Positions 1 to 58,234 of a stretch of DNA of 58,234 nucleotides are shown here, piece by piece. The notes beneath the pieces were generated by a model. It worked only from the letters and a program-made list of their open reading frames with translations, made no database searches and was not told where the DNA came from. Origin of the DNA: Bacteroidales bacterium (GTDB lineage Bacteria; Bacteroidota; Bacteroidia; Bacteroidales; P3); contig JAFRRK010000014.1 in assembly GCA_017428115.1 (NCBI GenBank), positions 1 to 58,234 of the forward strand, written 5' to 3'. Position 1 is the stretch's first letter, and each line of letters begins with the position of its first letter. Position numbers and translations under genes: made by a program.

Positions 1-30
1 ATGATTTTCTTAAAGCACCTGAACGGCATC

Positions 31-88
31 TTTTTCTTCTTTTCTCAATTACAATGGAACCCCATTGCGCAATCGAAAAGAAGAAAAA
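31..88. repeat. Hairpin with perfect 14-bp arms
   Basis: TTTTTCTTCTTTTC at 31-44 is the exact reverse complement of 75-88, and a nested CAATGG/CCATTG pair (52-57, 62-67) lies inside. The T-rich and A-rich arms could act as a terminator in either direction, but the gene it would serve lies outside the window. Confidence 0.6.
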
Positions 89-136
89 CCTGCTCGTTCA
101 TGTCCATAATAAACTTCATCAATCAAATTTAAACAG

Positions 137-199
137 CTTCTAATTATACCGAAAAATGCAAAAAATTAGGGTGCCACTTTTAAAAATAAAAAGTGGCAC
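137..199 (-). repeat. Dispersed intergenic element, copy D
   Basis: On the minus strand a perfect 11-bp stem GTGCCACTTTT/AAAAGTGGCAC (171-181, 189-199) is followed by a T-rich stretch and then TTTTTCGGTATAATT. The same order (stem, T tract, CGG-ATAATT) occurs near 48600, and partly near 20428 and 9577. Confidence 0.55.
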
Positions 200-687
200 A
201 ACGTTGTACTAGGCGAGAGCAATGAAAGTGAGCATTCTTGCCAAGCCAAAGCGACGTCACGAAGTAAAAGGTGGGACATGATGACGATGACAATGACAAT
301 AGGGATGGATGCACGTGTCTCTTTTTTGAGGGGGAAAAGGCTTGTCAGACTTTAAATACTATGATTTACGGTTTGCTGAGCAATATACCGAATGGCCTAA
401 ACCATCTCTGTTGGTGTTGCTTGCCTATATCTACCGCATAGTGCCGTGGCTTTCGTAATATGGCTGATTTGTACCATTTCCTACCGATTGGTCCCTCTTC
501 TGCGTCTGGCATCCGTTCTCCGAAAGGGCGAACGGATGGAAACAGACGAGCTAAAAAGCGGCTTGCGAGCGTTGCCAATGGGTGGCACCAACCTTGGCGG
601 ATAGGTCGAGCAGGATAGGAGCGTGGTGAAATATGGTGAAAAATCATTAAAAAGGAAAAAAAAACTCACCATGTCAAAAAAATGGTT

Positions 688-695
688 TATATTTG
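688..695 (+). promoter_or_regulatory. Bacteroidota -7 box (TATATTTG)
   Basis: TATATTTG followed by CA fits the Bacteroidota TAnnTTTG element. It would give a leader of roughly 110 nt before the T9SS gene at 811. No TTG is seen at the usual 19-bp spacing, so this is a moderate call. Confidence 0.5.
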
Positions 696-810
696 CATCA
701 AATTTGTTGAACCCAACAGACCCTCTGAATAGTGCCGAAAGGAATTATGAATGAGAGTTTTGAGCGTCATAAAATAGAAACTAATTTATTCATCAAAATC
801 ACAAACAACA

Positions 811-3372
811 ATGAAAAAAACATTAATGGTTCTCACTTTTGCCCTGTGCGCCACATTTGTTTTCGCACAGAACGCTACTCCTCGCATGAGGGGTGAGTAC
901 AAGGCTCCTGCCAAGGCTGCCCAAGTCCAGAATGATTACCGCAGCTCGGTCTTCACGAAGGATGTTACACTCTACACCTGCGATTTCCATGCCGCTGACG
1001 AGGGCTACTCGACTGGCATTGTTCTGGGAGGTCTCGAAGGTCATGCCGAAAACTACGACTATGCCACCTGGCAGCGTATCGCTAATTCAGACTCTTTAAC
1101 TTTCGTTCAGATCGCCACTACTTATGCCGCTTTGGCACAGAACTATTTTGGCGGTGTTCAATATTTTGCCTCTTACATGCCGAGGTATGTTGACAGCACT
1201 GTCTCCTCGTCCGAAAACGGCTTTATGATGATGTCGCTCTACGACCAGCGCACCCCTAATTCGGGCAACTTCAATGCCTATATTCTTTTCCAGAATATCG
1301 ACGCCTCCAACGCTCCCCGTGTGGATGTGAACTTCTACCAGTACTATCGTAAATATTACGATAACTGCTATCTCGACTATAGCACCGACGGTACCAACTG
1401 GAACGAGATGGAAATCAATACCACTGGTGTTGACATCAGCGTCAATGGTACCTTGCGCGGCTTCATTACCTACTATCTCCCCACTGCTACCGGCTACGCC
1501 TCTAACCTCAGCGTCCGTGTCCGCTACAAGAGCCTTGATGCCGACCGCTTGGCTTATGGCTATTTCTGGTGCATCGACGATGTGTCCTTTATCGCTGGTG
1601 CCGACAACCGTCTGCTCAAGTTCTCTGAGGAGTATGTCGAGGGTAACTACGGTATGATTCCCCAGGGCATGGAGATTAACCCTGCCTGGTATTCCAACAT
1701 CCGCAACATTGGTACTTTCTCGCAGAACAACGCCAATGCTAAGCTTTACCACCTGCCCGCCACCATGGATGTCGCTACTGAGATCGGATCATACAACAAT
1801 GGCAATATCGCTGTCGACCAGACGAAGCCTATGGTGTCTGACCGTTCCGGCTGGATTCTGCTTGACTCCCTCGAATATCGTGGCTGGTATGGCTACATCG
1901 ACCACACGCCTCACGGCTCTGGCGTCGCCCTGCCTACTGAGACTGCTGGCGACAACTACATCTACGCTGCTCTCCAGACCGACAGTCTGACTATCACCTA
2001 CGATACTCACTACTATCAGGTTACCACTCCCCACGATGCTAACGGTATCCGTTACCGTTGGGCTCACGACAATGGTGTGCTAACCTATAGCCCCTACAAC
2101 TACTGGCTGTTTGGTTATGTCTATGAAGCTCCTTACTGGTTTGTCACCGAAGACCCCGAAGAAGTTCAGTACTACAATCCTGGCTACACTGTCACTTCGC
2201 GCTTCACCACTGATGCCAACGTTCCTTCGGATTGGGTTATCCAGGGTGTCGAGCTGGTTGCCTCTCCCGTTAGTGGCTACTACAACACTGGTAGCAGAAT
2301 CTCCGGTGTGCTGTATTATGATGACTATGATGGTGGAGAGGTCAACTTCCGTACTATGAACACTGGTGCTAACGTGAAGGAGATTACCAGCAGCGATGTG
2401 AACGACAGCAACATTATCGGTCGTAACACTGCAGGCTACCTCACCAGCGGCAACTACAACACTATCTTCATCGAGTTCCCCGAGCAGCCCGCTTTGGAGC
2501 CCAACATGAGCTATCGTATTGGTTATGCTATGGAGGAAGAGGGTTATTTCGCTCTCGCAGCTGAGGCTCTGGGTAGCTATCGCATGGCGCTTCCTTCTAA
2601 CCCCACAACTATGGATACTATCATCTATTTCGCCAACGATCCCGCCACTGCCAAGTATGCTACTAGATATACCGTCAACCAGTACCAGACCTATGTCATG
2701 GATCCTATCTATCGCAGTACTTTCGGTAGCTGGTATGTGGACTACAACCCCATGATTCGTATGATTGTTGGTCCTCGTCAGGAAGTTGAGCGTCACGACA
2801 TCGAAGTCTCTTGCGAGGCCGAAGAGTATGGTGAGGTTGTCTACGCTGGTGTGGGTGCCTGCGGTGAGACTATTCACCCCGTGCACGGTTCTACCGCTAC
2901 TATCACTGGTGTGTCTTACAGAGACTGCGTTGTCTCTAAGGTGATCGTCGACGGTACCGAGGTTCAGCCCTGGAACGAGGATGAAGAGACTGGTGATTAC
3001 TATCTGAGAGTGACCTATAATGAGGAGGATAATAGCTATGCTTATCAGTATTCTTTCGCCAACATCCAGGAAAACCACACTATTCAGTTTGAGTTTGCCC
3101 AGGGTCAGCAGGGTATTGATCCTGTTGCTGCCAACGTTCACATGAACCTCCAGCCCAACCCCGCCACTTCTCAGGTCAACCTGAACATCGAGGGTGTTGC
3201 CGGTATGGTGAACTGCATGCTCATCGACATGAGCGGTCGCGTGGTTTACAACCAGAATATCAACGCCGAGGTGACTCAGACCATCAACCTCAGCAATCTT
3301 GCCAAGGGTGCCTACTTTGTGCGCATCACCAACGACAAGTTCAGCAAGGTTGAGAAGCTGATTGTTCGCTAA
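811..3372 (+). CDS. Large T9SS-secreted surface protein
   Basis: The 853-residue product starts with a clear signal peptide (MKKTLMVLTFALCATFVFAQ) and ends with a type A T9SS sorting domain: LQPNPATSQVNLNIEG, then an MSGRVVY segment and a final KGAYFVRITNDKFSKVEKL stretch (about residues 775-853). The middle is rich in Tyr, Asn, Asp, Thr and Ser and probably forms beta domains; no enzyme motif is visible. It is probably exported by Sec, crosses the outer membrane by T9SS and stays attached to the surface. It stands alone, with its own promoter upstream and a strong terminator downstream. The codon bias is strong, which suggests high expression. The specific function is unknown. Confidence 0.85.
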   Translation: MKKTLMVLTFALCATFVFAQNATPRMRGEYKAPAKAAQVQNDYRSSVFTKDVTLYTCDFHAADEGYSTGIVLGGLEGHAENYDYATWQRIANSDSLTFVQIATTYAALAQNYFGGVQYFASYMPRYVDSTVSSSENGFMMMSLYDQRTPNSGNFNAYILFQNIDASNAPRVDVNFYQYYRKYYDNCYLDYSTDGTNWNEMEINTTGVDISVNGTLRGFITYYLPTATGYASNLSVRVRYKSLDADRLAYGYFWCIDDVSFIAGADNRLLKFSEEYVEGNYGMIPQGMEINPAWYSNIRNIGTFSQNNANAKLYHLPATMDVATEIGSYNNGNIAVDQTKPMVSDRSGWILLDSLEYRGWYGYIDHTPHGSGVALPTETAGDNYIYAALQTDSLTITYDTHYYQVTTPHDANGIRYRWAHDNGVLTYSPYNYWLFGYVYEAPYWFVTEDPEEVQYYNPGYTVTSRFTTDANVPSDWVIQGVELVASPVSGYYNTGSRISGVLYYDDYDGGEVNFRTMNTGANVKEITSSDVNDSNIIGRNTAGYLTSGNYNTIFIEFPEQPALEPNMSYRIGYAMEEEGYFALAAEALGSYRMALPSNPTTMDTIIYFANDPATAKYATRYTVNQYQTYVMDPIYRSTFGSWYVDYNPMIRMIVGPRQEVERHDIEVSCEAEEYGEVVYAGVGACGETIHPVHGSTATITGVSYRDCVVSKVIVDGTEVQPWNEDEETGDYYLRVTYNEEDNSYAYQYSFANIQENHTIQFEFAQGQQGIDPVAANVHMNLQPNPATSQVNLNIEGVAGMVNCMLIDMSGRVVYNQNINAEVTQTINLSNLAKGAYFVRITNDKFSKVEKLIVR

Positions 3373-3398
3373 TTGACTTGTTCGATTAGATAATTTAA

Positions 3399-3432
3399 GG
3401 GGCGCTCTTATATGAGTGCCCCTTTCTTTTTT
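3399..3432 (+). terminator. Rho-independent terminator of the T9SS gene
   Basis: GGGGCGCTC and GAGTGCCCC form a 9-bp stem with one G-T wobble (3399-3422), followed by TTTCTTTTTT. It lies 27 bp after the stop codon at 3372. Confidence 0.85.
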
Positions 3433-3682
3433 GACTCAAAATCAGTCTTCAGGTATCATGTTAGTGTGGTGTTTGTTTCGATAAGATTGTTGGCGAAACT
3501 AGCGAGGGTGTGTCGAAAGCTTTTTGTGGTTGCTATAATTAGCGAAGCTGAGAACAAGACTGCGGCGAGATGGTTATGTTTGCATGATTACGAATGTGAT
3601 GCCATTTGATATGTAAATGGCAAGAGCTGTCGGTTTCTTAGTCTCTTCGGCTTTAACGCCCGATTTGTATTGAATCTAATAA
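3433..3682. other. Spacer between convergent terminators
   Basis: About 250 bp with no recognisable gene. A short palindrome GCCATTT...AAATGGC is near 3601-3621. A 65-codon plus-strand frame begins inside the preceding terminator and has no recognisable features, so it is not called. Confidence 0.5.
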
Positions 3683-3722
3683 AAGAGCCCTTGCTTTTTT
3701 GGTGAGGGCTCTTCGTTTTTTT
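3683..3722. terminator. Bidirectional terminator between convergent genes
   Basis: AAGAGCCCT (3683-3691) pairs perfectly with AGGGCTCTT (3705-3713). A run of T follows on the plus strand, and TTTTATT follows on the minus strand. It lies just beyond the 3' end of the minus-strand yicC gene, which it probably terminates. Confidence 0.75.
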
Positions 3723-3753
3723 GTGTGATATCAGAGTTGTTGTAGCGGGTATG

Positions 3754-4617
3754 CTAAAGGATGTTTCCTAGCTGCTCTTTTATCTTTTCTAGTTCGTCTT
3801 TCATCTCAACCACTAGTTTTTGAATCTCAACGTGGTTGGCTTTAGATCCTGTGGTGTTTATTTCGCGTCCCATTTCTTGGGCTATAAAGCCTAGTTTTTT
3901 GCCGCTGCCTTCTTCGGTGTTCATCGTGTTGCGGAAGTAGTCGATGTGTTTGGCAAGGCGTATTTTTTCTTCGGTTATGTCGAGTTTCTCTAGATAGTAG
4001 ATGAGTTCTTGTTCGAATCGGTTTTCGTCGACTTCTTTGACGGTGCTTTCAGCCAAGTAGCGTCTGATTCGTTCTTTGGCTGTTTCGATGCGTTCGCTTT
4101 CGTATTGTGGTATCTTGTTCAGTTTTTGGTCTATTAGGTCGACATGTTTGATGAAATCTTTGGCCAGTATGTCGCCTTCGTGTTGGCGGAATTGTTGCAC
4201 TTCGTCTATGGCTGTTGCAAATGATTGCGACAGTAGAAGCCATTCTTCTTCGCCGATTTCGTTGTCGGAGGTGGTATCCCAGATGTCGGGCATGGTTAGG
4301 AGTGTTTGTAGCAGGTGTTGGTCTGTGCAGCCTAGTTGTTGGGCTACGGTGTGCACTTGCTGGTAGCGTGATGTGAGTAGCTCTGTGTTGAGTGTAGAGG
4401 TGTAGGTATCGCTGTGTTCTTCGGTGATGATGACGTCTATTTTGCCTCTTTCTAGTGGTCCTAGCATGCTGCGTAGGATTAGCTCTTTTGAGCGGAGGAT
4501 TGCGGGCAGTTTTACGTTGATGTCAAGGGTTTTGCTATTGAGGGTCTTGATTTCGATGGTGTATTTTCTTTCGTTCGCTTCGCATTGTTGTTTGGCGAAG
4601 CCTGTCATTGATTTCAT
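3754..4617 (-). CDS. yicC: YicC/YloC-family endoribonuclease
   Basis: The 287-residue protein has the family N-terminus MKSMTGFA and the conserved N-terminal block with ...IEIKTLNSKTLDINVKLP. The C-terminal domain has EVDENRFEQELIYYLEKLDI, a KKLGFIAQEMGREINTTGSK stretch and a terminal Glu/Lys-rich helix. Both domains and the length fit YicC-type proteins, which have been described as RNA endonucleases involved in RNA turnover in the cytoplasm. It starts 11 bp after the apbE stop, so the two are probably cotranscribed. The RNase role is family knowledge; the sequence shows only membership. Confidence 0.9.
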   Translation of the reverse strand: MKSMTGFAKQQCEANERKYTIEIKTLNSKTLDINVKLPAILRSKELILRSMLGPLERGKIDVIITEEHSDTYTSTLNTELLTSRYQQVHTVAQQLGCTDQHLLQTLLTMPDIWDTTSDNEIGEEEWLLLSQSFATAIDEVQQFRQHEGDILAKDFIKHVDLIDQKLNKIPQYESERIETAKERIRRYLAESTVKEVDENRFEQELIYYLEKLDITEEKIRLAKHIDYFRNTMNTEEGSGKKLGFIAQEMGREINTTGSKANHVEIQKLVVEMKDELEKIKEQLGNIL

Positions 4618-4628
4618 GATGGTATTGT

Positions 4629-5630
4629 TTATTTTATTAGTTTCTTGAATTCCGGTGTGGCATGGGTTTTATAGTTGCCATGATTGTCGTAGATGAAGAA
4701 TACGGCTTGTATGTCGGGGTTTTCGGGATGGTCGTGGATGAATTGTAGGCTTTTTTCGAGTCCCATGACCATGAATGCTGTGGCCATGGCGTCGGCGTAG
4801 GTGGCGGTGCTGCTCACTACGGAGACGCTGAGAAGAGAATGGTTTACGGGGCGTCCGGTATTGGGGTCGATGGTGTGGGAATATCGCACGCCGTCTTTTT
4901 CGTAGTATTTTCGGTAGTTGCCGGAGGTGACGATAGCCTGGTTGGAGAGCATGATGGCTGTCTCTATCTCAGGACTGCTGTATTTGTTTTCGGCAGGCCG
5001 TTCGATGCCCACGGTCCAGCTGTTGCCGTCGTTTTTTGTGCCTTTGGCTATCACTTCGCCTCCTACGTCGATGAGGTAGTTGTTGATGCCATAGGATTCG
5101 AGCATTGCTGCCAGGAGGTCGACTGCATATCCCTGGGCGATGGCATTGAAGTCTAGTTCTATACCTTCAGATAGTATGACAGTAGGGGGTGTGCCGCTGA
5201 TTGTGCATTCGCCATGGTGTATTAGATTGAGTAGACTGTCTATTTGTTGCGGGGTGATGTCTTCGCGATTTTTAAAGCCAAAGCCGTATAGGTTTACTAG
5301 CGAGCCTATCTTGCAGTTGAATGCACCTTGGGTGTATTCTTCTATTAGGAGTGACTGGCTGAGGAGCTTTTCGAATATGGCATTGGGGCAGACTTTTTCT
5401 TGTCTGTTGACTCGGCGTATGAGGGAGTTTTCTACCCATAGCGATGCGGTGAGGTCGAAGTCGTTGAGCAGCGAGTCTATCTGGGGCTGTAGGTCGCGAT
5501 TCTGAGGGTCGAGGTAGGCTATGCTGTAGTAGGTGCCTTGTGCCGTGCCTTGTAGGCGTATGGGCTGGTTGGGGCTCACACATGCTGTTGCCAACACTAG
5601 GGCTAGGAGGAGTAGGAGGTGTGTTTTCAT
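4629..5630 (-). CDS. apbE: FAD:protein FMN transferase (ApbE), lipoprotein
   Basis: The start at 5630 gives a 333-residue lipoprotein precursor: MKTHLLLLLALVLATAC with a lipobox Cys. The frame is open 26 codons further upstream, but that extension runs through the terminator of the preceding gene, so 5630 is preferred. Family motifs are ELDFNAIAQGYAVDL, LIDVGGEV, YSHTIDPNTGRPV and the metal-site motif YADAMATA. ApbE covalently attaches FMN to Thr in electron-transfer proteins such as the NQR and RNF subunits, on the periplasmic side. None of those targets is in the window. It is followed 11 bp later by yicC. Confidence 0.9.
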   Translation of the reverse strand: MKTHLLLLLALVLATACVSPNQPIRLQGTAQGTYYSIAYLDPQNRDLQPQIDSLLNDFDLTASLWVENSLIRRVNRQEKVCPNAIFEKLLSQSLLIEEYTQGAFNCKIGSLVNLYGFGFKNREDITPQQIDSLLNLIHHGECTISGTPPTVILSEGIELDFNAIAQGYAVDLLAAMLESYGINNYLIDVGGEVIAKGTKNDGNSWTVGIERPAENKYSSPEIETAIMLSNQAIVTSGNYRKYYEKDGVRYSHTIDPNTGRPVNHSLLSVSVVSSTATYADAMATAFMVMGLEKSLQFIHDHPENPDIQAVFFIYDNHGNYKTHATPEFKKLIK

Positions 5631-5654
5631 CTGCGCTGTGGTCGGTTTATGAAG

Positions 5655-5689
5655 AAAAAGCGTTCGACAGTGAATGCCGAACGCTTTTT
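5655..5689 (-). terminator. Terminator between a T9SS gene and apbE
   Basis: On the minus strand AGCGTTCG pairs with CGAACGCT across an 11-base loop and is followed by TTTTTCTTC. Flanking A and T runs extend the stem to 12 bp. It follows the stop of the T9SS gene at 5708 and separates it from apbE. Confidence 0.8.
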
Positions 5690-5707
5690 GCATATCATGA
5701 AGACACA

Positions 5708-7399
5708 TTATTTTGTGATGACGAATTTGCGTACCACGGTTTCGCCGTTCTGGAGGACGATACGCATGGTGTAGGTTCCCTTGTTGAGGGAGGAGAGGTT
5801 GATTAGGCTCTTGGTGCCTAGGTTGTAGTTGGTGAGGACTTGCTGGCCCAAGGTGTTGAAGATGGCTATCTGGCGAATGTTTTCAGCACTTTCGATATTT
5901 AGTTGTCCAACGGTGGGATTGGGGTAGAGGCTTACGTTGGTGCCGTTCACTTGGTCGATGCCGACATAGGTGACGAGGGTAATCCAGCTGGTGTCATAGC
6001 ATGTGATGTTGTTGGCAGGGTATCTGATGGCGGCTTGGAGTTCCACATCAATGTTGCCGGTTACATTGGGGATGCGCAGGGTGTCGCCCGTGTAGGTGTT
6101 GCTGCCATAGGTCCATTTGTAGGTGGCTCCTTGGGTGCAGGTGGGATAGAGTACGGCGGTGTCGCCAGCGTTAAGATTCCATTCGCCATTGATTGCGGTG
6201 ATGACGGGCGACTGACTGATGTTGAGGAAAAGTACCATGATGCTGTCGCAATTGAAGCTGTCGGTGGTGAAAGCATAGGTGGGGTTAGTGGTGGGAGTCT
6301 TGTAGTAGGTTCTTTTGTTGAGGTTCCAGTAGAAGCTGTCGCAGGCATTGGCATAGGTGGTGTCGTAGCCTGATTTATGTATGGTGACATTCAGGTGGAT
6401 GGTGCTGTCGTAGCAGCGGCTCCAACGACGGTCGATGAGGTTGGTATCGAAAGTGGTGTCGACAGAGAATAGTTTGGTGACACTACCAGAAATCGAGCTG
6501 ATGTTGAAGATGATACCATTGCAGCCCACTAGAGCGGTATCGGTAACGGGGGTGCGGAGAGGTTTGATTTTAAGGTCGATGGTGCGGTAGGTCACGCAGC
6601 CTGTAGTGCTGTTGACATCGTCTACACCGTAGATGCCCGAGGCGGTGATGGTGTCGCCACGCCACACATAGTAGGCACAAGCCGAGTCGACTATTGTACG
6701 GGCAGTGTCAACAACGATAGTCAGATTGAGGGTGTGGATGGTGTCGCATCCGATGACGGTGTCGCTTATGACATTTGTATAGGTGCCTGTGGTTTGATAG
6801 GTGTTGCCATACCATTCATAGTTGCCGCAGTGTTCAACACTCTCGTCGACGTAAATGGTGTCAACGATAGTAAGAATCAGCTGTTCGATGTGGCCACAGG
6901 TGCTCATGTCGGGGTTGACAAGGGTGGAGGTGTCGTTATAGGTGCCGGACTCAGCAAGGGTTCTTTCGTGCCAAGTGAAACTGCCGCAGGCGTTGACTTG
7001 CTGGGTTACTATCTCATTGGAAGGGATGAGAATAGTGGCGGAGAAAATGCTGTCGCAGGTGCCCATAGATGTGTCGGCCAACACAGTGTCGGAATAGTTG
7101 CCTGAATGGTAGTAGGTTTGTCCTCTCCATGAGTAGGAACAGGCGTTGCTGATTATGTTTTCGTTACTGCTGTAGGGCTGGTTCACAGTAAGGTTAAGCA
7201 CATACACAGTGTTGTTGGTAGCATCGATGTAGGTGTCGACGGTGCTGCTTGTGTAGGTCTGACCGTTTATGCTCCAAGTGTAGGTCGCGCAAGCGGCGAC
7301 GTTGACATTAACAACTTCAACGGGGTCGTTGTGCTGTGCCATGGTGAAAGGCATGAACAATGCCACCATCAATAAACTTAATAATGTTTTTTTCATCAT
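5708..7399 (-). CDS. T9SS-secreted surface protein with Cys/Trp repeats
   Basis: The 563-residue precursor begins with a signal peptide (MMKKTLLSLLMVALFMPFTMAQ; the second Met is an equally likely start). It carries about six units of roughly 50-60 residues with the pattern ACxxYxWxGxTYxxSGxYxD...CDSI...L.LTI, for example ACSYSWRGQTYYHSGNY, ACGSFTW, HCGNYEWYGNTY and ACAYYVWRGDT. It ends in a T9SS type A sorting domain (SLYPNPTVGQLNIES ... LNKGTYTMRIV). Such repeats occur in large Bacteroidota adhesin-like proteins, and the paired Cys suggest disulfide-stabilised beta domains outside the cell. Ligand and function are unknown. It has its own promoter and terminator. Confidence 0.85.
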   Translation of the reverse strand: MMKKTLLSLLMVALFMPFTMAQHNDPVEVVNVNVAACATYTWSINGQTYTSSTVDTYIDATNNTVYVLNLTVNQPYSSNENIISNACSYSWRGQTYYHSGNYSDTVLADTSMGTCDSIFSATILIPSNEIVTQQVNACGSFTWHERTLAESGTYNDTSTLVNPDMSTCGHIEQLILTIVDTIYVDESVEHCGNYEWYGNTYQTTGTYTNVISDTVIGCDTIHTLNLTIVVDTARTIVDSACAYYVWRGDTITASGIYGVDDVNSTTGCVTYRTIDLKIKPLRTPVTDTALVGCNGIIFNISSISGSVTKLFSVDTTFDTNLIDRRWSRCYDSTIHLNVTIHKSGYDTTYANACDSFYWNLNKRTYYKTPTTNPTYAFTTDSFNCDSIMVLFLNISQSPVITAINGEWNLNAGDTAVLYPTCTQGATYKWTYGSNTYTGDTLRIPNVTGNIDVELQAAIRYPANNITCYDTSWITLVTYVGIDQVNGTNVSLYPNPTVGQLNIESAENIRQIAIFNTLGQQVLTNYNLGTKSLINLSSLNKGTYTMRIVLQNGETVVRKFVITK

Positions 7400-7489
7400 T
7401 CTGAAAATTAATTTGTTTATCTTTTATTTATTTATTATCAATATATTAATAGTTGTTTACCGTAGCCTACTTTATTACGCTACAACATG

Positions 7490-7497
7490 CAAAGATA
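7490..7497 (-). promoter_or_regulatory. -7 box (TATCTTTG) for the T9SS repeat protein
   Basis: The minus strand reads TATCTTTGCA, a canonical TAnnTTTG box, about 90 bp before the start codon at 7399 and just after the end of rlmD. The same TATCTTTGCA form precedes three other minus-strand genes here. Confidence 0.7.
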
Positions 7498-7527
7498 GTA
7501 TTTTTTTTTGAAATAGAATACTTTTTT

Positions 7528-8970
7528 TTAAAAAAGAATCAGTTCGGCTATGTTTTCGACGTGTTGTGTATGCGGAAACATGTCTACAGGCTGTATGCGT
7601 GCCACCCTATATCGGCTGGCCAGCAGGGCAAGGTCGCGGGCCTGTGTGGCGGGATTGCAGCTGACGTACACTATTTTTCGGGGCATCATGGAGAGCAGTT
7701 GGTCTACCACCTTCTCGTGCATGCCTGCCCTAGGAGGGTCGGTCACTACCACGTCGGGCCGCCCGTGGGCTGCCACAAAGTCGGCAGTAAGTACCTGAGC
7801 CATGTCGCCGGCATAGAATTCGGTGTTGGCTATCCCATTCTGTTGGGCGTTTTCGCGTGCGGCAACAATTGAGTCCTCCACATACTCTATCCCTACCACA
7901 TGGCGGCACATGTGTGACAAGAACAGGGCTATGGTGCCGGTGCCTGTATAGAGGTCGTAGACTAGTTCGGTGCCAGTTAGTTCGGCAAATTGGGCCACGA
8001 AGCTGTATAGTCGTTGCGCCTGTCGTGAATTGGTCTGATAAAATGTTTGTGGGCGGATTGTGAAGCGAAGGGGTGCCGCGCCGTTGTAGCCGTCCATCAT
8101 TTCGGTGATGTGGTTGCTACCCGCAAAGGTGGTGGAAGGCAGGTCGGCGTAGGCATCGTTCATCTTGTCGTTGATGATGTATTGCAATGAGGTTATCTGG
8201 GGGAACTTGTCGCGCAGGTGTTCTAGCAGCCCCTCCCAGCCGGGGTGGCGTTCTGCCACCACTAGCACCACCATCCATTGGCCGGTGCTAGAGTTGCGGA
8301 TTATCAGATTGCGAAGGCAGCCTGTATGGTTGCGAATATCGTAGAAGGGCAGTCGGTGGGCTAGGGCATAGTCGCGCACGGCCAGGCGTATCTGGTTGCT
8401 CAGGTTGGGCTGGAGGGCGCAGTGGTCGATATTCAGCACTTTGTCGAATAGTGTAGGGATGTGGAATCCGAGTGCGCCGTCGCGGTTGGGGTCTTTCTCA
8501 GCCTCTTCGTCTGGGGTGGCGGTGTTCTGAGGGGGGAGTTCGTGCCAAGCCCTTGTCGAGAAGGTGTATTCCAACTTGTTGCGATAATAGAATATTTCCT
8601 CTGAGCCGCAGATGGGTAGCATGCCTTGGCAGTCTACGTGTCCCAGCCGTTCTAGGTTGTCGCGCACTTGTTGCTGTTTTGCAGCCAACTGTTCGGAATA
8701 GATGAGGTTCTGCCAGCGGCAGCCCCCGCAGGTGCCAAAATGGGGGCATTGTGGTTCGGCTCGTTTGTCGCTATACTGCCTAATAGCCACGGCGCGCCCA
8801 TCGGCATAGCGTTTCTTCTTTTTTATTATCTTGATGACGGCCACATCGCCTGGCACCACGAATGGAACAAAAACCACCATGCCGTCGATGTGTGCTATGG
8901 CCTTGCCTTCGGCACCGATGTCAGTGATGGTGACATTCTCTACAATGGGTTGTTCTTTCTTTCTGCTCAT
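7528..8970 (-). CDS. rlmD: 23S rRNA (uracil-C5)-methyltransferase, RlmD/TrmA family
   Basis: The 480-residue protein has an N-terminal TRAM RNA-binding domain (about 1-65), an iron-sulfur Cys cluster (CPHFGTCGGCRWQ, with a fourth Cys in DHCALQP), a SAM-binding motif (VYDLYTGTGTIALF) and DPPRAGMHEKV. The catalytic Cys lies in the YVSCNPATQARDL motif. Members methylate a uracil at C5 in 23S rRNA, U1939 in E. coli RlmD. In Bacteroidota the exact target may differ, so the symbol is by family. An acidic insert EEAEKDPNRD lies near residue 165. The gene follows rpmH on the minus strand after a terminator, so it may have its own promoter. Confidence 0.88.
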   Translation of the reverse strand: MSRKKEQPIVENVTITDIGAEGKAIAHIDGMVVFVPFVVPGDVAVIKIIKKKKRYADGRAVAIRQYSDKRAEPQCPHFGTCGGCRWQNLIYSEQLAAKQQQVRDNLERLGHVDCQGMLPICGSEEIFYYRNKLEYTFSTRAWHELPPQNTATPDEEAEKDPNRDGALGFHIPTLFDKVLNIDHCALQPNLSNQIRLAVRDYALAHRLPFYDIRNHTGCLRNLIIRNSSTGQWMVVLVVAERHPGWEGLLEHLRDKFPQITSLQYIINDKMNDAYADLPSTTFAGSNHITEMMDGYNGAAPLRFTIRPQTFYQTNSRQAQRLYSFVAQFAELTGTELVYDLYTGTGTIALFLSHMCRHVVGIEYVEDSIVAARENAQQNGIANTEFYAGDMAQVLTADFVAAHGRPDVVVTDPPRAGMHEKVVDQLLSMMPRKIVYVSCNPATQARDLALLASRYRVARIQPVDMFPHTQHVENIAELILF

Positions 8971-9012
8971 AGGGTTATTGTGTAGGTTGCCGCCGGCGTG
9001 TTTGTTGGGGCG

Positions 9013-9043
9013 AAAAAAAAGAAGTACTGATATTCAATACTTC
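9013..9043 (-). terminator. Terminator after rpmH
   Basis: On the minus strand GAAGTATTGA pairs with TCAGTACTTC (one G-T wobble) and is followed by eight T (9013-9020). It lies between rpmH and rlmD. Confidence 0.85.
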
Positions 9044-9155
9044 TTTCTCTCTTTGCAAAGAGTCTATGCGGCAATCCGATGAATGATGCCCCCACTTTGC
9101 TGGATGCGTAAAGACATGCTTTGCGCCTATGTGAGGGAACATTGCGGAGTAATGG

Positions 9156-9302
9156 TTATCGCTCGTCGGATACGCTCAGTTTTTTTCTGCCTTTTCTGCG
9201 GCGTGCAGCCAAAATTTTCCTTCCGTTGTGGGTGGACATTCTCTGGCGAAAACCGTGCTTATTGACTCTTTTTCTGCGTGATGGTTGAAATGTTCTCTTC
9301 AT
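9156..9302 (-). CDS. rpmH: 50S ribosomal protein L34
   Basis: A 48-codon minus-strand frame encodes [18 protein letters not shown], continuing with the L34 blocks [20 protein letters not shown] and LSVSDER. The composition (Arg/Lys-rich) and length match the family essentially throughout. The protein is a structural component of the large ribosomal subunit. The gene is compact: a near-consensus promoter lies 21 bp upstream of the ATG and a terminator about 110 bp downstream. The frequent neighbours rnpA or dnaA are not present here. It is easily missed because of its size. Confidence 0.96.
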
Positions 9303-9322
9303 TTTTTACTCATTTTTGGAGT

Positions 9323-9354
9323 TGCAAAAGTACGAACTTTTTTTCAATTGGCAA
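9323..9354 (-). promoter_or_regulatory. Consensus promoter of rpmH
   Basis: On the minus strand TTG (9354-9352), a 19-bp spacer, then TACTTTTG and CA. This matches the Bacteroidota -33/-7 promoter in both elements and spacing. Confidence 0.85.
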
Positions 9355-9787
9355 AAAAAAATAGCATTTCTTTGTTTTATTTTGCTTTTCTACTGGCTGT
9401 TGTTTCAATTGAGAATCGGTATAATTGGCAGCCGACCCCATTGTCACTTCATGGTTCTTTGCTCTTACTTCCTACTTCCTCCCGAGTTGCCTCCCTTTTT
9501 TGTTCGTCTCAGGAAGCGAAGGCACGACGAAGGGATGACGTGGGCTGTGGTATCATAGTTGTGCCGAAAAAGGGGGGTGAAAGCTCTGAGTCACGTTTCC
9601 AAGATGAATATAAACGGCCTTGATGTCAATGACAATAGAGATGTGTGCGTCACACCTGTAGGAGGGGGGTGGAATAGGCTTTATTTCGAGGATTTTCGAG
9701 TTGTTTTTCGGCAAAAAGAGGATGGGTGTGGTTGACTATGTATCAGCGGGAATAGCCATATTTTTTTCTGGTTTGAAAAAAAATATG
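9355..9787. other. Intergenic region with repeat sequences
   Basis: No gene is recognisable. It holds a reverse-oriented copy of a dispersed element (about 9477-9577) and a segment (9621-9680) similar to 281-342, sharing a TCAATGACAATAG-like core followed by GATG, TGCG and a G-rich run. Confidence 0.55.
9477..9577 (-). repeat. Dispersed intergenic element, copy A
   Basis: Read on the minus strand it runs TTTTTCGGCACAACTATG, then CCCTTCGTCGTGCCTTCG, CTTCCTGAGACGAA and GGGAGGCAACTCGGGAGG. The order and much of the sequence match the element at 20428-20610 (TTTTTCGGAACAATTATGG, CCTTCGTCGTGCCTTCG, CTTCCTGAAACGAAGG, GGAGGCAGGCCGGAGG). Confidence 0.6.
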
Positions 9788-9797
9788 TACTTTTGCA
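9788..9797 (+). promoter_or_regulatory. -7 box (TACTTTTG-CA) before the TPR-like gene
   Basis: A perfect TACTTTTGCA lies 34 bp before the preferred start codon at 9831. No TTG is seen at 19-bp spacing, but the -7 element is the strongest form found in this window. Confidence 0.75.
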
Positions 9798-9830
9798 GTT
9801 GTATTCTTTTGAATGAAAAGTCGCAATGTA

Positions 9831-10526
9831 ATGGATAAAAGTGCTTTCGACAGATGTATGGATCATCTGGAGAGCCTCACTCCCGAAGAATGGGGCGAGT
9901 TGCGTCGCGAGAGCGGCAGGTATCCCTATTCGGCGCCCTTGCAGGTGTTGTCGTTGCTGGCGGACAAGGCCAACAACGCGGCGCTGTGGGAGCAGCAGAC
10001 GCTGCCTCGCGTGATGCTGTATGTGCAGGATGCGGGCCGGCTGTATGAGCAGATGGACGCCCTAGGGAGTAGGGCAGAGGTGGTGAGGGAGGACGCGAAG
10101 GCTGAGAGGCCTGCGCCGAAGGAGGATGAGCTTGCTGCTGCGCCGACACAGGCGGCAGTGGGCGAGCCGGCAGATGAATCGTTTGATATATTGCAGGCAA
10201 TCAATTCCTATCAGGAGGTGTCGTTTAAGACGGCTCCAAAGAGTGTGATTTTGTCCAATTTTTTGGAAAAAGATGGCGGAATAACGCTTTCTGACAGCGG
10301 TTTTGAAGAGGTGTCGGTACAAGAATTGGGTAAAAAAAGTATTGCTACGAACGATTTGTTAGAGTCTGAAACTCTGGCTATTGTGCTTGAAAAGCAAGGT
10401 AAATACGCCCAAGCAATGGCCATGTTCGAAAAATTAATGCTTAATAATCCCGAAAAAAGTAGTACTTTTGCAGTTCGAATTGCTGCATTGAGAACGCTGA
10501 TTTCAGAGAATAATAAAAAGAATTAA
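9831..10526 (+). CDS. Conserved Bacteroidota protein with a TPR-like C-terminus
   Basis: The preferred start (9831, MDKSAFDRCMDHLESL) gives 231 residues; an in-frame ATG at 9813 would leave only about 10 nt of leader after the promoter. The N-terminal helical part is followed by an Ala/Pro/Glu-rich low-complexity linker (about residues 75-110) and a C-terminal helix pair: ETLAIVLEKQGKYAQAMAMF, then EKLMLNNPEKSSTFAVRI, typical of one tetratricopeptide unit. There is no signal peptide. The position directly before secG is a common Bacteroidales arrangement. The function is not known; a protein-protein interaction role is inferred from the TPR-like end only. Confidence 0.75.
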   Translation: MDKSAFDRCMDHLESLTPEEWGELRRESGRYPYSAPLQVLSLLADKANNAALWEQQTLPRVMLYVQDAGRLYEQMDALGSRAEVVREDAKAERPAPKEDELAAAPTQAAVGEPADESFDILQAINSYQEVSFKTAPKSVILSNFLEKDGGITLSDSGFEEVSVQELGKKSIATNDLLESETLAIVLEKQGKYAQAMAMFEKLMLNNPEKSSTFAVRIAALRTLISENNKKN

Positions 10527-10546
10527 TAATAAAATAAATACTACAC

Positions 10547-10897
10547 ATGTACACAGTTATTGTTATCCTTATCTTGCTTGTATGCCTTTTCTTGGCTGTC
10601 GCGGTGCTGGTTCAGAATTCAAAGGGTGGCGGATTGGCTGCCAACTTCAGTGCCCCCAACCAGATAATGGGTGTCCGTAAGACTACCGAGACTATCGAGA
10701 AAATCACCTGGGGTTTGGCAATTGCGTTGGCAGTGCTTTCGCTGGCCGCCACTATCGCAATTCCGCGCCACACTGTGGAGACTGAGATTTCGACAGAGGT
10801 GGATGTCAATGCCGCGAAAAGTGTTGCTCCCGCTCCTGCCGCCGCCACTACCGCCCCGATGGCTACTGACGTGGCTCCGGCTCCTGAGGCTGAGTAA
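10547..10897 (+). CDS. secG: Preprotein translocase subunit SecG
   Basis: The 116-residue protein has two transmembrane segments (about 3-22 and 57-78) joined by the SecG signature loop VQNSKGGGLAANF ... QIMGVRKTTETIEKITW. A low-complexity Ala/Pro/Thr tail follows, common in Bacteroidota SecG. SecG is an accessory subunit of the SecYEG channel in the inner membrane and promotes SecA-driven export. It lies 20 bp after the TPR-like gene, so the two probably form an operon ending at the terminator at 10918. Confidence 0.93.
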   Translation: MYTVIVILILLVCLFLAVAVLVQNSKGGGLAANFSAPNQIMGVRKTTETIEKITWGLAIALAVLSLAATIAIPRHTVETEISTEVDVNAAKSVAPAPAAATTAPMATDVAPAPEAE

Positions 10898-10917
10898 TCG
10901 TTAAGTCGAGCTGATAT

Positions 10918-10956
10918 AAGGAGATTCGCCTCGGTGGGCGAACCTCCTTTTTTGTA
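10918..10956 (+). terminator. Terminator after secG
   Basis: AAGGAG-A-TTCGCC pairs with GGCGAA-C-CTCCTT with one internal mismatch (10918-10949), followed by a run of T. Confidence 0.85.
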
Positions 10957-11029
10957 ATATCTTGGTGTGCCCTGCTTTCTGGCACGGGTCAGATGCAAAG
11001 GCGGTGAATGAGCTATAATTGAACGTTTT

Positions 11030-11077
11030 CGTTAAGCCGAGCTCAGACAAGCTTGCTTGTATGCCGAGGCGAGAAAA
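11030..11077. repeat. Nested palindrome upstream of the helicase gene
   Basis: The outer arms CGTTTTC and GAGAAAACG enclose AAGCCGAGCTC and an inner ACAAGC/GCTTGT hairpin. The motif CGTTAAGYCGAGCT occurs here and again at about 10899-10912. It could be a structured RNA leader or a dispersed repeat; nothing decides between them. Confidence 0.4.
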
Positions 11078-11111
11078 CGACTGATAAAGTCGAACCATTT
11101 AATCCACCCAC

Positions 11112-12539
11112 TTGAACCACGTTGTAAGACATATACTTTCGCATTTTCCACACCAGCCTACTGCCGGTCAGCAGGCGGCTTGTGAGGCAATGGTGGAGTT
11201 TCTCTATGATGCCGACCCGTTGGCTGCGTTTGTGCTGACAGGCTATGCCGGTACGGGAAAGACGTCGTTGGTCAGCGCACTAATCCAGTCGGCCCCTGCA
11301 TTGCATATCAAGACACTGCTTCTTGCCCCTACGGGCAGGGCCGCTAAGGTGTTGGCAGGCTATTCGGGACAGCCCGCATACACTATTCATAAGCGAATCT
11401 ACCAGACCTATATGATGCCGGACGGCATGGTGCGCATGGGGCGGGGGCAGAATAAGCATACTTACACCCTATTTATTGTAGATGAGGCTTCGATGATAGG
11501 TGTTTCGGATGGTGGGGTGGAGCGCCGCAATTTGCTGGAAGACTTGGTCGACTATGTTGCAGAGGGGAGTCATTGCCGGTTGATGTTCATCGGCGACGAG
11601 GCTCAGCTTCCTCCTGTGGGAGCTACTGAGAGTCCTGCGCTAAGCATTGATTATCTTAGGGGATTCTTCCACCTCAAGGTGCACCATTACCGTCTCACCG
11701 AAGTGGTGAGGCAGCAGCATCTGTCAGGCATCCTCTATAACGCCACCTTGCTGCGTAGTAAGTTTGTTACATTGGCTGAGGGTGACGAACTACACCTGCC
11801 ATTGTTTGACTTGGAGGGATATGATGACTGTGTGAGGCTGTCGGGAGCCGATTTGCAAGAGGTGCTAAATCAGGAGTATGGCGACGGTCGTTTGGAACAG
11901 GTGGCTGTCATAACGCGTAGCAACAAACGTGCCAATCTTTTTAATCAAGAAATACGCAACAGGGTGCTCTATCGCGAGGAGGAGGTGAACGCCGGCGATT
12001 ATCTGATGGTGGTGAAAAACAATTACTATTGGCTAGATGCCGACAGCGAGATAGGCTTTATTGCCAATGGTGATATAGTGGAGGTGCTCAGTGTTCGCAA
12101 CCGCCAGGAGCTGTATGGTTTTCACTTTGTAGATGCCACCTTGCGCTTTGTGGATTATCCCCAAATGGATTCTGTGGACTGCAAGATGGTGCTGGAGACA
12201 TTGCACAGCCAGTCGCCCTCGCTCACCGCAGAGGAGTCGCACCGACTGTTCGATTCTGTGGCTGAAGATTATGCCGATATGCCCTTGAAGGCCGACCGGC
12301 TCAGGGCTATCAGGCAAAACCCCTACTATAATGCCTTGCAAGTGAAGTTCTCATACGCCCTTACATGCCATAAGACACAGGGCGGGCAGTGGGATACGGT
12401 AATCATTGACCAAGGTTATCTGACCGATGACATGCTGGATAGGGAATATCTGAGGTGGCTCTATACGGCTGTCACACGTGCGAGGAATAAGGTATACCTG
12501 CTTAATTTCGAAGACAAATTTTTTGAGGGGGATAAATAA
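11112..12539 (+). CDS. RecD-like ATP-dependent DNA helicase
   Basis: The 475-residue protein carries superfamily 1 helicase motifs in order: Walker A GYAGTGKTS (about 44-52), Ia LLLAPTGRAAKV, Walker B LFIVDEASMIG, motif III LMFIGDEAQLPPVG, and the C-terminal CHKTQGGQWDTVII and LYTAVTRAR. This matches the RecD/PIF1-like helicases common in Bacteroidota. No RecB or RecC is present, so a RecBCD role should not be assumed. The start is a TTG at 11112; an in-frame TAA four codons upstream rules out an earlier start, and the product length fits the family. It ends 47 bp before the sigma-54 gene. Confidence 0.85.
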   Translation: MNHVVRHILSHFPHQPTAGQQAACEAMVEFLYDADPLAAFVLTGYAGTGKTSLVSALIQSAPALHIKTLLLAPTGRAAKVLAGYSGQPAYTIHKRIYQTYMMPDGMVRMGRGQNKHTYTLFIVDEASMIGVSDGGVERRNLLEDLVDYVAEGSHCRLMFIGDEAQLPPVGATESPALSIDYLRGFFHLKVHHYRLTEVVRQQHLSGILYNATLLRSKFVTLAEGDELHLPLFDLEGYDDCVRLSGADLQEVLNQEYGDGRLEQVAVITRSNKRANLFNQEIRNRVLYREEEVNAGDYLMVVKNNYYWLDADSEIGFIANGDIVEVLSVRNRQELYGFHFVDATLRFVDYPQMDSVDCKMVLETLHSQSPSLTAEESHRLFDSVAEDYADMPLKADRLRAIRQNPYYNALQVKFSYALTCHKTQGGQWDTVIIDQGYLTDDMLDREYLRWLYTAVTRARNKVYLLNFEDKFFEGDK

Positions 12540-12586
12540 TAAATAATGTTAATTGCAGTTATTGAAACAAAAACTCCCCGTTAATT

Positions 12587-15067
12587 ATGAAGAGTACCCA
12601 ACGTCAGACCATGAAACTTCAGCAGAAGCTGTCGCCCCAGCAGATACTGCTGATGCAGCTGGTGCAGCTGCCTGTAACCACGTTGGAACAGCGTATCAAG
12701 GAGGAGGTTGAGAAGAATCCAGTGTTGGAGGAATCGCCTACCCCGTCTGACACACCCGAGCCGTTGCCCGATGACGAGTTTGAGCAGGACGACCGTGACG
12801 ACCTCATCAGTATGGACACAGACGACGACGACTACAGCTATCGCGAGCGCGTGGAACGTGATAAAAATGCCGACCCATATGAGACGGTGTTGGTGTCGGA
12901 GGTCTCTTTCTTCGAGACACTGTTTGAACAATTGGAGATGAAAGACCTTACCGATAGGCAGCGTGCCATTGCGCAGGAAATCGTTGGAAGCCTCGACGAT
13001 GCCGGCTATGTGAGCCGCAGCACCGACCTTATTGCCAACGACCTTGCCTTTACTCAAGGTATAGAGGTGTCGCCACAAGAGGTGAAGGATGTGCTTGCCA
13101 TTGTGCAACAGCTCGATCCCCCTGGCATTGCGGCCCGCAACCTCCAAGAGTGTCTCTCGATACAACTGCATCGTAGCGAACAGCAAGACGATGCCACCCG
13201 ATGGGCAATACTGGTGATAGATCGCTGTTTCGACCCCTTTGTCAACCACAACTACAATCGCGTCATGGAGGTTTTGCACTTTGACGAAGAACAGTTGCAT
13301 GCCGCCACCGAGCGCATCCGTAGCCTCAATCCCAAGCCGGGGTCAGGGCAAAATGATACAGCCCGTTCACACTATATAGTACCCGACTTTATCGTCACTC
13401 GTCACGACGACGAGTTGCAGCTCATGCTCAACGACGGACACTTGCCGCAACTGCAGTTGGATGTCTATTATCAGGACATGCTGCAGCACTATTCCTCCAT
13501 CAGCCATCCCTCAAAAGGAGAGAAGGAAACGGTGGACTTTCTGCGCGAAAAGACCGAGAACGCAAACCTCCTGATAGACACACTGCGCCAACGCCATGTG
13601 ACCATGTTGCGTGTGATGACTGCCATCCTCCGTCGGCAGAAACGTTTCTTCCTCACTGGCGACAATGCAAATCTCAACCCCCTATTGCAGCGCGACATAG
13701 CTGAGGATACCGGCTACGAACTCTCGACCATTTCGCGCGTGGTGAACAGCAAATATGTCCAAACCGAATTCGGCACATTCCTCCTCAAAGAGTGCTTCTC
13801 CCACTCCATCGTCAACGAAGAAGGCGAGGAGGTGGCTACAGAGACCATACGTAGGATACTGCAAGACACAGTTGATGCCGAGGATAAGCGCAACCCGCTT
13901 AGCGACGAGGCTCTAGCACGTGTCCTTAACGAAAAAGGCTATCCTGTGGCGCGTCGCACGGTGGCCAAATATCGCGACATGTTGGGCATTCCTGTCTGCC
14001 GGTTGCGACGTGCACTTAAGCTTATTGTGTGGCTGGCGTTGCTGGGTTTAGGAACAGGAACCCATGCCCAACAACCCAAAGAGAGCTATTTCGACTCTGT
14101 GGTCAACGCCCGCATACGTGAGGGGCAGGCCAAATCGCGTGTGCAGCCAGCCGCCAAAGGGAAAAAACAGGGCAGTCAGAATGCACGCAATGAGGGTGCG
14201 CTCGAAATACATGAGCAAGAACCCGACCCCAACATTATTGATACAGCCCTTGCCAGTGGCGACGAGCTGATAGACATCATGTACAACGCCACCCTGCCCC
14301 CTCCCTCCGCCCTCTGGTATGGACGTAACCTTTCTGGGTCGCATGTGAGGTTGGTCAACCTCTCTATGGACTCGCTGCCCGATGAGATATCCATCAACCT
14401 GCTCAAGGCTGATGAGAAATTCTGTTTCCCCGTCAAGAACGTCATCACCTCCCCTTATGGATGGCGTTGGAACCGTCCCCACCGTGGAGTAGACATCCGT
14501 CTCAAAACGGGCGAACCTGTGCGTTCAGCCTTCAATGGGGTGGTGCGCATTGCCCGTCCGATGGGTGCCTACGGCAACCTTGTGGTGGTGCGCCACTACA
14601 ACGGACTTGAGACCGTATATGGTCACCTCTCTAAAATCAATGTCAAGCCGATGCAGGTTGTGGCAGCCGGTCAGACTCTCGGTCTGGGCGGCAGCACGGG
14701 CCGCTCCACCGGTCCCCACCTTCACTTTGAGGTGCGCTTCCAATACGAACCCTTCGACCCCGAGTGGATACTTGATTTCACCAACTATACTCTTCGCACA
14801 CGCCGCCTATATCTCGACAAGACCTACTTCGGCATTCGCAAGCCTCGCAGTGGCGAAGCCCTTGCCTACAAGGCCGATAAGAGCATCATCCCCGAGGAAC
14901 AGGCAGCCACAAGGTCCGCTTCCGGCAAACCCGTATATGCAAGCCTCAAAAAAGGCGAAACCATCGAATCCTTTGCCAAGCGCAACTACACCACTGCCGA
15001 CAAAGTGCGCCAGCTTAATCCTGACATGAAGAAACCCAAATCCGGCACCCGCCTCCGTGTGAGATGA
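12587..15067 (+). CDS. rpoN: Sigma-54 factor fused to an M23/LysM peptidase
   Basis: One uninterrupted 826-codon frame contains two complete proteins. Residues 1-477 are a full sigma-54: region I (KLQQKLSPQQILLMQLVQLP), an acidic region II, the core-binding region with LQQLDPPGIAARNLQECL, and the RpoN box ARRTVAKYR (455-463) ending at RLRRAL. Residues 478-494 (KLIVWLALLGLGTGTHAQ) look like a signal peptide or signal anchor. Residues about 614-715 are an M23 metallopeptidase (HRGVDI, YGHLSKI, GPHLHFEVRF). Residues 785-826 are LysM-like. RpoN recruits RNA polymerase to -24/-12 promoters, and M23 enzymes cut peptidoglycan cross-links. An internal ATG (13979) or GTG (14027) could give a separate exported peptidase, but the sigma part has no stop codon of its own. 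Confidence 0.85.
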   Translation: MKSTQRQTMKLQQKLSPQQILLMQLVQLPVTTLEQRIKEEVEKNPVLEESPTPSDTPEPLPDDEFEQDDRDDLISMDTDDDDYSYRERVERDKNADPYETVLVSEVSFFETLFEQLEMKDLTDRQRAIAQEIVGSLDDAGYVSRSTDLIANDLAFTQGIEVSPQEVKDVLAIVQQLDPPGIAARNLQECLSIQLHRSEQQDDATRWAILVIDRCFDPFVNHNYNRVMEVLHFDEEQLHAATERIRSLNPKPGSGQNDTARSHYIVPDFIVTRHDDELQLMLNDGHLPQLQLDVYYQDMLQHYSSISHPSKGEKETVDFLREKTENANLLIDTLRQRHVTMLRVMTAILRRQKRFFLTGDNANLNPLLQRDIAEDTGYELSTISRVVNSKYVQTEFGTFLLKECFSHSIVNEEGEEVATETIRRILQDTVDAEDKRNPLSDEALARVLNEKGYPVARRTVAKYRDMLGIPVCRLRRALKLIVWLALLGLGTGTHAQQPKESYFDSVVNARIREGQAKSRVQPAAKGKKQGSQNARNEGALEIHEQEPDPNIIDTALASGDELIDIMYNATLPPPSALWYGRNLSGSHVRLVNLSMDSLPDEISINLLKADEKFCFPVKNVITSPYGWRWNRPHRGVDIRLKTGEPVRSAFNGVVRIARPMGAYGNLVVVRHYNGLETVYGHLSKINVKPMQVVAAGQTLGLGGSTGRSTGPHLHFEVRFQYEPFDPEWILDFTNYTLRTRRLYLDKTYFGIRKPRSGEALAYKADKSIIPEEQAATRSASGKPVYASLKKGETIESFAKRNYTTADKVRQLNPDMKKPKSGTRLRVR

Positions 15068-15190
15068 TTGTCGGCAACTTCCAGAGGCATAGATTATAAA
15101 CACGAATCTCACTAATAATCTGACAAATTGATAATCGTGTTCAAGAAAAAAACGAATGGTTAGTACTTTCCTAGTGTAAAGAATAAAGAA

Positions 15191-16132
15191 ATGAAAATAG
15201 TCTTCATGGGTACACCCCACTTTGCAGTCGCCTCTCTCCAAGCCATCTGCGATGCAGGCCATCATGTTGTAGGCGTTGTCACCGTTCCCGACCGACCCAC
15301 TGGCCGTGGGCTTAAAATCACCTATTCCCCTGTCAAGCAGTATGCTCTCGACCATCAGCTGCCCCTTCTACAGCCTGAGCGACTCCGCGACCCCCAATTC
15401 CTTGTTGCCCTCCAGTCGTGGCAGGCCGACCTCTTTGTTGTTGTGGCCTTCCGTATGCTGCCCGAGTGCGTGTGGTCCATGCCACCCTTAGGCACCTTCA
15501 ACCTCCATGCCTCGCTGCTGCCGCAATACCGTGGTGCCGCACCCATCAACTGGGCCATCATCAATGGCGAGCAACAAACCGGCGTCACCACCTTCCTCCT
15601 CAACCAACATATCGACCAAGGCTCCATCCTGCTTCAAGAGTCAACCCCCATCACCCCCGACGACGATGCAGCCACTCTTCACGACCGCCTGGCCGACATG
15701 GGCAGTCGCCTTGTAGTGCGTACCATCCAAGGCCTTGCCGACGCCTCCCTCACACCCCGTCCGCAGCCCTCCTGTAGCCAACTCCGTCCGGCACCAAAGA
15801 TTTTCAAACCCCACTGCGCCATTCCCTGGCAGCTGGACGGCCAAGCCATTGTCAATTTCGTGCGGGGCCTCTCGCCCTATCCCGCCGCCACCATGCAGAT
15901 GCTCGACAACAAAGGTACCCTCCAGCAACTCAAAATCTACCAAGTGGCATTTCAGCCCGCTCCACACAGTCGTGTGAGCGAGCTCCTCACCGATGGCAAA
16001 ACCTATCAAAAAGTCGGCGTATCCGACGGCTATATCCACATTTTAAGCCTTCAGCTCAGCGGCAAAAAGCGAATCTCAGTGACTGAATTCCTTCGTGGTT
16101 ACGATCTAACCAATTGGAAAGTAGTAATGTAG
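15191..16132 (+). CDS. fmt: Methionyl-tRNA formyltransferase
   Basis: The 313-residue protein starts with MKIVFMGTPHFAVASLQAI and carries the formyl-transfer site (FNLHASLLPQYRGAAPINWA) and the C-terminal tRNA-binding domain with INFVRGLSPYPAA-like sequence (about 215-310). It uses 10-formyltetrahydrofolate to formylate initiator Met-tRNA in the cytoplasm. The usual partner def (peptide deformylase) is not adjacent. About 120 bp of AT-rich spacer with a CACGA/TCGTG inverted motif separates it from the sigma-54/M23 gene. Confidence 0.95.
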   Translation: MKIVFMGTPHFAVASLQAICDAGHHVVGVVTVPDRPTGRGLKITYSPVKQYALDHQLPLLQPERLRDPQFLVALQSWQADLFVVVAFRMLPECVWSMPPLGTFNLHASLLPQYRGAAPINWAIINGEQQTGVTTFLLNQHIDQGSILLQESTPITPDDDAATLHDRLADMGSRLVVRTIQGLADASLTPRPQPSCSQLRPAPKIFKPHCAIPWQLDGQAIVNFVRGLSPYPAATMQMLDNKGTLQQLKIYQVAFQPAPHSRVSELLTDGKTYQKVGVSDGYIHILSLQLSGKKRISVTEFLRGYDLTNWKVVM

Positions 16133-16176
16133 CGAGTGTGCTTGTTTTTTTAACAAAATATTTTTCAACAAATATG

Positions 16177-16206
16177 TTGGCATAAAATAAAAAATCAGTA
16201 TATTTG
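16177..16206 (+). promoter_or_regulatory. Consensus promoter of the HU gene
   Basis: TTG (16177-16179), exactly 19 bp, then TATATTTG (16199-16206) and CA. An in-frame TTG at 16204 lies within the -7 box, so it cannot be the translation start; the ATG at 16249 is used instead. Confidence 0.85.
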
Positions 16207-16248
16207 CAGCCGCAAACACACAGTTATAAACCTTATAAAAATAACACT

Positions 16249-16509
16249 ATGAACAAAACCGAATTAGTTGCCGCAATGGCTGAAAAAGCCGGGCTGAGCA
16301 AAGTAGATGCAGGCAAAGCACTCAACGCCTATATCGACGTTGTCAAGGAACAGCTTGCCAAGGGTGAGAAAGTCTCACTCATTGGCTTTGGCACCTTTGG
16401 AGTAGTAGACCGTCCCGCACGCACAGGGCGCAACCCTCGCACGGGCAAAACTATCAAGATTGCCGCCAAGCGGAGTGCCAAGTTCAAGGCTGGCAAGGGA
16501 CTCATCTAG
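16249..16509 (+). CDS. HU-family DNA-binding protein
   Basis: The 86-residue protein begins MNKTELVAAMAEKAGLSK and contains the HU signature GEKVSLIGFGTFGVVDRPAR, the TGRNPRTGKTI beta-arm and the KFKAGKGL end. HU is a small homodimeric nucleoid protein that bends DNA. The start follows a consensus promoter by about 40 nt. A very strong terminator lies within 65 bp of the stop and overlaps the end of the convergent MFS gene. Confidence 0.93.
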   Translation: MNKTELVAAMAEKAGLSKVDAGKALNAYIDVVKEQLAKGEKVSLIGFGTFGVVDRPARTGRNPRTGKTIKIAAKRSAKFKAGKGLI

Positions 16510-16534
16510 TTCCCTTCTCCCCACCAGTTAGAAC

Positions 16535-17719
16535 TCACAGCGAGGAGGATGCCGCAGGGGCATCCTCCTCGCTATTTTTAGGGGGTAGGGCATGATGTTT
16601 ACGTGTCATAAACACTTGGCACAAGAACAGTCCACCAATACCTACCGCCACCCAATAGGGCGTGCAGCCCAACCTCTCAGCCAGAGGGGTGACTATTAGT
16701 GGCGACAGAAACTGCCCTAAGTAGAGCGATGCAGAAATGAGCGGCATCACCGTCACGGCCGCCTCTCTTCCCCCCTTGATGCTGGCAATGGTGTTCACAT
16801 ACGGTACTCCTGCCCCATTGGCGATGCCTATCAGTGCCGACCCAGCTATCATCCCCATCCAGCCGCCCACTTGTGCCAACGTGGCATAGCCTGCGATAAA
16901 AAACAGCGGTGCCACATACTTCATCCCCCTCCGCATGTGCGTCATCAGCCACCCAAACAGCAGCCCTATGACTAATGCCACCATGTCCAGCCCCACCATT
17001 ATCAGCGTTGTGGACATAGGCTCGATGCCGGCGTCATGTGCCGTAAGGGCAAAGTTAGTAGGGTAGACAAAGAAGAGTACCATGATAAAAAGCATTGCAG
17101 TCACCGACGGGTGAAACCGCAATAAAGTGCTCGCCCTGATGCTGCTACCCTTAGCGGCTATCCTCTCGTTGGGCAGTTGCGTGGCTACCAATATCATTGC
17201 CACTATCCCTGCCAGATACACCAAGAAGGCATAATTCCATCCCACTGTGGCCAGCACACCTGCCAACAGCGTCGCCACCACTCCGCCCATCTGGTTCATC
17301 GCTGCCGACAAACCCATCAGGCGGCTCTGCATTCTAGGTGGAAAATAGTAGCTCAGCAGTCCAGTCGACAATGGCATTATCAAACCCACACTTATGCCCA
17401 GTAGCGAGCGCAGTACCAACAGCAGCACCATGTTGTCTGCAAAAAAAGCCCCCGTACCTGCTGCCACATAAAGTACAAGTCCGGTCAATGCCAATGTCCT
17501 AGTTTTCATCAGTCGGCACAATGGCCTAAACAGGAAGGTAGTAATAATGATAAACAGAGCTGGAAGGCTTACCACAAGTTGCACTGTCATCGGACTGTAC
17601 CGTGCAAAATGTTCGCGTACTGCACCCAAGGCAGGTGCCACTGCTGCGCCTGCCATAACCGTGAGCAAGCTGATGGATAGAATGGCCCACGTAAGGCCAC
17701 GCATACTGTTCTTCTTCAT
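16535..17719 (-). CDS. MFS transporter
   Basis: The 394-residue protein has about twelve hydrophobic segments. The first starts at residue 8 (LTWAILSISLLTVMAGAAVA), with basic loops such as RPLCRLMKTRT after the second segment and a central loop near residues 190-205. It belongs to the drug:H+ antiporter-like MFS proteins; the substrate cannot be predicted. The last codons, an acidic Ser/Ala tail (SEEDAPAASSSL), are encoded by the terminator hairpin of the convergent HU gene. A -7 box lies about 105 bp upstream of the start. Confidence 0.85.
   Translation of the reverse strand: MKKNSMRGLTWAILSISLLTVMAGAAVAPALGAVREHFARYSPMTVQLVVSLPALFIIITTFLFRPLCRLMKTRTLALTGLVLYVAAGTGAFFADNMVLLLVLRSLLGISVGLIMPLSTGLLSYYFPPRMQSRLMGLSAAMNQMGGVVATLLAGVLATVGWNYAFLVYLAGIVAMILVATQLPNERIAAKGSSIRASTLLRFHPSVTAMLFIMVLFFVYPTNFALTAHDAGIEPMSTTLIMVGLDMVALVIGLLFGWLMTHMRRGMKYVAPLFFIAGYATLAQVGGWMGMIAGSALIGIANGAGVPYVNTIASIKGGREAAVTVMPLISASLYLGQFLSPLIVTPLAERLGCTPYWVAVGIGGLFLCQVFMTRKHHALPPKNSEEDAPAASSSL
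16539..16580 (+). terminator. HU terminator inside the MFS coding end
   Basis: A perfect 15-bp stem (AGCGAGGAGGATGCC at 16539-16553 with its complement at 16559-16573) has a five-base loop and is followed by ATTTTT. It lies entirely inside the MFS reading frame, whose stop is at 16535. Confidence 0.85.
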
Positions 17720-17824
17720 GATAGATACGAAGTTTTTTTGTTAATAAAAGTAGTGGAGTGATATGATCTACCAATCAGGAGAACAAGACCTTTCGCACAA
17801 AAATGTGCTCTATGTTTCCGAGTG

Positions 17825-17832
17825 CAAAGATA
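17825..17832 (-). promoter_or_regulatory. -7 box (TATCTTTG) for the MFS gene
   Basis: The minus strand reads TATCTTTGCA about 105 bp upstream of the MFS start codon at 17719. It lies between the S46 terminator and the MFS gene. Confidence 0.65.
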
Positions 17833-17899
17833 CACAAAAAAATCGTTCCAATAAAAAAAACAATCACTTCTTTCACGCCCACCCATGAGGGCAGACCTC

Positions 17900-17937
17900 A
17901 AAAAAAAGGACGGGCTCCTCACACAAGGAGCCCGTCC
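17900..17937 (-). terminator. Terminator of the S46 peptidase gene
   Basis: On the minus strand GGACGGGCTCCT pairs perfectly with AGGAGCCCGTCC around a six-base loop and is followed by eight T (17907-17900). It lies 33 bp after the S46 stop codon. Confidence 0.9.
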
Positions 17938-17969
17938 CTTCTCACTCTCCACAGAGAGTATTTTTACAT

Positions 17970-20141
17970 TTATCGAACAATGTCCATTTCGGCAATCAAG
18001 TTCTGTGCGTTGGCATATTTGTCGATAACAAACAGCATATATCGGCTGTCAAGGCAGATGCAGCGTTGCAGGTTCTCCTCAAAGTCAATATCGCCACTCA
18101 TAGCCTCTCCGTTACCGTCGAAGGCAAGGCCGATAAGATTGCCGTAGGCATCCAACACGGGCGAGCCGCTGTTGCCGCCAGTAATATCGTTGTTGGTGAT
18201 AAAACATGTGGGCAGCTCTCCGCGGCTGTTGGTATAGGGGCCAAAGTCCTTGGCATTATAGAGGTCTTTGAGGCGTTGGGGGACAATAAATTCGGTGCTG
18301 TTGGGATTCTCCTTCTGCATCACGCCCTCCAAGGTGGTGTAGTAGTGGTAGGTAACACCGTCGCGGGGCTCGTAAGCCTTCACATTGCCATAGGTAAGGC
18401 GGATGGTGCTGTTAGCGTCGGGGCACATCAGTTTGCGGCCGGCGTTAATCTGCAATATACCGTCGACAAAGTCGCGTTGGCCGCGGGTGAGGTTGTCGCG
18501 GCTCTCGGTGGGAATGGCCTGATACAGGTCGCGGTACTTGGCAAGTATCTCTGAGCCGTAGACATACACCTCGTCGCGCTCAAGGGTCTTCAGGCTGGGG
18601 TTCTTCAAATAGGCGTTGAAAGCCTCCTCGTTGGCAAAGATGCTGCGCGACATCAGACGGTTCACCAGGGCCACAAAGTCGCCCTTGTATTTGCGGTCGG
18701 CGTTCTTCAGGCAGTCGGGTGCGTACTTAAGATCAATGTGGCCGTAGGTATATTCCATCATGGCGGCCATCACGCGTTCCTCCACCTGTTGGTCGTAGTC
18801 CTTGTAGAATTTGGCGGCATCCTTACGGATTTCCTCCAGCATGGCATCGCGCTGGTCGGGGTTGGTTTCGGCGAGCATTGCCTTGATGCTGCGGCCCATC
18901 AGCACCGATTGGTAGAGCAGTTCGGGCCCTTCAAGCAGACCCTCGTCCAGATAGGTCAGTGCTGCCTGAAGCTCACGGCGGTCGGCATAACTCTGTTCAA
19001 TACGTTTCAGAGCGGCGCGGTACTTGGGGTCTTTGTCCAGTGCCCAGTCGTAGTACTCCTGCTCCACATCTTTCTTCACCTTCATGGTGTTAAGCTTCTT
19101 AAGGGCAATGTTCTGCTCGTTGCTGTACTTCCAATAGTTCGAGCAGCTGGCATACTTTGAGGCGTACTTAATCTTCACTGCTTGGTCGGCGTTCATCATC
19201 TCGCGCAGGATGTTGATTTTCACGGTGCGGAGCTTGTAGCGCAAGTCGTTGCTAACCCCCATGGTTTCCTCTAGGCCGTAGCTGGTAAGGAAACGGTCGG
19301 TCGTGCCGGGGAAGCCGAGCACCATGGCAAAATCGCCATCGTTCAGCTCTCGGGCGCTAACGGGCAGGTGGTGCTTGGGCTTCAGGGGGATGTTCTCCTT
19401 GGCATAGGCTGCGGGCTTGCCGTCGGGGGCGGTGTAGATGCGGAACATCGAGAAGTCGCAGGTGTGGCGGGGCCACGACCAGTTGTCAGTGTCGCCGCCA
19501 AACTTGCCCATCGACGAGGGGGGAGCCCCCACCAGGCGCACATCCTTATAGATGATGTGCACAAAAAGGAAATACTGGTTGCCGTTGAACATGGGCTTCA
19601 CCGTGGCCTCGTAGTCGGTGCCTGCCACGGCCTCCTGTGCGATGCGCTGGGTGACGTTGCGCACAGCCTTGGCGCGGTCGGCCTCGCTCATATCGTCGCT
19701 GAGGCATTCCAGCACACGGCCTGTGACATCCTCCATGCGCACCAGTATCGAGGCAGTCAGCCCCGGATTGGGTAGCTCCTGCGCCATATTGTAGGCCCAG
19801 AAACCGTCGCGCAGATAGTCGTGCTCCACCGTCGAATGCTCCTGCAGCTTGCCGTAGCCGCAGTGGTGGTTGGTGCTGATAAGGCCCTTGTTAGAAATAA
19901 TCTCGCCTGTGCAGAAATGCCAGAAAGGGCGACCCTCGTTGCCGAGGCCCACAATAGCATCCTTGATGCAATTTTGGTTGATAGAGTAGATGTCTTCGGG
20001 GGTGAGCTTAAAGCCTGCCTTCTGCATGTCGGCGTAATTCTTGCCAATCAATGAGAGGAGCCACATACCCTCGTCGGCACGGCTGGCACTGGGTGCTACC
20101 ACTAGCAATGCCAGTGCTAGAGAGAAGATGATTTTTTTCAT
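17970..20141 (-). CDS. S46-family dipeptidyl peptidase, DPP7-like
   Basis: The start at 20141 gives 723 residues with a signal peptide (MKKIIFSLALALLVVAPSASRA). Upstream in-frame codons are rejected because the promoter lies inside them. S46 hallmarks are the mature start DEGMWLL, the catalytic His in STNHHCGYG, GKFGGDTDNWSWPRHTCDF with the catalytic Asp region, and the Ser in ITGGNSGSPVLD. After the Ser motif the sequence LAFDGNGEAMSGDI has Gly at the position that is Gly in DPP7 and Arg in DPP11, pointing to hydrophobic P1 preference. DPP7 usually has Trp two residues later (GNW), where this protein has Gly. It should be periplasmic and release dipeptides from peptides, fitting an amino-acid-using lifestyle. 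Confidence 0.9.
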   Translation of the reverse strand: MKKIIFSLALALLVVAPSASRADEGMWLLSLIGKNYADMQKAGFKLTPEDIYSINQNCIKDAIVGLGNEGRPFWHFCTGEIISNKGLISTNHHCGYGKLQEHSTVEHDYLRDGFWAYNMAQELPNPGLTASILVRMEDVTGRVLECLSDDMSEADRAKAVRNVTQRIAQEAVAGTDYEATVKPMFNGNQYFLFVHIIYKDVRLVGAPPSSMGKFGGDTDNWSWPRHTCDFSMFRIYTAPDGKPAAYAKENIPLKPKHHLPVSARELNDGDFAMVLGFPGTTDRFLTSYGLEETMGVSNDLRYKLRTVKINILREMMNADQAVKIKYASKYASCSNYWKYSNEQNIALKKLNTMKVKKDVEQEYYDWALDKDPKYRAALKRIEQSYADRRELQAALTYLDEGLLEGPELLYQSVLMGRSIKAMLAETNPDQRDAMLEEIRKDAAKFYKDYDQQVEERVMAAMMEYTYGHIDLKYAPDCLKNADRKYKGDFVALVNRLMSRSIFANEEAFNAYLKNPSLKTLERDEVYVYGSEILAKYRDLYQAIPTESRDNLTRGQRDFVDGILQINAGRKLMCPDANSTIRLTYGNVKAYEPRDGVTYHYYTTLEGVMQKENPNSTEFIVPQRLKDLYNAKDFGPYTNSRGELPTCFITNNDITGGNSGSPVLDAYGNLIGLAFDGNGEAMSGDIDFEENLQRCICLDSRYMLFVIDKYANAQNLIAEMDIVR

Positions 20142-20192
20142 GCTGTTAAATAATAAGATGATACTAAATAATAAAATACATAATTGAGGATG

Positions 20193-20200
20193 CAAAGATA
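20193..20200 (-). promoter_or_regulatory. -7 box (TATCTTTG) for the S46 gene
   Basis: The minus strand reads TATCTTTGCA 52 bp upstream of the ATG at 20141. Its position fixes the start codon, because longer frames would begin upstream of the promoter. Confidence 0.75.
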
Positions 20201-20278
20201 CGACTTTTTTTTTAATAAATAATATTCTGCAATAGTTTGACAAGTCGCTGCCTTTAAAAAGAACACTTTATCACCCCT

Positions 20279-20431
20279 TTATCTTTCCCACAAGACTTCT
20301 TCGAATGGCAGGGGCTGGGTGGTTTGCATATCGTTGTTCTGCGTTATTAGGTCGGTGAACAAATAGTGTACAAACAGGTAACGTGTGAAGAGATTGCTGA
20401 GCCTCGTGGCCTTGTCTTCTATGTCAGACAA
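20279..20431 (-). CDS. Possible 50-residue protein or gene remnant
   Basis: A minus-strand frame reads MSDIEDKATRLSNLFTRY..., then LFTDLITQNNDMQTTQPLPF and ends EEVLWER. The codons resemble those of real genes here (GAC, AAG, CTC, TTC, AAC and ACC preferred). The only start is a TTG inside the neighbouring repeat element (20428-20610), so this could be the C-terminal end of a gene whose 5' part was replaced by the repeat. No family is recognised. Confidence 0.3.
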   Translation of the reverse strand: MSDIEDKATRLSNLFTRYLFVHYLFTDLITQNNDMQTTQPLPFEEVLWER

Positions 20432-20610
20432 GTGGCACCTTTTTTCCCCATTTTTCGGAACAATTATGGCTGGGGAACGATATTTCCATATCGGTCACTC
20501 ACCTTGCCCTGCTCTTGTGTTTCTCAGTCTTCGACATGCCTTCGTCGTGCCTTCGCTCTGCGTCCGCTTCCTGAAACGAAGGACAAGGGGAGGCAGGCCG
20601 GAGGGTGGTG
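20428..20610 (+). repeat. Dispersed intergenic element, copy B
   Basis: AAGTGGCACC, a T tract, TTTTTCGGAACAATTATGG, CGGTCACTCACCT, ATGCCTTCGTCGTGCCTTCG, then CTTCCTGAAACGAAGG and GGAGGCAGG. The same blocks in the same order appear at 48600-48780 and, in reverse orientation, at 9477-9577. Confidence 0.65.
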
Positions 20611-20896
20611 GCTATATCATGCCGTGGAGTGGTGTGGCGGGGGAGGCTTTGCGTGGCAGGCTATATACATTATATATAAGGTAGGAGAGGGGTGGGATTT
20701 CAACAGAAGGCGGTGGATTAGGAGTCGGAGTTTTCGACAATGGGCGGTGAATTGAAAAATGGGTTTTCAACAATGATTGGTGGAAATATCGCTAAAAATG
20801 AAACCTTTTTTCTGTTATTCCGTACAATAGGTTATCGAAATTTGGAGGTTAATAACTTTTTTTGGACATTTTTGGCATTTATTGGAAAATTAGTTG
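20611..20896. other. Upstream region of the dcw cluster with direct repeats
   Basis: No gene is seen. Two imperfect direct repeats lie at 20731-20751 and 20764-20785, sharing TTTTC, ACAATG and GGTG in the same order 33 bp apart. Within them TGGGC (20741), TGGGT (20760) and TGGTG (20778) are spaced 19 and 18 bp. In E. coli MraZ binds TGGGN repeats in front of its own operon, so these are candidate MraZ sites by analogy only. Confidence 0.35.
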
Positions 20897-20904
20897 TACT
20901 TTTA
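20897..20904 (+). promoter_or_regulatory. Probable -7 box of the mraZ operon
   Basis: TACTTTTA followed by CA lies 24 bp before the mraZ ATG. It differs from TAnnTTTG only in the last base. Confidence 0.5.
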
Positions 20905-20928
20905 CACTTTGAAAGATAATATATAAAA

Positions 20929-21402
20929 ATGGCTCTAATACTTGGAACTGAATACTGTAAGCTGGATTCGAACGGCAGATTTAAGTTCCCAATTGCGCTG
21001 AAAAGGCAGTTGGAGACTGAAGATTGCCGTTTTGTGGTGCGCCGCGGTTTCACTTCCGAGTGTTTGGAGCTGTGGACGTATGCCAGTTTTCTTGCAGAGG
21101 TGGAAGTACTACAAAAAATGCTAAACCCCTACAGTGTGCATGACCAGAAAATCATGCGTCGGCTGACGCATGCCAACTTGGTTGAGCTGGACAGTAACGA
21201 CCGCCTGTTGTTGCCGCCCGAGCAGAAGTCGCTGATAGGTGATGCCAAGGAGATAGTGCTGCAGAGCACCGGTAAGTGCATCGAAATCTGGGAGCGTCAG
21301 GCTTACGACAAGATGAACAACGAGATTGCCGACTTTGCGTCGGTGGTCGACAAACGACTGGGAGAACTGCATGGACTATCATCGGCCAGTGATGCTGAAT
21401 GA
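20929..21402 (+). CDS. mraZ: Transcriptional regulator MraZ
   Basis: The 157-residue protein contains two SpoVT/AbrB-type domains. The first starts LGTEYCKLDSNGRFKFPIAL and the second NLVELDSNDRLLLPPEQKSL. MraZ forms rings that bind repeats in front of the dcw operon and regulate it. This is the first gene of the division and cell wall cluster, followed by rsmH with a 32-bp overlap. Confidence 0.93.
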   Translation: MALILGTEYCKLDSNGRFKFPIALKRQLETEDCRFVVRRGFTSECLELWTYASFLAEVEVLQKMLNPYSVHDQKIMRRLTHANLVELDSNDRLLLPPEQKSLIGDAKEIVLQSTGKCIEIWERQAYDKMNNEIADFASVVDKRLGELHGLSSASDAE

Positions 21403-22270
21403 ATGCATCGAGGGATTGAACCTGCGTCCTGATGGGACGTATGTGGACGCCACTTATGGGGGTGGCGGCCATTCGCGTGCTATCATGTCTCGGTTGGGCG
21501 TGGGGGGCAGGCTGCTGGCGTTTGACCAGGATGCCGATGCTGCCGCCAACGCGATAGACGACCCAAGGTTTACGTTTGTTCATGAGAATTTTCGCCACAT
21601 GAAGGCTTTCTTGCGCTTGAATGGCGTGAGAAAGGTGGATGGTATTTTGGCCGACCTGGGTGTTTCGTCGCACCAGCTTGATGTGGCTGAACGCGGTTTT
21701 TCTACCCGCTATGAGGGGGCGTTGGATTTGCGTATGGACCAGCGGCAGGAGTTGACGGCGCGCGATATTGTGAATAGTGCCGATGAGAAGGAGCTGTGCC
21801 GCCTATTCCGCCTGTATGGCGAGCTGCCTAATGCCTATCAGATGGCTAAGGCGGTGGTGGCGGCACGCGCCAATAGGGCAATAGAGACCACGACCGACTT
21901 GTGCGAGGCTGTGCGCCGCCAGCTGCCCAGAGGGCTGGAGAACAAGTATCTGGCAATGCTGTTCCAGGCCCTGAGGGTGGAGGTGAACGGCGAGCTGGAT
22001 GCCCTGCAGGCTTTGTTGAAGCAGGCTGTGGAACTGTTGCAGCCGGGCGGAAGGATTGTGGTGATGTCGTACCACTCGCTGGAGGACAGGCTGGTGAAAA
22101 ACTTTTTTAAGACAGGCAACTTTGAGGGTGTGTTGGAGAAGGATTTCTATGGCAACCCTTTGGTCCCGCTGAAAATGGTGACGCGTAAGGCTGTGACGGC
22201 AAGCGACGACGAGGTGGAGCGTAACAGCAGGGCTAGGAGTGCGAAGCTAAGGGTGGCCGAAATGAAATGA
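21371..22270 (+). CDS. rsmH: 16S rRNA m4C1402 methyltransferase RsmH
   Basis: The start MDYHRPVMLNECIEGL at 21371 is preferred over codons 15 triplets upstream, giving 299 residues. Motifs are the SAM-binding YVDATYGGGGHSRAI, DGILADLGVSSHQLD, the RGFSTRYEGALDLRMD stretch, LFQALRVEVNGEL and the C-terminal VMSYHSLEDRLVKNFF. RsmH methylates N4 of C1402 in 16S rRNA. The start lies inside the end of mraZ, which suggests translational coupling. Confidence 0.95.
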   Translation: MDYHRPVMLNECIEGLNLRPDGTYVDATYGGGGHSRAIMSRLGVGGRLLAFDQDADAAANAIDDPRFTFVHENFRHMKAFLRLNGVRKVDGILADLGVSSHQLDVAERGFSTRYEGALDLRMDQRQELTARDIVNSADEKELCRLFRLYGELPNAYQMAKAVVAARANRAIETTTDLCEAVRRQLPRGLENKYLAMLFQALRVEVNGELDALQALLKQAVELLQPGGRIVVMSYHSLEDRLVKNFFKTGNFEGVLEKDFYGNPLVPLKMVTRKAVTASDDEVERNSRARSAKLRVAEMK

Positions 22271-22285
22271 AAGGTGTAACGAACT

Positions 22286-22645
22286 ATGGAACAGAAAGAA
22301 CAGCAGAAAACGAACCCGACGGGGCAACCCTCGGAGGAAAAGAAGCAGCATGGCTGGCTGGCCAAGATAATGGGTGGCGATGTGTTGCAGAGCAAGGCAG
22401 TGGTGAGGCAGATGCCGGTGGTGCTGCTGTGTTGTTTTTATGCTTTGTTGTTGGTGTATAACCGCTATAAGGTAGAGGATTTGACGAAAGCGAAGTTGGA
22501 GGCTCAGGAGCGCATCAACTTCCTGCGAGAAAGCCGCATCGAACTGCAAAAAAGGTATCAGGAGACGGTGAAGATTTCGCAGATAGCCGAGCTGCTCGAC
22601 AGCACTGGGGTGGGTATCACGGCGGGTCCTCCGTTTGAAATTTGA
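22286..22645 (+). CDS. ftsL: FtsL-like divisome protein
   Basis: The 119-residue protein has a charged cytoplasmic N-terminus of about 44 residues, one transmembrane helix (VVLLCCFYALLLVYNRY) and a periplasmic coiled coil rich in Lys/Glu/Gln (KAKLEAQERINFLRESRIEL). Position, size and topology fit the FtsL-like proteins of Bacteroidota. FtsL links FtsQ and FtsB to FtsW/FtsI in the divisome. The identification rests mainly on topology and gene order, since FtsL is poorly conserved. Confidence 0.75.
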   Translation: MEQKEQQKTNPTGQPSEEKKQHGWLAKIMGGDVLQSKAVVRQMPVVLLCCFYALLLVYNRYKVEDLTKAKLEAQERINFLRESRIELQKRYQETVKISQIAELLDSTGVGITAGPPFEI

Positions 22646-22697
22646 ACGTATCTATTGCTCTTTTAATGTCATCAACCTTTCAAAAAATATAATACTT

Positions 22698-24890
22698 TTG
22701 GAAAAGAAAGAATATACGAAGCCTCTGTTTACCAAGATGTTGGTACTTTATCTGCTGCTAGTTGTCGCGGCAGGTGGGGCAATGTTGTGGGCAACTATCA
22801 AGACGCAGGTGGTGGAAGGCGACATGTGGCGCGAGATAGCCTCGAAACGCGAGTGGATAGACCGTGTGGAGCCTGCCAGGAGGGGTACTATTTTTTCGTC
22901 GGACGGCAAGGTGCTTGCCACCACGGTGCCTGTATGCGACCTCTGTTTGGATTTGGGTCGTTGGCCTAAGAAGGACAGCAAGGGCGCGGTGGTGAAGAAG
23001 GACGGCGTGACGGTGATGGAGAGCTGTATCACTAACGATAGTGCCTTTCTTGCCAATCTGGACCGTGTGTGCAGCATTCTGCATACCCAGTTTCCTCATA
23101 AGTCGAAGCAGTATTATCACGACCGCATAATGAATGAGTATGGCAAGACTAGCCCCAGCCGCTGCCTGTATGTGGAGCGTAAGGTGCCCTATTCGCAATG
23201 GGAGGCGATAAGGCGGCTGAAGGGTTGGGAGCGTTGTGTGGTGACAAAGACGGCGGAGGGCAGCGTGAGCGGATATGTGCGGGCCCATATCTATGGTAAT
23301 CTGGGTGAGAATGTGGTGGGGTTGCACTACCGCACTCGGTCGGCAGAGGGTTATACTGGTCTGGAGGGATATTACGACAGTGTGCTGCGTGGGCAGGACG
23401 GTGTGTACCGCTGCCGCCGCCTGACTCTGGGCACATGGCTGCCTGTGGAGGGCGAGAATGTGCCAGACGAGGATTCAACCCTGCTGCACCGCAGGGTTGA
23501 CGGCAAGAGCATTATAGCCACTATCGACACCCGATATCAGGATATAGCCGAGAGCGCCCTGCGGGCGTCGATGAACCAATATGGCGGCAAACGCGGCTGC
23601 GCCATATTGATGGAGGTGGCAACGGGCTATGTGCTGGTGTGTAGCAACCTGACGCGCGACACGTCGGGCCGCATAGCTGAGCAGCTGTGGAGCAACATGG
23701 TGTGTAGCGGCCATTATGAGCCTGGGTCGACGTTTAAGACTGTGGCTATGACATCGATGTTGAACGATAAGAGTATTGCCCTGGATACCTCCAAGAGGGT
23801 GTGTGCGGGAGGACAGAAGGAGTTTGGAGCCTCGAAACAGGTGATAAGAGACGATCACGGCTATATTACTGACTCGGCCAATTTAGCAGGTGTGTTGCAG
23901 CGGTCGTCGAATGTGGGAATGAGCGAGCTGGCATGGCAGTATTATCGCAACCGTCGCGGAGACTTTAAGAAGGGGATAGAGGATATTTTCCCATACGGCA
24001 TGATGCATCCCGACCTTGCGGTGCAGGAGACCCCTACGGGGGTGGTGCCGTTGCGGTCGGACCGCGACTTTTTGAATCTGAGTTATGGCTATTCTTGCAC
24101 AGTGACCCCGTTGCAGATGGTGACTTTCTATAACGCCATAGCGGGCGGCGGGCGGATGGTGAAACCGTTGTTCTGCCGTGAGGTGCTGGATGGGGGCAGA
24201 CGTAGAGAGGTGAAGCCGGTGGTGATTAAAGAGCATGTGTGTAGCGAGGAGACTGCCAAGCAGATGCGTGAGATGTTGGTGGGCGTGGTAGAAGGAGGCA
24301 CAGGCAAGAAGATAAGGAACACTGTGTATGGCATTGGCGGCAAGACCGGGACAGCGCTGCCAGTGAAAGACAAGGGGCTGAGGAACTCGTCGTTTGTGGG
24401 GTTCTTCCCGGCCGACAATCCCCGCTACACTTGTATGGTGATGGTGGAGGGTACTAGCCAGGTGGGAGCAGAGGCTGCGGCCCCGGTGTTTAAGAAGATA
24501 GCCGACTGCATAGTGGCTTTTGACAAGGACCTGGGCAGTATACGCCTACAGGATTCGGACAGGGTGGAGCGCCCCGTGGCGGCAAAGTGTAGAAGGGGTC
24601 AGCTGGAAGAGATTCACCAGTTGTTGGGCCTGCCCTTTGTGGTGGTTGACAGCAGTGCCGCAACTGGGTGGGCTGTTTATGACTCGGAGCGTGGAGGATA
24701 TTGCAACTACCATCTGCCGACAGACGTGGTGCCAGACTGTAAGGGTATGACCATCCGCGATGCGATGCAACTGCTGCGCAGCACCGGTTATAAGGTACGT
24801 TTCAGTGGGCAGGGCAAGGTGGTGGGACAGTCGCCCAAGGCAAGAACAGCCGCCAAGAAAGGGGCGACAGTGGTGTTGGAACTGAGGTGA
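22698..24890 (+). CDS. ftsI: Penicillin-binding protein, FtsI/PBP3 class, with PASTA
   Basis: The frame is open from a TTG at 22635, which overlaps ftsL by 11 bp. The preferred start is the TTG at 22698 (MEKKEYTKPLFTK), which follows an AT-rich stretch and gives 730 residues; ATG at 22737 is also possible. A membrane anchor (LVLYLLLVVAAGG) is followed by the PBP dimerisation domain and a transpeptidase domain with EPGSTFK (active Ser), QRSSNVG and GGKTGTA. One PASTA domain ends the protein (GMTIRDAMQLLRSTGY...). This is the septal cross-linking enzyme, acting with FtsW. Confidence 0.92.
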   Translation: MEKKEYTKPLFTKMLVLYLLLVVAAGGAMLWATIKTQVVEGDMWREIASKREWIDRVEPARRGTIFSSDGKVLATTVPVCDLCLDLGRWPKKDSKGAVVKKDGVTVMESCITNDSAFLANLDRVCSILHTQFPHKSKQYYHDRIMNEYGKTSPSRCLYVERKVPYSQWEAIRRLKGWERCVVTKTAEGSVSGYVRAHIYGNLGENVVGLHYRTRSAEGYTGLEGYYDSVLRGQDGVYRCRRLTLGTWLPVEGENVPDEDSTLLHRRVDGKSIIATIDTRYQDIAESALRASMNQYGGKRGCAILMEVATGYVLVCSNLTRDTSGRIAEQLWSNMVCSGHYEPGSTFKTVAMTSMLNDKSIALDTSKRVCAGGQKEFGASKQVIRDDHGYITDSANLAGVLQRSSNVGMSELAWQYYRNRRGDFKKGIEDIFPYGMMHPDLAVQETPTGVVPLRSDRDFLNLSYGYSCTVTPLQMVTFYNAIAGGGRMVKPLFCREVLDGGRRREVKPVVIKEHVCSEETAKQMREMLVGVVEGGTGKKIRNTVYGIGGKTGTALPVKDKGLRNSSFVGFFPADNPRYTCMVMVEGTSQVGAEAAAPVFKKIADCIVAFDKDLGSIRLQDSDRVERPVAAKCRRGQLEEIHQLLGLPFVVVDSSAATGWAVYDSERGGYCNYHLPTDVVPDCKGMTIRDAMQLLRSTGYKVRFSGQGKVVGQSPKARTAAKKGATVVLELR

Positions 24891-24944
24891 TGTAAAATGG
24901 TGGCTAATGATATTGGTTTTAAAAAAATGCAAGATTTTTAAAGT

Positions 24945-26390
24945 ATGAAGTTATCAAAGATAATAGAGGGAATTGCTGTTAGGAATGCAGTGGGTATGGA
25001 CCCTGAGGTGAGCCGTGTCTGCTTCGATTCGCGCACGGTAGAGGCGGGATGCTGTTTTGTTGCGCAGGTGGGTGTGCGGGTGGATGGGCACGACTATATC
25101 CAAAAAGCAGTGGAGCAGGGAGCGGTGGCAGTGGTGTGTGAGCATCTGCCCAAAGATACTGCCGAGGGAGTGGCCTATCTGCTGGTTGATAATAGCAGCG
25201 TGGCCCTGGGCATCATGGCCGACAACTACTATGGGCATCCCTCGCAGCAATTGCAGCTGATAGGCATCACCGGCACTAATGGCAAGACCACCACTGTCAC
25301 CTTGCTGCAGCGTCTGTTTCGCCAACAGGGAGTGCATGCTGGGCTGATTTCGACCATTGTAAACAAGATTGACGAGAGGGAGATTCCCGCCACCCATACC
25401 ACCCCCGATGCTTTGGAACTCAACCAACTGCTGCGCCAGATGGTGGATGCGGGCTGCCAATATGCCTTTATGGAGGTGAGCAGCCATGCCCTAGTGCAGC
25501 ACCGTGTGGCAGGGTTGTGCTTTGCGGGAGCTATTTTTTCAAATATCACCCACGACCACCTCGATTTTCACAAGACCTTTGCCAATTATATAGCTGCCAA
25601 GAAGAGTTTCTTTGACATGCTGCCGTCGCAGGCTTTTGCCTTGACCAACTGCGACGATCGCAACGGTATGGTGATGGTGCAGAATACGTGTGCGAAGGTG
25701 TATACCTACAGTCTGGAGCGCATGGCCGACTTCCGTTGCAGAGTGGTGGAAGACTCGTTTATGGGATTGCATCTGGAGATTAATGGCAGGCAGGTGTGTA
25801 CGCGCTTGGTGGGCCGTTTTAATGCCTACAACCTGACGGCTATTTACGGCACGGCGGTGCTGTGTGGTATGGGCGAGGAGGAGGTGTTGCGGCAGCTGAG
25901 TACACTCACTGCCGCCGACGGACGCTTTCAGTATGTGGCGGGCAGGGGTGTTACTGCCATTGTCGACTATGCCCACACTCCCGATGCGCTGCAGAATGTT
26001 CTTTCAACCATCAACGCCATTCGTCGGCAGGGGCAGCAACTGTGCACAGTGGTGGGGTGCGGCGGCGACCGTGACAAGAGCAAGCGACCCGAAATGGCTC
26101 AGATAGCATGCCGTATGAGCGACCGCCTGATACTTACTTCCGACAATCCGCGCACCGAAAACCCTGAGAGTATTTTGGACGATATGGAGGCGGGTCTCTC
26201 TGACGAGCAGCGTGGCACCGTGTTGCGCATCACCGACCGCCGCTCGGCAATTAAGACAGCGGTGATGATGGCACGCGAGGATGATATCATACTTGTCGCT
26301 GGCAAGGGACACGAAAAGTATCAGGAGGTGATGGGGGTGAAACACCACTTCGACGATGTGGAAGAATTGCAAAAACTGCTAAATGAATAA
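24945..26390 (+). CDS. murE: UDP-MurNAc-tripeptide synthetase MurE
   Basis: The 481-residue Mur ligase has the ATP loop GITGTNGKTTT (about 107-117), the MEVSSHAL and NITHDHLDFH motifs, the Lys-containing AAKKSFFD segment, and the C-terminal IVDYAHTPDAL, GCGGDRDKSKRPEMA and TSDNPRTENP. DNPR is the motif for meso-diaminopimelate binding, so the cell wall is probably mDAP type. It adds the third amino acid of the stem peptide in the cytoplasm, ATP-dependent. It starts 54 bp after ftsI. Confidence 0.95.
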   Translation: MKLSKIIEGIAVRNAVGMDPEVSRVCFDSRTVEAGCCFVAQVGVRVDGHDYIQKAVEQGAVAVVCEHLPKDTAEGVAYLLVDNSSVALGIMADNYYGHPSQQLQLIGITGTNGKTTTVTLLQRLFRQQGVHAGLISTIVNKIDEREIPATHTTPDALELNQLLRQMVDAGCQYAFMEVSSHALVQHRVAGLCFAGAIFSNITHDHLDFHKTFANYIAAKKSFFDMLPSQAFALTNCDDRNGMVMVQNTCAKVYTYSLERMADFRCRVVEDSFMGLHLEINGRQVCTRLVGRFNAYNLTAIYGTAVLCGMGEEEVLRQLSTLTAADGRFQYVAGRGVTAIVDYAHTPDALQNVLSTINAIRRQGQQLCTVVGCGGDRDKSKRPEMAQIACRMSDRLILTSDNPRTENPESILDDMEAGLSDEQRGTVLRITDRRSAIKTAVMMAREDDIILVAGKGHEKYQEVMGVKHHFDDVEELQKLLNE

Positions 26391-26432
26391 TAAATAAAAT
26401 CAACATATCAACTTTAAATACTAATCATAAGT

Positions 26433-27605
26433 ATGTTGTACTATCTTTTTGACTGGTTGGATCGTGCCTACGACTTCCCTGGGGCAGGGGTATTTCAGTA
26501 TATCACCTTTCGTGCCTCGATGGCGTCGATTACATCGCTGCTCATCATGTTGTTTTGTGGCAAGCCTTTTATTCGTTATATCCGTCGCAAGTCTATAGGA
26601 GAGACTGTGCGCAACCTAGGTCTCGAGGGTCAGAAGGAGAAGGAGGGGACCCCCACGATGGGCGGCCTGCTCATTCTGGCGGCAATTATCATGCCCACGC
26701 TCCTCTTTGCCAAGCTGGATAATGTTTATGTGCTGACTATGTTGGTCACTACGGTTTGGCTGGGGATTATTGGGTTTATCGACGATTATATCAAGGTGTT
26801 CCGAAAAGATAAGAAGGGCATGCCGGGTCGGTTTAAGGTATTCGGACAGGTGATGCTGGGCCTTGGTGTGGGGTTGATGCTATCGTTCCATCCCGACATT
26901 GCCTCTACTAAGACCACCATACCCTTTGTCAAGGGCAATGAGTTTGACTATGCCTGGCTGATAAGCTGGATGGGCGATTGGGCACAAAACTGGGTGTGGG
27001 TAGTGTATGTCTTGGTGGCCATATTGGTGGTGACGGCGGTGTCGAATGCCTCCAACCTCACCGATGGCATTGATGGACTTGCCACCTCCACAGCCTCTAT
27101 CATTGGTGGGGCTTTGGCCATTCTGGCATGGTTGTCGGGCAACATCATCATGGCAAACTACTTGAACATTGTCTACCTGAATAATATTGGCGAGCTCACC
27201 GTCTTCATCACGGCCTTTGTGGGTGCCACCCTGGGTTTCCTATGGTTCAACACTTACCCTGCCGAGGTTTTTATGGGCGACACTGGGTCGCTGGCATTGG
27301 GCGGCATCATAGCCGTGTTTGCCCTGCTCATCCGTAAGGAGTTGCTGTTGCCCATATTGTGCGGCATCTACCTGGTGGAGGATTGCTCTGTCATCTTCCA
27401 GACATGGGGCTGCAAACTCTACCGTCGCCGACACAAGCTCCCTCCCGAGCTTCCTGTGCCGGTGGAGAAGCGTCCTTTTCTGATGACCCCCATACACCAT
27501 CACTATCAAAAGCAGGGCATCCCTGAACCAAAGATAGTGCAGCGTTTCGCTATCATTGGGATACTGCTAGCCATTGTGAGCATTGTGACACTTAAACTGA
27601 GATAA
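26433..27605 (+). CDS. mraY: Phospho-MurNAc-pentapeptide transferase MraY
   Basis: The 390-residue polytopic membrane protein has about ten helices and the MraY signatures KEGTPTMGGLLI, FIDDYIKVFRKDKKGM, SNASNLTDGIDGLA, WFNTYPAEVFMGDTGSLALG and the MTPIHHHYQKQG motif. It transfers phospho-MurNAc-pentapeptide to undecaprenyl phosphate, forming lipid I at the inner membrane. It lies 42 bp after murE. Confidence 0.96.
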   Translation: MLYYLFDWLDRAYDFPGAGVFQYITFRASMASITSLLIMLFCGKPFIRYIRRKSIGETVRNLGLEGQKEKEGTPTMGGLLILAAIIMPTLLFAKLDNVYVLTMLVTTVWLGIIGFIDDYIKVFRKDKKGMPGRFKVFGQVMLGLGVGLMLSFHPDIASTKTTIPFVKGNEFDYAWLISWMGDWAQNWVWVVYVLVAILVVTAVSNASNLTDGIDGLATSTASIIGGALAILAWLSGNIIMANYLNIVYLNNIGELTVFITAFVGATLGFLWFNTYPAEVFMGDTGSLALGGIIAVFALLIRKELLLPILCGIYLVEDCSVIFQTWGCKLYRRRHKLPPELPVPVEKRPFLMTPIHHHYQKQGIPEPKIVQRFAIIGILLAIVSIVTLKLR

Positions 27606-27660
27606 ACCTGTAATGAAAAAGGAAGTTAAAGAGAGAGTTAAAGTGGGTGGTTTTAAAAAC

Positions 27661-27681
27661 TCAATTCTCAATTATCAATTC
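27661..27681. repeat. Heptanucleotide repeat (CAATTCT type)
   Basis: Three consecutive heptamers of the form CAATTCT, CAATTAT, CAATTCA lie just before the murD-like gene. Related arrays occur inside three genes at 41935-41975, 42224-42258 and 44111-44145. Confidence 0.6.
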
Positions 27682-27692
27682 AAAAAAGCCCT

Positions 27693-28232
27693 ATGAGTAT
27701 AGAACTATTAGCAACACAAGGCCGCGGCCGCGTATATGGCGGACTAGCCGCCATCGACTCTGACCGTCTTCGTCAGATGCGTGATGCCACGCTGCGCTCC
27801 TGTTTCTCACGCTTTGACGAAAGCCGATTTCGTATGGAGCATGTGGCAAATATACATGGTATTGAGTTTATTAACGATGCTGCTGCTCGCAGTGTCAATG
27901 CCACATGGTATGCTCTTCAGCGGGTAGAGGGCAGCATAGTGTGGATAGCTTTTGGTGGCGACAGCCAGGCCGACTATCGTCGTTTGGAGTCCCTTGCCTT
28001 GCGTAAGGTGCGCATGCTTATCTGTGTGGGTAGCGACAGCCGCCGACTTCACGAGGCCTTTGATACCATTGTGCCCTCTATTGTCGATGTCGAGAGTATT
28101 GGCACCGCTGTGCATGCTGCCTGCTATAGCGGTTTTACCAATGCCAAGGTGCTGTTCTCGCCAGCCACCCCGCAGGGTCTTTCGGACGAGACGGCCGGCA
28201 TTATATTCAATCGCGAGGTCAATGAATTGTAA
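27693..28232 (+). CDS. Degenerate stand-alone MurD C-terminal domain
   Basis: This 179-residue frame occupies the murD position but covers only the last third of MurD (about 450 residues). It retains the fold landmarks FRMEHVANIHGIEFIND, SVNATWYAL, IVWIAFGGD, a YRRLESLALRKVRMLICVG stretch and LLHEAF-like and LFSPAT segments. The family NDSKATN loop reads NDAAARS, GGxDKG reads FGGDSQAD, and the SPACASFDxF loop that contacts D-Glu is replaced by SPATPQGLSDETAG. There is no ATP-binding P-loop or central domain. It cannot be a D-Glu ligase by itself. The reading frame and codon use are intact, so it may have a retained non-catalytic role; a functional murD must exist elsewhere. Confidence 0.75.
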   Translation: MSIELLATQGRGRVYGGLAAIDSDRLRQMRDATLRSCFSRFDESRFRMEHVANIHGIEFINDAAARSVNATWYALQRVEGSIVWIAFGGDSQADYRRLESLALRKVRMLICVGSDSRRLHEAFDTIVPSIVDVESIGTAVHAACYSGFTNAKVLFSPATPQGLSDETAGIIFNREVNEL

Positions 28233-28286
28233 TCGAAAGTAATAATGGATAATACCCGAGATAGACGAAGCTAATACATAATACCC

Positions 28287-28298
28287 TGCCGGCAGGCA
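28287..28298. repeat. Palindrome CCTGCCGGCAGG
   Basis: A perfect 12-bp palindrome followed by CAGG lies between the murD-like gene and ftsW. A shorter GCCTG/CAGGC hairpin follows ftsZ near 36291. Confidence 0.5.
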
Positions 28299-28326
28299 GG
28301 CCATTATATATAAAAACATCTACCCA

Positions 28327-29544
28327 ATGAAGCGAAAAACAAACATACTGGCGGGCGACACCGCGCTCTGGGTCATCTTCATCCTCCTAAGTGGAATATC
28401 GCTTATTGCGGTGTATAGCACCATAGGTCTCTCAGCCATTACCAAGATGTCGTCCACCCCAATGCACGCTTTTTTCCGCCATGTGGGCTTCGTTGCCTTA
28501 ACCTATTTGGTTATCATCGTGATGTCGCATATCAGTTTCAAGCGTTTCTCGCGTCCCTCGCTTTGGCTGTATATTATCTCGGTGGTGCTGTTGATACTGG
28601 TTATCTTTCTTGACGATGAGAAGCGTTGGCTCGACCTCCCCCTGTTACCCTCTTTTCAACCATCGGAAATAGCCAAGGTTGTGTTGCTGGTCTTCACAGC
28701 CCGTAACATAGCACTCAATCGCCAACGGCTCGACGACAATGCCACTTTCTACTATCTGCTCATTCCCATTGTCATTGTCACCGTGCTGGTGGCACCCAGC
28801 AACCTCTCAACCGGCATACTTATCTTCCTCTCATGTTACCTGTTGCTCTATTTTGGCGGCATCAACCGGCGTTTATGGTGGCGCGGTTTTGCCCTGCTCG
28901 CTCTGCTGGCGGGCTTGGCATTCGTTCTTTTCTATTTTCTTGGGGACAAAATCGACCTATTCCGCACGTCCACGTGGGGACATCGTCTGCAAAGCTGGCT
29001 GCATCCTAATCCCAACGAACTTACTCAGGAGAATATGGCACGCATGGCGGTGGCTCGTGGAGGTTTCTTCCACACCGGCATTGGCACTACAATCCATGGT
29101 CGCCTGATGACGCAGGCTCACAACGACTTTATCTATGCCATCATCATCGAAGAGACCGGCTCATTGGTGGGGGCTTTCATCTTTGCCCTCTACGCTTGGT
29201 TTTATTTCCGGTGCATCCGCATTGCCACCCGCTGCAAGGTGCTTTTTGGCAGTTTGGCCGTGGCCGGCATTGGTACCATGATTTTCCTGCAGGCAGTTAC
29301 TCATATGTGTGTGGCACTGGGTGTCATGCCTGTCACCGGACAGACCCTCCCCTTTATCAGCTATGGTGGCACAGCCTACCTCTTTATGGGTGTGGGCATA
29401 GGGGTGATACAGTCTGTGGCAGCCGACAACAAACGTCAGCAACGTCTGGCAATGCAAGAGTCGGCAGCCGACAATCCCCTCCCAGCATCTTCCGATACGC
29501 AACAAACATCAGATTCCAACCCTATAAACCCCCAATCACTATGA
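28327..29544 (+). CDS. ftsW: Septal peptidoglycan polymerase FtsW
   Basis: The 405-residue SEDS protein has about ten transmembrane helices, an N-terminal LAGDTALWVIF, KRWLDLPLLPSFQPSEIAKV, AHNDFIYAIIIEETG and the C-terminal GVMPVTGQTLPFISYGGTA signature. FtsW polymerises glycan strands from lipid II at the septum with the transpeptidase FtsI. Its stop overlaps the murG start as ATGA. The hydrophilic tail (about residues 375-405) is Ser/Asp/Gln-rich. Confidence 0.95.
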   Translation: MKRKTNILAGDTALWVIFILLSGISLIAVYSTIGLSAITKMSSTPMHAFFRHVGFVALTYLVIIVMSHISFKRFSRPSLWLYIISVVLLILVIFLDDEKRWLDLPLLPSFQPSEIAKVVLLVFTARNIALNRQRLDDNATFYYLLIPIVIVTVLVAPSNLSTGILIFLSCYLLLYFGGINRRLWWRGFALLALLAGLAFVLFYFLGDKIDLFRTSTWGHRLQSWLHPNPNELTQENMARMAVARGGFFHTGIGTTIHGRLMTQAHNDFIYAIIIEETGSLVGAFIFALYAWFYFRCIRIATRCKVLFGSLAVAGIGTMIFLQAVTHMCVALGVMPVTGQTLPFISYGGTAYLFMGVGIGVIQSVAADNKRQQRLAMQESAADNPLPASSDTQQTSDSNPINPQSL

Positions 29545-30650
29545 AAGTAATAATCAGCGGTGGCGGCAGTGGCGGCCACATCTTTCCCGCGTTGGCTATA
29601 GCTAACGCCATTATGCATCGCCATCCCGATGCGCAGATACTCTTTGTTGGTGCAGAGGGGCGCATGGAGATGGAGAAAGTGCCTGCTGCAGGCTACACTA
29701 TTGTGGGGCTGCCTATCGCCGGACTTCAGCGGCAGCTTACCCTTGCCAACATCTTCAAAAACCTTCAGCTACCCTACAAGGTGTGGCTCAGCCGCCGCAA
29801 GGTGGCCGGCATCATCCGTCGATTCGAACCCGACATTGTTGTCGGTGTAGGCGGTTTTGCAAGCGAACCCACTTTGGCTATGGCGGCACGCATGGGCTAC
29901 ACTACCCTCTTGCAAGAGCAGAACTCTTATGCCGGCCTCACAAATAGAACCCTTGCCCGCTCTGCTGCCACCATATGTGTTGCCTATCAGGGCATGGAAC
30001 GTTTTTTTCCAGCTAATAAGATAGTCCTCACCGGCAACCCTGTGAGGGCTGACATCGAGCAGGCCTCCGCCACGCATCCCGAGGGATGTCAGGCCTTTGA
30101 CCTTGATGCCTCAAAGCCAGTGATGCTCACTGTCGGTGGCAGCCTTGGTGCCCGCAGTATCAACCTAATGGTGCTCCAAAACTTATCTTTCTTCAAGGAG
30201 AATGATATCCAGATACTCTGGCAGACGGGTCGCTGGATGTACGACCAAGCATGTGAGGCTGTGGCAGCCGCCCACCTTGAGCAGTGGGTTAAGGTGCACC
30301 AGTTCATCAGCCGCATGGACCTTGCTTATGCTGCTGCTGACGTTGTCGTGTCGCGTGCCGGTGCCATTGCCATTTCTGAATTGTGCCTTGTTGCCAAACC
30401 CACCATCCTCATTCCCTCACCTAATGTGGCAGAAGACCACCAGACTAAGAATGCCATGGCCCTAGTCGACAAAGGGGCGGCCTTACTGGTGCCCGATACC
30501 CAGTGTGCCGAGCGTGGGCTGCCCTTGGCACTCCAGTTGTTGCGCAACCCTCAGCAGTGTCACTCTATGAGTCAGGCCATCGGCGCCCTTGCAGTTCGCC
30601 ATGCTGCCGACAAGATTGTGGACCAGATCGATAAGCTTGTTCTTGTATAA
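29541..30650 (+). CDS. murG: UDP-GlcNAc:lipid I transferase MurG
   Basis: The start at 29541 (MKVIISGGGSGGHIFPALAI) gives 369 residues; the open frame extends further upstream inside ftsW but without MurG-like sequence. Motifs are the N-terminal GGGSGGH, VGVGGFASEPTLAMA, LLQEQNSYAGLTNR, LTVGGSLGARSIN and the acceptor/donor loop VVSRAGAIAISELC. It makes lipid II at the cytoplasmic face of the membrane. ATGA overlap with ftsW indicates coupled translation. Confidence 0.96.
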   Translation: MKVIISGGGSGGHIFPALAIANAIMHRHPDAQILFVGAEGRMEMEKVPAAGYTIVGLPIAGLQRQLTLANIFKNLQLPYKVWLSRRKVAGIIRRFEPDIVVGVGGFASEPTLAMAARMGYTTLLQEQNSYAGLTNRTLARSAATICVAYQGMERFFPANKIVLTGNPVRADIEQASATHPEGCQAFDLDASKPVMLTVGGSLGARSINLMVLQNLSFFKENDIQILWQTGRWMYDQACEAVAAAHLEQWVKVHQFISRMDLAYAAADVVVSRAGAIAISELCLVAKPTILIPSPNVAEDHQTKNAMALVDKGAALLVPDTQCAERGLPLALQLLRNPQQCHSMSQAIGALAVRHAADKIVDQIDKLVLV

Positions 30651-30686
30651 CTTAAAAGGTAAAACTAAAAAACGCCAATCATTAAT

Positions 30687-32090
30687 ATGAACTACTACTT
30701 TCTAGGCATAGGAGGCATTGGAATGAGTGCTATAGCACGCTACTTTAAGCAGCGGGGCGACACAGTGGCCGGTTACGACCGCACCGAGTCGGAATTGACA
30801 CGCCAGTTGGTCTCGGAGGGCATTCCTGTGCACTACTCCGACGACCCCTCGCAGATACCAGATGGTGTCGACCTTGTAGTCTACACCCCCGCAGTGCCAC
30901 AAGAAACCCTCGAATATCAGTATCTTCAACAGAAAGGTTTGCCCATGCGCAAACGTTCTCAGGTGTTGGGTGAGCTTACTGCCGGTAAGAAGTCTGTCGC
31001 TGTGGCTGGCACCCATGGCAAAACCTCTATCTCCAGTCTTATTGCCCACATCCTGCACCATACCGATATGGGATGCAGTGCCTTTTTAGGCGGCATATCC
31101 AAAAATTTCAATTCCAACATCTTGGTCGACAACAGCAGCCAATACATGGTTGTTGAGGCCGACGAGTACGACCGCTCCTTCCTTCAGCTCCATCCCTTTT
31201 GTAGCGTCGTCTCTGCCACCGATTCCGACCATCTTGACATCTATGGCACACGCCAGAACCTCCTCGAAGCCTTCGAGCAGTTCGCCTCGCAGACCGACCC
31301 TGAGGGTTTCCTCGTTGTTAAACAGGGGCTGCCCCTGATAAGCGACGATGATGCCGAAGAGGAGGAGCACCACCATCACCACTCTCATTCCACACACTCC
31401 CATCACCTCCCCACGGACAGAGTATATACCTATACGGCTCAAGGCATCGAGGCCGACTACTACCCCTGGAATGTCCGTAACTACAATGGCAACATCTATT
31501 TCGACCTCCGCACACCCCATGGGGTCATATACGACCTCGAACTGCCTAACAGCAGCCTCTACAACGTCGAAAACGCTGTTGCCGCTGCTGCCGTTGTCAT
31601 GTCGTTGGGTGTCGACGAGCATCAGCTGCGCTATGGCCTCAGAACTTATCAGGGCGTCCGCCGCCGTTTCGACTATCGCATCAAGACCCCCCAACTGGTC
31701 ATGATCGACGACTATGCCCACCATCCACAAGAGATTGCCGCCTGCCTTCAAAGCATCCGCTATCTATACCCCGGCAAGCGGGTCGTAGGCATCTTCCAGC
31801 CCCATCTTTATAGTCGCACACGCGATTTTGCCGACCAGTTCGCTCAGGTGCTCTCCACCCTCGACGAGCTCATCATGCTCCCCATCTATCCAGCCCGTGA
31901 AAAACCTATCCTGGGGGTAACCTCCTCTATGATACTGCGCAAAATCGACAGTCTATCCAAATACCTTTGCACCCCCGACCAAGTACTCCAACTCGTGCCC
32001 GCCCTCTGCCCCGAAGTGGTGGTCACCATGGGTGCTGGCGACATCGACCGCCTCGTGCCACGCCTCCAGCAGGTTCTTCTTGACAGCTAA
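30687..32090 (+). CDS. murC: UDP-MurNAc-L-alanine ligase MurC with His-rich loop
   Basis: The 467-residue Mur ligase has the N-terminal FLGIGGIGMSAIARYFKQRG, the P-loop AVAGTHGKTSISSL, VVEADEYDRSFLQLHP, VSATDSDHLDIYG, RRRFDYRIK and MIDDYAHHPQEIAA. It adds L-Ala to UDP-MurNAc in the cytoplasm. An unusual insertion near residues 226-250 is acidic then His-rich: DDDAEEEEHHHHH, followed by SHSTHSHH. It lies between the central domain strand LVVKQGLPLI and VYTYTAQG. A metal-binding role is conceivable but not shown. Confidence 0.95.
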   Translation: MNYYFLGIGGIGMSAIARYFKQRGDTVAGYDRTESELTRQLVSEGIPVHYSDDPSQIPDGVDLVVYTPAVPQETLEYQYLQQKGLPMRKRSQVLGELTAGKKSVAVAGTHGKTSISSLIAHILHHTDMGCSAFLGGISKNFNSNILVDNSSQYMVVEADEYDRSFLQLHPFCSVVSATDSDHLDIYGTRQNLLEAFEQFASQTDPEGFLVVKQGLPLISDDDAEEEEHHHHHSHSTHSHHLPTDRVYTYTAQGIEADYYPWNVRNYNGNIYFDLRTPHGVIYDLELPNSSLYNVENAVAAAAVVMSLGVDEHQLRYGLRTYQGVRRRFDYRIKTPQLVMIDDYAHHPQEIAACLQSIRYLYPGKRVVGIFQPHLYSRTRDFADQFAQVLSTLDELIMLPIYPAREKPILGVTSSMILRKIDSLSKYLCTPDQVLQLVPALCPEVVVTMGAGDIDRLVPRLQQVLLDS

Positions 32091-32114
32091 ACCACTCACC
32101 CCCTCCATAGTGCC

Positions 32115-32840
32115 ATGAAAAAGAAACCTAAGATAATCCCACTCTCTGCCTGCCTGCTATTGCTCCTGTTGGTGGTGGCCGCCAATGTGTGGCGCAGCCG
32201 GTCGTTGGTGCGCGGCGTGCGTGCCGACATCGACTACCAGGGCGGTGACACGCTCATCACTCCCCAGCAAGTGTCTCAGCTTATCCTAGATGCCAACCCC
32301 CGCCTCACCTCCACCATGCTGCGCCATGTCGACCTTGAGGCCGTCGAGCGTACCGCTGCGTCCTCGCCCTACCTCGCCCACTGCAAGGCGGGCACCACAA
32401 TAGGTGCAGGCGTGGTACTCTTTGCCACCCAGCGCCGCCCCATTGTGCGCATCTGCACCCACGAGGAGTATTATCTTGATGCCGCCTGCCATCGTATCCC
32501 CACCAGTGCCACAGGATCGTGCGATGTCATCGTGGCCAGTGGCAATATACCTGCCTCTGGTGCCGGACTCAGACAAGTATGGACCCTCGCCTCCTATCTT
32601 CACCAGCATCCCACACTTTCACCACTCTTCGACCAGATTTATCGAGATGCCCGTGGCGACCTCTACCTTACCCCCAAGCTGGGAAACCATGTGGTGCAGG
32701 TGGGCAGCGTTGACGACCTTGATTATAAATTCCACAACCTCATGGCGTTCTACACTCGCGGCATGCCCCGAGTGGGATGGAAAAAATATAGCCAGGTCAG
32801 CGTTAAATATCGAGGCCAGGTGGTTTGCACACGACGTTAG
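32115..32840 (+). CDS. ftsQ: Cell division protein FtsQ
   Basis: The 241-residue protein has a short basic cytoplasmic N-terminus, one membrane helix (about 9-25, LLLLLLVVAANVW) and a periplasmic POTRA-like and beta region with TPQQVSQLIL, DLEAVERTAASSPYLAHCKA and RPIVRI. Position between murC and ftsA supports FtsQ, which connects early and late divisome parts. Sequence conservation is low in this family, so gene order carries part of the call. Confidence 0.88.
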   Translation: MKKKPKIIPLSACLLLLLLVVAANVWRSRSLVRGVRADIDYQGGDTLITPQQVSQLILDANPRLTSTMLRHVDLEAVERTAASSPYLAHCKAGTTIGAGVVLFATQRRPIVRICTHEEYYLDAACHRIPTSATGSCDVIVASGNIPASGAGLRQVWTLASYLHQHPTLSPLFDQIYRDARGDLYLTPKLGNHVVQVGSVDDLDYKFHNLMAFYTRGMPRVGWKKYSQVSVKYRGQVVCTRR

Positions 32841-33051
32841 TAACTCAAAAACTTTAGATAAACCCTTTAGATTAAACTAAGATATATAAGCGGAGATTAT
32901 TATACCATCATCCTCTAAACGCGAATCATTATGAATAAATCCAAAAAGAATATAAGTTATCGGCTCTCCTCTTTTAGTTTTCAAGCATAAGCAGCATCCC
33001 CTTTCTGAATTGAGAAATATATAAGCAATCAACAAAAACACACATTATATC

Positions 33052-34413
33052 ATGGACAAGTATATAGTAGGACTAGACATTGGAACCACCAAGATTGCCT
33101 GTTTCATAGGCCAGCGGGCCGAGAATGGCAAAATCAGCATTGTCGGCTTTGGTAAGACCGACTCTATCGGTGTCTCGCGCGGAGCGGTCATCAACATCCG
33201 TAGCACTGCCGACTCCATCCGCCGTGCCGTGGCAGATGCCTCCGATATGGCAAAATTCGAAGTCAAAGAAGTCTATGTGGGCATAGCAGGGCAGCACATC
33301 AAAAGTCAGACCAACCAAGGGTCGATAATGATACCCTCCACCCACCGCCTCATTGAGGAAGAAGACGTGCAGCACCTTATCGACGACCAGTATCACATCC
33401 TTCTCGAACCGGGCGAAGAGATAATCCATGTCTTTCCCCAAAACTACATCGTCGACAACGACCCGCTCGAACCCGACATCGACCCTGTCGGCGTGGCGGG
33501 CAAATGCCTGGTGGCCAACTTCCATATCGTCACTGGCAACACCACCAACCTCCACAACATCCGCGATGCCGTCCATGAGGCGGGGCTCAAAATCAAAAAC
33601 GTAGTTCTCGAACCAATCGCCTCCGCCCTATCCACACTCGACGACCGCGACAAAGGTGCGGGTGTGGCCCTGGTAGACATCGGCGGCGGCACCACCGACA
33701 TAGCCATCTTCCAAGAGGGCATAATTCGCCACACTTCCGTGCTCCCACTGGCAGGCAACGTCATCACCAACGACATCCGCGAAAACTGCCAGATTCTCAA
33801 ACATCAGGCCGAGAGCCTCAAAATCAGGTTTGGCTCATGCCTTCCCACCAGTGTCAACCAAGACGACATCATCTCCATCCCCGGACTCCACAACCAGCAG
33901 TCGCGCGAAATCAGTGTGCGCACACTTGCCGGCATCATCAAGTCGCGCATGCAGATCCTCCTTGAGCAGGTGGGCTATGAGATTGAGCTGTCCGGACTCC
34001 AACAGCACCTCATCTCCGGGGTGACCCTCACAGGTGGCGGAGCCATGCTCAACAACATCAAAGAACTATCCGAACTCATCATTGGTATCGACACCCGTAT
34101 CGGCACTCCCGACAGCCATCTCGACAAAGGCACCAGCATCACCTTCGAAAATCTCTCGCATCCCATGTATGCCACCGGCATCGGTCTTGTCATCTATGGT
34201 ATCGAAGCTGAAGAACAATCAGAACGCAAGGCGGCCGCCGCCGCAGAACAGTCTGCTCAGCTGCCAGACGAGCCCGCTCCGCAACCTGTCGAAGAAGTCC
34301 AGCCCCAAAAGAAAGGAGGCAAGTCCAAGGGCGACCGCAAAAAGCCTGCCATAGGACCCGCCATTACCGATTGGCTGTCAAAGACCTTCTTCGAGGAAGA
34401 CCTTGGTGAATAG
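33052..34413 (+). CDS. ftsA: Cell division protein FtsA
   Basis: The 453-residue actin-like ATPase has the phosphate motifs GLDIGTTKIACFIG and ALVDIGGGTTDIAIF, the FtsA-specific IVGFGKTDSIGVSRG and GVTLTGGGAMLNN. After the core comes an Ala/Gln/Lys-rich linker (about 390-430) and a C-terminal helix (ITDWLSKTFFEEDLGE), in the place of the membrane-targeting helix. FtsA anchors FtsZ filaments to the inner membrane. About 210 bp of AT-rich spacer without a gene separates it from ftsQ. Confidence 0.95.
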   Translation: MDKYIVGLDIGTTKIACFIGQRAENGKISIVGFGKTDSIGVSRGAVINIRSTADSIRRAVADASDMAKFEVKEVYVGIAGQHIKSQTNQGSIMIPSTHRLIEEEDVQHLIDDQYHILLEPGEEIIHVFPQNYIVDNDPLEPDIDPVGVAGKCLVANFHIVTGNTTNLHNIRDAVHEAGLKIKNVVLEPIASALSTLDDRDKGAGVALVDIGGGTTDIAIFQEGIIRHTSVLPLAGNVITNDIRENCQILKHQAESLKIRFGSCLPTSVNQDDIISIPGLHNQQSREISVRTLAGIIKSRMQILLEQVGYEIELSGLQQHLISGVTLTGGGAMLNNIKELSELIIGIDTRIGTPDSHLDKGTSITFENLSHPMYATGIGLVIYGIEAEEQSERKAAAAAEQSAQLPDEPAPQPVEEVQPQKKGGKSKGDRKKPAIGPAITDWLSKTFFEEDLGE

Positions 34414-34525
34414 TCCTGTCCCCCCACGAAAGGGAACACCCCTTTTCGGCAAGGCTCCAGGGGCGGTGTTCATAACATGTTGATAAACAATTGGGCTTAA
34501 CTGCAACTGTTTGAAAATAAAGTAG

Positions 34526-34533
34526 TATTTTTA
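34526..34533 (+). promoter_or_regulatory. Possible -7 box before ftsZ
   Basis: TATTTTTA followed by CA lies 72 bp upstream of the ftsZ ATG and differs from TAnnTTTG in the last base. It would allow ftsZ to be transcribed apart from the operon. Confidence 0.4.
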
Positions 34534-34604
34534 CAAAATGAAAATGATATAGTGGGTGTGCTTTAATCATATAGTTATCAATAATATAAATATCATATTT
34601 AACG

Positions 34605-36287
34605 ATGGACGACAATAACAATTCGCAATTTTTGGCATTTGATTCTCCGCTGAATCAGTCGTCATATATTAAGGTCGTGGGTGTGGGCGGCGGTGGCAAC
34701 AATGCGGTGAACCACATGTTTCGCAAAGGAATAAACGGCGTTGACTTTATTGTATGCAACACCGATATGAAGGCGTTGAACAGTAGTCCTGTGGCCAACA
34801 AACTCCCCTTGGGCACTTCGGGTATGGGTGCAGGCAACAACCCGGCCAAGGGCCGCCGTGCTGCCGAAGGAAGAGAGCAGGAGATAAAAGAGCTGTTCGA
34901 ACACAACACCAAGATGGTCTTCATCACCGCCGGAATGGGTGGTGGCACCGGCACGGGTGCTGCCCCTGTCATAGCCCGCATCGCCAAGGAGATAAAAATT
35001 CAAGACGACGATATGGACGAAGAGGGCCGTATCCTAGTTGTGGCTGTGGTAACCACCCCCTTCAAGTTCGAGGGGCGTACCCGCCTCACCCAGGCCATGG
35101 AGGGCGTCGAGGAACTACGCAAGCATGTCGACGCCATACTGGTCATCAACAACGAAAAGCTTTGTAGCTTCACCAAGCTGGTGCTCAGCAACGCCTTTGC
35201 TATGGCCAACGACGTGTTGCTCACTGCCGTTAAGGGCATTGCCGAGATTATCACCCTCAATGCTTCAGTCAATATCGATTTCCGTGATGTATATACCGTA
35301 ATGGAGAATAGCGGCACCGCACTGATGGGCATCGGCGAAGGCGAAGGCGAGAATCGTGCCCTCCAAGCCGTCGAACAGGCCACAACCTCCGTGTTGCTCG
35401 ACGACAACGACATAGCTGGGGCTAAGCACGTGCTGCTCTACTTCTCTTACGGCCCCGACCACGAGGTAACCATGGAAGAGATGGGTAACATCACCGACTA
35501 TCTCTGCGCCAAGACTGGCAGCACCGACACCAATGTGATATGGGGTACAGGCGTTGACGACACCCTGGGCGAGAAAGTGAAGATAACCCTTATCGCCACC
35601 GGTTTCGATACCACCAACCCCCAACGCTACGAACTGCATGTCGACGAGCAGACCCCTCCCGACACCGTAGCCCCTCCCCCTACTGACGGCGAACCATACA
35701 TAGTCCAGAATCCAACCCCGGCCAAACCAACTTCGGCTCCGACCGATGTTCAGGATTCCACACACACTATAGGGCAAGGCACTTCTGACATCAAGAAAGA
35801 AACAAGTTCGGAACCCAACATAATCGTACTCCAAGACGAAAAAGAGGAGCAACAGGCAATGCCTCGCCAAGAGCCCGCCCATCCGGTCGACGACGACATC
35901 CGCATCGTGAAACGACAACCGACAACCGTCAACGCCCCTACGGACACCGTTCGCGACACCCCGTTTGTCAAACCTCTTGAGGAACGTCCCAAGTCCTCTC
36001 CTGCCGGGCAGCCTATGGCCGCCTATCAATCTTCTATCGAATCGCCCAAGGTCGATGACCTCGAGGCGGTAACCATGAGCCGTGCTGAGCGTATTAAGAT
36101 GCTTCACGAACTGCTGCGCAACGATGCCGGCGGTGCTGCAAAGGTCGAGGCAATGAACCCCATGAAGCTGACCGGAGAACGGCTGTACGAGGCTGCCCAC
36201 TCATCTGAGTCTAACGCCAAGAACCGCAGCGTCACAGCCGATGGCAAAGTCAAACCCAACGATTACCTCTTTAATATAGTTGACTAG
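34605..36287 (+). CDS. ftsZ: Cell division GTPase FtsZ
   Basis: The 560-residue protein has an N-terminal extension of about 20 residues, the tubulin-like core with [17 protein letters not shown], the GTP loop [26 protein letters not shown] at the core end, a long Pro/Thr/Glu/Asp-rich linker (about 355-500) and conserved C-terminal segments including [15 protein letters not shown] and NDYLFNIVD. It polymerises into the Z-ring. A run of acidic residues (QDDDMDEEG) is inserted near residue 130. It ends the dcw cluster. Confidence 0.96.
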
Positions 36288-36328
36288 TGCCTGTCTGCAG
36301 GCGAGTGGTTTAGTTTTGAGTTTAGAAT

Positions 36329-37252
36329 TTGGTGCGGAATCTGCGTGTTGACAATAGTAGGCATAGGCGCACTGCCGTGGGTATGCTTTGTGGCATATTG
36401 GCGGCAGTGTGCTATGGCACCAATCCGTTGGGGGCTCTAAAACTCTATGCCCAGGGTATGCCTACGGGCAGTGTTCTCTTCTATCGTTTTGGGCTGGCTT
36501 GGCTTATCATCGCCGTCGTTACAATGGTGCGCTCACTCCCTCAGCGAGGCAGCCGCCGCGAATCCCTGCGCGTCTCCTCCCACCAATTTCTTATCCTCAC
36601 AGCACTGGGACTGCTATTCGTTGTCTCGTCGCTCACCCTCTATCTCAGTTTCAAGGTGATGGATGCTGGCGTGGCCTCTACCATCCTTTTCACCTATCCG
36701 GTGATGACAGCTGTCATCATGGCGCTGTTCTTTCACGAGCGCACCACATGGAGCACCCTTGCCGCCATCCTCCTATCGCTGGTGGGTGTGGCATTGCTCT
36801 ATTGGGGCGACGGCACTGCACCTTTGCCCATAGGCGGCGTTGTGTTGGTGTTGCTTTCCGCATTGTCCTACGCCCTCTATATCGTAGTAGTTAATCGCAG
36901 CCAGCTACCCATGTCGTCGTTCAAGATCAACTTCTACGTTCTCCTCTATTGTGCGTTGGGCATGATTGTCTACTCGTTGTTGTCGGGCCAGCCGTTCACC
37001 CTGCCACAAGGTGCCGAGGGGTGGTTCTATGTGGGTTGGCTGGCCATTGTGCCCGCCATCATGGCGTTGGTGCTGATGGTCTATGCCGCCAAGTGGGTGG
37101 GCTCCACCACCACGGCCATATTGGGTGCTCTCGAACCTCTCACAGCCGTGCTGATAGGTGTCTTTGTGTTTGACGAGCATTTCACCCTCACCCTTGCCAT
37201 AGGCATAGCCCTTATCCTCTCGGCTGTATGCATCATTGTCTTAAAACATTGA
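36329..37252 (+). CDS. EamA/DMT-family transporter
   Basis: The frame starts at a TTG (36329; 307 residues); the ATG at 36383 starts MLCGILAAVCYGTNPLGAL right at the first membrane helix and may be the true start (289 residues). Ten hydrophobic helices form two EamA repeats, the second beginning near GGVVLVLLSALSYALYIVVV and ending with the typical GALEPLTAVLIGVFVFDEHF. The substrate is unknown. It is followed 3 bp later by mnmA. Confidence 0.85.
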   Translation: MVRNLRVDNSRHRRTAVGMLCGILAAVCYGTNPLGALKLYAQGMPTGSVLFYRFGLAWLIIAVVTMVRSLPQRGSRRESLRVSSHQFLILTALGLLFVVSSLTLYLSFKVMDAGVASTILFTYPVMTAVIMALFFHERTTWSTLAAILLSLVGVALLYWGDGTAPLPIGGVVLVLLSALSYALYIVVVNRSQLPMSSFKINFYVLLYCALGMIVYSLLSGQPFTLPQGAEGWFYVGWLAIVPAIMALVLMVYAAKWVGSTTTAILGALEPLTAVLIGVFVFDEHFTLTLAIGIALILSAVCIIVLKH

Positions 37253-37255
37253 AAG

Positions 37256-38347
37256 ATGAACAACCCAAATCATAGTTCTGTAGCCGCGCTGGTGTCGGGC
37301 GGAGTCGACAGCTCTGTGGTGGTGCATTTGCTCAAGGAGCAAGGATACGACCCCACAATCTTCTATATCCGCATAGGCATGGAAGATGAGGAAGGCTATA
37401 TCGACTGCCCTGCCGAGGAAGACATCGAAATAACCTCTTTCATTGCAAAAAAGTATGGTTGCCGTTTCGAGGAGGTCAATCTCCACAAAGAGTATTGGGA
37501 CAACGTGGTCAGCTATACCATCGAGTCGGTTCGCAAAGGTCTCACCCCCAACCCCGACGTGATGTGCAACAAACTCATCAAGTTCGGTGCTTTCGAACAG
37601 CGTTGCGGCAAGGATTTCGACCGCATTGCTACGGGGCACTACGCCACCACCGAAGTGATAGACGGCACCACATTCCTCGCCACAGCCAAAGACCCCGTCA
37701 AAGACCAGACCGATTTCCTCTCGCAGCTCTCCTACGCACAAATCAGCAAGCTCATGTTCCCCATCGGCGGCATGATGAAGAGCGAGGTGCGCGACATTGC
37801 CCACGCCGCCCATCTCCCCTCTGCCGACCGCAAGGACTCGCAGGGCATCTGCTTCCTAGGCAAGATTAACTACAACGATTTCCTGCGTCGCTACCTCGGC
37901 GAGCGCGAGGGCAAGATAGTCGAGTTGGAAACAGGCCGTGTGCTAGGCACCCACCGCGGCTACTGGTTCCACACCATCGGGCAGCGCAAGGGGCTTTACC
38001 TCAGCGGAGGCCCCTGGTTTGTGGTGAAAAAAGATATTGCCGAGAATGTGCTTTACGTCTCCCAAGGCTACGACCCCGATGCCCAGTATGGCAACCGTGT
38101 TGACCTGCTCGACTTCCACTACCTCAGCAGCCCCATTTGGGAGGAACAGTTGAACGCTGGCTCCCCCGTCGATGTAAAATTCAAAATCCGCCACACCCCC
38201 GAATTTGCCCAGGGCCATCTAATCCGCACAGAGCAAGGAGTCTCTATCCTCTCCGACCAGCGCATCCAAGGCATCGCCCCCGGTCAGTACGCCACCATCT
38301 ACGACAACGACGCCCACCTCGTCGTCGCCACCGGGCAGATAGGATAG
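37256..38347 (+). CDS. mnmA: tRNA-specific 2-thiouridylase MnmA
   Basis: The 363-residue protein has the PP-loop [18 protein letters not shown], the first catalytic Cys in [26 protein letters not shown], and the second Cys in [13 protein letters not shown], then the C-terminal beta domains ([19 protein letters not shown]). It activates U34 of tRNA-Lys, Glu and Gln and inserts sulfur at C2 using a sulfur relay. It lies 3 bp after the DMT gene, so the two are probably cotranscribed. Confidence 0.95.
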
Positions 38348-38352
38348 TTTTA

Positions 38353-38450
38353 TTGCTCGAATGCTTGAATGTGTTAATTCGTGAATGTGTTAATTCGTTA
38401 ACTAAAGGACTAACACATTCACACGTTCAAGCATTTACACATTCAAGCAA
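38353..38450. repeat. 98-bp imperfect inverted repeat after mnmA
   Basis: Two 40-nt arms (38353-38392 and 38411-38450) are complementary at about 70-75% of positions and are each built from variants of GAATGTGTTA and GAATGCTTGA. It could form a long hairpin at the end of the mnmA transcript. There is no T tract, so a terminator role is unproven. Confidence 0.6.
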
Positions 38451-38453
38451 TCG

Positions 38454-38651
38454 CTAATGCATGCTCCCAACCAATTCTAACGAGATACCCGTTATTCGGT
38501 GTTTAAATTGCGGTGTCTGCATCTGATTTACAGCATTACCGTCAAAAACGCAGTAATTATCGCTCTCCCGAAAGAGCAAATATTGCCTTTTCTTGCTCTC
38601 TCCGGAGATCAGCCTCTGTAAAATGTTGGGGAGGATGTACTTTCTTAGTTC
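38454..38651 (-). pseudogene. Coding-like remnant without start codon
   Basis: Following the stop of the DUF3791 frame and in the same frame, a 65-codon minus-strand stretch reads ELRKYILPNILQRL, ISGESKKRQYLLFRES, DNYCVFDGNAVNQMQ and ends LELVGSMH before TAG. Codon use and composition look genuinely coding. No ATG, GTG or TTG is present at a useful position. It is probably the remains of the last gene of a small operon (38454-39258). No family is recognised. Confidence 0.45.
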
Positions 38652-38852
38652 TTACCCAATAGTCTGCAGCATCCCCTCAATATCGTCAAGGGTGTACTCA
38701 ATGCCTGCCGTGTGCAGGGCATCATAATGGTCTATGATTTATTGGCTCGCACCCGACTGTTCAAACAGCCGGAAGGTCACCTTGCCACTTATGCTATGCC
38801 GATGTTTGTATTCTTCAATACAATAGATTAGATATTCCAGTTCTATGCTCAT
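38652..38852 (-). pseudogene. DUF3791 protein interrupted by a nonsense codon
   Basis: The frame reads MSIELEYLIYCIEEYKHRHS, ISGKVTFRLFEQSGASQ, then TAA (38741-38739), and continues IIDHYDALHTAGIEYTL to a normal stop. Both halves match the DUF3791 pattern (YCIE-YK ... DHYDALHTAG), so a single base change (for example TAT to TAA) has broken it. DUF3791 genes often neighbour DUF3990 ADP-ribosyltransferase-like toxins in small modules. The ATG overlaps the stop of the preceding 82-residue gene (ATGA). Confidence 0.7.
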
Positions 38853-39097
38853 GCCTCTTCGGGGTAGGGGATATGTCCAGTAGTTTTCTCGCTATGCCAC
38901 AGCTCTGCCAATGCCAGCGGGCTGAGATGCCACAGCTTGCTGCTCTCACGCTCCAAGTCGGCATATAGCTGTGAGGTATACAGCTCCTTTATGGCATCGC
39001 CAGCCTCTATGCCATACTCCTTTACTATACGGTCTATCACCTGCGGCACAATCATCTGTATGATGGCTGTAATCTGCCTTTGTTCCTGTTGCGTCAT
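38849..39097 (-). CDS. Small protein in a DUF3791-type module
   Basis: The 82-residue product (MTQQEQRQITAIIQMIVPQV..., then EYGIEAGDAIKELYTSQLYA and a C-terminal LWHLSPLALAELWHSE) is mostly helical and has no signal peptide. It overlaps its neighbours on both sides: the upstream fragment ends with TAATG at its start, and its own stop overlaps the DUF3791 ATG. That tight packing is typical of toxin-antitoxin-like operons. It is the only intact member left. The function is unknown. Confidence 0.55.
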   Translation of the reverse strand: MTQQEQRQITAIIQMIVPQVIDRIVKEYGIEAGDAIKELYTSQLYADLERESSKLWHLSPLALAELWHSEKTTGHIPYPEEA

Positions 39098-39258
39098 TAA
39101 TTCAATACCTCATATTCAGCACTTTTCTCAATTATTGGATATTTACCTTCTATATATAGCTTTACCAATTCAGCATGAGATATGGGTTTAGAATAGTCGG
39201 CGATATTGCAATTTGTGGCGTATAGGTCATTTTGCAGGATGATTTTTTGTACTTGTTG
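39097..39258 (-). pseudogene. 5'-truncated gene end abutting an IS
   Basis: A 53-codon minus-strand stretch without a start codon reads ...NDLYATNCNIADYSKP, ISHAELVKLYIEGKYPII and ends EKSAEYEVLN. The first residues (QKIILQND) are encoded by the IS terminal repeat itself, so the IS insertion or a later deletion removed the 5' part. It was probably the first gene of the module. No family is recognised. Confidence 0.5.
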
Positions 39259-39299
39259 TCAATAGGTCTATTTGCTGGATGGACATTTCAAATTAGTTT

Positions 39300-40368
39300 A
39301 GTTCTTTTGCCCCGCTGTTTGAAGTTTTGCGGACCTCGGCTGGGCAGCATCTCCGTGTGGTTTTGTTCTGCTGTGTATGACGTCTTGTCTTATGTGGAGC
39401 GGCTGCCCGATGTGGTGGCTGTTCCTGTGTTATGTCATGTTTGTTTTCTCTCTATGACATGTTTTTCCCACTGATGTAACGCTTGCGGTTATCCTTTCAC
39501 TTCCCTCTTTGGTTGTTGTGGTTCTTTTTCTGGTCTGTTTTTGTCCCCTCTTTTTTGTTGTTGGTGTTGCGCTTTCCCTCGCTTACGGGCTGCTGATTGG
39601 TAATAAGGTATGGCAGGTTGTTGTAGACCCTGTGCTTGGACGTGCGCTGCCGTTTGTGGCTGTTCTGATTCTTCCCGGTCTTCAATGTTGTGCGCCTGTT
39701 TAACTACTCGTTCCTCTTGGTCTTCCATCCCCTGTTTTCTTTCTCTATGTCCGCTCCCCGTTTGGTCGTTATGCCTCAGACCATGTCTTTCTGTTCTCTG
39801 CCCGCAATCTGTCTAGGGTGCTGGGTATGGTTTCGTCTTAATATCTGTTTCTTGTGGTTCGGACTCTTCTGGATATTGTTTTTCCCGAACTCGTCGAACT
39901 GGCTTTTCTTCCCGTCTTTCTCTTTTCCCTTTATGTCATAGTTGCGCCCCTCTATGCTGCGTACGGCTTACACTTTGTCCTGTTACTTTTCGTGTGCAAT
40001 GATTTCCTGTTATAATGGCTTGACGGATTCCTCGTCCTGGGCAAGCTTCTCTCCCCAGTTGTGTCCCCAGTAGGTGGCATCTATATGGACGACCCCCCCC
40101 CTCAAGATAGTTGCGGCTGCTCCCTCTTCATCGCCACCCCTCGCAGCCGTCGCTTGATTGTCGTGTCGCTTTCCCCATAGGTGGCTGCCATTTCCGACTC
40201 TGTCTGTTTCCCATTCTGGTATCTTCTCCATATGCCGTCTTGCGAGTACTTTTCATTGTTTCGGAACTGGTTGCCGCTTTCTCTGCTGACTTATGTCTGG
40301 ATTCCTTTCCGTTTTCCGTTTTTTACCGTGTGTGTTTCCCCTCACGCTGGTCTTTTCTTCTTGTACTT
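39300..40368 (-). pseudogene. Hypermutated transposase pseudogene
   Basis: The minus strand still reads as a transposase: THTVKNGKRKGIQT, EMAATYGESDTTIKRRLRG, VVHIDATYWGHNWG, SIEGRNYDIKG, YNNLPYLITNQQ, EGTKTDQKKNHNN and NRKRYISG, interrupted by many stops. These match remembered blocks of Zn-ribbon IS256-like transposases. Differences are mostly Phe to Lys/Asn, Leu to Gln/His/stop, Met to Lys, Tyr to Asn, Trp to Arg and Cys to Ser, each one or two T-to-A changes. AGA-CCA-GCG-TGA (40353-40342) restores to Cys-Pro-Ala-Cys and AGC-AGA-GAA-AGC to Cys-Arg-Glu-Cys if A is read as T. The probable original start is AAG (from ATG) at 40368. Confidence 0.75.
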
Positions 40369-40390
40369 TTGCTACCTTTTTTGTGTGTCT
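39300..40390. other. Adenine-depleted tract, about 1.1 kb
   Basis: By hand count, 39301-40380 contains 112 A in 1080 bases (10.4%), while T is very high (32 of 60 in 39481-39540). The flanks return to ordinary values within one line of sequence: 14 A in 39241-39300 and 11-12 A per 60 after 40381. The depletion explains the open plus-strand frames in this tract, which are not genes. Confidence 0.85.
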
Positions 40391-40400
40391 TGAACACCTG

Positions 40401-40408
40401 CAAAGGTA
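40401..40408 (-). promoter_or_regulatory. -7 box of the degraded IS transposase
   Basis: The minus strand reads TACCTTTG then CA, a TAnnTTTG box. It lies just outside the A-depleted tract, and the transcript would begin at about 40393-40398. Confidence 0.55.
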
Positions 40409-40701
40409 ATGTTTCTCTTCTTTTCGGATGATTTTATCCTGCTTTTTGTCCTATTGACGCTTTTTATTTGTTAAAATGTCCAACAAGCTCCTTGACTGCC
40501 GAATTCTCTACTGAATTCAAGCGTTCCGAAAGATTTTATCCTGCAAAATAATCTATAGACCTAATTATCATCGGGGTTGGTAAGGGGTGTTTTCTTCCTC
40601 TACTGGTTGGGGGATTGGGTGGTGTGTAATAGAAGGAAGAACTAGGAATGGCCCCCTAAGATGTTTAAACTCAGGGGTGGGGGATTGTTGTGAGCTGCTT
40701 T

Positions 40702-41361
40702 TTAGCTTACAATCAGGGGGAGGAGGTCGGCGAAGTCGTCGATAAGACAGTCGGCACCAGCGGCGAGGAGGTCGGCGGGGATGCCGTTGCCGTAGGTGAC
40801 GCCGCAGGTGCGGGTGCCGGCACCTGCGCCCATGAGGATGTCGACGGGCATGTCGCCTACGACCAAGGCTTGGCCGGGGGTGAGGTGTAGCTTGTGGAGG
40901 ATGTGGAGGACGGGCATGGGCGAGGGCTTGGGCTGGCTGACTTCTTGTGCGCCGACCACCAGTTGGAAGTAGGGGGCTATGTCCATGTCGTCCAAGAAGG
41001 CAGATAGCGAGGTGGAGGTGCGCGAGGAGGCTATGGCCATTTGTATGCCACGAAGGCGTAGGAGCTCGAGGGTTTCGCGGACGTGGGGGAAGAGCTGTGG
41101 GACGAGTTGTCGGCGGTTGGCTTCAAAGAATTGTCGGTAAGTGGAGGTGCAGAGGTCTGCATCGGCTTTAGTGGCTTGGGGAATGAGGCGCAGGAAGGCA
41201 TCACGAAGGGGTATGCCGATGGTGGCAGCACAGGCATCGTCGTCTGCCACAGGATAGCCCAGCTGGCGCATCACCTGCTGCAGGGTCATGACAATGTTGC
41301 GGCGGGTGTCGGCCAGGGTGCCGTCGAAGTCGAGGATGAGGAGGCTAGTGGGTGAAGGCAT
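40702..41361 (-). CDS. HAD-family hydrolase (phosphoglycolate phosphatase-like)
   Basis: The start at 41361 (MPSPTSLLILDFDGTLADT) gives 219 residues; longer frames run antisense-like through the next gene. The four HAD motifs are visible: DFDGTLADT (I), ASSRTS (II), the Lys in QPKPSP (III) and VVGDMPVDILMGAGAG (IV), with a helical cap inserted after motif I. The substrate is not predictable; phosphoglycolate or pyrophosphate-type substrates are common for this subfamily. It overlaps the DUF4159 gene by 17 bp and is last in a minus-strand run. Confidence 0.85.
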   Translation of the reverse strand: MPSPTSLLILDFDGTLADTRRNIVMTLQQVMRQLGYPVADDDACAATIGIPLRDAFLRLIPQATKADADLCTSTYRQFFEANRRQLVPQLFPHVRETLELLRLRGIQMAIASSRTSTSLSAFLDDMDIAPYFQLVVGAQEVSQPKPSPMPVLHILHKLHLTPGQALVVGDMPVDILMGAGAGTRTCGVTYGNGIPADLLAAGADCLIDDFADLLPLIVS

Positions 41362-41995
41362 ATTGGAGTATGTTTTCGCCCATACGGAGGGCTTTTTGGC
41401 GTGTGGATTGGCTGTCGTTGTGCACGTCGGGGTCTTCCCAGCCGTCGCCGAGGTCGCACTCCCAGCTGAAGAAGCAGACCAGGCGGCCTTGCCAGATGAG
41501 GCCGTAGCCGCGTGGCGGCAAGTTGTCGTGTTCGTGTATCTTGGGCAGGCCACCCGGGAAGTGGTAGCGTTGGTGGTAGATGGGGTGGGTGAAGGGGAGT
41601 TCGACGAAGTCGAGTTCGGGAAAGACTTGTTTCATTGCCGGGATGATGAACTGGCGTAGGCCGTAGTTGTCGTCGATGTGTAGGAAGCCTCCACCGGCGA
41701 GGTAGTTGCGGAGGTTTTGTGCCTCTTGGGCGGTGAAGACTACGTTGCCGTGGCCTGTCATGTGGACGAAGGGGTAGTTGAACAGTTCGGCACTGCCTAC
41801 GTCGACGACGGAGTAGGCGGGTGCCAGGTTCATCTGTGCGTCGGCATTGCAGAAGGCTATGAGGTTGGTGAGCGAGGTGGGGTTGGCATACCAGTCGCCG
41901 CCACCGCCGTATTTGAGCAGGGCGATAGGGGTCTGGGAATTGAGATTTGAGACTTGAGAAATGAGAATTAAGAAGATAATTATGTACTTTTTCAT
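41345..41995 (-). CDS. DUF4159 domain exported protein
   Basis: The 216-residue protein has a signal peptide (MKKYIIIFLILISQVSNLNS) and a DUF4159 domain: ALLKYGGGGDWYANPTSL, FVHMTGHGNVVFTAQE, AQNLRNYLAGGGFLHIDDNY, ELPFTHPIYHQRYHFPGGLP and FFSWECDLGDGWEDPDVHND. The domain is class I glutamine amidotransferase-like but its activity is unknown. The last part of the signal peptide is encoded by heptanucleotide repeats (41935-41975). It abuts rsmE (start of one next to stop of the other) in a probable operon. Confidence 0.85.
   Translation of the reverse strand: MKKYIIIFLILISQVSNLNSQTPIALLKYGGGGDWYANPTSLTNLIAFCNADAQMNLAPAYSVVDVGSAELFNYPFVHMTGHGNVVFTAQEAQNLRNYLAGGGFLHIDDNYGLRQFIIPAMKQVFPELDFVELPFTHPIYHQRYHFPGGLPKIHEHDNLPPRGYGLIWQGRLVCFFSWECDLGDGWEDPDVHNDSQSTRQKALRMGENILQYAFTH
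41935..41975. repeat. Heptanucleotide repeats in a signal peptide region
   Basis: On the minus strand the heptamers TAATTCT, CATTTCT, CAAGTCT, CAAATCT and CAATTCC follow one another and encode part of the signal peptide (LISQVSNLNSQ) of the DUF4159 protein. Confidence 0.55.
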
Positions 41996-42715
41996 TTATA
42001 TATTCATAAAGTTGAGTACTGTGGTGGCGTAGAGGGCGGCGGTTTCGGTGCGCAGGCGGCTGTTGCCAAGGGTGACGGGTTGGAAGCCGCTCTGGATGGC
42101 TGTAGCGATTTCGCGGTCGCTGAAGTCGCCTTCGGGGCCGATAAGCACGAGGGCGTCAGTGCCGGGGGTGTAGAGCTGGCGCAAGGTGTTGCGTTCGTGG
42201 CCAGAACAGTAGCACACGAATCTTTGAGGATTGAGGATTGAGGATTGAGGATTGAGGGTTTTCAGGAAGTCGAGAAGCTTCATTGGCTGGTCGATGATGG
42301 GACGAGTGGCTTTGAGCGACTGTTTCATGGCGCTCAGTGCCAGCTTGTCGAGCCTCTCGGTCTTGAGGGTGGTGCGTTCGGAGTGGTCGCAGATGACAGG
42401 GGTGATGCGGTCGACGCCTATTTCGACGGCTTTTTCGACAAACCATTCAAGGCGGGCGTTGTTCTTGGTGGGGGCCACGGCAATGTGCAGGTGAAAGGGG
42501 CGCGGTTGGTAGTCGGTCAGTCTTTCGACAATCTCCACTTCGCAGCTGTCGGGGTGGGGGTTGGCAAGCCGGGCACGGCATAGTGTGCCGTCGCCCGAGG
42601 TGACCCACAGCTCGTCGCCCACGGTCATGCGCAGCACACGCACGCAGTGGCGCGAGTCGTCGGGCAGCAGGGTGGCATAGGGGGCTGTGGTGTCGTTAGA
42701 GATGAAGAGGTGCAT
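41996..42715 (-). CDS. rsmE: 16S rRNA m3U1498 methyltransferase RsmE
   Basis: The start MHLFISNDTTAPYATLL at 42715 is preferred over a Met eight codons upstream; product 239 residues. Features are the N-terminal PUA-like domain with SRHCVRVLRMTVGDEL, then the SPOUT methyltransferase domain: APTKNNARLEWFVEKAVEIG, ITPVICDHSER, VLIGPEGDFSDREI and VTLGNSRLRTETAAL. It methylates N3 of U1498 in 16S rRNA. Residues LNPQSSILNPQ interrupt the domain before RFVCYCSGHE and are encoded by a 7-bp tandem repeat. The start overlaps the sulfatase gene by 20 bp. Confidence 0.92.
   Translation of the reverse strand: MHLFISNDTTAPYATLLPDDSRHCVRVLRMTVGDELWVTSGDGTLCRARLANPHPDSCEVEIVERLTDYQPRPFHLHIAVAPTKNNARLEWFVEKAVEIGVDRITPVICDHSERTTLKTERLDKLALSAMKQSLKATRPIIDQPMKLLDFLKTLNPQSSILNPQRFVCYCSGHERNTLRQLYTPGTDALVLIGPEGDFSDREIATAIQSGFQPVTLGNSRLRTETAALYATTVLNFMNI
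42224..42258. repeat. Tandem 7-bp repeat inside rsmE
   Basis: Four perfect copies of TTGAGGA and a fifth variant (TTGAGGG) lie head to tail in the rsmE coding sequence. Because 7 is not a multiple of 3, gain or loss of one unit would shift the frame. Confidence 0.85.
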
Positions 42716-44660
42716 CGCAATGTGTGGTGTTGGATTCAATCATATTGTATGAGTGCTGTATGAGCCGGAAGGCATGGCGGCGCATGCTGTCGGACTTGTG
42801 GGGGTAGAGGGCGAGCTGGTCGCCGGGAGTGGTGTCGCAGTAGTGGAAGAGGTGTTCTATGTTTTCCTGCACCTGGCAGACGTATAGGTGGGCGGTGTCG
42901 AGGATGCTGATCTTGTCGTCGCTGCTGAAGTAGGCGTATTGTCGGCGATAGCGCAGCAAGTCGAGGCCGAATGTGTTGTTGTGATAGCTGTAGGGCAGCA
43001 TGCCCATGAGGGTAGGATAGAGGTCGGTCTGCAGGGCCAGCCGGTCGCACCTTCGAGGTACGATGTGCGAGGGGCAGTAGAAGAGCATAGGCACATGGTG
43101 GTAGGAGAGGGCTATGTCGTAGAGGCTTTGCCCTGCGGCACCGTGGTCGGCAATAAAGACGAAGAGGGTGCTGTCAAACCACGGCTGGGCTGCCGCCATC
43201 TGCATAAAGTGGCCGATGCTCCAATCGGCGTATTCGGTCATGCGGTCGGGCATGGCTTTGCTATGAGGGGTGAAGGGGATTCCGTCGGGCAGGATGTAGG
43301 GCACATGGTCGCTACAGGTCATGATGGTGGTGAAGAAAGGCCCTTGTTGCGACACTTGGGTGCAGTGCTCCACGGCGTGTTCAAACAGCCGGTGGTCGGG
43401 CAGCCCCCATGTGCCGACGCTCTCGTTGGCGGGATAGCTGTGCTGGCCTATCACGCTGTCGAAGCCGTTGGCGTGGAGGAAGCCCCGCATGTTGTCGTAG
43501 TCCTCGTCGTGGGTCATCATATAGGTGGTCTGGTAGCCGTTGGCCTGCAATTGGTGGGGCAGCCCACACATCGAGGGGATAAAGGTGTGCTTCATGGTGT
43601 GGCGCGCCAGTAGTCCGGGATGGGAGTAGAGGGTGGAGTAGATGCCGTTGTAGGTGTGTATGCCTGCCGAGTAGCATTGGGTGAACACTAAGCCTCCGCG
43701 CATCAGGCTGTCGAGATGTGGTGTGCGCGACTCTTCGGGGTGAAAGAGTCCGGTCTTGTCCACCGTCATCGACTCCATGATTATCAGCACCACGTTCATT
43801 CCCTCGGGCAGGGCTATAGCTTCAGCCGCCAGCGTGCTGTCGGGCATGATGGAGTGTTCGGCCAGATACTCCTCCAAAGCCTCCTCGGGCGTGGCAAGTG
43901 CCAAAGGACGGTTGGCACTCTTGTTCATCTCCTCGATGCTCTTGATGAAGGTGAACACTGGGTTCAGCCCCAACTGGTTGAGGAAGGCATTGCCACAGAA
44001 ATAGGCTGTTCCCACGCGGATGGGACTTTTTTTGCTCAACCGACCCCGCATCCCTACGAAGGTACCAAATATTAGCACCAGTGCCAGCACGATGGCCCAA
44101 CCTGTGGACAGGAATTGAGAATTAAGAATTGGGAATTGAGAATTCTGGCACTTAGGAAACAACCATCGGAATATCCATCGCATCAGTAGGGCGTAGCCCA
44201 CCGCCAGCAGCACGAATGCCAACAACCCTAGCAGGTATGTGGGCTCGCTCAGTATCATGTCGGCTATCAGCCCGAACGAGTCAATCTCGTTGGCTGCCAC
44301 GGCATTGAGACGGGTGAAGAAGTAGCTGAAAAAAGGCACATCGACGGCGCATGCGAAGAAGGCGACAATATATAGTGTTACCAATATGATATGTGCTGTG
44401 AGGTAGTAGCCTCTGGTCTTGATGTGAGCCAGCTCGCCCACAATCATCATCAGCAGGGGCAGCGACAGCAGGTAGCAGCTGACCACCGTGTCGAAACGCC
44501 AGCCCATCCACAAGGCTTGCAGGTACTGCCCTTCAAAGTCGGGCACTGTTGCCGCGTTGTGGCAGTATACCCATGTGTTCAGCAGGCGAAACAAGGTGAA
44601 CACCACTATGCCCACCGCGTAGGCAACCAAGATGTATCTATAACGTGCTCTGCGCCTCAT
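42696..44660 (-). CDS. LTA-synthase-like membrane sulfatase
   Basis: The start at 44660 (MRRRARYRYILVAYAVGIVV) gives 654 residues; a GTG 19 codons upstream is less likely. Five membrane helices (to about residue 215) precede an extracytoplasmic alkaline phosphatase/sulfatase domain: VVLIIMESMTVDKTGLF with the metal and nucleophile region, the FTQCYSAGIHTYNG motif and LFVFIADHGAAGQSL near the end. Family members transfer phosphoglycerol or phosphoethanolamine groups or cleave phospho/sulfo-esters on envelope molecules; substrate unknown. A heptamer repeat (44111-44145) encodes QNSQFPILNSQF between two helices. Confidence 0.85.
   Translation of the reverse strand: MRRRARYRYILVAYAVGIVVFTLFRLLNTWVYCHNAATVPDFEGQYLQALWMGWRFDTVVSCYLLSLPLLMMIVGELAHIKTRGYYLTAHIILVTLYIVAFFACAVDVPFFSYFFTRLNAVAANEIDSFGLIADMILSEPTYLLGLLAFVLLAVGYALLMRWIFRWLFPKCQNSQFPILNSQFLSTGWAIVLALVLIFGTFVGMRGRLSKKSPIRVGTAYFCGNAFLNQLGLNPVFTFIKSIEEMNKSANRPLALATPEEALEEYLAEHSIMPDSTLAAEAIALPEGMNVVLIIMESMTVDKTGLFHPEESRTPHLDSLMRGGLVFTQCYSAGIHTYNGIYSTLYSHPGLLARHTMKHTFIPSMCGLPHQLQANGYQTTYMMTHDEDYDNMRGFLHANGFDSVIGQHSYPANESVGTWGLPDHRLFEHAVEHCTQVSQQGPFFTTIMTCSDHVPYILPDGIPFTPHSKAMPDRMTEYADWSIGHFMQMAAAQPWFDSTLFVFIADHGAAGQSLYDIALSYHHVPMLFYCPSHIVPRRCDRLALQTDLYPTLMGMLPYSYHNNTFGLDLLRYRRQYAYFSSDDKISILDTAHLYVCQVQENIEHLFHYCDTTPGDQLALYPHKSDSMRRHAFRLIQHSYNMIESNTTHCDAPLHL
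44111..44145. repeat. Heptanucleotide repeats inside the sulfatase gene
   Basis: On the minus strand the heptamers CAATTCC, CAATTCT, TAATTCT and CAATTCC run in tandem and add about a dozen residues (NSQFPILNSQF) to the loop between two membrane helices. Confidence 0.6.
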
Positions 44661-44746
44661 TCTAATTGTTTGTTTTTTAGGGGCGGCGGCCAGTATACTA
44701 AAAGGCCTCCACCCCACCTTCTTAGTTTATTATTCTTACTTTGCAA

Positions 44747-45817
44747 TTATCCCAGCGATTCTTTGAGTTTCTCGGCGTTTTCGGCTAGCTGTAGGGCGTC
44801 GATAAGGTCTTCGATGTCGCCGTCCATGAAGGCGGGCAGATTGTACATGGTGTAGCCTATGCGGTGGTCGGTGACGCGGCTTTGGGGATAGTTGTAGGTG
44901 CGCACTTTCTCGCTGCGGTCGCCTGTGGCCACAAGGGTCTTGCGTCGGCTGGAGAGCTCCTCCATACGTTTGTTGTATTCACGTTCGTAGAGGCGGGTGC
45001 GCAGGATGGCAACAGCCTTTTCCATATTCTTGATTTGCGACTTCTGGTCCTGCATCGACACCACGATGCCGGTGGGGATATGGGTAAGGCGCACGGCCGA
45101 GTAGGTGGTGTTGACGCACTGTCCGCCAGGTCCCGAGGCGCAGAATGTCTCCTTTTTCACATCCGACATGTTCAGCTCCACGTCAAATTCCTCAGCCTCG
45201 GGCAGCACCACCACTCCCGCCGCCGAGGTGTGCACACGGCCCTGAGTCTCGGTGGCAGGCACCCGCTGCACGCGGTGCACGCCGCTCTCGTACTTGAGCA
45301 TGCCGTACACCTTCTCGCCCGAAACGTTGAAGGTGATGTCCTTATAGCCTCCGGCGGTGCCTTCGTTGAAGTTGACGACTTCGATTTTCCAGTGTTTTTT
45401 CTCGCAGTAGCGGCTGTACATGCGGAAGAGGTCGCCGGCAAAGATGCAGGCCTCGTCGCCACCCGTGCCGCCACGGATTTCGACAACGGCATTCTTGCTG
45501 TCGGTGGGGTCGGCCGGGATGAGCATGATGCGTATTTCCTCCTCCATCTTGTCGCGCCGCTCGTTGCATTCGGCCAGCTCGGTCTTGGCCATTTCGCGAA
45601 GCTCGTCATCCTTTTCGGTGCTGAGCAGCTCTTTGCACTCGGCTATGGTGTCGAGGAGGTTCTTATAGTCGTGATAGGCTTTTACCACGGGCTGCATGTC
45701 CTTGTAGTCCTTGCTGAGTTTGACGTAGCGTTTCATGTCGCTCGTCACCTGCGGGTCGTTCATCTGCTGCTCTACCTCCTGGTAGCGGGCGTAGATGGCT
45801 TCTAGTTTGTCTAACAT
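44747..45817 (-). CDS. prfA: Peptide chain release factor 1
   Basis: The 356-residue protein has the N-terminal coiled coil (MLDKLEAIYARYQEVEQQM), the VEIRGGTGGDEACIFAGDLF block, HRVQRVPATETQGRVHTSAA with the stop-codon-recognising PAT motif of RF1, and the catalytic GGQ in ASGPGGQCVNTTYSAVRLTH. RF1 reads UAA and UAG and triggers peptide release. It lies upstream of the sulfatase gene on the minus strand with an 86-bp gap. Confidence 0.95.
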   Translation of the reverse strand: MLDKLEAIYARYQEVEQQMNDPQVTSDMKRYVKLSKDYKDMQPVVKAYHDYKNLLDTIAECKELLSTEKDDELREMAKTELAECNERRDKMEEEIRIMLIPADPTDSKNAVVEIRGGTGGDEACIFAGDLFRMYSRYCEKKHWKIEVVNFNEGTAGGYKDITFNVSGEKVYGMLKYESGVHRVQRVPATETQGRVHTSAAGVVVLPEAEEFDVELNMSDVKKETFCASGPGGQCVNTTYSAVRLTHIPTGIVVSMQDQKSQIKNMEKAVAILRTRLYEREYNKRMEELSSRRKTLVATGDRSEKVRTYNYPQSRVTDHRIGYTMYNLPAFMDGDIEDLIDALQLAENAEKLKESLG

Positions 45818-45870
45818 CTTTTTATGTTGAAGTTTGATGGTTTAACTGTTGATTTATTGTAGGGGTTGGG

Positions 45871-45930
45871 GTGTTGAATTGTTGAGGATTTGATTGTTGA
45901 ATCGTTGACGCTGAAACAATCAACAATGAT
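45871..45930. repeat. Inverted repeat between prfA and the acyltransferase gene
   Basis: TTGTTGAATC and GATTCAACAA form perfect 10-bp arms around a loop that itself contains TTG-rich heptamer-like units (GTTGAAT, TTGTTGA). It resembles in style the repeat after mnmA. Confidence 0.45.
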
Positions 45931-45965
45931 TCAACAAATGCCGTCCGCTGTTGCACTCGTCGCCG

Positions 45966-47078
45966 CTAATGGTCGCTGGAGGAGTAGATGGCCAGGAGGC
46001 GGCGGCGGAAGTCGTCGCCGAGGGGGTACTGCCTACAGGCCTGGTCGACATAGGCCTCAAAGGCTTGCCTCTCGGGGGTGTGGTCGGAGGCGGTGCCATT
46101 CAACATCTGTGTGGCTATATGATTGTTGGGGGTGGTGTGGTAGCCGTTGGTAATGCGGCGGTCTATCAATGCCGCAACTGCCTGGTAGCAGGCTTTCTCT
46201 TCGGCTTTGGAATGGGGTGTGGGGATAGATTGTGCCAACTCGTCATAGCCGATGGGCTGGCAGATGGTGAAATGCACATGCCCCTTGAAGTCGGTGATGC
46301 CGCTCAGCACGCTCTGCATATCCTCGCCGGGTACCTTGGCATACGCTTGTCCGAGGGCGTTGGCACGACTTCTGAGACATAGTTCGCGAGCCTTCAGGGC
46401 GGCGCAGGGTTCCCATTCGTAGGATACGCTCACGGGTGTGATGTTCATCTCGGCCAGAGTGCGCAGGGGGTTGTCGGTGTTGCCGCTTGAGGCTATCATC
46501 TTCACTAATGAGGGGTCGGTGTGGTCTATGCCGTCCTTGGTGCGGCCGTTGCGCTGGGCTATCCAGGCACTCTCGCCTCGTTCCACCACCCAGTGGCGGA
46601 GGTGGTGCGACATCTCCGTAAGGCAGCGGTAATATTCGCGTCTGTTGCCTCCGCGCCCTATGCTGTACATCTTGTTGAGTTGCGCCAGCACGGGCATGAT
46701 GGGTATTTCGAACAGGTTGGCCCCGATAATAACATGGGTGGTGGGCAGCCCTTTGTCTACCAGTATGTATTGCAGCATCATGGCGTCCAGCACGATGTCG
46801 CGATGGTTGGAAACAAAGAGGCGGGGGGTGTGGTCGAGATATTCCGTGCCGCTGTAGGTGAAACGGCTCATAGTGTGCTCGATGACCCACTGGCAGCCGC
46901 GATACATGAACATCGATTGGAACTGGTCGACCCCCTCCAGTGCCAGCAGGCGCTGCTTCAGTTCTTCTTTTGGAAGGTTGGGATAGAGTTGCGAGGCAAG
47001 CATGTCGAACATCTCATGCTCGACAAATGTTTGCATTGTAGCTCTAAACTGTTGTGTACTAGTGGAGTATTCGTCCAT
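45966..47078 (-). CDS. 1-acyl-glycerol-3-phosphate acyltransferase-like protein
   Basis: The 370-residue protein has the acyltransferase block RLFVSNHRDIVLDAMML (NHxxxD), then GANLFEIPIMPVLAQLNKM, IGRGGNRREYYRCL and WIAQRNGRTKDGIDHTDPSL, the fourth PlsB/PlsC-type motif. A Bacteroidota clade of such proteins is longer than PlsC. It probably acylates a glycerol-phosphate intermediate at the inner membrane; the acyl position and substrate are not determined by the motifs. A -7 box lies 22 bp upstream of the start, divergent from the next gene. Confidence 0.85.
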   Translation of the reverse strand: MDEYSTSTQQFRATMQTFVEHEMFDMLASQLYPNLPKEELKQRLLALEGVDQFQSMFMYRGCQWVIEHTMSRFTYSGTEYLDHTPRLFVSNHRDIVLDAMMLQYILVDKGLPTTHVIIGANLFEIPIMPVLAQLNKMYSIGRGGNRREYYRCLTEMSHHLRHWVVERGESAWIAQRNGRTKDGIDHTDPSLVKMIASSGNTDNPLRTLAEMNITPVSVSYEWEPCAALKARELCLRSRANALGQAYAKVPGEDMQSVLSGITDFKGHVHFTICQPIGYDELAQSIPTPHSKAEEKACYQAVAALIDRRITNGYHTTPNNHIATQMLNGTASDHTPERQAFEAYVDQACRQYPLGDDFRRRLLAIYSSSDH

Positions 47079-47099
47079 AGCTCAATCAATATCAGATTG

Positions 47100-47107
47100 C
47101 AAAGATA
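47100..47107 (-). promoter_or_regulatory. -7 box (TATCTTTG) of the acyltransferase gene
   Basis: The minus strand reads TATCTTTG then CA 22 bp before the ATG at 47078. It is back to back with the plus-strand box at 47147. Confidence 0.7.
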
Positions 47108-47146
47108 CATAAAAAAAATGAGAAAGCAGATTTCTCTTTTTTTTCG

Positions 47147-47154
47147 TATTTTTG
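47147..47154 (+). promoter_or_regulatory. -7 box immediately before a start codon
   Basis: TATTTTTG then CAAT and ATG (47159). Only four bases separate the box from the start codon, so the transcript is probably leaderless. Confidence 0.7.
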
Positions 47155-47158
47155 CAAT

Positions 47159-48370
47159 ATGATAAGGAGATGGATAATTGTAATTATCTTATTGTTGCCG
47201 TGCGAGTTTCGTGTTGCGGCGCAATACGTCGGAGGGTCAAAGCCTATTCCTACGGCTATGGTTGTTGACAGCCTGCCTTCGGTGCTAGGCAACACTTCCT
47301 CGCTCTTCTACTGGCAGGATGGTCTGTGGACAATCAATGACCATGGGGGGCTGGTACTTTACCAAATCGACACCCTCACGGCCGATGTGCTCAGTCGATT
47401 GCCCGACGACGACACTCTTCCTCCCTTTTCCGATATGGAGGCAACGACACAGGACGACAGCTATTTTTATTTTGGCGACTTTGGCAACAACCACGAGCAT
47501 CTTCGTAGCGACCTCCGAATACTCCGACTTGCCAAGAGCGACCTGCTGAGGGGCTGCTTTCGCTTCGACACAATATTCTTCACCTATCCGGGCTACGACC
47601 CTTCCCTCCCGGGGCGCGACGGGCTGCCGGTTACCGACTACGACTGCGAGGCTATGATAGCCGCCTCCGACAGCCTCTTCCTCTTCACCAAGCAGTGGAC
47701 TTCGCTTCAGACCACCTGCTATGCCCTGCCTAATCAGCCCGGCCGCTTCACCGCCACGCAACGGGGCACGGCCGATGTGTCGGAGCTAGTCACTGGGGCC
47801 TGCTACCTCCCTGAGCAACGCTTGTTGGTCTTTTCGTGCTATTCGGTGCTATGTCAACCTTTTGTACATCTGCTTTACGATTTTCGGGGTACCGACTTTT
47901 TCGGCGGTGAGCAGCTCCGCCTGCCCCTCTCCAATGCCATAGGTACGCAGATTGAGGCAATTGCTTCGGCCGACGGGCTGCACTACTATCTCACCAACGA
48001 GCGTTTCTCGCGCTACTCTTTCAGCCAGCCCGCACAGCTGCTCAGTCTCGACCTTACCGACTATCTATACACCTATCTCTATCCCGATACCTCGCTAGCT
48101 GCCACCAACGCCCCATACCATAGTGGCCATAGTCTCTTTTCCCTCTCGCCCAATCCGGCCTCACACTACATCGAGGTGGCGTGCCATTATCCCAACGATG
48201 ATGTCCATATGGCCATTTACGACACTGCCGGGCGTTTGCGTCAGGACATGTCGTTTCATGGCCAAGCCGATACACTCTATGTCGACCTGTCGCCACTATA
48301 TGCTGGCATCTATCTGTTTTTCGTCACCTCGCACAGTCGTACCGAGTGCCACACAATCGTCGTCCAATAA
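47159..48370 (+). CDS. T9SS-secreted protein, probable beta-propeller
   Basis: The 403-residue precursor has a signal peptide (MIRRWIIVIILLLPCEFRVAAQ) and a C-terminal T9SS sorting domain: FSLSPNPASHYIEVAC, then IYDTAGRLRQDMSFHGQAD and PLYAGIYLFFV. The middle has recurring beta motifs (FYWQDGLWTINDHGGLVLYQ, DMEATTQDDSYFYFGDFGNN, CEAMIAASDSLFLFTKQWT) like propeller-type surface proteins. The role is unknown; it should be exported and surface-bound. Its start codon lies directly behind the promoter. Confidence 0.8.
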   Translation: MIRRWIIVIILLLPCEFRVAAQYVGGSKPIPTAMVVDSLPSVLGNTSSLFYWQDGLWTINDHGGLVLYQIDTLTADVLSRLPDDDTLPPFSDMEATTQDDSYFYFGDFGNNHEHLRSDLRILRLAKSDLLRGCFRFDTIFFTYPGYDPSLPGRDGLPVTDYDCEAMIAASDSLFLFTKQWTSLQTTCYALPNQPGRFTATQRGTADVSELVTGACYLPEQRLLVFSCYSVLCQPFVHLLYDFRGTDFFGGEQLRLPLSNAIGTQIEAIASADGLHYYLTNERFSRYSFSQPAQLLSLDLTDYLYTYLYPDTSLAATNAPYHSGHSLFSLSPNPASHYIEVACHYPNDDVHMAIYDTAGRLRQDMSFHGQADTLYVDLSPLYAGIYLFFVTSHSRTECHTIVVQ

Positions 48371-48894
48371 TTTGTTGGCGTGACACATAGCCTTTTTGCC
48401 TCAAGTTGAAGTAAGAAGCTGTTTGAATTTAAGAGGACTTCTATTTAATTGCCTACAATTAAAGACTTTGTTAGTTCTCCACTGCGCTATCATAAGTCCG
48501 CTGGACTACTTTCGTATTTAATTCAAGATGTTTAATTTACAAATTCTCTAATTCTCAGATTCTTGATAAATAGAAAACCCTTTAATTCAAAGGTTTATTA
48601 TGTGCCGCTTTTTTTTTCGAAAAGTGGCACCCTTTTTTTTGCCTTCTTCGGCATAATTGTATCAAACGGACTTCGTCACTCACCTCAATCAGACCTCGTG
48701 CCTTCGTCATGCCTTCGTCGTGCCTTCGTTTCCAGTGACGAAAAAATGGCGAAGGCAGGAACAAGGCAGGCAGCCTCCAACACTAAACAATCCGACCGAT
48801 GACTGTGAAAAGAGAAACAAATACGTATGGCTAAAAACGACTCGGAATGCAAGCCTGTTTTTTTCCTAAAAAAGGATTCTTACGGTGGGGATGG
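48371..48894. other. Intergenic region with a dispersed element
   Basis: No gene is recognised. GAAGCTGTTTGAATTTAAG at about 48416 resembles AAGCTGTTTAAATTTGA on the minus strand next to copy D (121-140). Copy C of the dispersed element follows at 48600-48780. Confidence 0.55.
48600..48780 (+). repeat. Dispersed intergenic element, copy C
   Basis: GTGCCGCTTTT/AAAAGTGGCAC stem (about 48602-48630), a T tract, CTTCTTCGGCATAATTG, CGTCACTCACCT, CATGCCTTCGTCGTGCCTTC and AAGGCAGG at the end. Blocks and order match copies A and B; the stem and CGG-ATAATT part match copy D. Confidence 0.65.
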
Positions 48895-49629
48895 TCATCT
48901 TTTTGCCCAAATAGTCCAACTGAGCTCGGCCTGACGCTCCAGCATGGCCAAGCCGCCGATGGCAATAGCCCCTCGGGCAGCCGCCTCGCGGAGGAATCGA
49001 GTAGGGGAGGGGTTGTATATCAGGTCGTAGCAGAGGTGGTTCTCGTCAAGCAGATGGACATAAGGCCATGGGGTGTCGTCTACATTGGGATACATGCCTA
49101 TGGGGGTGGCATTTATAATAATCTGATAACTTTTTGCCAGCAAGCCTGCCTGGCCGTAGCCAATGGCCCCAGGGTGGACGCTCGGGGTGCGCGACACCAA
49201 CTGGTATTCGATGCCCGCCCGCTGAAGCGCATAACCCACCGCCTTCGAGGCACCGCCCGTGCCTAGCACAAGGGCAGCTTTGTGCCGGCTGGACAATTTG
49301 GACTCTAGGGTGGTAAGAAAGGCTGGGGAGTCTGTGTTGTGGCCTATCAGTAGTCCGTTGTGCACCTCGACACAGTTGACCGCACCGATGGCGGTTGCTT
49401 CGTCGTCTAACCTATCGAGGTGGGGAATAACGGCCTCTTTGTAGGGGATAGTGACGTTAAAACCGTCGATATGATAGTCCGATACCCATCTGCGTAGGTT
49501 GTTGGTGGTGGGCAGTTCGTATGCCTTGTATTCCGTATCCAAAATGCCTTCGCGCTCAAACATGGCTTCAAACCAGCGTTGCGACCACGAGTGCGACAAT
49601 TTTTTTCCAATGAGGCCGTATCGTTTCAT
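48895..49629 (-). CDS. aroE: Shikimate dehydrogenase
   Basis: The 244-residue protein begins MKRYGLIGKKLSHSWSQRWF with the shikimate-binding LSHSWS, then FNVTIPYKEAVIPHLD with the catalytic Lys, NTDSPAFL, the NADP-binding VLGTGGASKAVGYALQ, INATPIGMYP and a terminal GGLAMLERQAE. It reduces 3-dehydroshikimate with NADPH in aromatic amino acid synthesis. No other aro gene is nearby. Its ATG lies four bases behind the -7 box. Confidence 0.94.
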   Translation of the reverse strand: MKRYGLIGKKLSHSWSQRWFEAMFEREGILDTEYKAYELPTTNNLRRWVSDYHIDGFNVTIPYKEAVIPHLDRLDDEATAIGAVNCVEVHNGLLIGHNTDSPAFLTTLESKLSSRHKAALVLGTGGASKAVGYALQRAGIEYQLVSRTPSVHPGAIGYGQAGLLAKSYQIIINATPIGMYPNVDDTPWPYVHLLDENHLCYDLIYNPSPTRFLREAAARGAIAIGGLAMLERQAELSWTIWAKR

Positions 49630-49633
49630 GGTG

Positions 49634-49641
49634 CAAAAGTA
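49634..49641 (-). promoter_or_regulatory. -7 box (TACTTTTG) of aroE, leaderless
   Basis: The minus strand reads TACTTTTG, CACC, ATG. The -7 box is four bases from the aroE start codon. A plus-strand box is 33 bp away, so the two genes share a divergent promoter region. Confidence 0.75.
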
Positions 49642-49673
49642 CGAATAATAGTTGGAATATCATTTTTTTTTCG

Positions 49674-49681
49674 TACTTTTG
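49674..49681 (+). promoter_or_regulatory. -7 box (TACTTTTG) of the EEP gene
   Basis: TACTTTTGCA lies 22 bp before the ATG at 49704 and faces away from the aroE promoter. Confidence 0.75.
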
Positions 49682-49703
49682 CAATTTCTATTATCTATCA
49701 ACT

Positions 49704-50771
49704 ATGAAACGGTTCTTTCGTGCTATACTGCTAATTGTCAATCTGCTTTTTGCTGTGGCCTTGCTGTTGTCGACCCTGTCGGGCAGTGTGCCGCCCAGCC
49801 GTTTTGTGCCTATATCTATACTGAGTTATGGATATGTGGTCCTGTTGATATGCAATGTGGCGTTCGTGATTATGTGGCTATGCCTTTCGCGGTGGGAGTT
49901 TCTCCTGTCGGTGGTGGCGGTGGTGGCAAGGATCTCTTTTGTGCCCCTGTTTTTCCAAGTGGGGGGAAGCATGAAGGCCGAGCCTGCCGACGACAATATT
50001 AAAATAATGACATTCAACACACACGCTTTTGCAGGCTTAGACACCGACACTGCAATGACTAGCGATTCAGGCGCCATGGAGTTTTTGCGAATTGTGGATA
50101 ATGAGCAACCCGATGTGTTGTGCCTTCAAGAGTTCTTCCGCCCGCGGCATGTGGCTGTGGCCGACAGTTTGCAGGCCATGGGCTACAAATATTACTATGG
50201 TGTGAGACAGAGGAGCGTGTCGTCGCCCCTTATACTCTTCACTCGCTGCAAGATTGTGGAGGTACACGATATGGATCACCAGTCGAAGTTTGCCGTAGAT
50301 ATTGAAAAGGGGGGCAGCGTGCTGCGCATATGCTGTGTGCATCTCGACTCATACCAGCTGACCGAGGCCGACATGGAGGGCCTAGAGAGCCTGTCGCATG
50401 CCAAGCCCGACAGTAACACGCACAAGCTGCTCAGAAAGTTTAAGGAAACCACCCTGCGCCACGAGCAGGAATGGCTGTCCGAGCTGCTACCCATGGTCGA
50501 GGCTGCCGAGGTGCCACTGGTGCTGGCAGGCGATTTCAACGATACCCCTGCCTCCTATATCTACCAGAAGGCGAGGCGGCTGCTCCTAGACCCTTATGTG
50601 GAGCAGGGCAGGGGTTTCGGCACTACTTATCATGGCCCCTATCCCGCCTATCGTATCGACTATGTGTTGCATTCGCCCCAGATGGAGGCTCTCTCCTACA
50701 AGCGGGTCAACACCTATATTTCCGACCACTACCCTGTGGTGGTGACATTGAAACTGAAAGGCGAACAATAA
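49704..50771 (+). CDS. Membrane-anchored EEP-family phosphatase/nuclease
   Basis: The 355-residue protein has three membrane helices (about 6-25, 36-60, 65-84) and then an endonuclease/exonuclease/phosphatase domain: IKIMTFNTHAF, DVLCLQEFF, the GYKYYYGV stretch, VPLVLAGDFNDTP and a terminal YRIDYVLHSP with SDHYPVV. All metal and catalytic motifs are present. The domain faces the periplasm if the helices are oriented as usual. The substrate is unknown. It is probably cotranscribed with nth, 25 bp downstream. Confidence 0.85.
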   Translation: MKRFFRAILLIVNLLFAVALLLSTLSGSVPPSRFVPISILSYGYVVLLICNVAFVIMWLCLSRWEFLLSVVAVVARISFVPLFFQVGGSMKAEPADDNIKIMTFNTHAFAGLDTDTAMTSDSGAMEFLRIVDNEQPDVLCLQEFFRPRHVAVADSLQAMGYKYYYGVRQRSVSSPLILFTRCKIVEVHDMDHQSKFAVDIEKGGSVLRICCVHLDSYQLTEADMEGLESLSHAKPDSNTHKLLRKFKETTLRHEQEWLSELLPMVEAAEVPLVLAGDFNDTPASYIYQKARRLLLDPYVEQGRGFGTTYHGPYPAYRIDYVLHSPQMEALSYKRVNTYISDHYPVVVTLKLKGEQ

Positions 50772-50796
50772 AAAAGGAGGGCGACCATTTGCCATC

Positions 50797-51441
50797 ATGA
50801 CTAAGAATGAACAATATGCTAGGCTGATAGCCTATTTTGAGCGAGAGCGTCCCACAGCACAGTCGGAGTTGGTGTACGAGAACCCCTTCCAACTGCTGGT
50901 GGCAGTGATATTGTCGGCGCAATGCACCGACAAGCGGGTGAACGCGACCACGCCGGCCCTCTTTGCCGCCTATCCTACGCCGCAGGCCATGGCAGAGGCT
51001 ACGCCCCAAGATATTTTCGGCTACATCCATTCTATCTCCTACCCCAACAACAAGAGCAAGCACCTAGTGGCTATGGCGCAAAAGCTGGTAGCCGACTTCG
51101 GCGGGGAGGTGCCAGGCGATGTGGACGAGCTGCAGACACTGCCCGGAGTGGGGCGCAAGACTGCCAACGTGATTGCCTCCGTGGTGTTCAACCTGCCTGC
51201 GCTGGCGGTGGACACCCATGTGTTCAGAGTGGCCAACCGCATAGGACTGACCAAGAACAGCAAGAGTCCCTTACAGACCGAGCGCGAACTGGTGAAGCAC
51301 ATCCCCGACGAGAAGATACCCATTGCCCACCATTGGCTGATATTGCATGGCCGATATGTGTGTCAGGCCCGCAAGCCTCATTGCAACGAATGCGGCATCA
51401 GTGGGCTGTGTGATTATTATAAACTGAAAACCAATAATTAA
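50797..51441 (+). CDS. nth: Endonuclease III
   Basis: The 214-residue protein has the helix-hairpin-helix LQTLPGVGRKTANVIASV with the catalytic Lys, the catalytic Asp in LAVDTHVFRVANRIGL, and the C-terminal 4Fe-4S loop C-x6-C-x2-C-x5-C (CQARKPHCNECGISGLC). It is a DNA glycosylase/AP lyase for oxidised pyrimidines in base excision repair. Confidence 0.96.
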   Translation: MTKNEQYARLIAYFERERPTAQSELVYENPFQLLVAVILSAQCTDKRVNATTPALFAAYPTPQAMAEATPQDIFGYIHSISYPNNKSKHLVAMAQKLVADFGGEVPGDVDELQTLPGVGRKTANVIASVVFNLPALAVDTHVFRVANRIGLTKNSKSPLQTERELVKHIPDEKIPIAHHWLILHGRYVCQARKPHCNECGISGLCDYYKLKTNN

Positions 51442-51480
51442 TTATCTTTTTTATCCAATCACTATACCCCCCATTCATCC

Positions 51481-53556
51481 GTGTTTACCTACCCTCTTTT
51501 TCTAATAGGCTTGGTTGCGGTCGGCCTGCCGATAGCGATACACCTCTTGCAGTTGAGACGATATAAGAAAGTGTATTTTAGTAACGTGGATATGCTTGAC
51601 GAGTTGCAAAGCGAGGATCGTCGCCAGCGCAACCTGCGTCAGCTTCTCATACTGGCAGCACGCATCCTGGCCATCATCTTTTTGGTGTTGGCATTCTGTC
51701 AGCCGGTGATTGGCAATAAGAGGTCGCAACAGCAGCAGGGAGGGACTGTGGTGAGCGTCTTTGTGGACAACTCATTCAGCATGGAGAGCGGCGGCATGGA
51801 CGGCAGCCTGCTAGAGAGTGCCCGCCGCAAGGCACGCGAGATAGCAGCGGCATACAAGCCTGGCGACCAGTTCCAACTGCTTACAAACGACTTGAACGGT
51901 GACCAGTTTCAGTGGCTTAGCCGCGAGGAGTTCCTGACAGCAGTCGATGCGCTGCAACCTAGTCCTGTTTCGATGCGTCTGTCGGCAGTGGCCGGGCGTC
52001 AGCAGCAATTTCTCAGGTCGCGAACATCCTCGCAGCACCACGCCTATATGATTAGTGATTTTCAACGCTCCACAGCCGATTTGACCACCTATCCTTCAGA
52101 CAGCAATATCCTCACCACCTTTATCCCCTTAGGCGGTAGCCAAGTGGCCAATGTGTATATCGACAGCCTTGCTTTCGACTGCCCCGCCTATCATGCCGGA
52201 GCTCATGTCCAAGTGGAGGTAACTGTTCGCAACGATGGCGACAGGGCCATCGAGAGCCTTCCCCTGCGGTTGTCAATTGGTGGCAGCGTGCGCGCTGTGG
52301 CTTCGGTCAATGTGGCTGCCCATGGGTCGGCAACTGCCAAGATGTCGTTCGCCATCGGCAACGAGGCAATAGTGCAAGGAATGGTTGAAACAACAGACTA
52401 TCCTATCACCTTTGACGATAGGCTCTATTTCTCGCTGCCTATTGTGCACCGGGTGCCCATGATGGTGATAGGAGGCCGAGGCGAGAACACCTTTCTGCAC
52501 CGCCTCTTTGAAGGCGACACGCTGGTGTCCTACCGCCATATGTCGGCCAGCCAGATCGACTATGCCCTACTGACGGGTGGTGGGTTGGTGGTGGTCGACG
52601 AGCTACACGACATCCCTTCGGGACTGGGACAGACGTTGTGTCAGTTTGTCGAAGAGGGTGGCACACTGTTGGTGATACCTGTTGAGGGAGCGGTGTCCGA
52701 GTCATACAACGGCATGCTTTCCTTGATGCGGACCCCCCTGCTGGGCCAGTGGTCTAATAGCAAAACACGTGCCGCCCAAGTGGCAGCCGAGATGCCACTT
52801 TTCCGAGGTGTTTTTAGTGGCCAACCGGACGATATGGAGCTACCCACAGTGGCGGGGCATTATCGTTTGAATACCATTGGTGCTACCGTCAGCCAGTCGG
52901 TGGTGCGACTGCTAGATGGTGGCGACTATCTGACCTGCACCCCTTACGGCAAGGGCACCTGCTATCTTCTTGCAGCCCCCCTGCGCCTTGAGTATACCGA
53001 CTTCGTGCAGCAGGCACTCTTCGTACCCACCCTCTACAACATGGCCCTATTCAGCACCCCGTCATCCTTGCCTTACCATATGCTCGAAGGCGACGCCCCC
53101 ATAGCACTCCTGGGAAACTACGATGCCGGGCAGCCGCCTCACTTACTCCATTCTGCCATAGAGCCCTCGGGCAGCAGCCGCGACCTGCTCATTCCCGACA
53201 TTCGTCGCATTGGCTCACAACAGTATATGCTTACCCATGGTGTCATTGCCCAGGCAGGCAACTATTTGCTGCAAATGCCCGACAGCGAGTCCCCTACCGA
53301 AGGCATATCATTCAACTATAGCAGGCAGGAGTCGGTGATGGACTTCTTCACCCCCACCGAGGTAAAGCGGCTCGTGGACGATATGCGCATGTCCAACTAT
53401 AGCGTTGCCACCAGTGCCCAACGGTCTATGACCGACTATATCCGTCAGCGCAGTCAGGGCCGCCCCCTTTGGCGACACTGCCTGCTCTTGGCACTCGCTG
53501 CCCTCCTAGCCGAGACACTCCTGATAGCAACAACACAAAAAAAGGAGACAACCTAA
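51481..53556 (+). CDS. BatA/VWA-type membrane protein
   Basis: The start is GTG (51481). The 691-residue protein has the BatA N-terminal pattern: one helix (FLIGLVAVGLPIAIHLL), the RRYKKVYFSNVDML motif and a second helix (LILAARILAIIFLVLAFCQP). A VWA-like domain follows with a MIDAS motif DNSFS (about residue 98), then long beta domains, and a C-terminal helix (LLLALAALLAETLLIATT). Such proteins are common in Bacteroidota near ATPase or exporter genes; the role is unclear. It lies 39 bp after nth and is followed by the ABC exporter genes. Confidence 0.8.
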   Translation: MFTYPLFLIGLVAVGLPIAIHLLQLRRYKKVYFSNVDMLDELQSEDRRQRNLRQLLILAARILAIIFLVLAFCQPVIGNKRSQQQQGGTVVSVFVDNSFSMESGGMDGSLLESARRKAREIAAAYKPGDQFQLLTNDLNGDQFQWLSREEFLTAVDALQPSPVSMRLSAVAGRQQQFLRSRTSSQHHAYMISDFQRSTADLTTYPSDSNILTTFIPLGGSQVANVYIDSLAFDCPAYHAGAHVQVEVTVRNDGDRAIESLPLRLSIGGSVRAVASVNVAAHGSATAKMSFAIGNEAIVQGMVETTDYPITFDDRLYFSLPIVHRVPMMVIGGRGENTFLHRLFEGDTLVSYRHMSASQIDYALLTGGGLVVVDELHDIPSGLGQTLCQFVEEGGTLLVIPVEGAVSESYNGMLSLMRTPLLGQWSNSKTRAAQVAAEMPLFRGVFSGQPDDMELPTVAGHYRLNTIGATVSQSVVRLLDGGDYLTCTPYGKGTCYLLAAPLRLEYTDFVQQALFVPTLYNMALFSTPSSLPYHMLEGDAPIALLGNYDAGQPPHLLHSAIEPSGSSRDLLIPDIRRIGSQQYMLTHGVIAQAGNYLLQMPDSESPTEGISFNYSRQESVMDFFTPTEVKRLVDDMRMSNYSVATSAQRSMTDYIRQRSQGRPLWRHCLLLALAALLAETLLIATTQKKETT

Positions 53557-53575
53557 TTCATTATACTTGAACAAT

Positions 53576-54289
53576 ATGCTTACAATAAAAAATATTACCA
53601 AAACTTTCGGAAACTATCGTGCCCTCGACAATGTCAGCCTACACATACGTCGCGGCAGCTTGTTCGGCCTTCTCGGACCTAATGGTGCAGGCAAAACGAC
53701 CCTCATACGCATCATCAACCAAATAATACGGCCCGACAGCGGTACCATCCTCTTCGACGGCCGTCCCATGACAGAAACCGATAGTGCGCACATAGGCTAC
53801 CTGCCTGAGGAACGCGGGCTGTACAAGAAAATGTCTGTAGGTGCCCAGACTATCTATCTGGCTCGCCTCAAGGGACTCGACAAAGCCACCGCCGAGCAGC
53901 GGCTGCACCAGTGGTTCGACCGGTTGGAAATAGCCTCCTGGTGGAATCGCCCCGTGGAGGAGCTTTCCAAGGGAATGCAGCAGAAGGTGCAGTTTGTCGT
54001 CACTGTGCTTCACAACCCACAACTGCTTATATTCGACGAGCCTTTCAGCGGCTTCGACCCTGTAAATGCCGACATCCTCAAACGCGAGATTCTGCGCCTC
54101 AAGGAGCAAGGGGCAACCATCATCTTCTCCACCCACAATATGCCCTCGGCCGAGGCTCTTTGCGACCATATAGCTCTTATCGACCATGCCCAGGTGGTCC
54201 TTTCAGGTCCACTTGACGACATCAAGGCGGCACACCCAGGCAAAGACTTAGACCGCATTTTCATCGACACAGTTACCCATAAAACCTGA
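53576..54289 (+). CDS. ABC transporter ATP-binding protein
   Basis: The ATG at 53576 (MLTIKNITKTFGNYRAL) is preferred to a TTG three codons earlier; 237 residues. Walker A GPNGAGKTT (about 34-42), the signature motif ELSKGMQQKVQF, Walker B LLIFDEPFSGFDP and the switch His in ATIIFSTHNM are all present. It is the energising subunit for the permease encoded next, of the NatA/NatB or drug/lipid export type. The substrate is unknown. Confidence 0.9.
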   Translation: MLTIKNITKTFGNYRALDNVSLHIRRGSLFGLLGPNGAGKTTLIRIINQIIRPDSGTILFDGRPMTETDSAHIGYLPEERGLYKKMSVGAQTIYLARLKGLDKATAEQRLHQWFDRLEIASWWNRPVEELSKGMQQKVQFVVTVLHNPQLLIFDEPFSGFDPVNADILKREILRLKEQGATIIFSTHNMPSAEALCDHIALIDHAQVVLSGPLDDIKAAHPGKDLDRIFIDTVTHKT

Positions 54290-54342
54290 CACAATCAAGA
54301 GTGCGGCATCCAATTACAACCACTCAACCTACACATAAAAAA

Positions 54343-55707
54343 ATGAACAAAATCCTCCTAGTCATACAGCGCGAGTATGCCACCCGTGTCAAAAAGCCCT
54401 CCTTTTGGATTCTCACCCTCGTAGTGCCCATATTGCTTGCCATCATCTATGCCATACCCATCATGCTTGCCAACAAGCCGTTGGAACATGCTAATGTGCT
54501 GGTAGTGGACGAGAGTGGTCTCTTCCAAGGACAGTTCCATTCGGGGCGCGACATCACCTATTATGATGCTGGCAGCTTGGACTATGCCGAACGTCAGCTG
54601 GCTACCTACGACACCCTCCACGCCATAGTCTATATCCCTGCACGCGAAGCCTCTATACCGCAGGATGCGTTTCTCTACTATCGTTCCGACGCACCCTCCA
54701 TCACTGTGCAGGCCGATGTCAACAACCAGTTGCAAGAGATACTGCGCAACGCCATACTGCTCGACGTTCACGGCATCACCCCTGACGACTATGCCCTCCT
54801 CACATCCACACACGTCCGTCTGCGTACCCAAGACATAGAGACGGGGCGCGACGGCTTCCTCCAAATAAAGATGGTGGTGGGTGCGCTACTGGCCCTGCTG
54901 GTGTTCATGGGTGTGTTTATGTTCGGCTCGCAGGTGATGCGCGGAGTGATGGAAGAAAAGACCAGCCGCGTCGTCGAGGTTATTGTGTGCAGCGTGAAGC
55001 CTTTCCAGCTCATGATGGGCAAGGTGGTGGGCATAGGGCTGGTCGGCCTCACCCAGTTTGCCCTCTGGGTGCTGCTCAGCGGAGTGGCGGTGACGGGGGT
55101 GCGTATAGCCAATGCCGACATCTTCGAGCAGGCCGCCAGCCGCCACAGTGTCACTGAGATAGCCACTAAGGGTACCGATGCCACCCGCCAATACGAGGCG
55201 GCACGCTACCAGCAGGCACAATATGAGGCAGGCGAGGGCATCGACCATGACTTGCAGGAACTCATCGAGGGTCTTTCAAGCATCAACTTCGGGCTGCTCA
55301 TCATCCTCTTCCTCTTCTATTTTGTCTTTGGCTATCTGCTCTATGCCTCACTTTTCGCTGCCGCCGGCTCGCTGGTCGACAACGAAACCGACTCTCAGCA
55401 GTTCACCCTTCCCATGACTGTGCCGCTCTTGCTCACCATCCTCCTGACCCCCGCCATACTCAACGAGCCTTCGGGCAGCCTTTCCACATGGCTGTCACTC
55501 ATTCCCTTCACCTCGCCCATAGCCATGCTCTTTCGCATACCCTTCGGCGTGCCAGTTTGGCAGATAGTGCTCTCCACCATATTACTGCTTGCCACCTTCC
55601 CTCTTTGCATCTGGGTGGCAGCCAAAATCTATCGCAACGCCATCCTCCGCTACGGGCAGAAAGCCACTTGGCGCGACCTCTTCCGCTTCGTTAAGACCAA
55701 GAATTAA
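54343..55707 (+). CDS. ABC-2 type permease
   Basis: The ATG at 54343 (MNKILLVIQREYATRVKKPS) gives 454 residues; a GTG 14 codons upstream lacks support. An N-terminal helix (FWILTLVVPILLAIIYAIP) is followed by a large extracytoplasmic domain (about 45-175) and then five helices, starting with MVVGALLALLVFMGVFMFGS. The cytoplasmic MEEKTSRVVEVI motif is typical of NatB-like permeases. It pairs with the preceding ATPase. Its stop codon TAA is part of the TTAA at which an IS5-type element is inserted. Confidence 0.87.
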   Translation: MNKILLVIQREYATRVKKPSFWILTLVVPILLAIIYAIPIMLANKPLEHANVLVVDESGLFQGQFHSGRDITYYDAGSLDYAERQLATYDTLHAIVYIPAREASIPQDAFLYYRSDAPSITVQADVNNQLQEILRNAILLDVHGITPDDYALLTSTHVRLRTQDIETGRDGFLQIKMVVGALLALLVFMGVFMFGSQVMRGVMEEKTSRVVEVIVCSVKPFQLMMGKVVGIGLVGLTQFALWVLLSGVAVTGVRIANADIFEQAASRHSVTEIATKGTDATRQYEAARYQQAQYEAGEGIDHDLQELIEGLSSINFGLLIILFLFYFVFGYLLYASLFAAAGSLVDNETDSQQFTLPMTVPLLLTILLTPAILNEPSGSLSTWLSLIPFTSPIAMLFRIPFGVPVWQIVLSTILLLATFPLCIWVAAKIYRNAILRYGQKATWRDLFRFVKTKN

Positions 55708-55764
55708 GGGGAGTTCTATAAATTAAAATATTGTTAATCATTTGTTTATATCAAAAATTATGCG

Positions 55765-55772
55765 TATTTTTG
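55765..55772 (+). promoter_or_regulatory. -7 box of the IS5 transposase
   Basis: TATTTTTG then CA. It shows that translation starts downstream of about 55780, so the first 17 or so codons of the open frame are not used. Confidence 0.65.
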
Positions 55773-55829
55773 CAGTGTAATCACAAAAATAATTCACACA
55801 TTAAATACCATAAGGATCAGCAGGTTGCA

Positions 55830-56861
55830 TTGTTTGACAAGGAAAACACTCTTCAGGAATTACTCGAAAATGGCAATCCGCTGCCCAAGTTGAAGGAGAT
55901 CATAGACTTTGAGCAGTTCCGCGACATTCTTGAGCCTGTGTTTGAGAACACGAAAAAGAAGAGTAATGCAGGGCGCAAGCCGTTCGACCCAGTGTCCATG
56001 TTCAGGGTACTGTTCCTACAGAGGCTTTACGGCATGAGCGACCCTCAGATTGAATACCACATCAAAGACAGGACGAGTTTTCGGGACTTTCTTGACATCC
56101 AGAGTGTCGACGATGTTCCCGACGAGAAAACCGTGTGGAAATACAAGGATGCGCTGGCCCAAAGCGGGACATACGACGAATTGTTCAAGAGATTCAACGG
56201 GTACCTGGACAGCATTGGGCTGATTGTGAACGAGGGCAAGATTGTCGATGCGAGCTTTGTCATTGCCCCACGGCAGCGCAACACCCGCGAGGAGAACAAG
56301 AAGATAAAGGAAGGGAAAGGGGGAGATTTGTTCAACGACAATCCGCACAAGAAATGCCACAAGGACACCGACGCCCGCTGGACGAAGAAACGCGGGGAAA
56401 GGTACTATGGCTACAAGAACCACGCCAGCGTGTGCCGCAAGACCAAGCTGATACACCGCTATAGCGTGACGGCGGCCAACCGCCACGACTCCAAGGAGAC
56501 GGACAACCTGCTCGTGGCTCCACCGGCGAGCGCCAAGGGGGAGGCCGTGTGGATGGACGCTGGATATGTGGGTATGGAGAGCGTGGCCGAGGCCAAGAAC
56601 CTGACACCCGTGATATGCGAGAAGGCGACGAAGGGGCATCCATTGAACGAGGAACAGAAAGAGAGCAACCGCAAGAAATCAAAGACACGCTGCCTTGTGG
56701 AACACGTCTTTGGGTTTATGGAGCAGACGATGTGCGGGTTGGTCTTCCGCGGGGTCGGCATAGTGAGGGCAAAAGCCAATATCGCATTGACAAATCTGGT
56801 CTACAATATGTGCAGACTTGTGCAAATCAAGAAATACCACGCAGAATGGATTGTGTGCTAA
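55830..56861 (+). CDS. IS5-family transposase
   Basis: The frame is open from 55731, but a -7 box at 55765-55772 means the start is later. The first usual start is TTG at 55830 (MFDKENTLQELLENGNPLPK), giving 343 residues; a rarer codon just upstream is possible. Motifs are the N-terminal FDPVSMFRVLFLQRLYGMSD and RTSFRDFLDI, and the catalytic DDE: Asp in KIVDASFVIAPRQR, Asp in VWMDAGYVGME and Glu in KTRCLVEHVFGFME. The frame appears intact, so the element may be active. Confidence 0.88.
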   Translation: MFDKENTLQELLENGNPLPKLKEIIDFEQFRDILEPVFENTKKKSNAGRKPFDPVSMFRVLFLQRLYGMSDPQIEYHIKDRTSFRDFLDIQSVDDVPDEKTVWKYKDALAQSGTYDELFKRFNGYLDSIGLIVNEGKIVDASFVIAPRQRNTREENKKIKEGKGGDLFNDNPHKKCHKDTDARWTKKRGERYYGYKNHASVCRKTKLIHRYSVTAANRHDSKETDNLLVAPPASAKGEAVWMDAGYVGMESVAEAKNLTPVICEKATKGHPLNEEQKESNRKKSKTRCLVEHVFGFMEQTMCGLVFRGVGIVRAKANIALTNLVYNMCRLVQIKKYHAEWIVC

Positions 56862-56924
56862 TATAAATAAAATCAACAAATTACCCCCCCCAGAAAAAAG
56901 TCACAAAAAATGACATAGAAATCA

Positions 56925-56954
56925 TTGCCATATTGGAAATAATTCGTAACTTTG
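56925..56954 (+). promoter_or_regulatory. Outward-facing promoter in the IS5 right end
   Basis: TTG (56925-56927), exactly 19 bp, then TAACTTTG (56947-56954) and CA. Both elements and the spacing match the Bacteroidota promoter. It points out of the IS toward the gene at 57079. Confidence 0.7.
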
Positions 56955-57078
56955 CACCGCCAAAGTGGCAAAGCGGACGTGTGGGTTTACGGGTTCTGCC
57001 TGCTACGAATGCTTAAAAATGAATTAATAGAACCCCCTTTAATACTTTCTCAAATTATCCATAGTCCCCATCCACCCT

Positions 57079-58218
57079 ATGCGACGCATTTTAGTCTTTA
57101 GTTTTTACCTTTTAGTATTCCTCGCTGCCTCTGCTCAAATCAACCAGCGCTACTGGTCCCAAGGTCCCCTCACATGGGACGATTTTTCCATCATGCCTTC
57201 CTCCTCTGGTGAACGCTCCATGCTGTTCTACGGTCTTATTTTCAAGCCTGTACGCGACACCCTCGACGGTATACGCTGCTGCTACTACCGTGCCGAATCA
57301 TATATGATGAACAGCGACTCGTGGGTGGCTGCCGACCATCGCGACGACAACACCCTGCGCTACAACCAGGTCATCTTCGACATGATTGAGGTCGAGACCC
57401 GCCGTCTGCAGCAGTCCATCAATGCCGATCCCAACCCTTTTGCCTACGACGGACTGTTCTCCATTGCCGGTGACCGCCTCAGCGCCCGTATCGACAGTTT
57501 CCGCAGCCTGTCTCACGACGGCATCGACACCGCTGTCCTCTCCGCCTTTGAGCGGCAGGTGGCTGCCGAGCTCGCCCAACTCCCCGCCGACTATCGCCCT
57601 CGCTATACGGCTCGTCCCTTTGGCTATGGATTTTATGCCGGCATCGGAGCCTCCGGCTCTACAGGTTCGACGGGCAAGGCTTTCTCATGGGGTGCCGGCC
57701 TCAATCTCGGCTTCGACTTTTCGTACAACCGTCACCTCCTTATCCTCGACGGCACCCTCGGCCTCTGCAAGGCCCGCCAAACCTTCTCACTTGCTGACCC
57801 CGATGGCACTACGAATACCTTCCCCGAAGGCAAGCTCGGCGGCCTCCTCATCATCAACCTTGGCTATGGCTATACCCTTGTCGACAACCTGCGCTGGCAG
57901 CTCTCGCCCTTCGTCGCCCTCGGCATCCGCGAGTTCAGCTACAGCAGCCAGAACCAGAACAATAGCTTTGCCTACGCCCGTCCCGAGCCAGTTGTCGGCC
58001 TCCAGTTCCGTCATCACCTTTGGCAACAACGCTCCTTCCCGGGATATGTCGGGCTGTCGAGCAGTGGAAAGGTTTCCGAGTTAAGCCGAGTCTCTCTCCA
58101 AGGGCGCCTGTTGCTCTCCTACTCCTCTCTTCCCGACCTCCAAGGCAGCCCGACGGGACTTAGCATTCAGGCTCAGGTGGCCCTGTCGCTCACTGGTCGA
58201 CTCTTTAGTGTGGATTGA
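57079..58218 (+). CDS. Exported protein of unknown function
   Basis: The 379-residue protein has a signal peptide (MRRILVFSFYLLVFLAASAQ). The N-terminal part (about 22-165) contains YWSQGPLTWDDF and a helical, Arg/Asp-rich stretch, weakly like DUF922-type exported proteins. The C-terminal part (about 185-379) alternates aromatic and polar residues with Gly turns (GFYAGIGASGS, WGAGLNLGFDFSY, LLIINLGYGYTLVDN), which suggests an outer-membrane beta-barrel. No enzyme motif is visible. It starts 40 bp after the IS5 element and could be read from the IS promoter; its original promoter may have been displaced. Confidence 0.7.
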   Translation: MRRILVFSFYLLVFLAASAQINQRYWSQGPLTWDDFSIMPSSSGERSMLFYGLIFKPVRDTLDGIRCCYYRAESYMMNSDSWVAADHRDDNTLRYNQVIFDMIEVETRRLQQSINADPNPFAYDGLFSIAGDRLSARIDSFRSLSHDGIDTAVLSAFERQVAAELAQLPADYRPRYTARPFGYGFYAGIGASGSTGSTGKAFSWGAGLNLGFDFSYNRHLLILDGTLGLCKARQTFSLADPDGTTNTFPEGKLGGLLIINLGYGYTLVDNLRWQLSPFVALGIREFSYSSQNQNNSFAYARPEPVVGLQFRHHLWQQRSFPGYVGLSSSGKVSELSRVSLQGRLLLSYSSLPDLQGSPTGLSIQAQVALSLTGRLFSVD

Positions 58219-58234
58219 AATATAAAGTTTGACA

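What the first reader, a model, noticed from the sequence alone, without database searches (positions are those of the whole stretch)
39300..40390. One-directional A-to-T hypermutation of an insertion sequence
On the given strand A falls to about 10% (112 of 1080 by hand count) while T is very high, with sharp edges. The coding (minus) strand is a recognisable Zn-ribbon IS256-like transposase whose damage is almost purely T-to-A: Phe to Lys/Asn, Leu to Gln/His/stop, Met to Lys, Tyr to Asn, Trp to Arg, Cys to Ser. Reading A back to T restores both zinc knuckles (AGA-CCA-GCG-TGA to C-P-A-C; AGC-AGA-GAA-AGC to C-R-E-C). Ordinary decay is dominated by C/G-to-T/A transitions, so a strand-specific transversion spectrum suggests an active process. 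Diversity-generating reverse transcriptases target template adenines, but here the outcome is mainly T. No comparable bacterial transposon-directed mutation is known to me.
Basis: partly seen in the sequence, partly recalled or inferred. Interest (0 to 1): 0.9.

Follow-up and report, generated by a model that had tools for sequence, protein, structure and literature searches.

The report
Bacterial transposon with one-way adenine-to-thymine hypermutation
One copy of a jumping gene in a rumen bacterium has had about half of the adenines on one of its strands turned into thymine while the DNA on either side was left alone, a pattern that fits no bacterial mutation system we compared it with.

Summary
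Window 39217-40561 is a copy of an IS256-type (Zn-variant) insertion sequence in a draft Bacteroidales genome. Against close relatives, the + strand of its interior shows A>T at 134 of 271 adenines but T>A at 4 of 380 thymines; transitions are few, and the outer 52 and 44 bp carry no A>T. It is strand-specific, recent, declines along the strand and has only a weak sequence context. No second case appeared in 97 relative loci, 120 genus genomes (best candidates scored) or 2.18 of 2.78 Mb of this genome. The resident IS family is recently mobile: five insertions have exact 8-bp duplications; this copy has none. Known DGRs are not the source: five DGR-like loci of the genus give A>G:T:C 42:25:13 against 3:134:6 here, and none was found in this genome. 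Spontaneous depurination, ordinary decay and codon selection do not fit. Best reading: one strand was copied once with template A read as T about half the time, by an adenine-unfaithful polymerase or after adenine-specific damage. The enzyme is unidentified. One case, no reads checked.

The parts
39217..40561 (-). Whole insertion sequence, 1345 bp, IS256 family Zn-binding variant (transposase on minus strand), ends GGCGTATAGG... and ...CTATAGACC
   Evidence: ends shared with 16 contig edges of the same genome; intact relative L019 hits NF048019 at 7.1e-137
39269..40517 (+). Hypermutated tract: about half of ancestral A on the + strand read T
39217..39268 (+). Spared left end, 10 of 10 A unchanged, no difference to the own-genome IS left ends up to 39268
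40518..40561 (+). Spared right end, no A>T at 13 A positions; a few other differences to relatives
39440..40368 (-). Former transposase reading frame (308 codons in L019): 93 missense, 14 synonymous, 10 stop, 191 unchanged codons
   Evidence: counts; coordinates
40093..40101 (+). Run of nine C with a 2-base insertion relative to L019; local slippage-like patch inside the tract
39098..39216 (-). Left flank: one minus-strand frame is open through all 39 codons up to the IS, likely the 3' part of a gene cut by the IS; the 500 bases up to the IS have A 23%
   Evidence: frame; composition; that it is a cut gene is inference
40562..41061 (+). Right flank: no target-site duplication with the left flank (CAATTTGT / TAATTATC); not hypermutated (A 19%, T 22%)

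Best explanation
SHOWN: one copy of an IS256-type element has a continuous 1.25-kb tract, wholly inside the element, in which about half of the adenines of one strand (the strand antisense to the transposase) became thymine; the partner strand's adenines were hardly touched; ordinary decay is slight, so it is recent. INFERRED: the interior of the element was copied once from the + strand (as single-stranded DNA or antisense RNA) by a polymerase that inserted A opposite template A about half the time and erred at C and G at a few per cent. The product replaced the interior of an IS copy, leaving the tips as they were. I favour a low-fidelity, adenine-unfaithful polymerase, probably a reverse transcriptase that works like a DGR enzyme but is not one of the known kind. 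The IS is taken to be an accidental or opportunistic template; transposase inactivation is a consequence, not necessarily a purpose.
For: Strand specificity over the whole tract: T>A 114 against A>T 4 on the coding strand, p 5e-29. 52% of T (coding) changed at unanimous columns, with secondary G>T 11 and G>A 5 of 193 and C>G 5 of 157, but T>C 0 and C>T 0: several kinds of error at once fit miscopying better than damage of one base. Being hit depends weakly on the neighbouring bases: cross-validated AUC 0.68 with three bases on either side against 0.60 with position alone, gain reached in 0.7% of 300 simulations; no single neighbour stands out (p 0.22) and there is no periodicity (p 0.31). No dependence on predicted pairing of either strand in four folds (p 0.48 or more). 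Slippage-like nine-C patch with a 2-base insertion. Rate gradient along the strand (rho -0.19, p 0.0016) and abrupt ends inside the element. Selective infidelity at template adenine of 30-50%, dependent on neighbours, is a documented polymerase property: bRT 30.65% in vivo and 51.2% in vitro, with A the preferred wrong base in vitro (PMC12875486, passages seen).
Against: No such enzyme identified: the only reverse transcriptase found in the 80%-complete genome is an AbiP2-type DRT protein, a group known (recalled) for untemplated synthesis. Known DGR enzymes give mixed A>N, and in vivo A is the least frequent wrong base of bRT (14.3%). Neither an RNA template nor a cDNA is shown. The missing target duplication is unexplained. 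The A>T exclusivity (134 of 143 changed A) is also what adenine loss plus A insertion would give.
Confidence: 0.42

Rival explanations
1. Adenine-specific damage of one exposed strand: an enzyme removed or modified adenines of the single-stranded + strand (or its RNA), and ordinary polymerases or reverse transcriptase inserted A opposite the unreadable sites (A-rule), giving A>T.
For: Nearly all changed A became T (134 of 143), as A insertion at abasic sites predicts; the same A/T transversion is used as the read-out of enzymatically depurinated RNA (PMC6024586, passage seen). Positive concordance of neighbouring adenines: adjacent AA pairs 42 of 66, expected 34.7, p 0.05; successive adenines 148 alike, expected 130, p 0.017, without correction for the gradient. 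The tips could have been shielded as a paired stem of the terminal repeats.
Against: C>A, C>T, G>C changes and the poly-C patch are not predicted. No dependence on predicted single-strandedness. Copying through some 134 lesions in 1.25 kb is hard to imagine in one pass. Spontaneous depurination would hit G as well, and + strand G>T is 4 of 280.
Confidence: 0.28
2. A diversity-generating retroelement of the known kind mutated the IS in trans.
For: Template adenine specificity, rate near 50% and some context dependence resemble DGR enzymes; DGR-like loci exist in the genus.
Against: Five genus repeat pairs give A>G 42, A>T 25, A>C 13 against 3, 134, 6 here (p 1e-22). Only 1 of 81 mismatches in those pairs lies off template A, against 25 of 99 changes here at unanimous columns. 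No DGR reverse transcriptase found and no base-specific repeat pair in the 2.18 Mb of this genome examined. Tract 1.25 kb against repeats of 77-125 columns.
Confidence: 0.06
3. Error-prone SOS polymerase (pol V/IV type) patch synthesis.
For: Pol V-type overexpression raises AT>TA and CG>AT transversions (tables in passages of PMC2680738); here + strand A>T and C>A are the two leading classes.
Against: Those spectra still hold many transitions, which are few here. A 50% rate per base in 1.25 kb is far beyond translesion polymerases (recalled).
Confidence: 0.07
4. Assembly, base-calling or data artefact.
For: Draft genome of 103 contigs, no reads available here; only one instance; no exact copy of a 29-base piece of the tract in viral contigs.
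Against: The tract is joined to non-IS flanks on both sides through spared ends of only 52 and 44 bp, whereas the other copies break contigs after about 77-140 bp of IS. Errors of sequencing are not expected to turn half the A's of one strand into T's over 1.25 kb and stop inside both ends (inference). Secondary changes are varied.
Confidence: 0.07
5. Ordinary decay or selection on base composition.
For: The copy is dead (10 stops).
Against: Among 97 relative loci compared pairwise the 56 most asymmetric alignments all include the window copy; transitions are few; the three codon positions are hit alike, 36 of 64, 41 of 81, 23 of 43.
Confidence: 0.02

Closest known systems
Diversity-generating retroelements (Bordetella BPP-1 type, bRT-Avd)
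   Same: Infidelity selective for template adenine, about 30-50% per adenine, other bases largely kept, influence of neighbouring bases
   Different: DGR outcome is mixed A>N in the genus and in the passages seen; here nearly pure A>T with some C and G errors, 1.25 kb, target is a transposon, no TR/VR or DGR RT found in this genome
Repeat-induced point mutation of fungi (recalled)
   Same: One-way hypermutation that kills a mobile repeat
   Different: RIP makes C>T transitions in repeated copies; here A>T on one strand of one copy, the ends of the others unmutated
APOBEC-type editing of retroelement cDNA (recalled)
   Same: Strand-specific single-type change over a kilobase from one single-stranded intermediate
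   Different: Cytosine deamination, transition; here adenine, transversion, no deamination product
Abasic-site A-rule mutagenesis
   Same: Adenine loss gives A>T (for RNA templates)
   Different: Does not explain C and G changes or the poly-C patch
SOS mutator, pol V
   Same: AT>TA and CG>AT transversions
   Different: Far lower rates (recalled), transitions present

Membership tests
IS256 family, Zn-binding variant (NF048019) | Transposase matches the family model over its cut-off | tested here: met
   intact relative L019: 455.7 bits, cut-off 150; window copy 85% identical in DNA over 1155 aligned bases. The broken window frame itself was not scanned
IS256 family, Zn-binding variant (NF048019) | 8-bp target duplication | tested here: not met
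   five own-genome insertions have exact 8-bp duplications; the window copy has CAATTTGT / TAATTATC. The family makes them, this copy lacks one
Diversity-generating retroelement | Changes concentrated at template adenine | tested here: met
   143 of 271 A changed against 25 of 327 C, 14 of 280 G, 12 of 380 T; but 25 of 99 changes at unanimous columns are off A
Diversity-generating retroelement | Mixed A>N outcome | tested here: not met
   134:6:3 T:C:G here, 25:13:42 in five genus loci
Diversity-generating retroelement | DGR reverse transcriptase in the genome | tested here: inconclusive
   single RT found is AbiP2-like; genome about 80% complete
Diversity-generating retroelement | Template/variable repeat pair | tested here: not met
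   no base-specific repeat pair among 5,888 repeat alignments over 2.18 of 2.78 Mb
Repeat-induced mutation of repeated DNA | Several copies of a repeat affected | tested here: inconclusive
   other own-genome copies unmutated at their ends; interiors are not assembled
SOS/pol V untargeted mutagenesis | AT>TA and CG>AT excess with transitions also present | tested here: inconclusive
   both transversions lead, transitions few
Adenine base loss with A insertion | Only adenines of one strand changed, to T | tested here: inconclusive
   A>T dominates but C and G also changed

The most novel reading that the evidence does not exclude
Rumen Bacteroidales possess a strand-specific adenine-to-thymine mutator, a polymerase or adenine-modifying system, that acts on single-stranded or RNA copies of mobile elements and kills them in one step: a bacterial counterpart in effect to fungal RIP or APOBEC restriction.
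Probability: 0.2. Interest if true: 0.95.

Novelty: categorically new. Interest (0 to 1): 0.74.

Why it matters
If reads confirm it, this is a near-pure, one-strand A>T hypermutation of a bacterial transposon at about 50% per adenine. None of the titles and abstract openings listed by four searches of an open-access library describes such a thing (listings only, the papers were not opened for this). It implies an enzyme with a specificity seen so far only loosely in DGR reverse transcriptases, or an adenine-directed damage system. Either would be a new way for bacteria to inactivate mobile DNA, or a new targeted mutator.

Tried and rejected
Ordinary decay: rejected by controls. Coding-driven skew: the other strongly skewed stretches that I looked at lie mostly in intact K/Q-rich frames, with one phage-like contig end; the longest stop-free frame over the window tract is 107 codons. 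DGR in trans: rejected by spectrum. Helical period and pairing: nothing significant. Sequence context: no single neighbour significant, but a weak joint effect of three bases on either side is (P 0.007). Other hypermutated copies: none among 97 loci and none in 120 genus genomes searched with the mutated copy (in the rows shown, 3 candidates per genome were scored). Viral contigs: 0 matches to two exact pieces and one partial relative. Phages none, plasmids 14 distant protein relatives and no DNA match. Avd-like four-helix genes (PF05635): two over the cut-off and two below it; only the one in C63 was looked at, and the frames listed in the first 4 kb of that contig show no reverse transcriptase. 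I did not search for specific glycosylase or toxin families.

Rows set aside: two columns (40093-40094, the insertion) have no ancestor letter; 9 A changed to C or G were left out of the gradient, context and pairing tests (262 of 271 A used; 260). In one search only unanimous columns were counted. In one search alignments under 150 columns were dropped, and only the 4,810 of 6,355 alignments with at least 8 T/A changes were tested; several of the 97 loci are duplicates of one another under two names. In one search, 5 of 18 reverse transcriptase loci had a mismatched repeat pair; which repeat is the template was assigned by the adenine bias itself. In one search repeat alignments under 60 columns or with fewer than 8 mismatches were dropped.

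Full report
WHAT IT IS. The window is contig C6 of a 2.78-Mb, 103-contig genome, about 80% complete. The contig of its nearest IS relative has the same length as one of the uncultured Bacteroidales assembly RUG360; that this is a rumen genome is inferred from that name and from the sources of other relatives. Positions 39217-40561 are a 1345-bp insertion sequence with the transposase on the minus strand. The transposase of the intact relative L019 is an IS256-family Zn-binding variant. Sixteen contig edges of the same genome end in this IS, nine left ends and seven right ends. The eight left ends compared are identical over 125 bp. Five left/right pairs share an exact 8-bp target duplication. 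So the family is multi-copy and recently mobile here, and its intact copies were presumably collapsed by the assembler. Of the 18 matches in the genome only the hypermutated copy is assembled through; sixteen are contig edges and one is a weak 33-base match.

THE MUTATION. Against L019 (1155 aligned bases, 981 identical) the coding strand of the window copy shows T>A 114, A>T 4, G>T 16, G>A 9, T>G 6, and 5 or fewer of each other type. Adding the left part from other copies, the + strand core has A>T 134 of 271 A, with A>C 6 and A>G 3. At 692 columns unanimous in four relatives, coding T>A is 72 of 138, while T>C is 0 of 138 and C>T 0 of 157; transitions of all kinds are 6 of 692. Controls treated alike, L019 and L141 against the other relatives, give mixed spectra. 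In 4,810 tested pairwise alignments among 97 fetched loci and the window copy, the 56 most asymmetric all include the window copy. The best other pair, L189 and L167, has p 1.6e-4, unremarkable for that many tests.

ANATOMY. The first A>T is at 39269 and the last at 40517. All 10 A's outside on the left and 13 on the right are unchanged; if the fitted rates are carried outward this has P about 2e-5 and 3e-3. The flanking 500 bases have A 23% and 19%, against 11.9% in the tract. The fraction hit is 58-71% in the left half and 31-49% in the right half, rho -0.19, p 0.0016. Neighbouring bases matter a little: three bases on either side lift the cross-validated AUC from 0.60 to 0.68, a gain reached in 0.7% of 300 simulations, though no single neighbour is significant (p 0.22) and there is no period (p 0.31). 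Adjacent AA pairs agree slightly more than expected, p 0.05. Predicted pairing of either strand, as DNA or RNA, does not matter, p 0.48 or more. Codon positions are hit alike. The former frame has 93 missense and 10 stop codons. Secondary changes are + strand C>A 17 of 327, C>T 8 of 327, G>C 8 of 280, and a nine-C patch at 40093-40101 with a 2-base insertion. Two of the nine A>C and A>G changes lie in that patch.

HOW UNUSUAL. An AT-skew scan of 141 stretches, 2,182,530 bases, puts the tract first at 600- and 1000-base windows. At 300 bases three other stretches exceed it. Those three lie in intact frames, and most of the other entries I looked at are in frames too; one is a phage-like contig end by my reading. 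I did not inspect every entry. In 5,888 repeat-pair alignments of those stretches, 32 are listed as dominated by one type of change; the top 12, and 14 in all, are the window copy against IS ends. Two weaker A/T pairs (L252 with L103 and L128, 6 changes of 12 and 13) were not followed up. Searching the 120 genus genomes held with the mutated copy found no second one; the best match was L019's place at 85%.

MECHANISM. Half of one strand's adenines to T with few transitions means one strand was read wrongly, recently, probably in one molecule. Guanines of the same strand were hardly turned to T (4 of 280), so spontaneous depurination, which takes both purines (recalled), does not fit. Two readings remain. 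(a) Miscopying: a polymerase put A opposite template A about half the time. It explains the errors at C and G, the slippage-like patch, the weak context and the indifference to folding. (b) Adenine-specific damage with A inserted opposite unreadable sites. It explains why the product is T and little else, and the weak agreement of neighbours. The read-out of enzymatically depurinated RNA by reverse transcriptase is the same A/T transversion (PMC6024586, passage seen). I favour (a), at 0.42 against 0.28. The step from copy to chromosome, replacement of an IS interior with tips kept, is inferred.

DGR TEST. Of 18 reverse transcriptase loci examined (17 of the genus and the AbiP2 locus of this genome), five (L290-L293, L295) carry repeat pairs whose mismatches sit on adenine of one repeat in 80 of 81 cases; I take them as DGRs. 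The outcome is A>G 42, A>T 25, A>C 13. Against 3:134:6 the difference has p 1e-22. The Bordetella enzyme misreads 30.65% of adenines in vivo, inserting C 59.3%, G 26.4%, A 14.3%, and 51.2% in vitro with A 43%, C 34.5%, G 22.5% (PMC12875486, passages seen). A large survey finds at least 75% of mismatches at template A in almost all DGRs (PMC8144416, passages seen). So rate and template base are DGR-like, the outcome is not, and no DGR was found in this genome. The only reverse transcriptase found is an AbiP2-type DRT protein in C77.

SITE. The window copy lacks a target duplication. In G006 the homologues of both flanks lie about 3 kb apart on one contig, and the left-flank match stops at window 39097. 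The insertion therefore came with a loss or rearrangement, or arrived by another route. This remains unexplained.

LIMITS. One copy, one draft genome, no reads. Own-genome intact copies are known only by their ends, so the exact parent is missing; apart from A>T the window copy differs from five own-genome right ends by 14-16 of 116-140 positions and from L019 by 11 of 131. About 0.6 Mb of the assembly was not scanned. The novelty claim rests on listings from one open-access library and on recall.

Noticed in passing
L037:892-2448 (contig C77 of the same genome): 518-aa reverse transcriptase of the AbiP2 type (PADLOC AbiP2, E 3e-183), the only RVT_1 match in the genome; function here unknown.
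   Followed up: partly
L290, L291, L292, L293, L295: DGR-like loci in the same genus: a reverse transcriptase beside repeat pairs of 77-125 columns with mismatches at adenine of one repeat (80 of 81).
   Followed up: partly
window 39209-39216 and 40562-40569; L304, L308: The hypermutated IS has no 8-bp duplication; in a relative the two flanks are about 3 kb apart, so sequence was lost or moved at this insertion.
   Followed up: partly
L002-L017: Sixteen contig edges end in the IS; five left/right pairs share exact 8-bp duplications, so these contigs can be ordered across the IS.
   Followed up: partly
L271:1-2265 (contig C33 end): T-poor, phage-like stretch with small frames and a 310-aa frame, followed by a CA-rich end; 'phage-like' is my guess, not searched.
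   Followed up: no
L252:9086-9283, L103:5509-5591, L128:19870-19991: Short repeats whose mismatches include 6 A/T exchanges of 12 or 13; too few to tell from chance.
   Followed up: no
L099:922-1254: Four-helix PF05635 (Avd/S23-like) gene beside a YebC-like gene (name recalled); no reverse transcriptase among the frames listed in the first 4 kb of the contig.
   Followed up: partly
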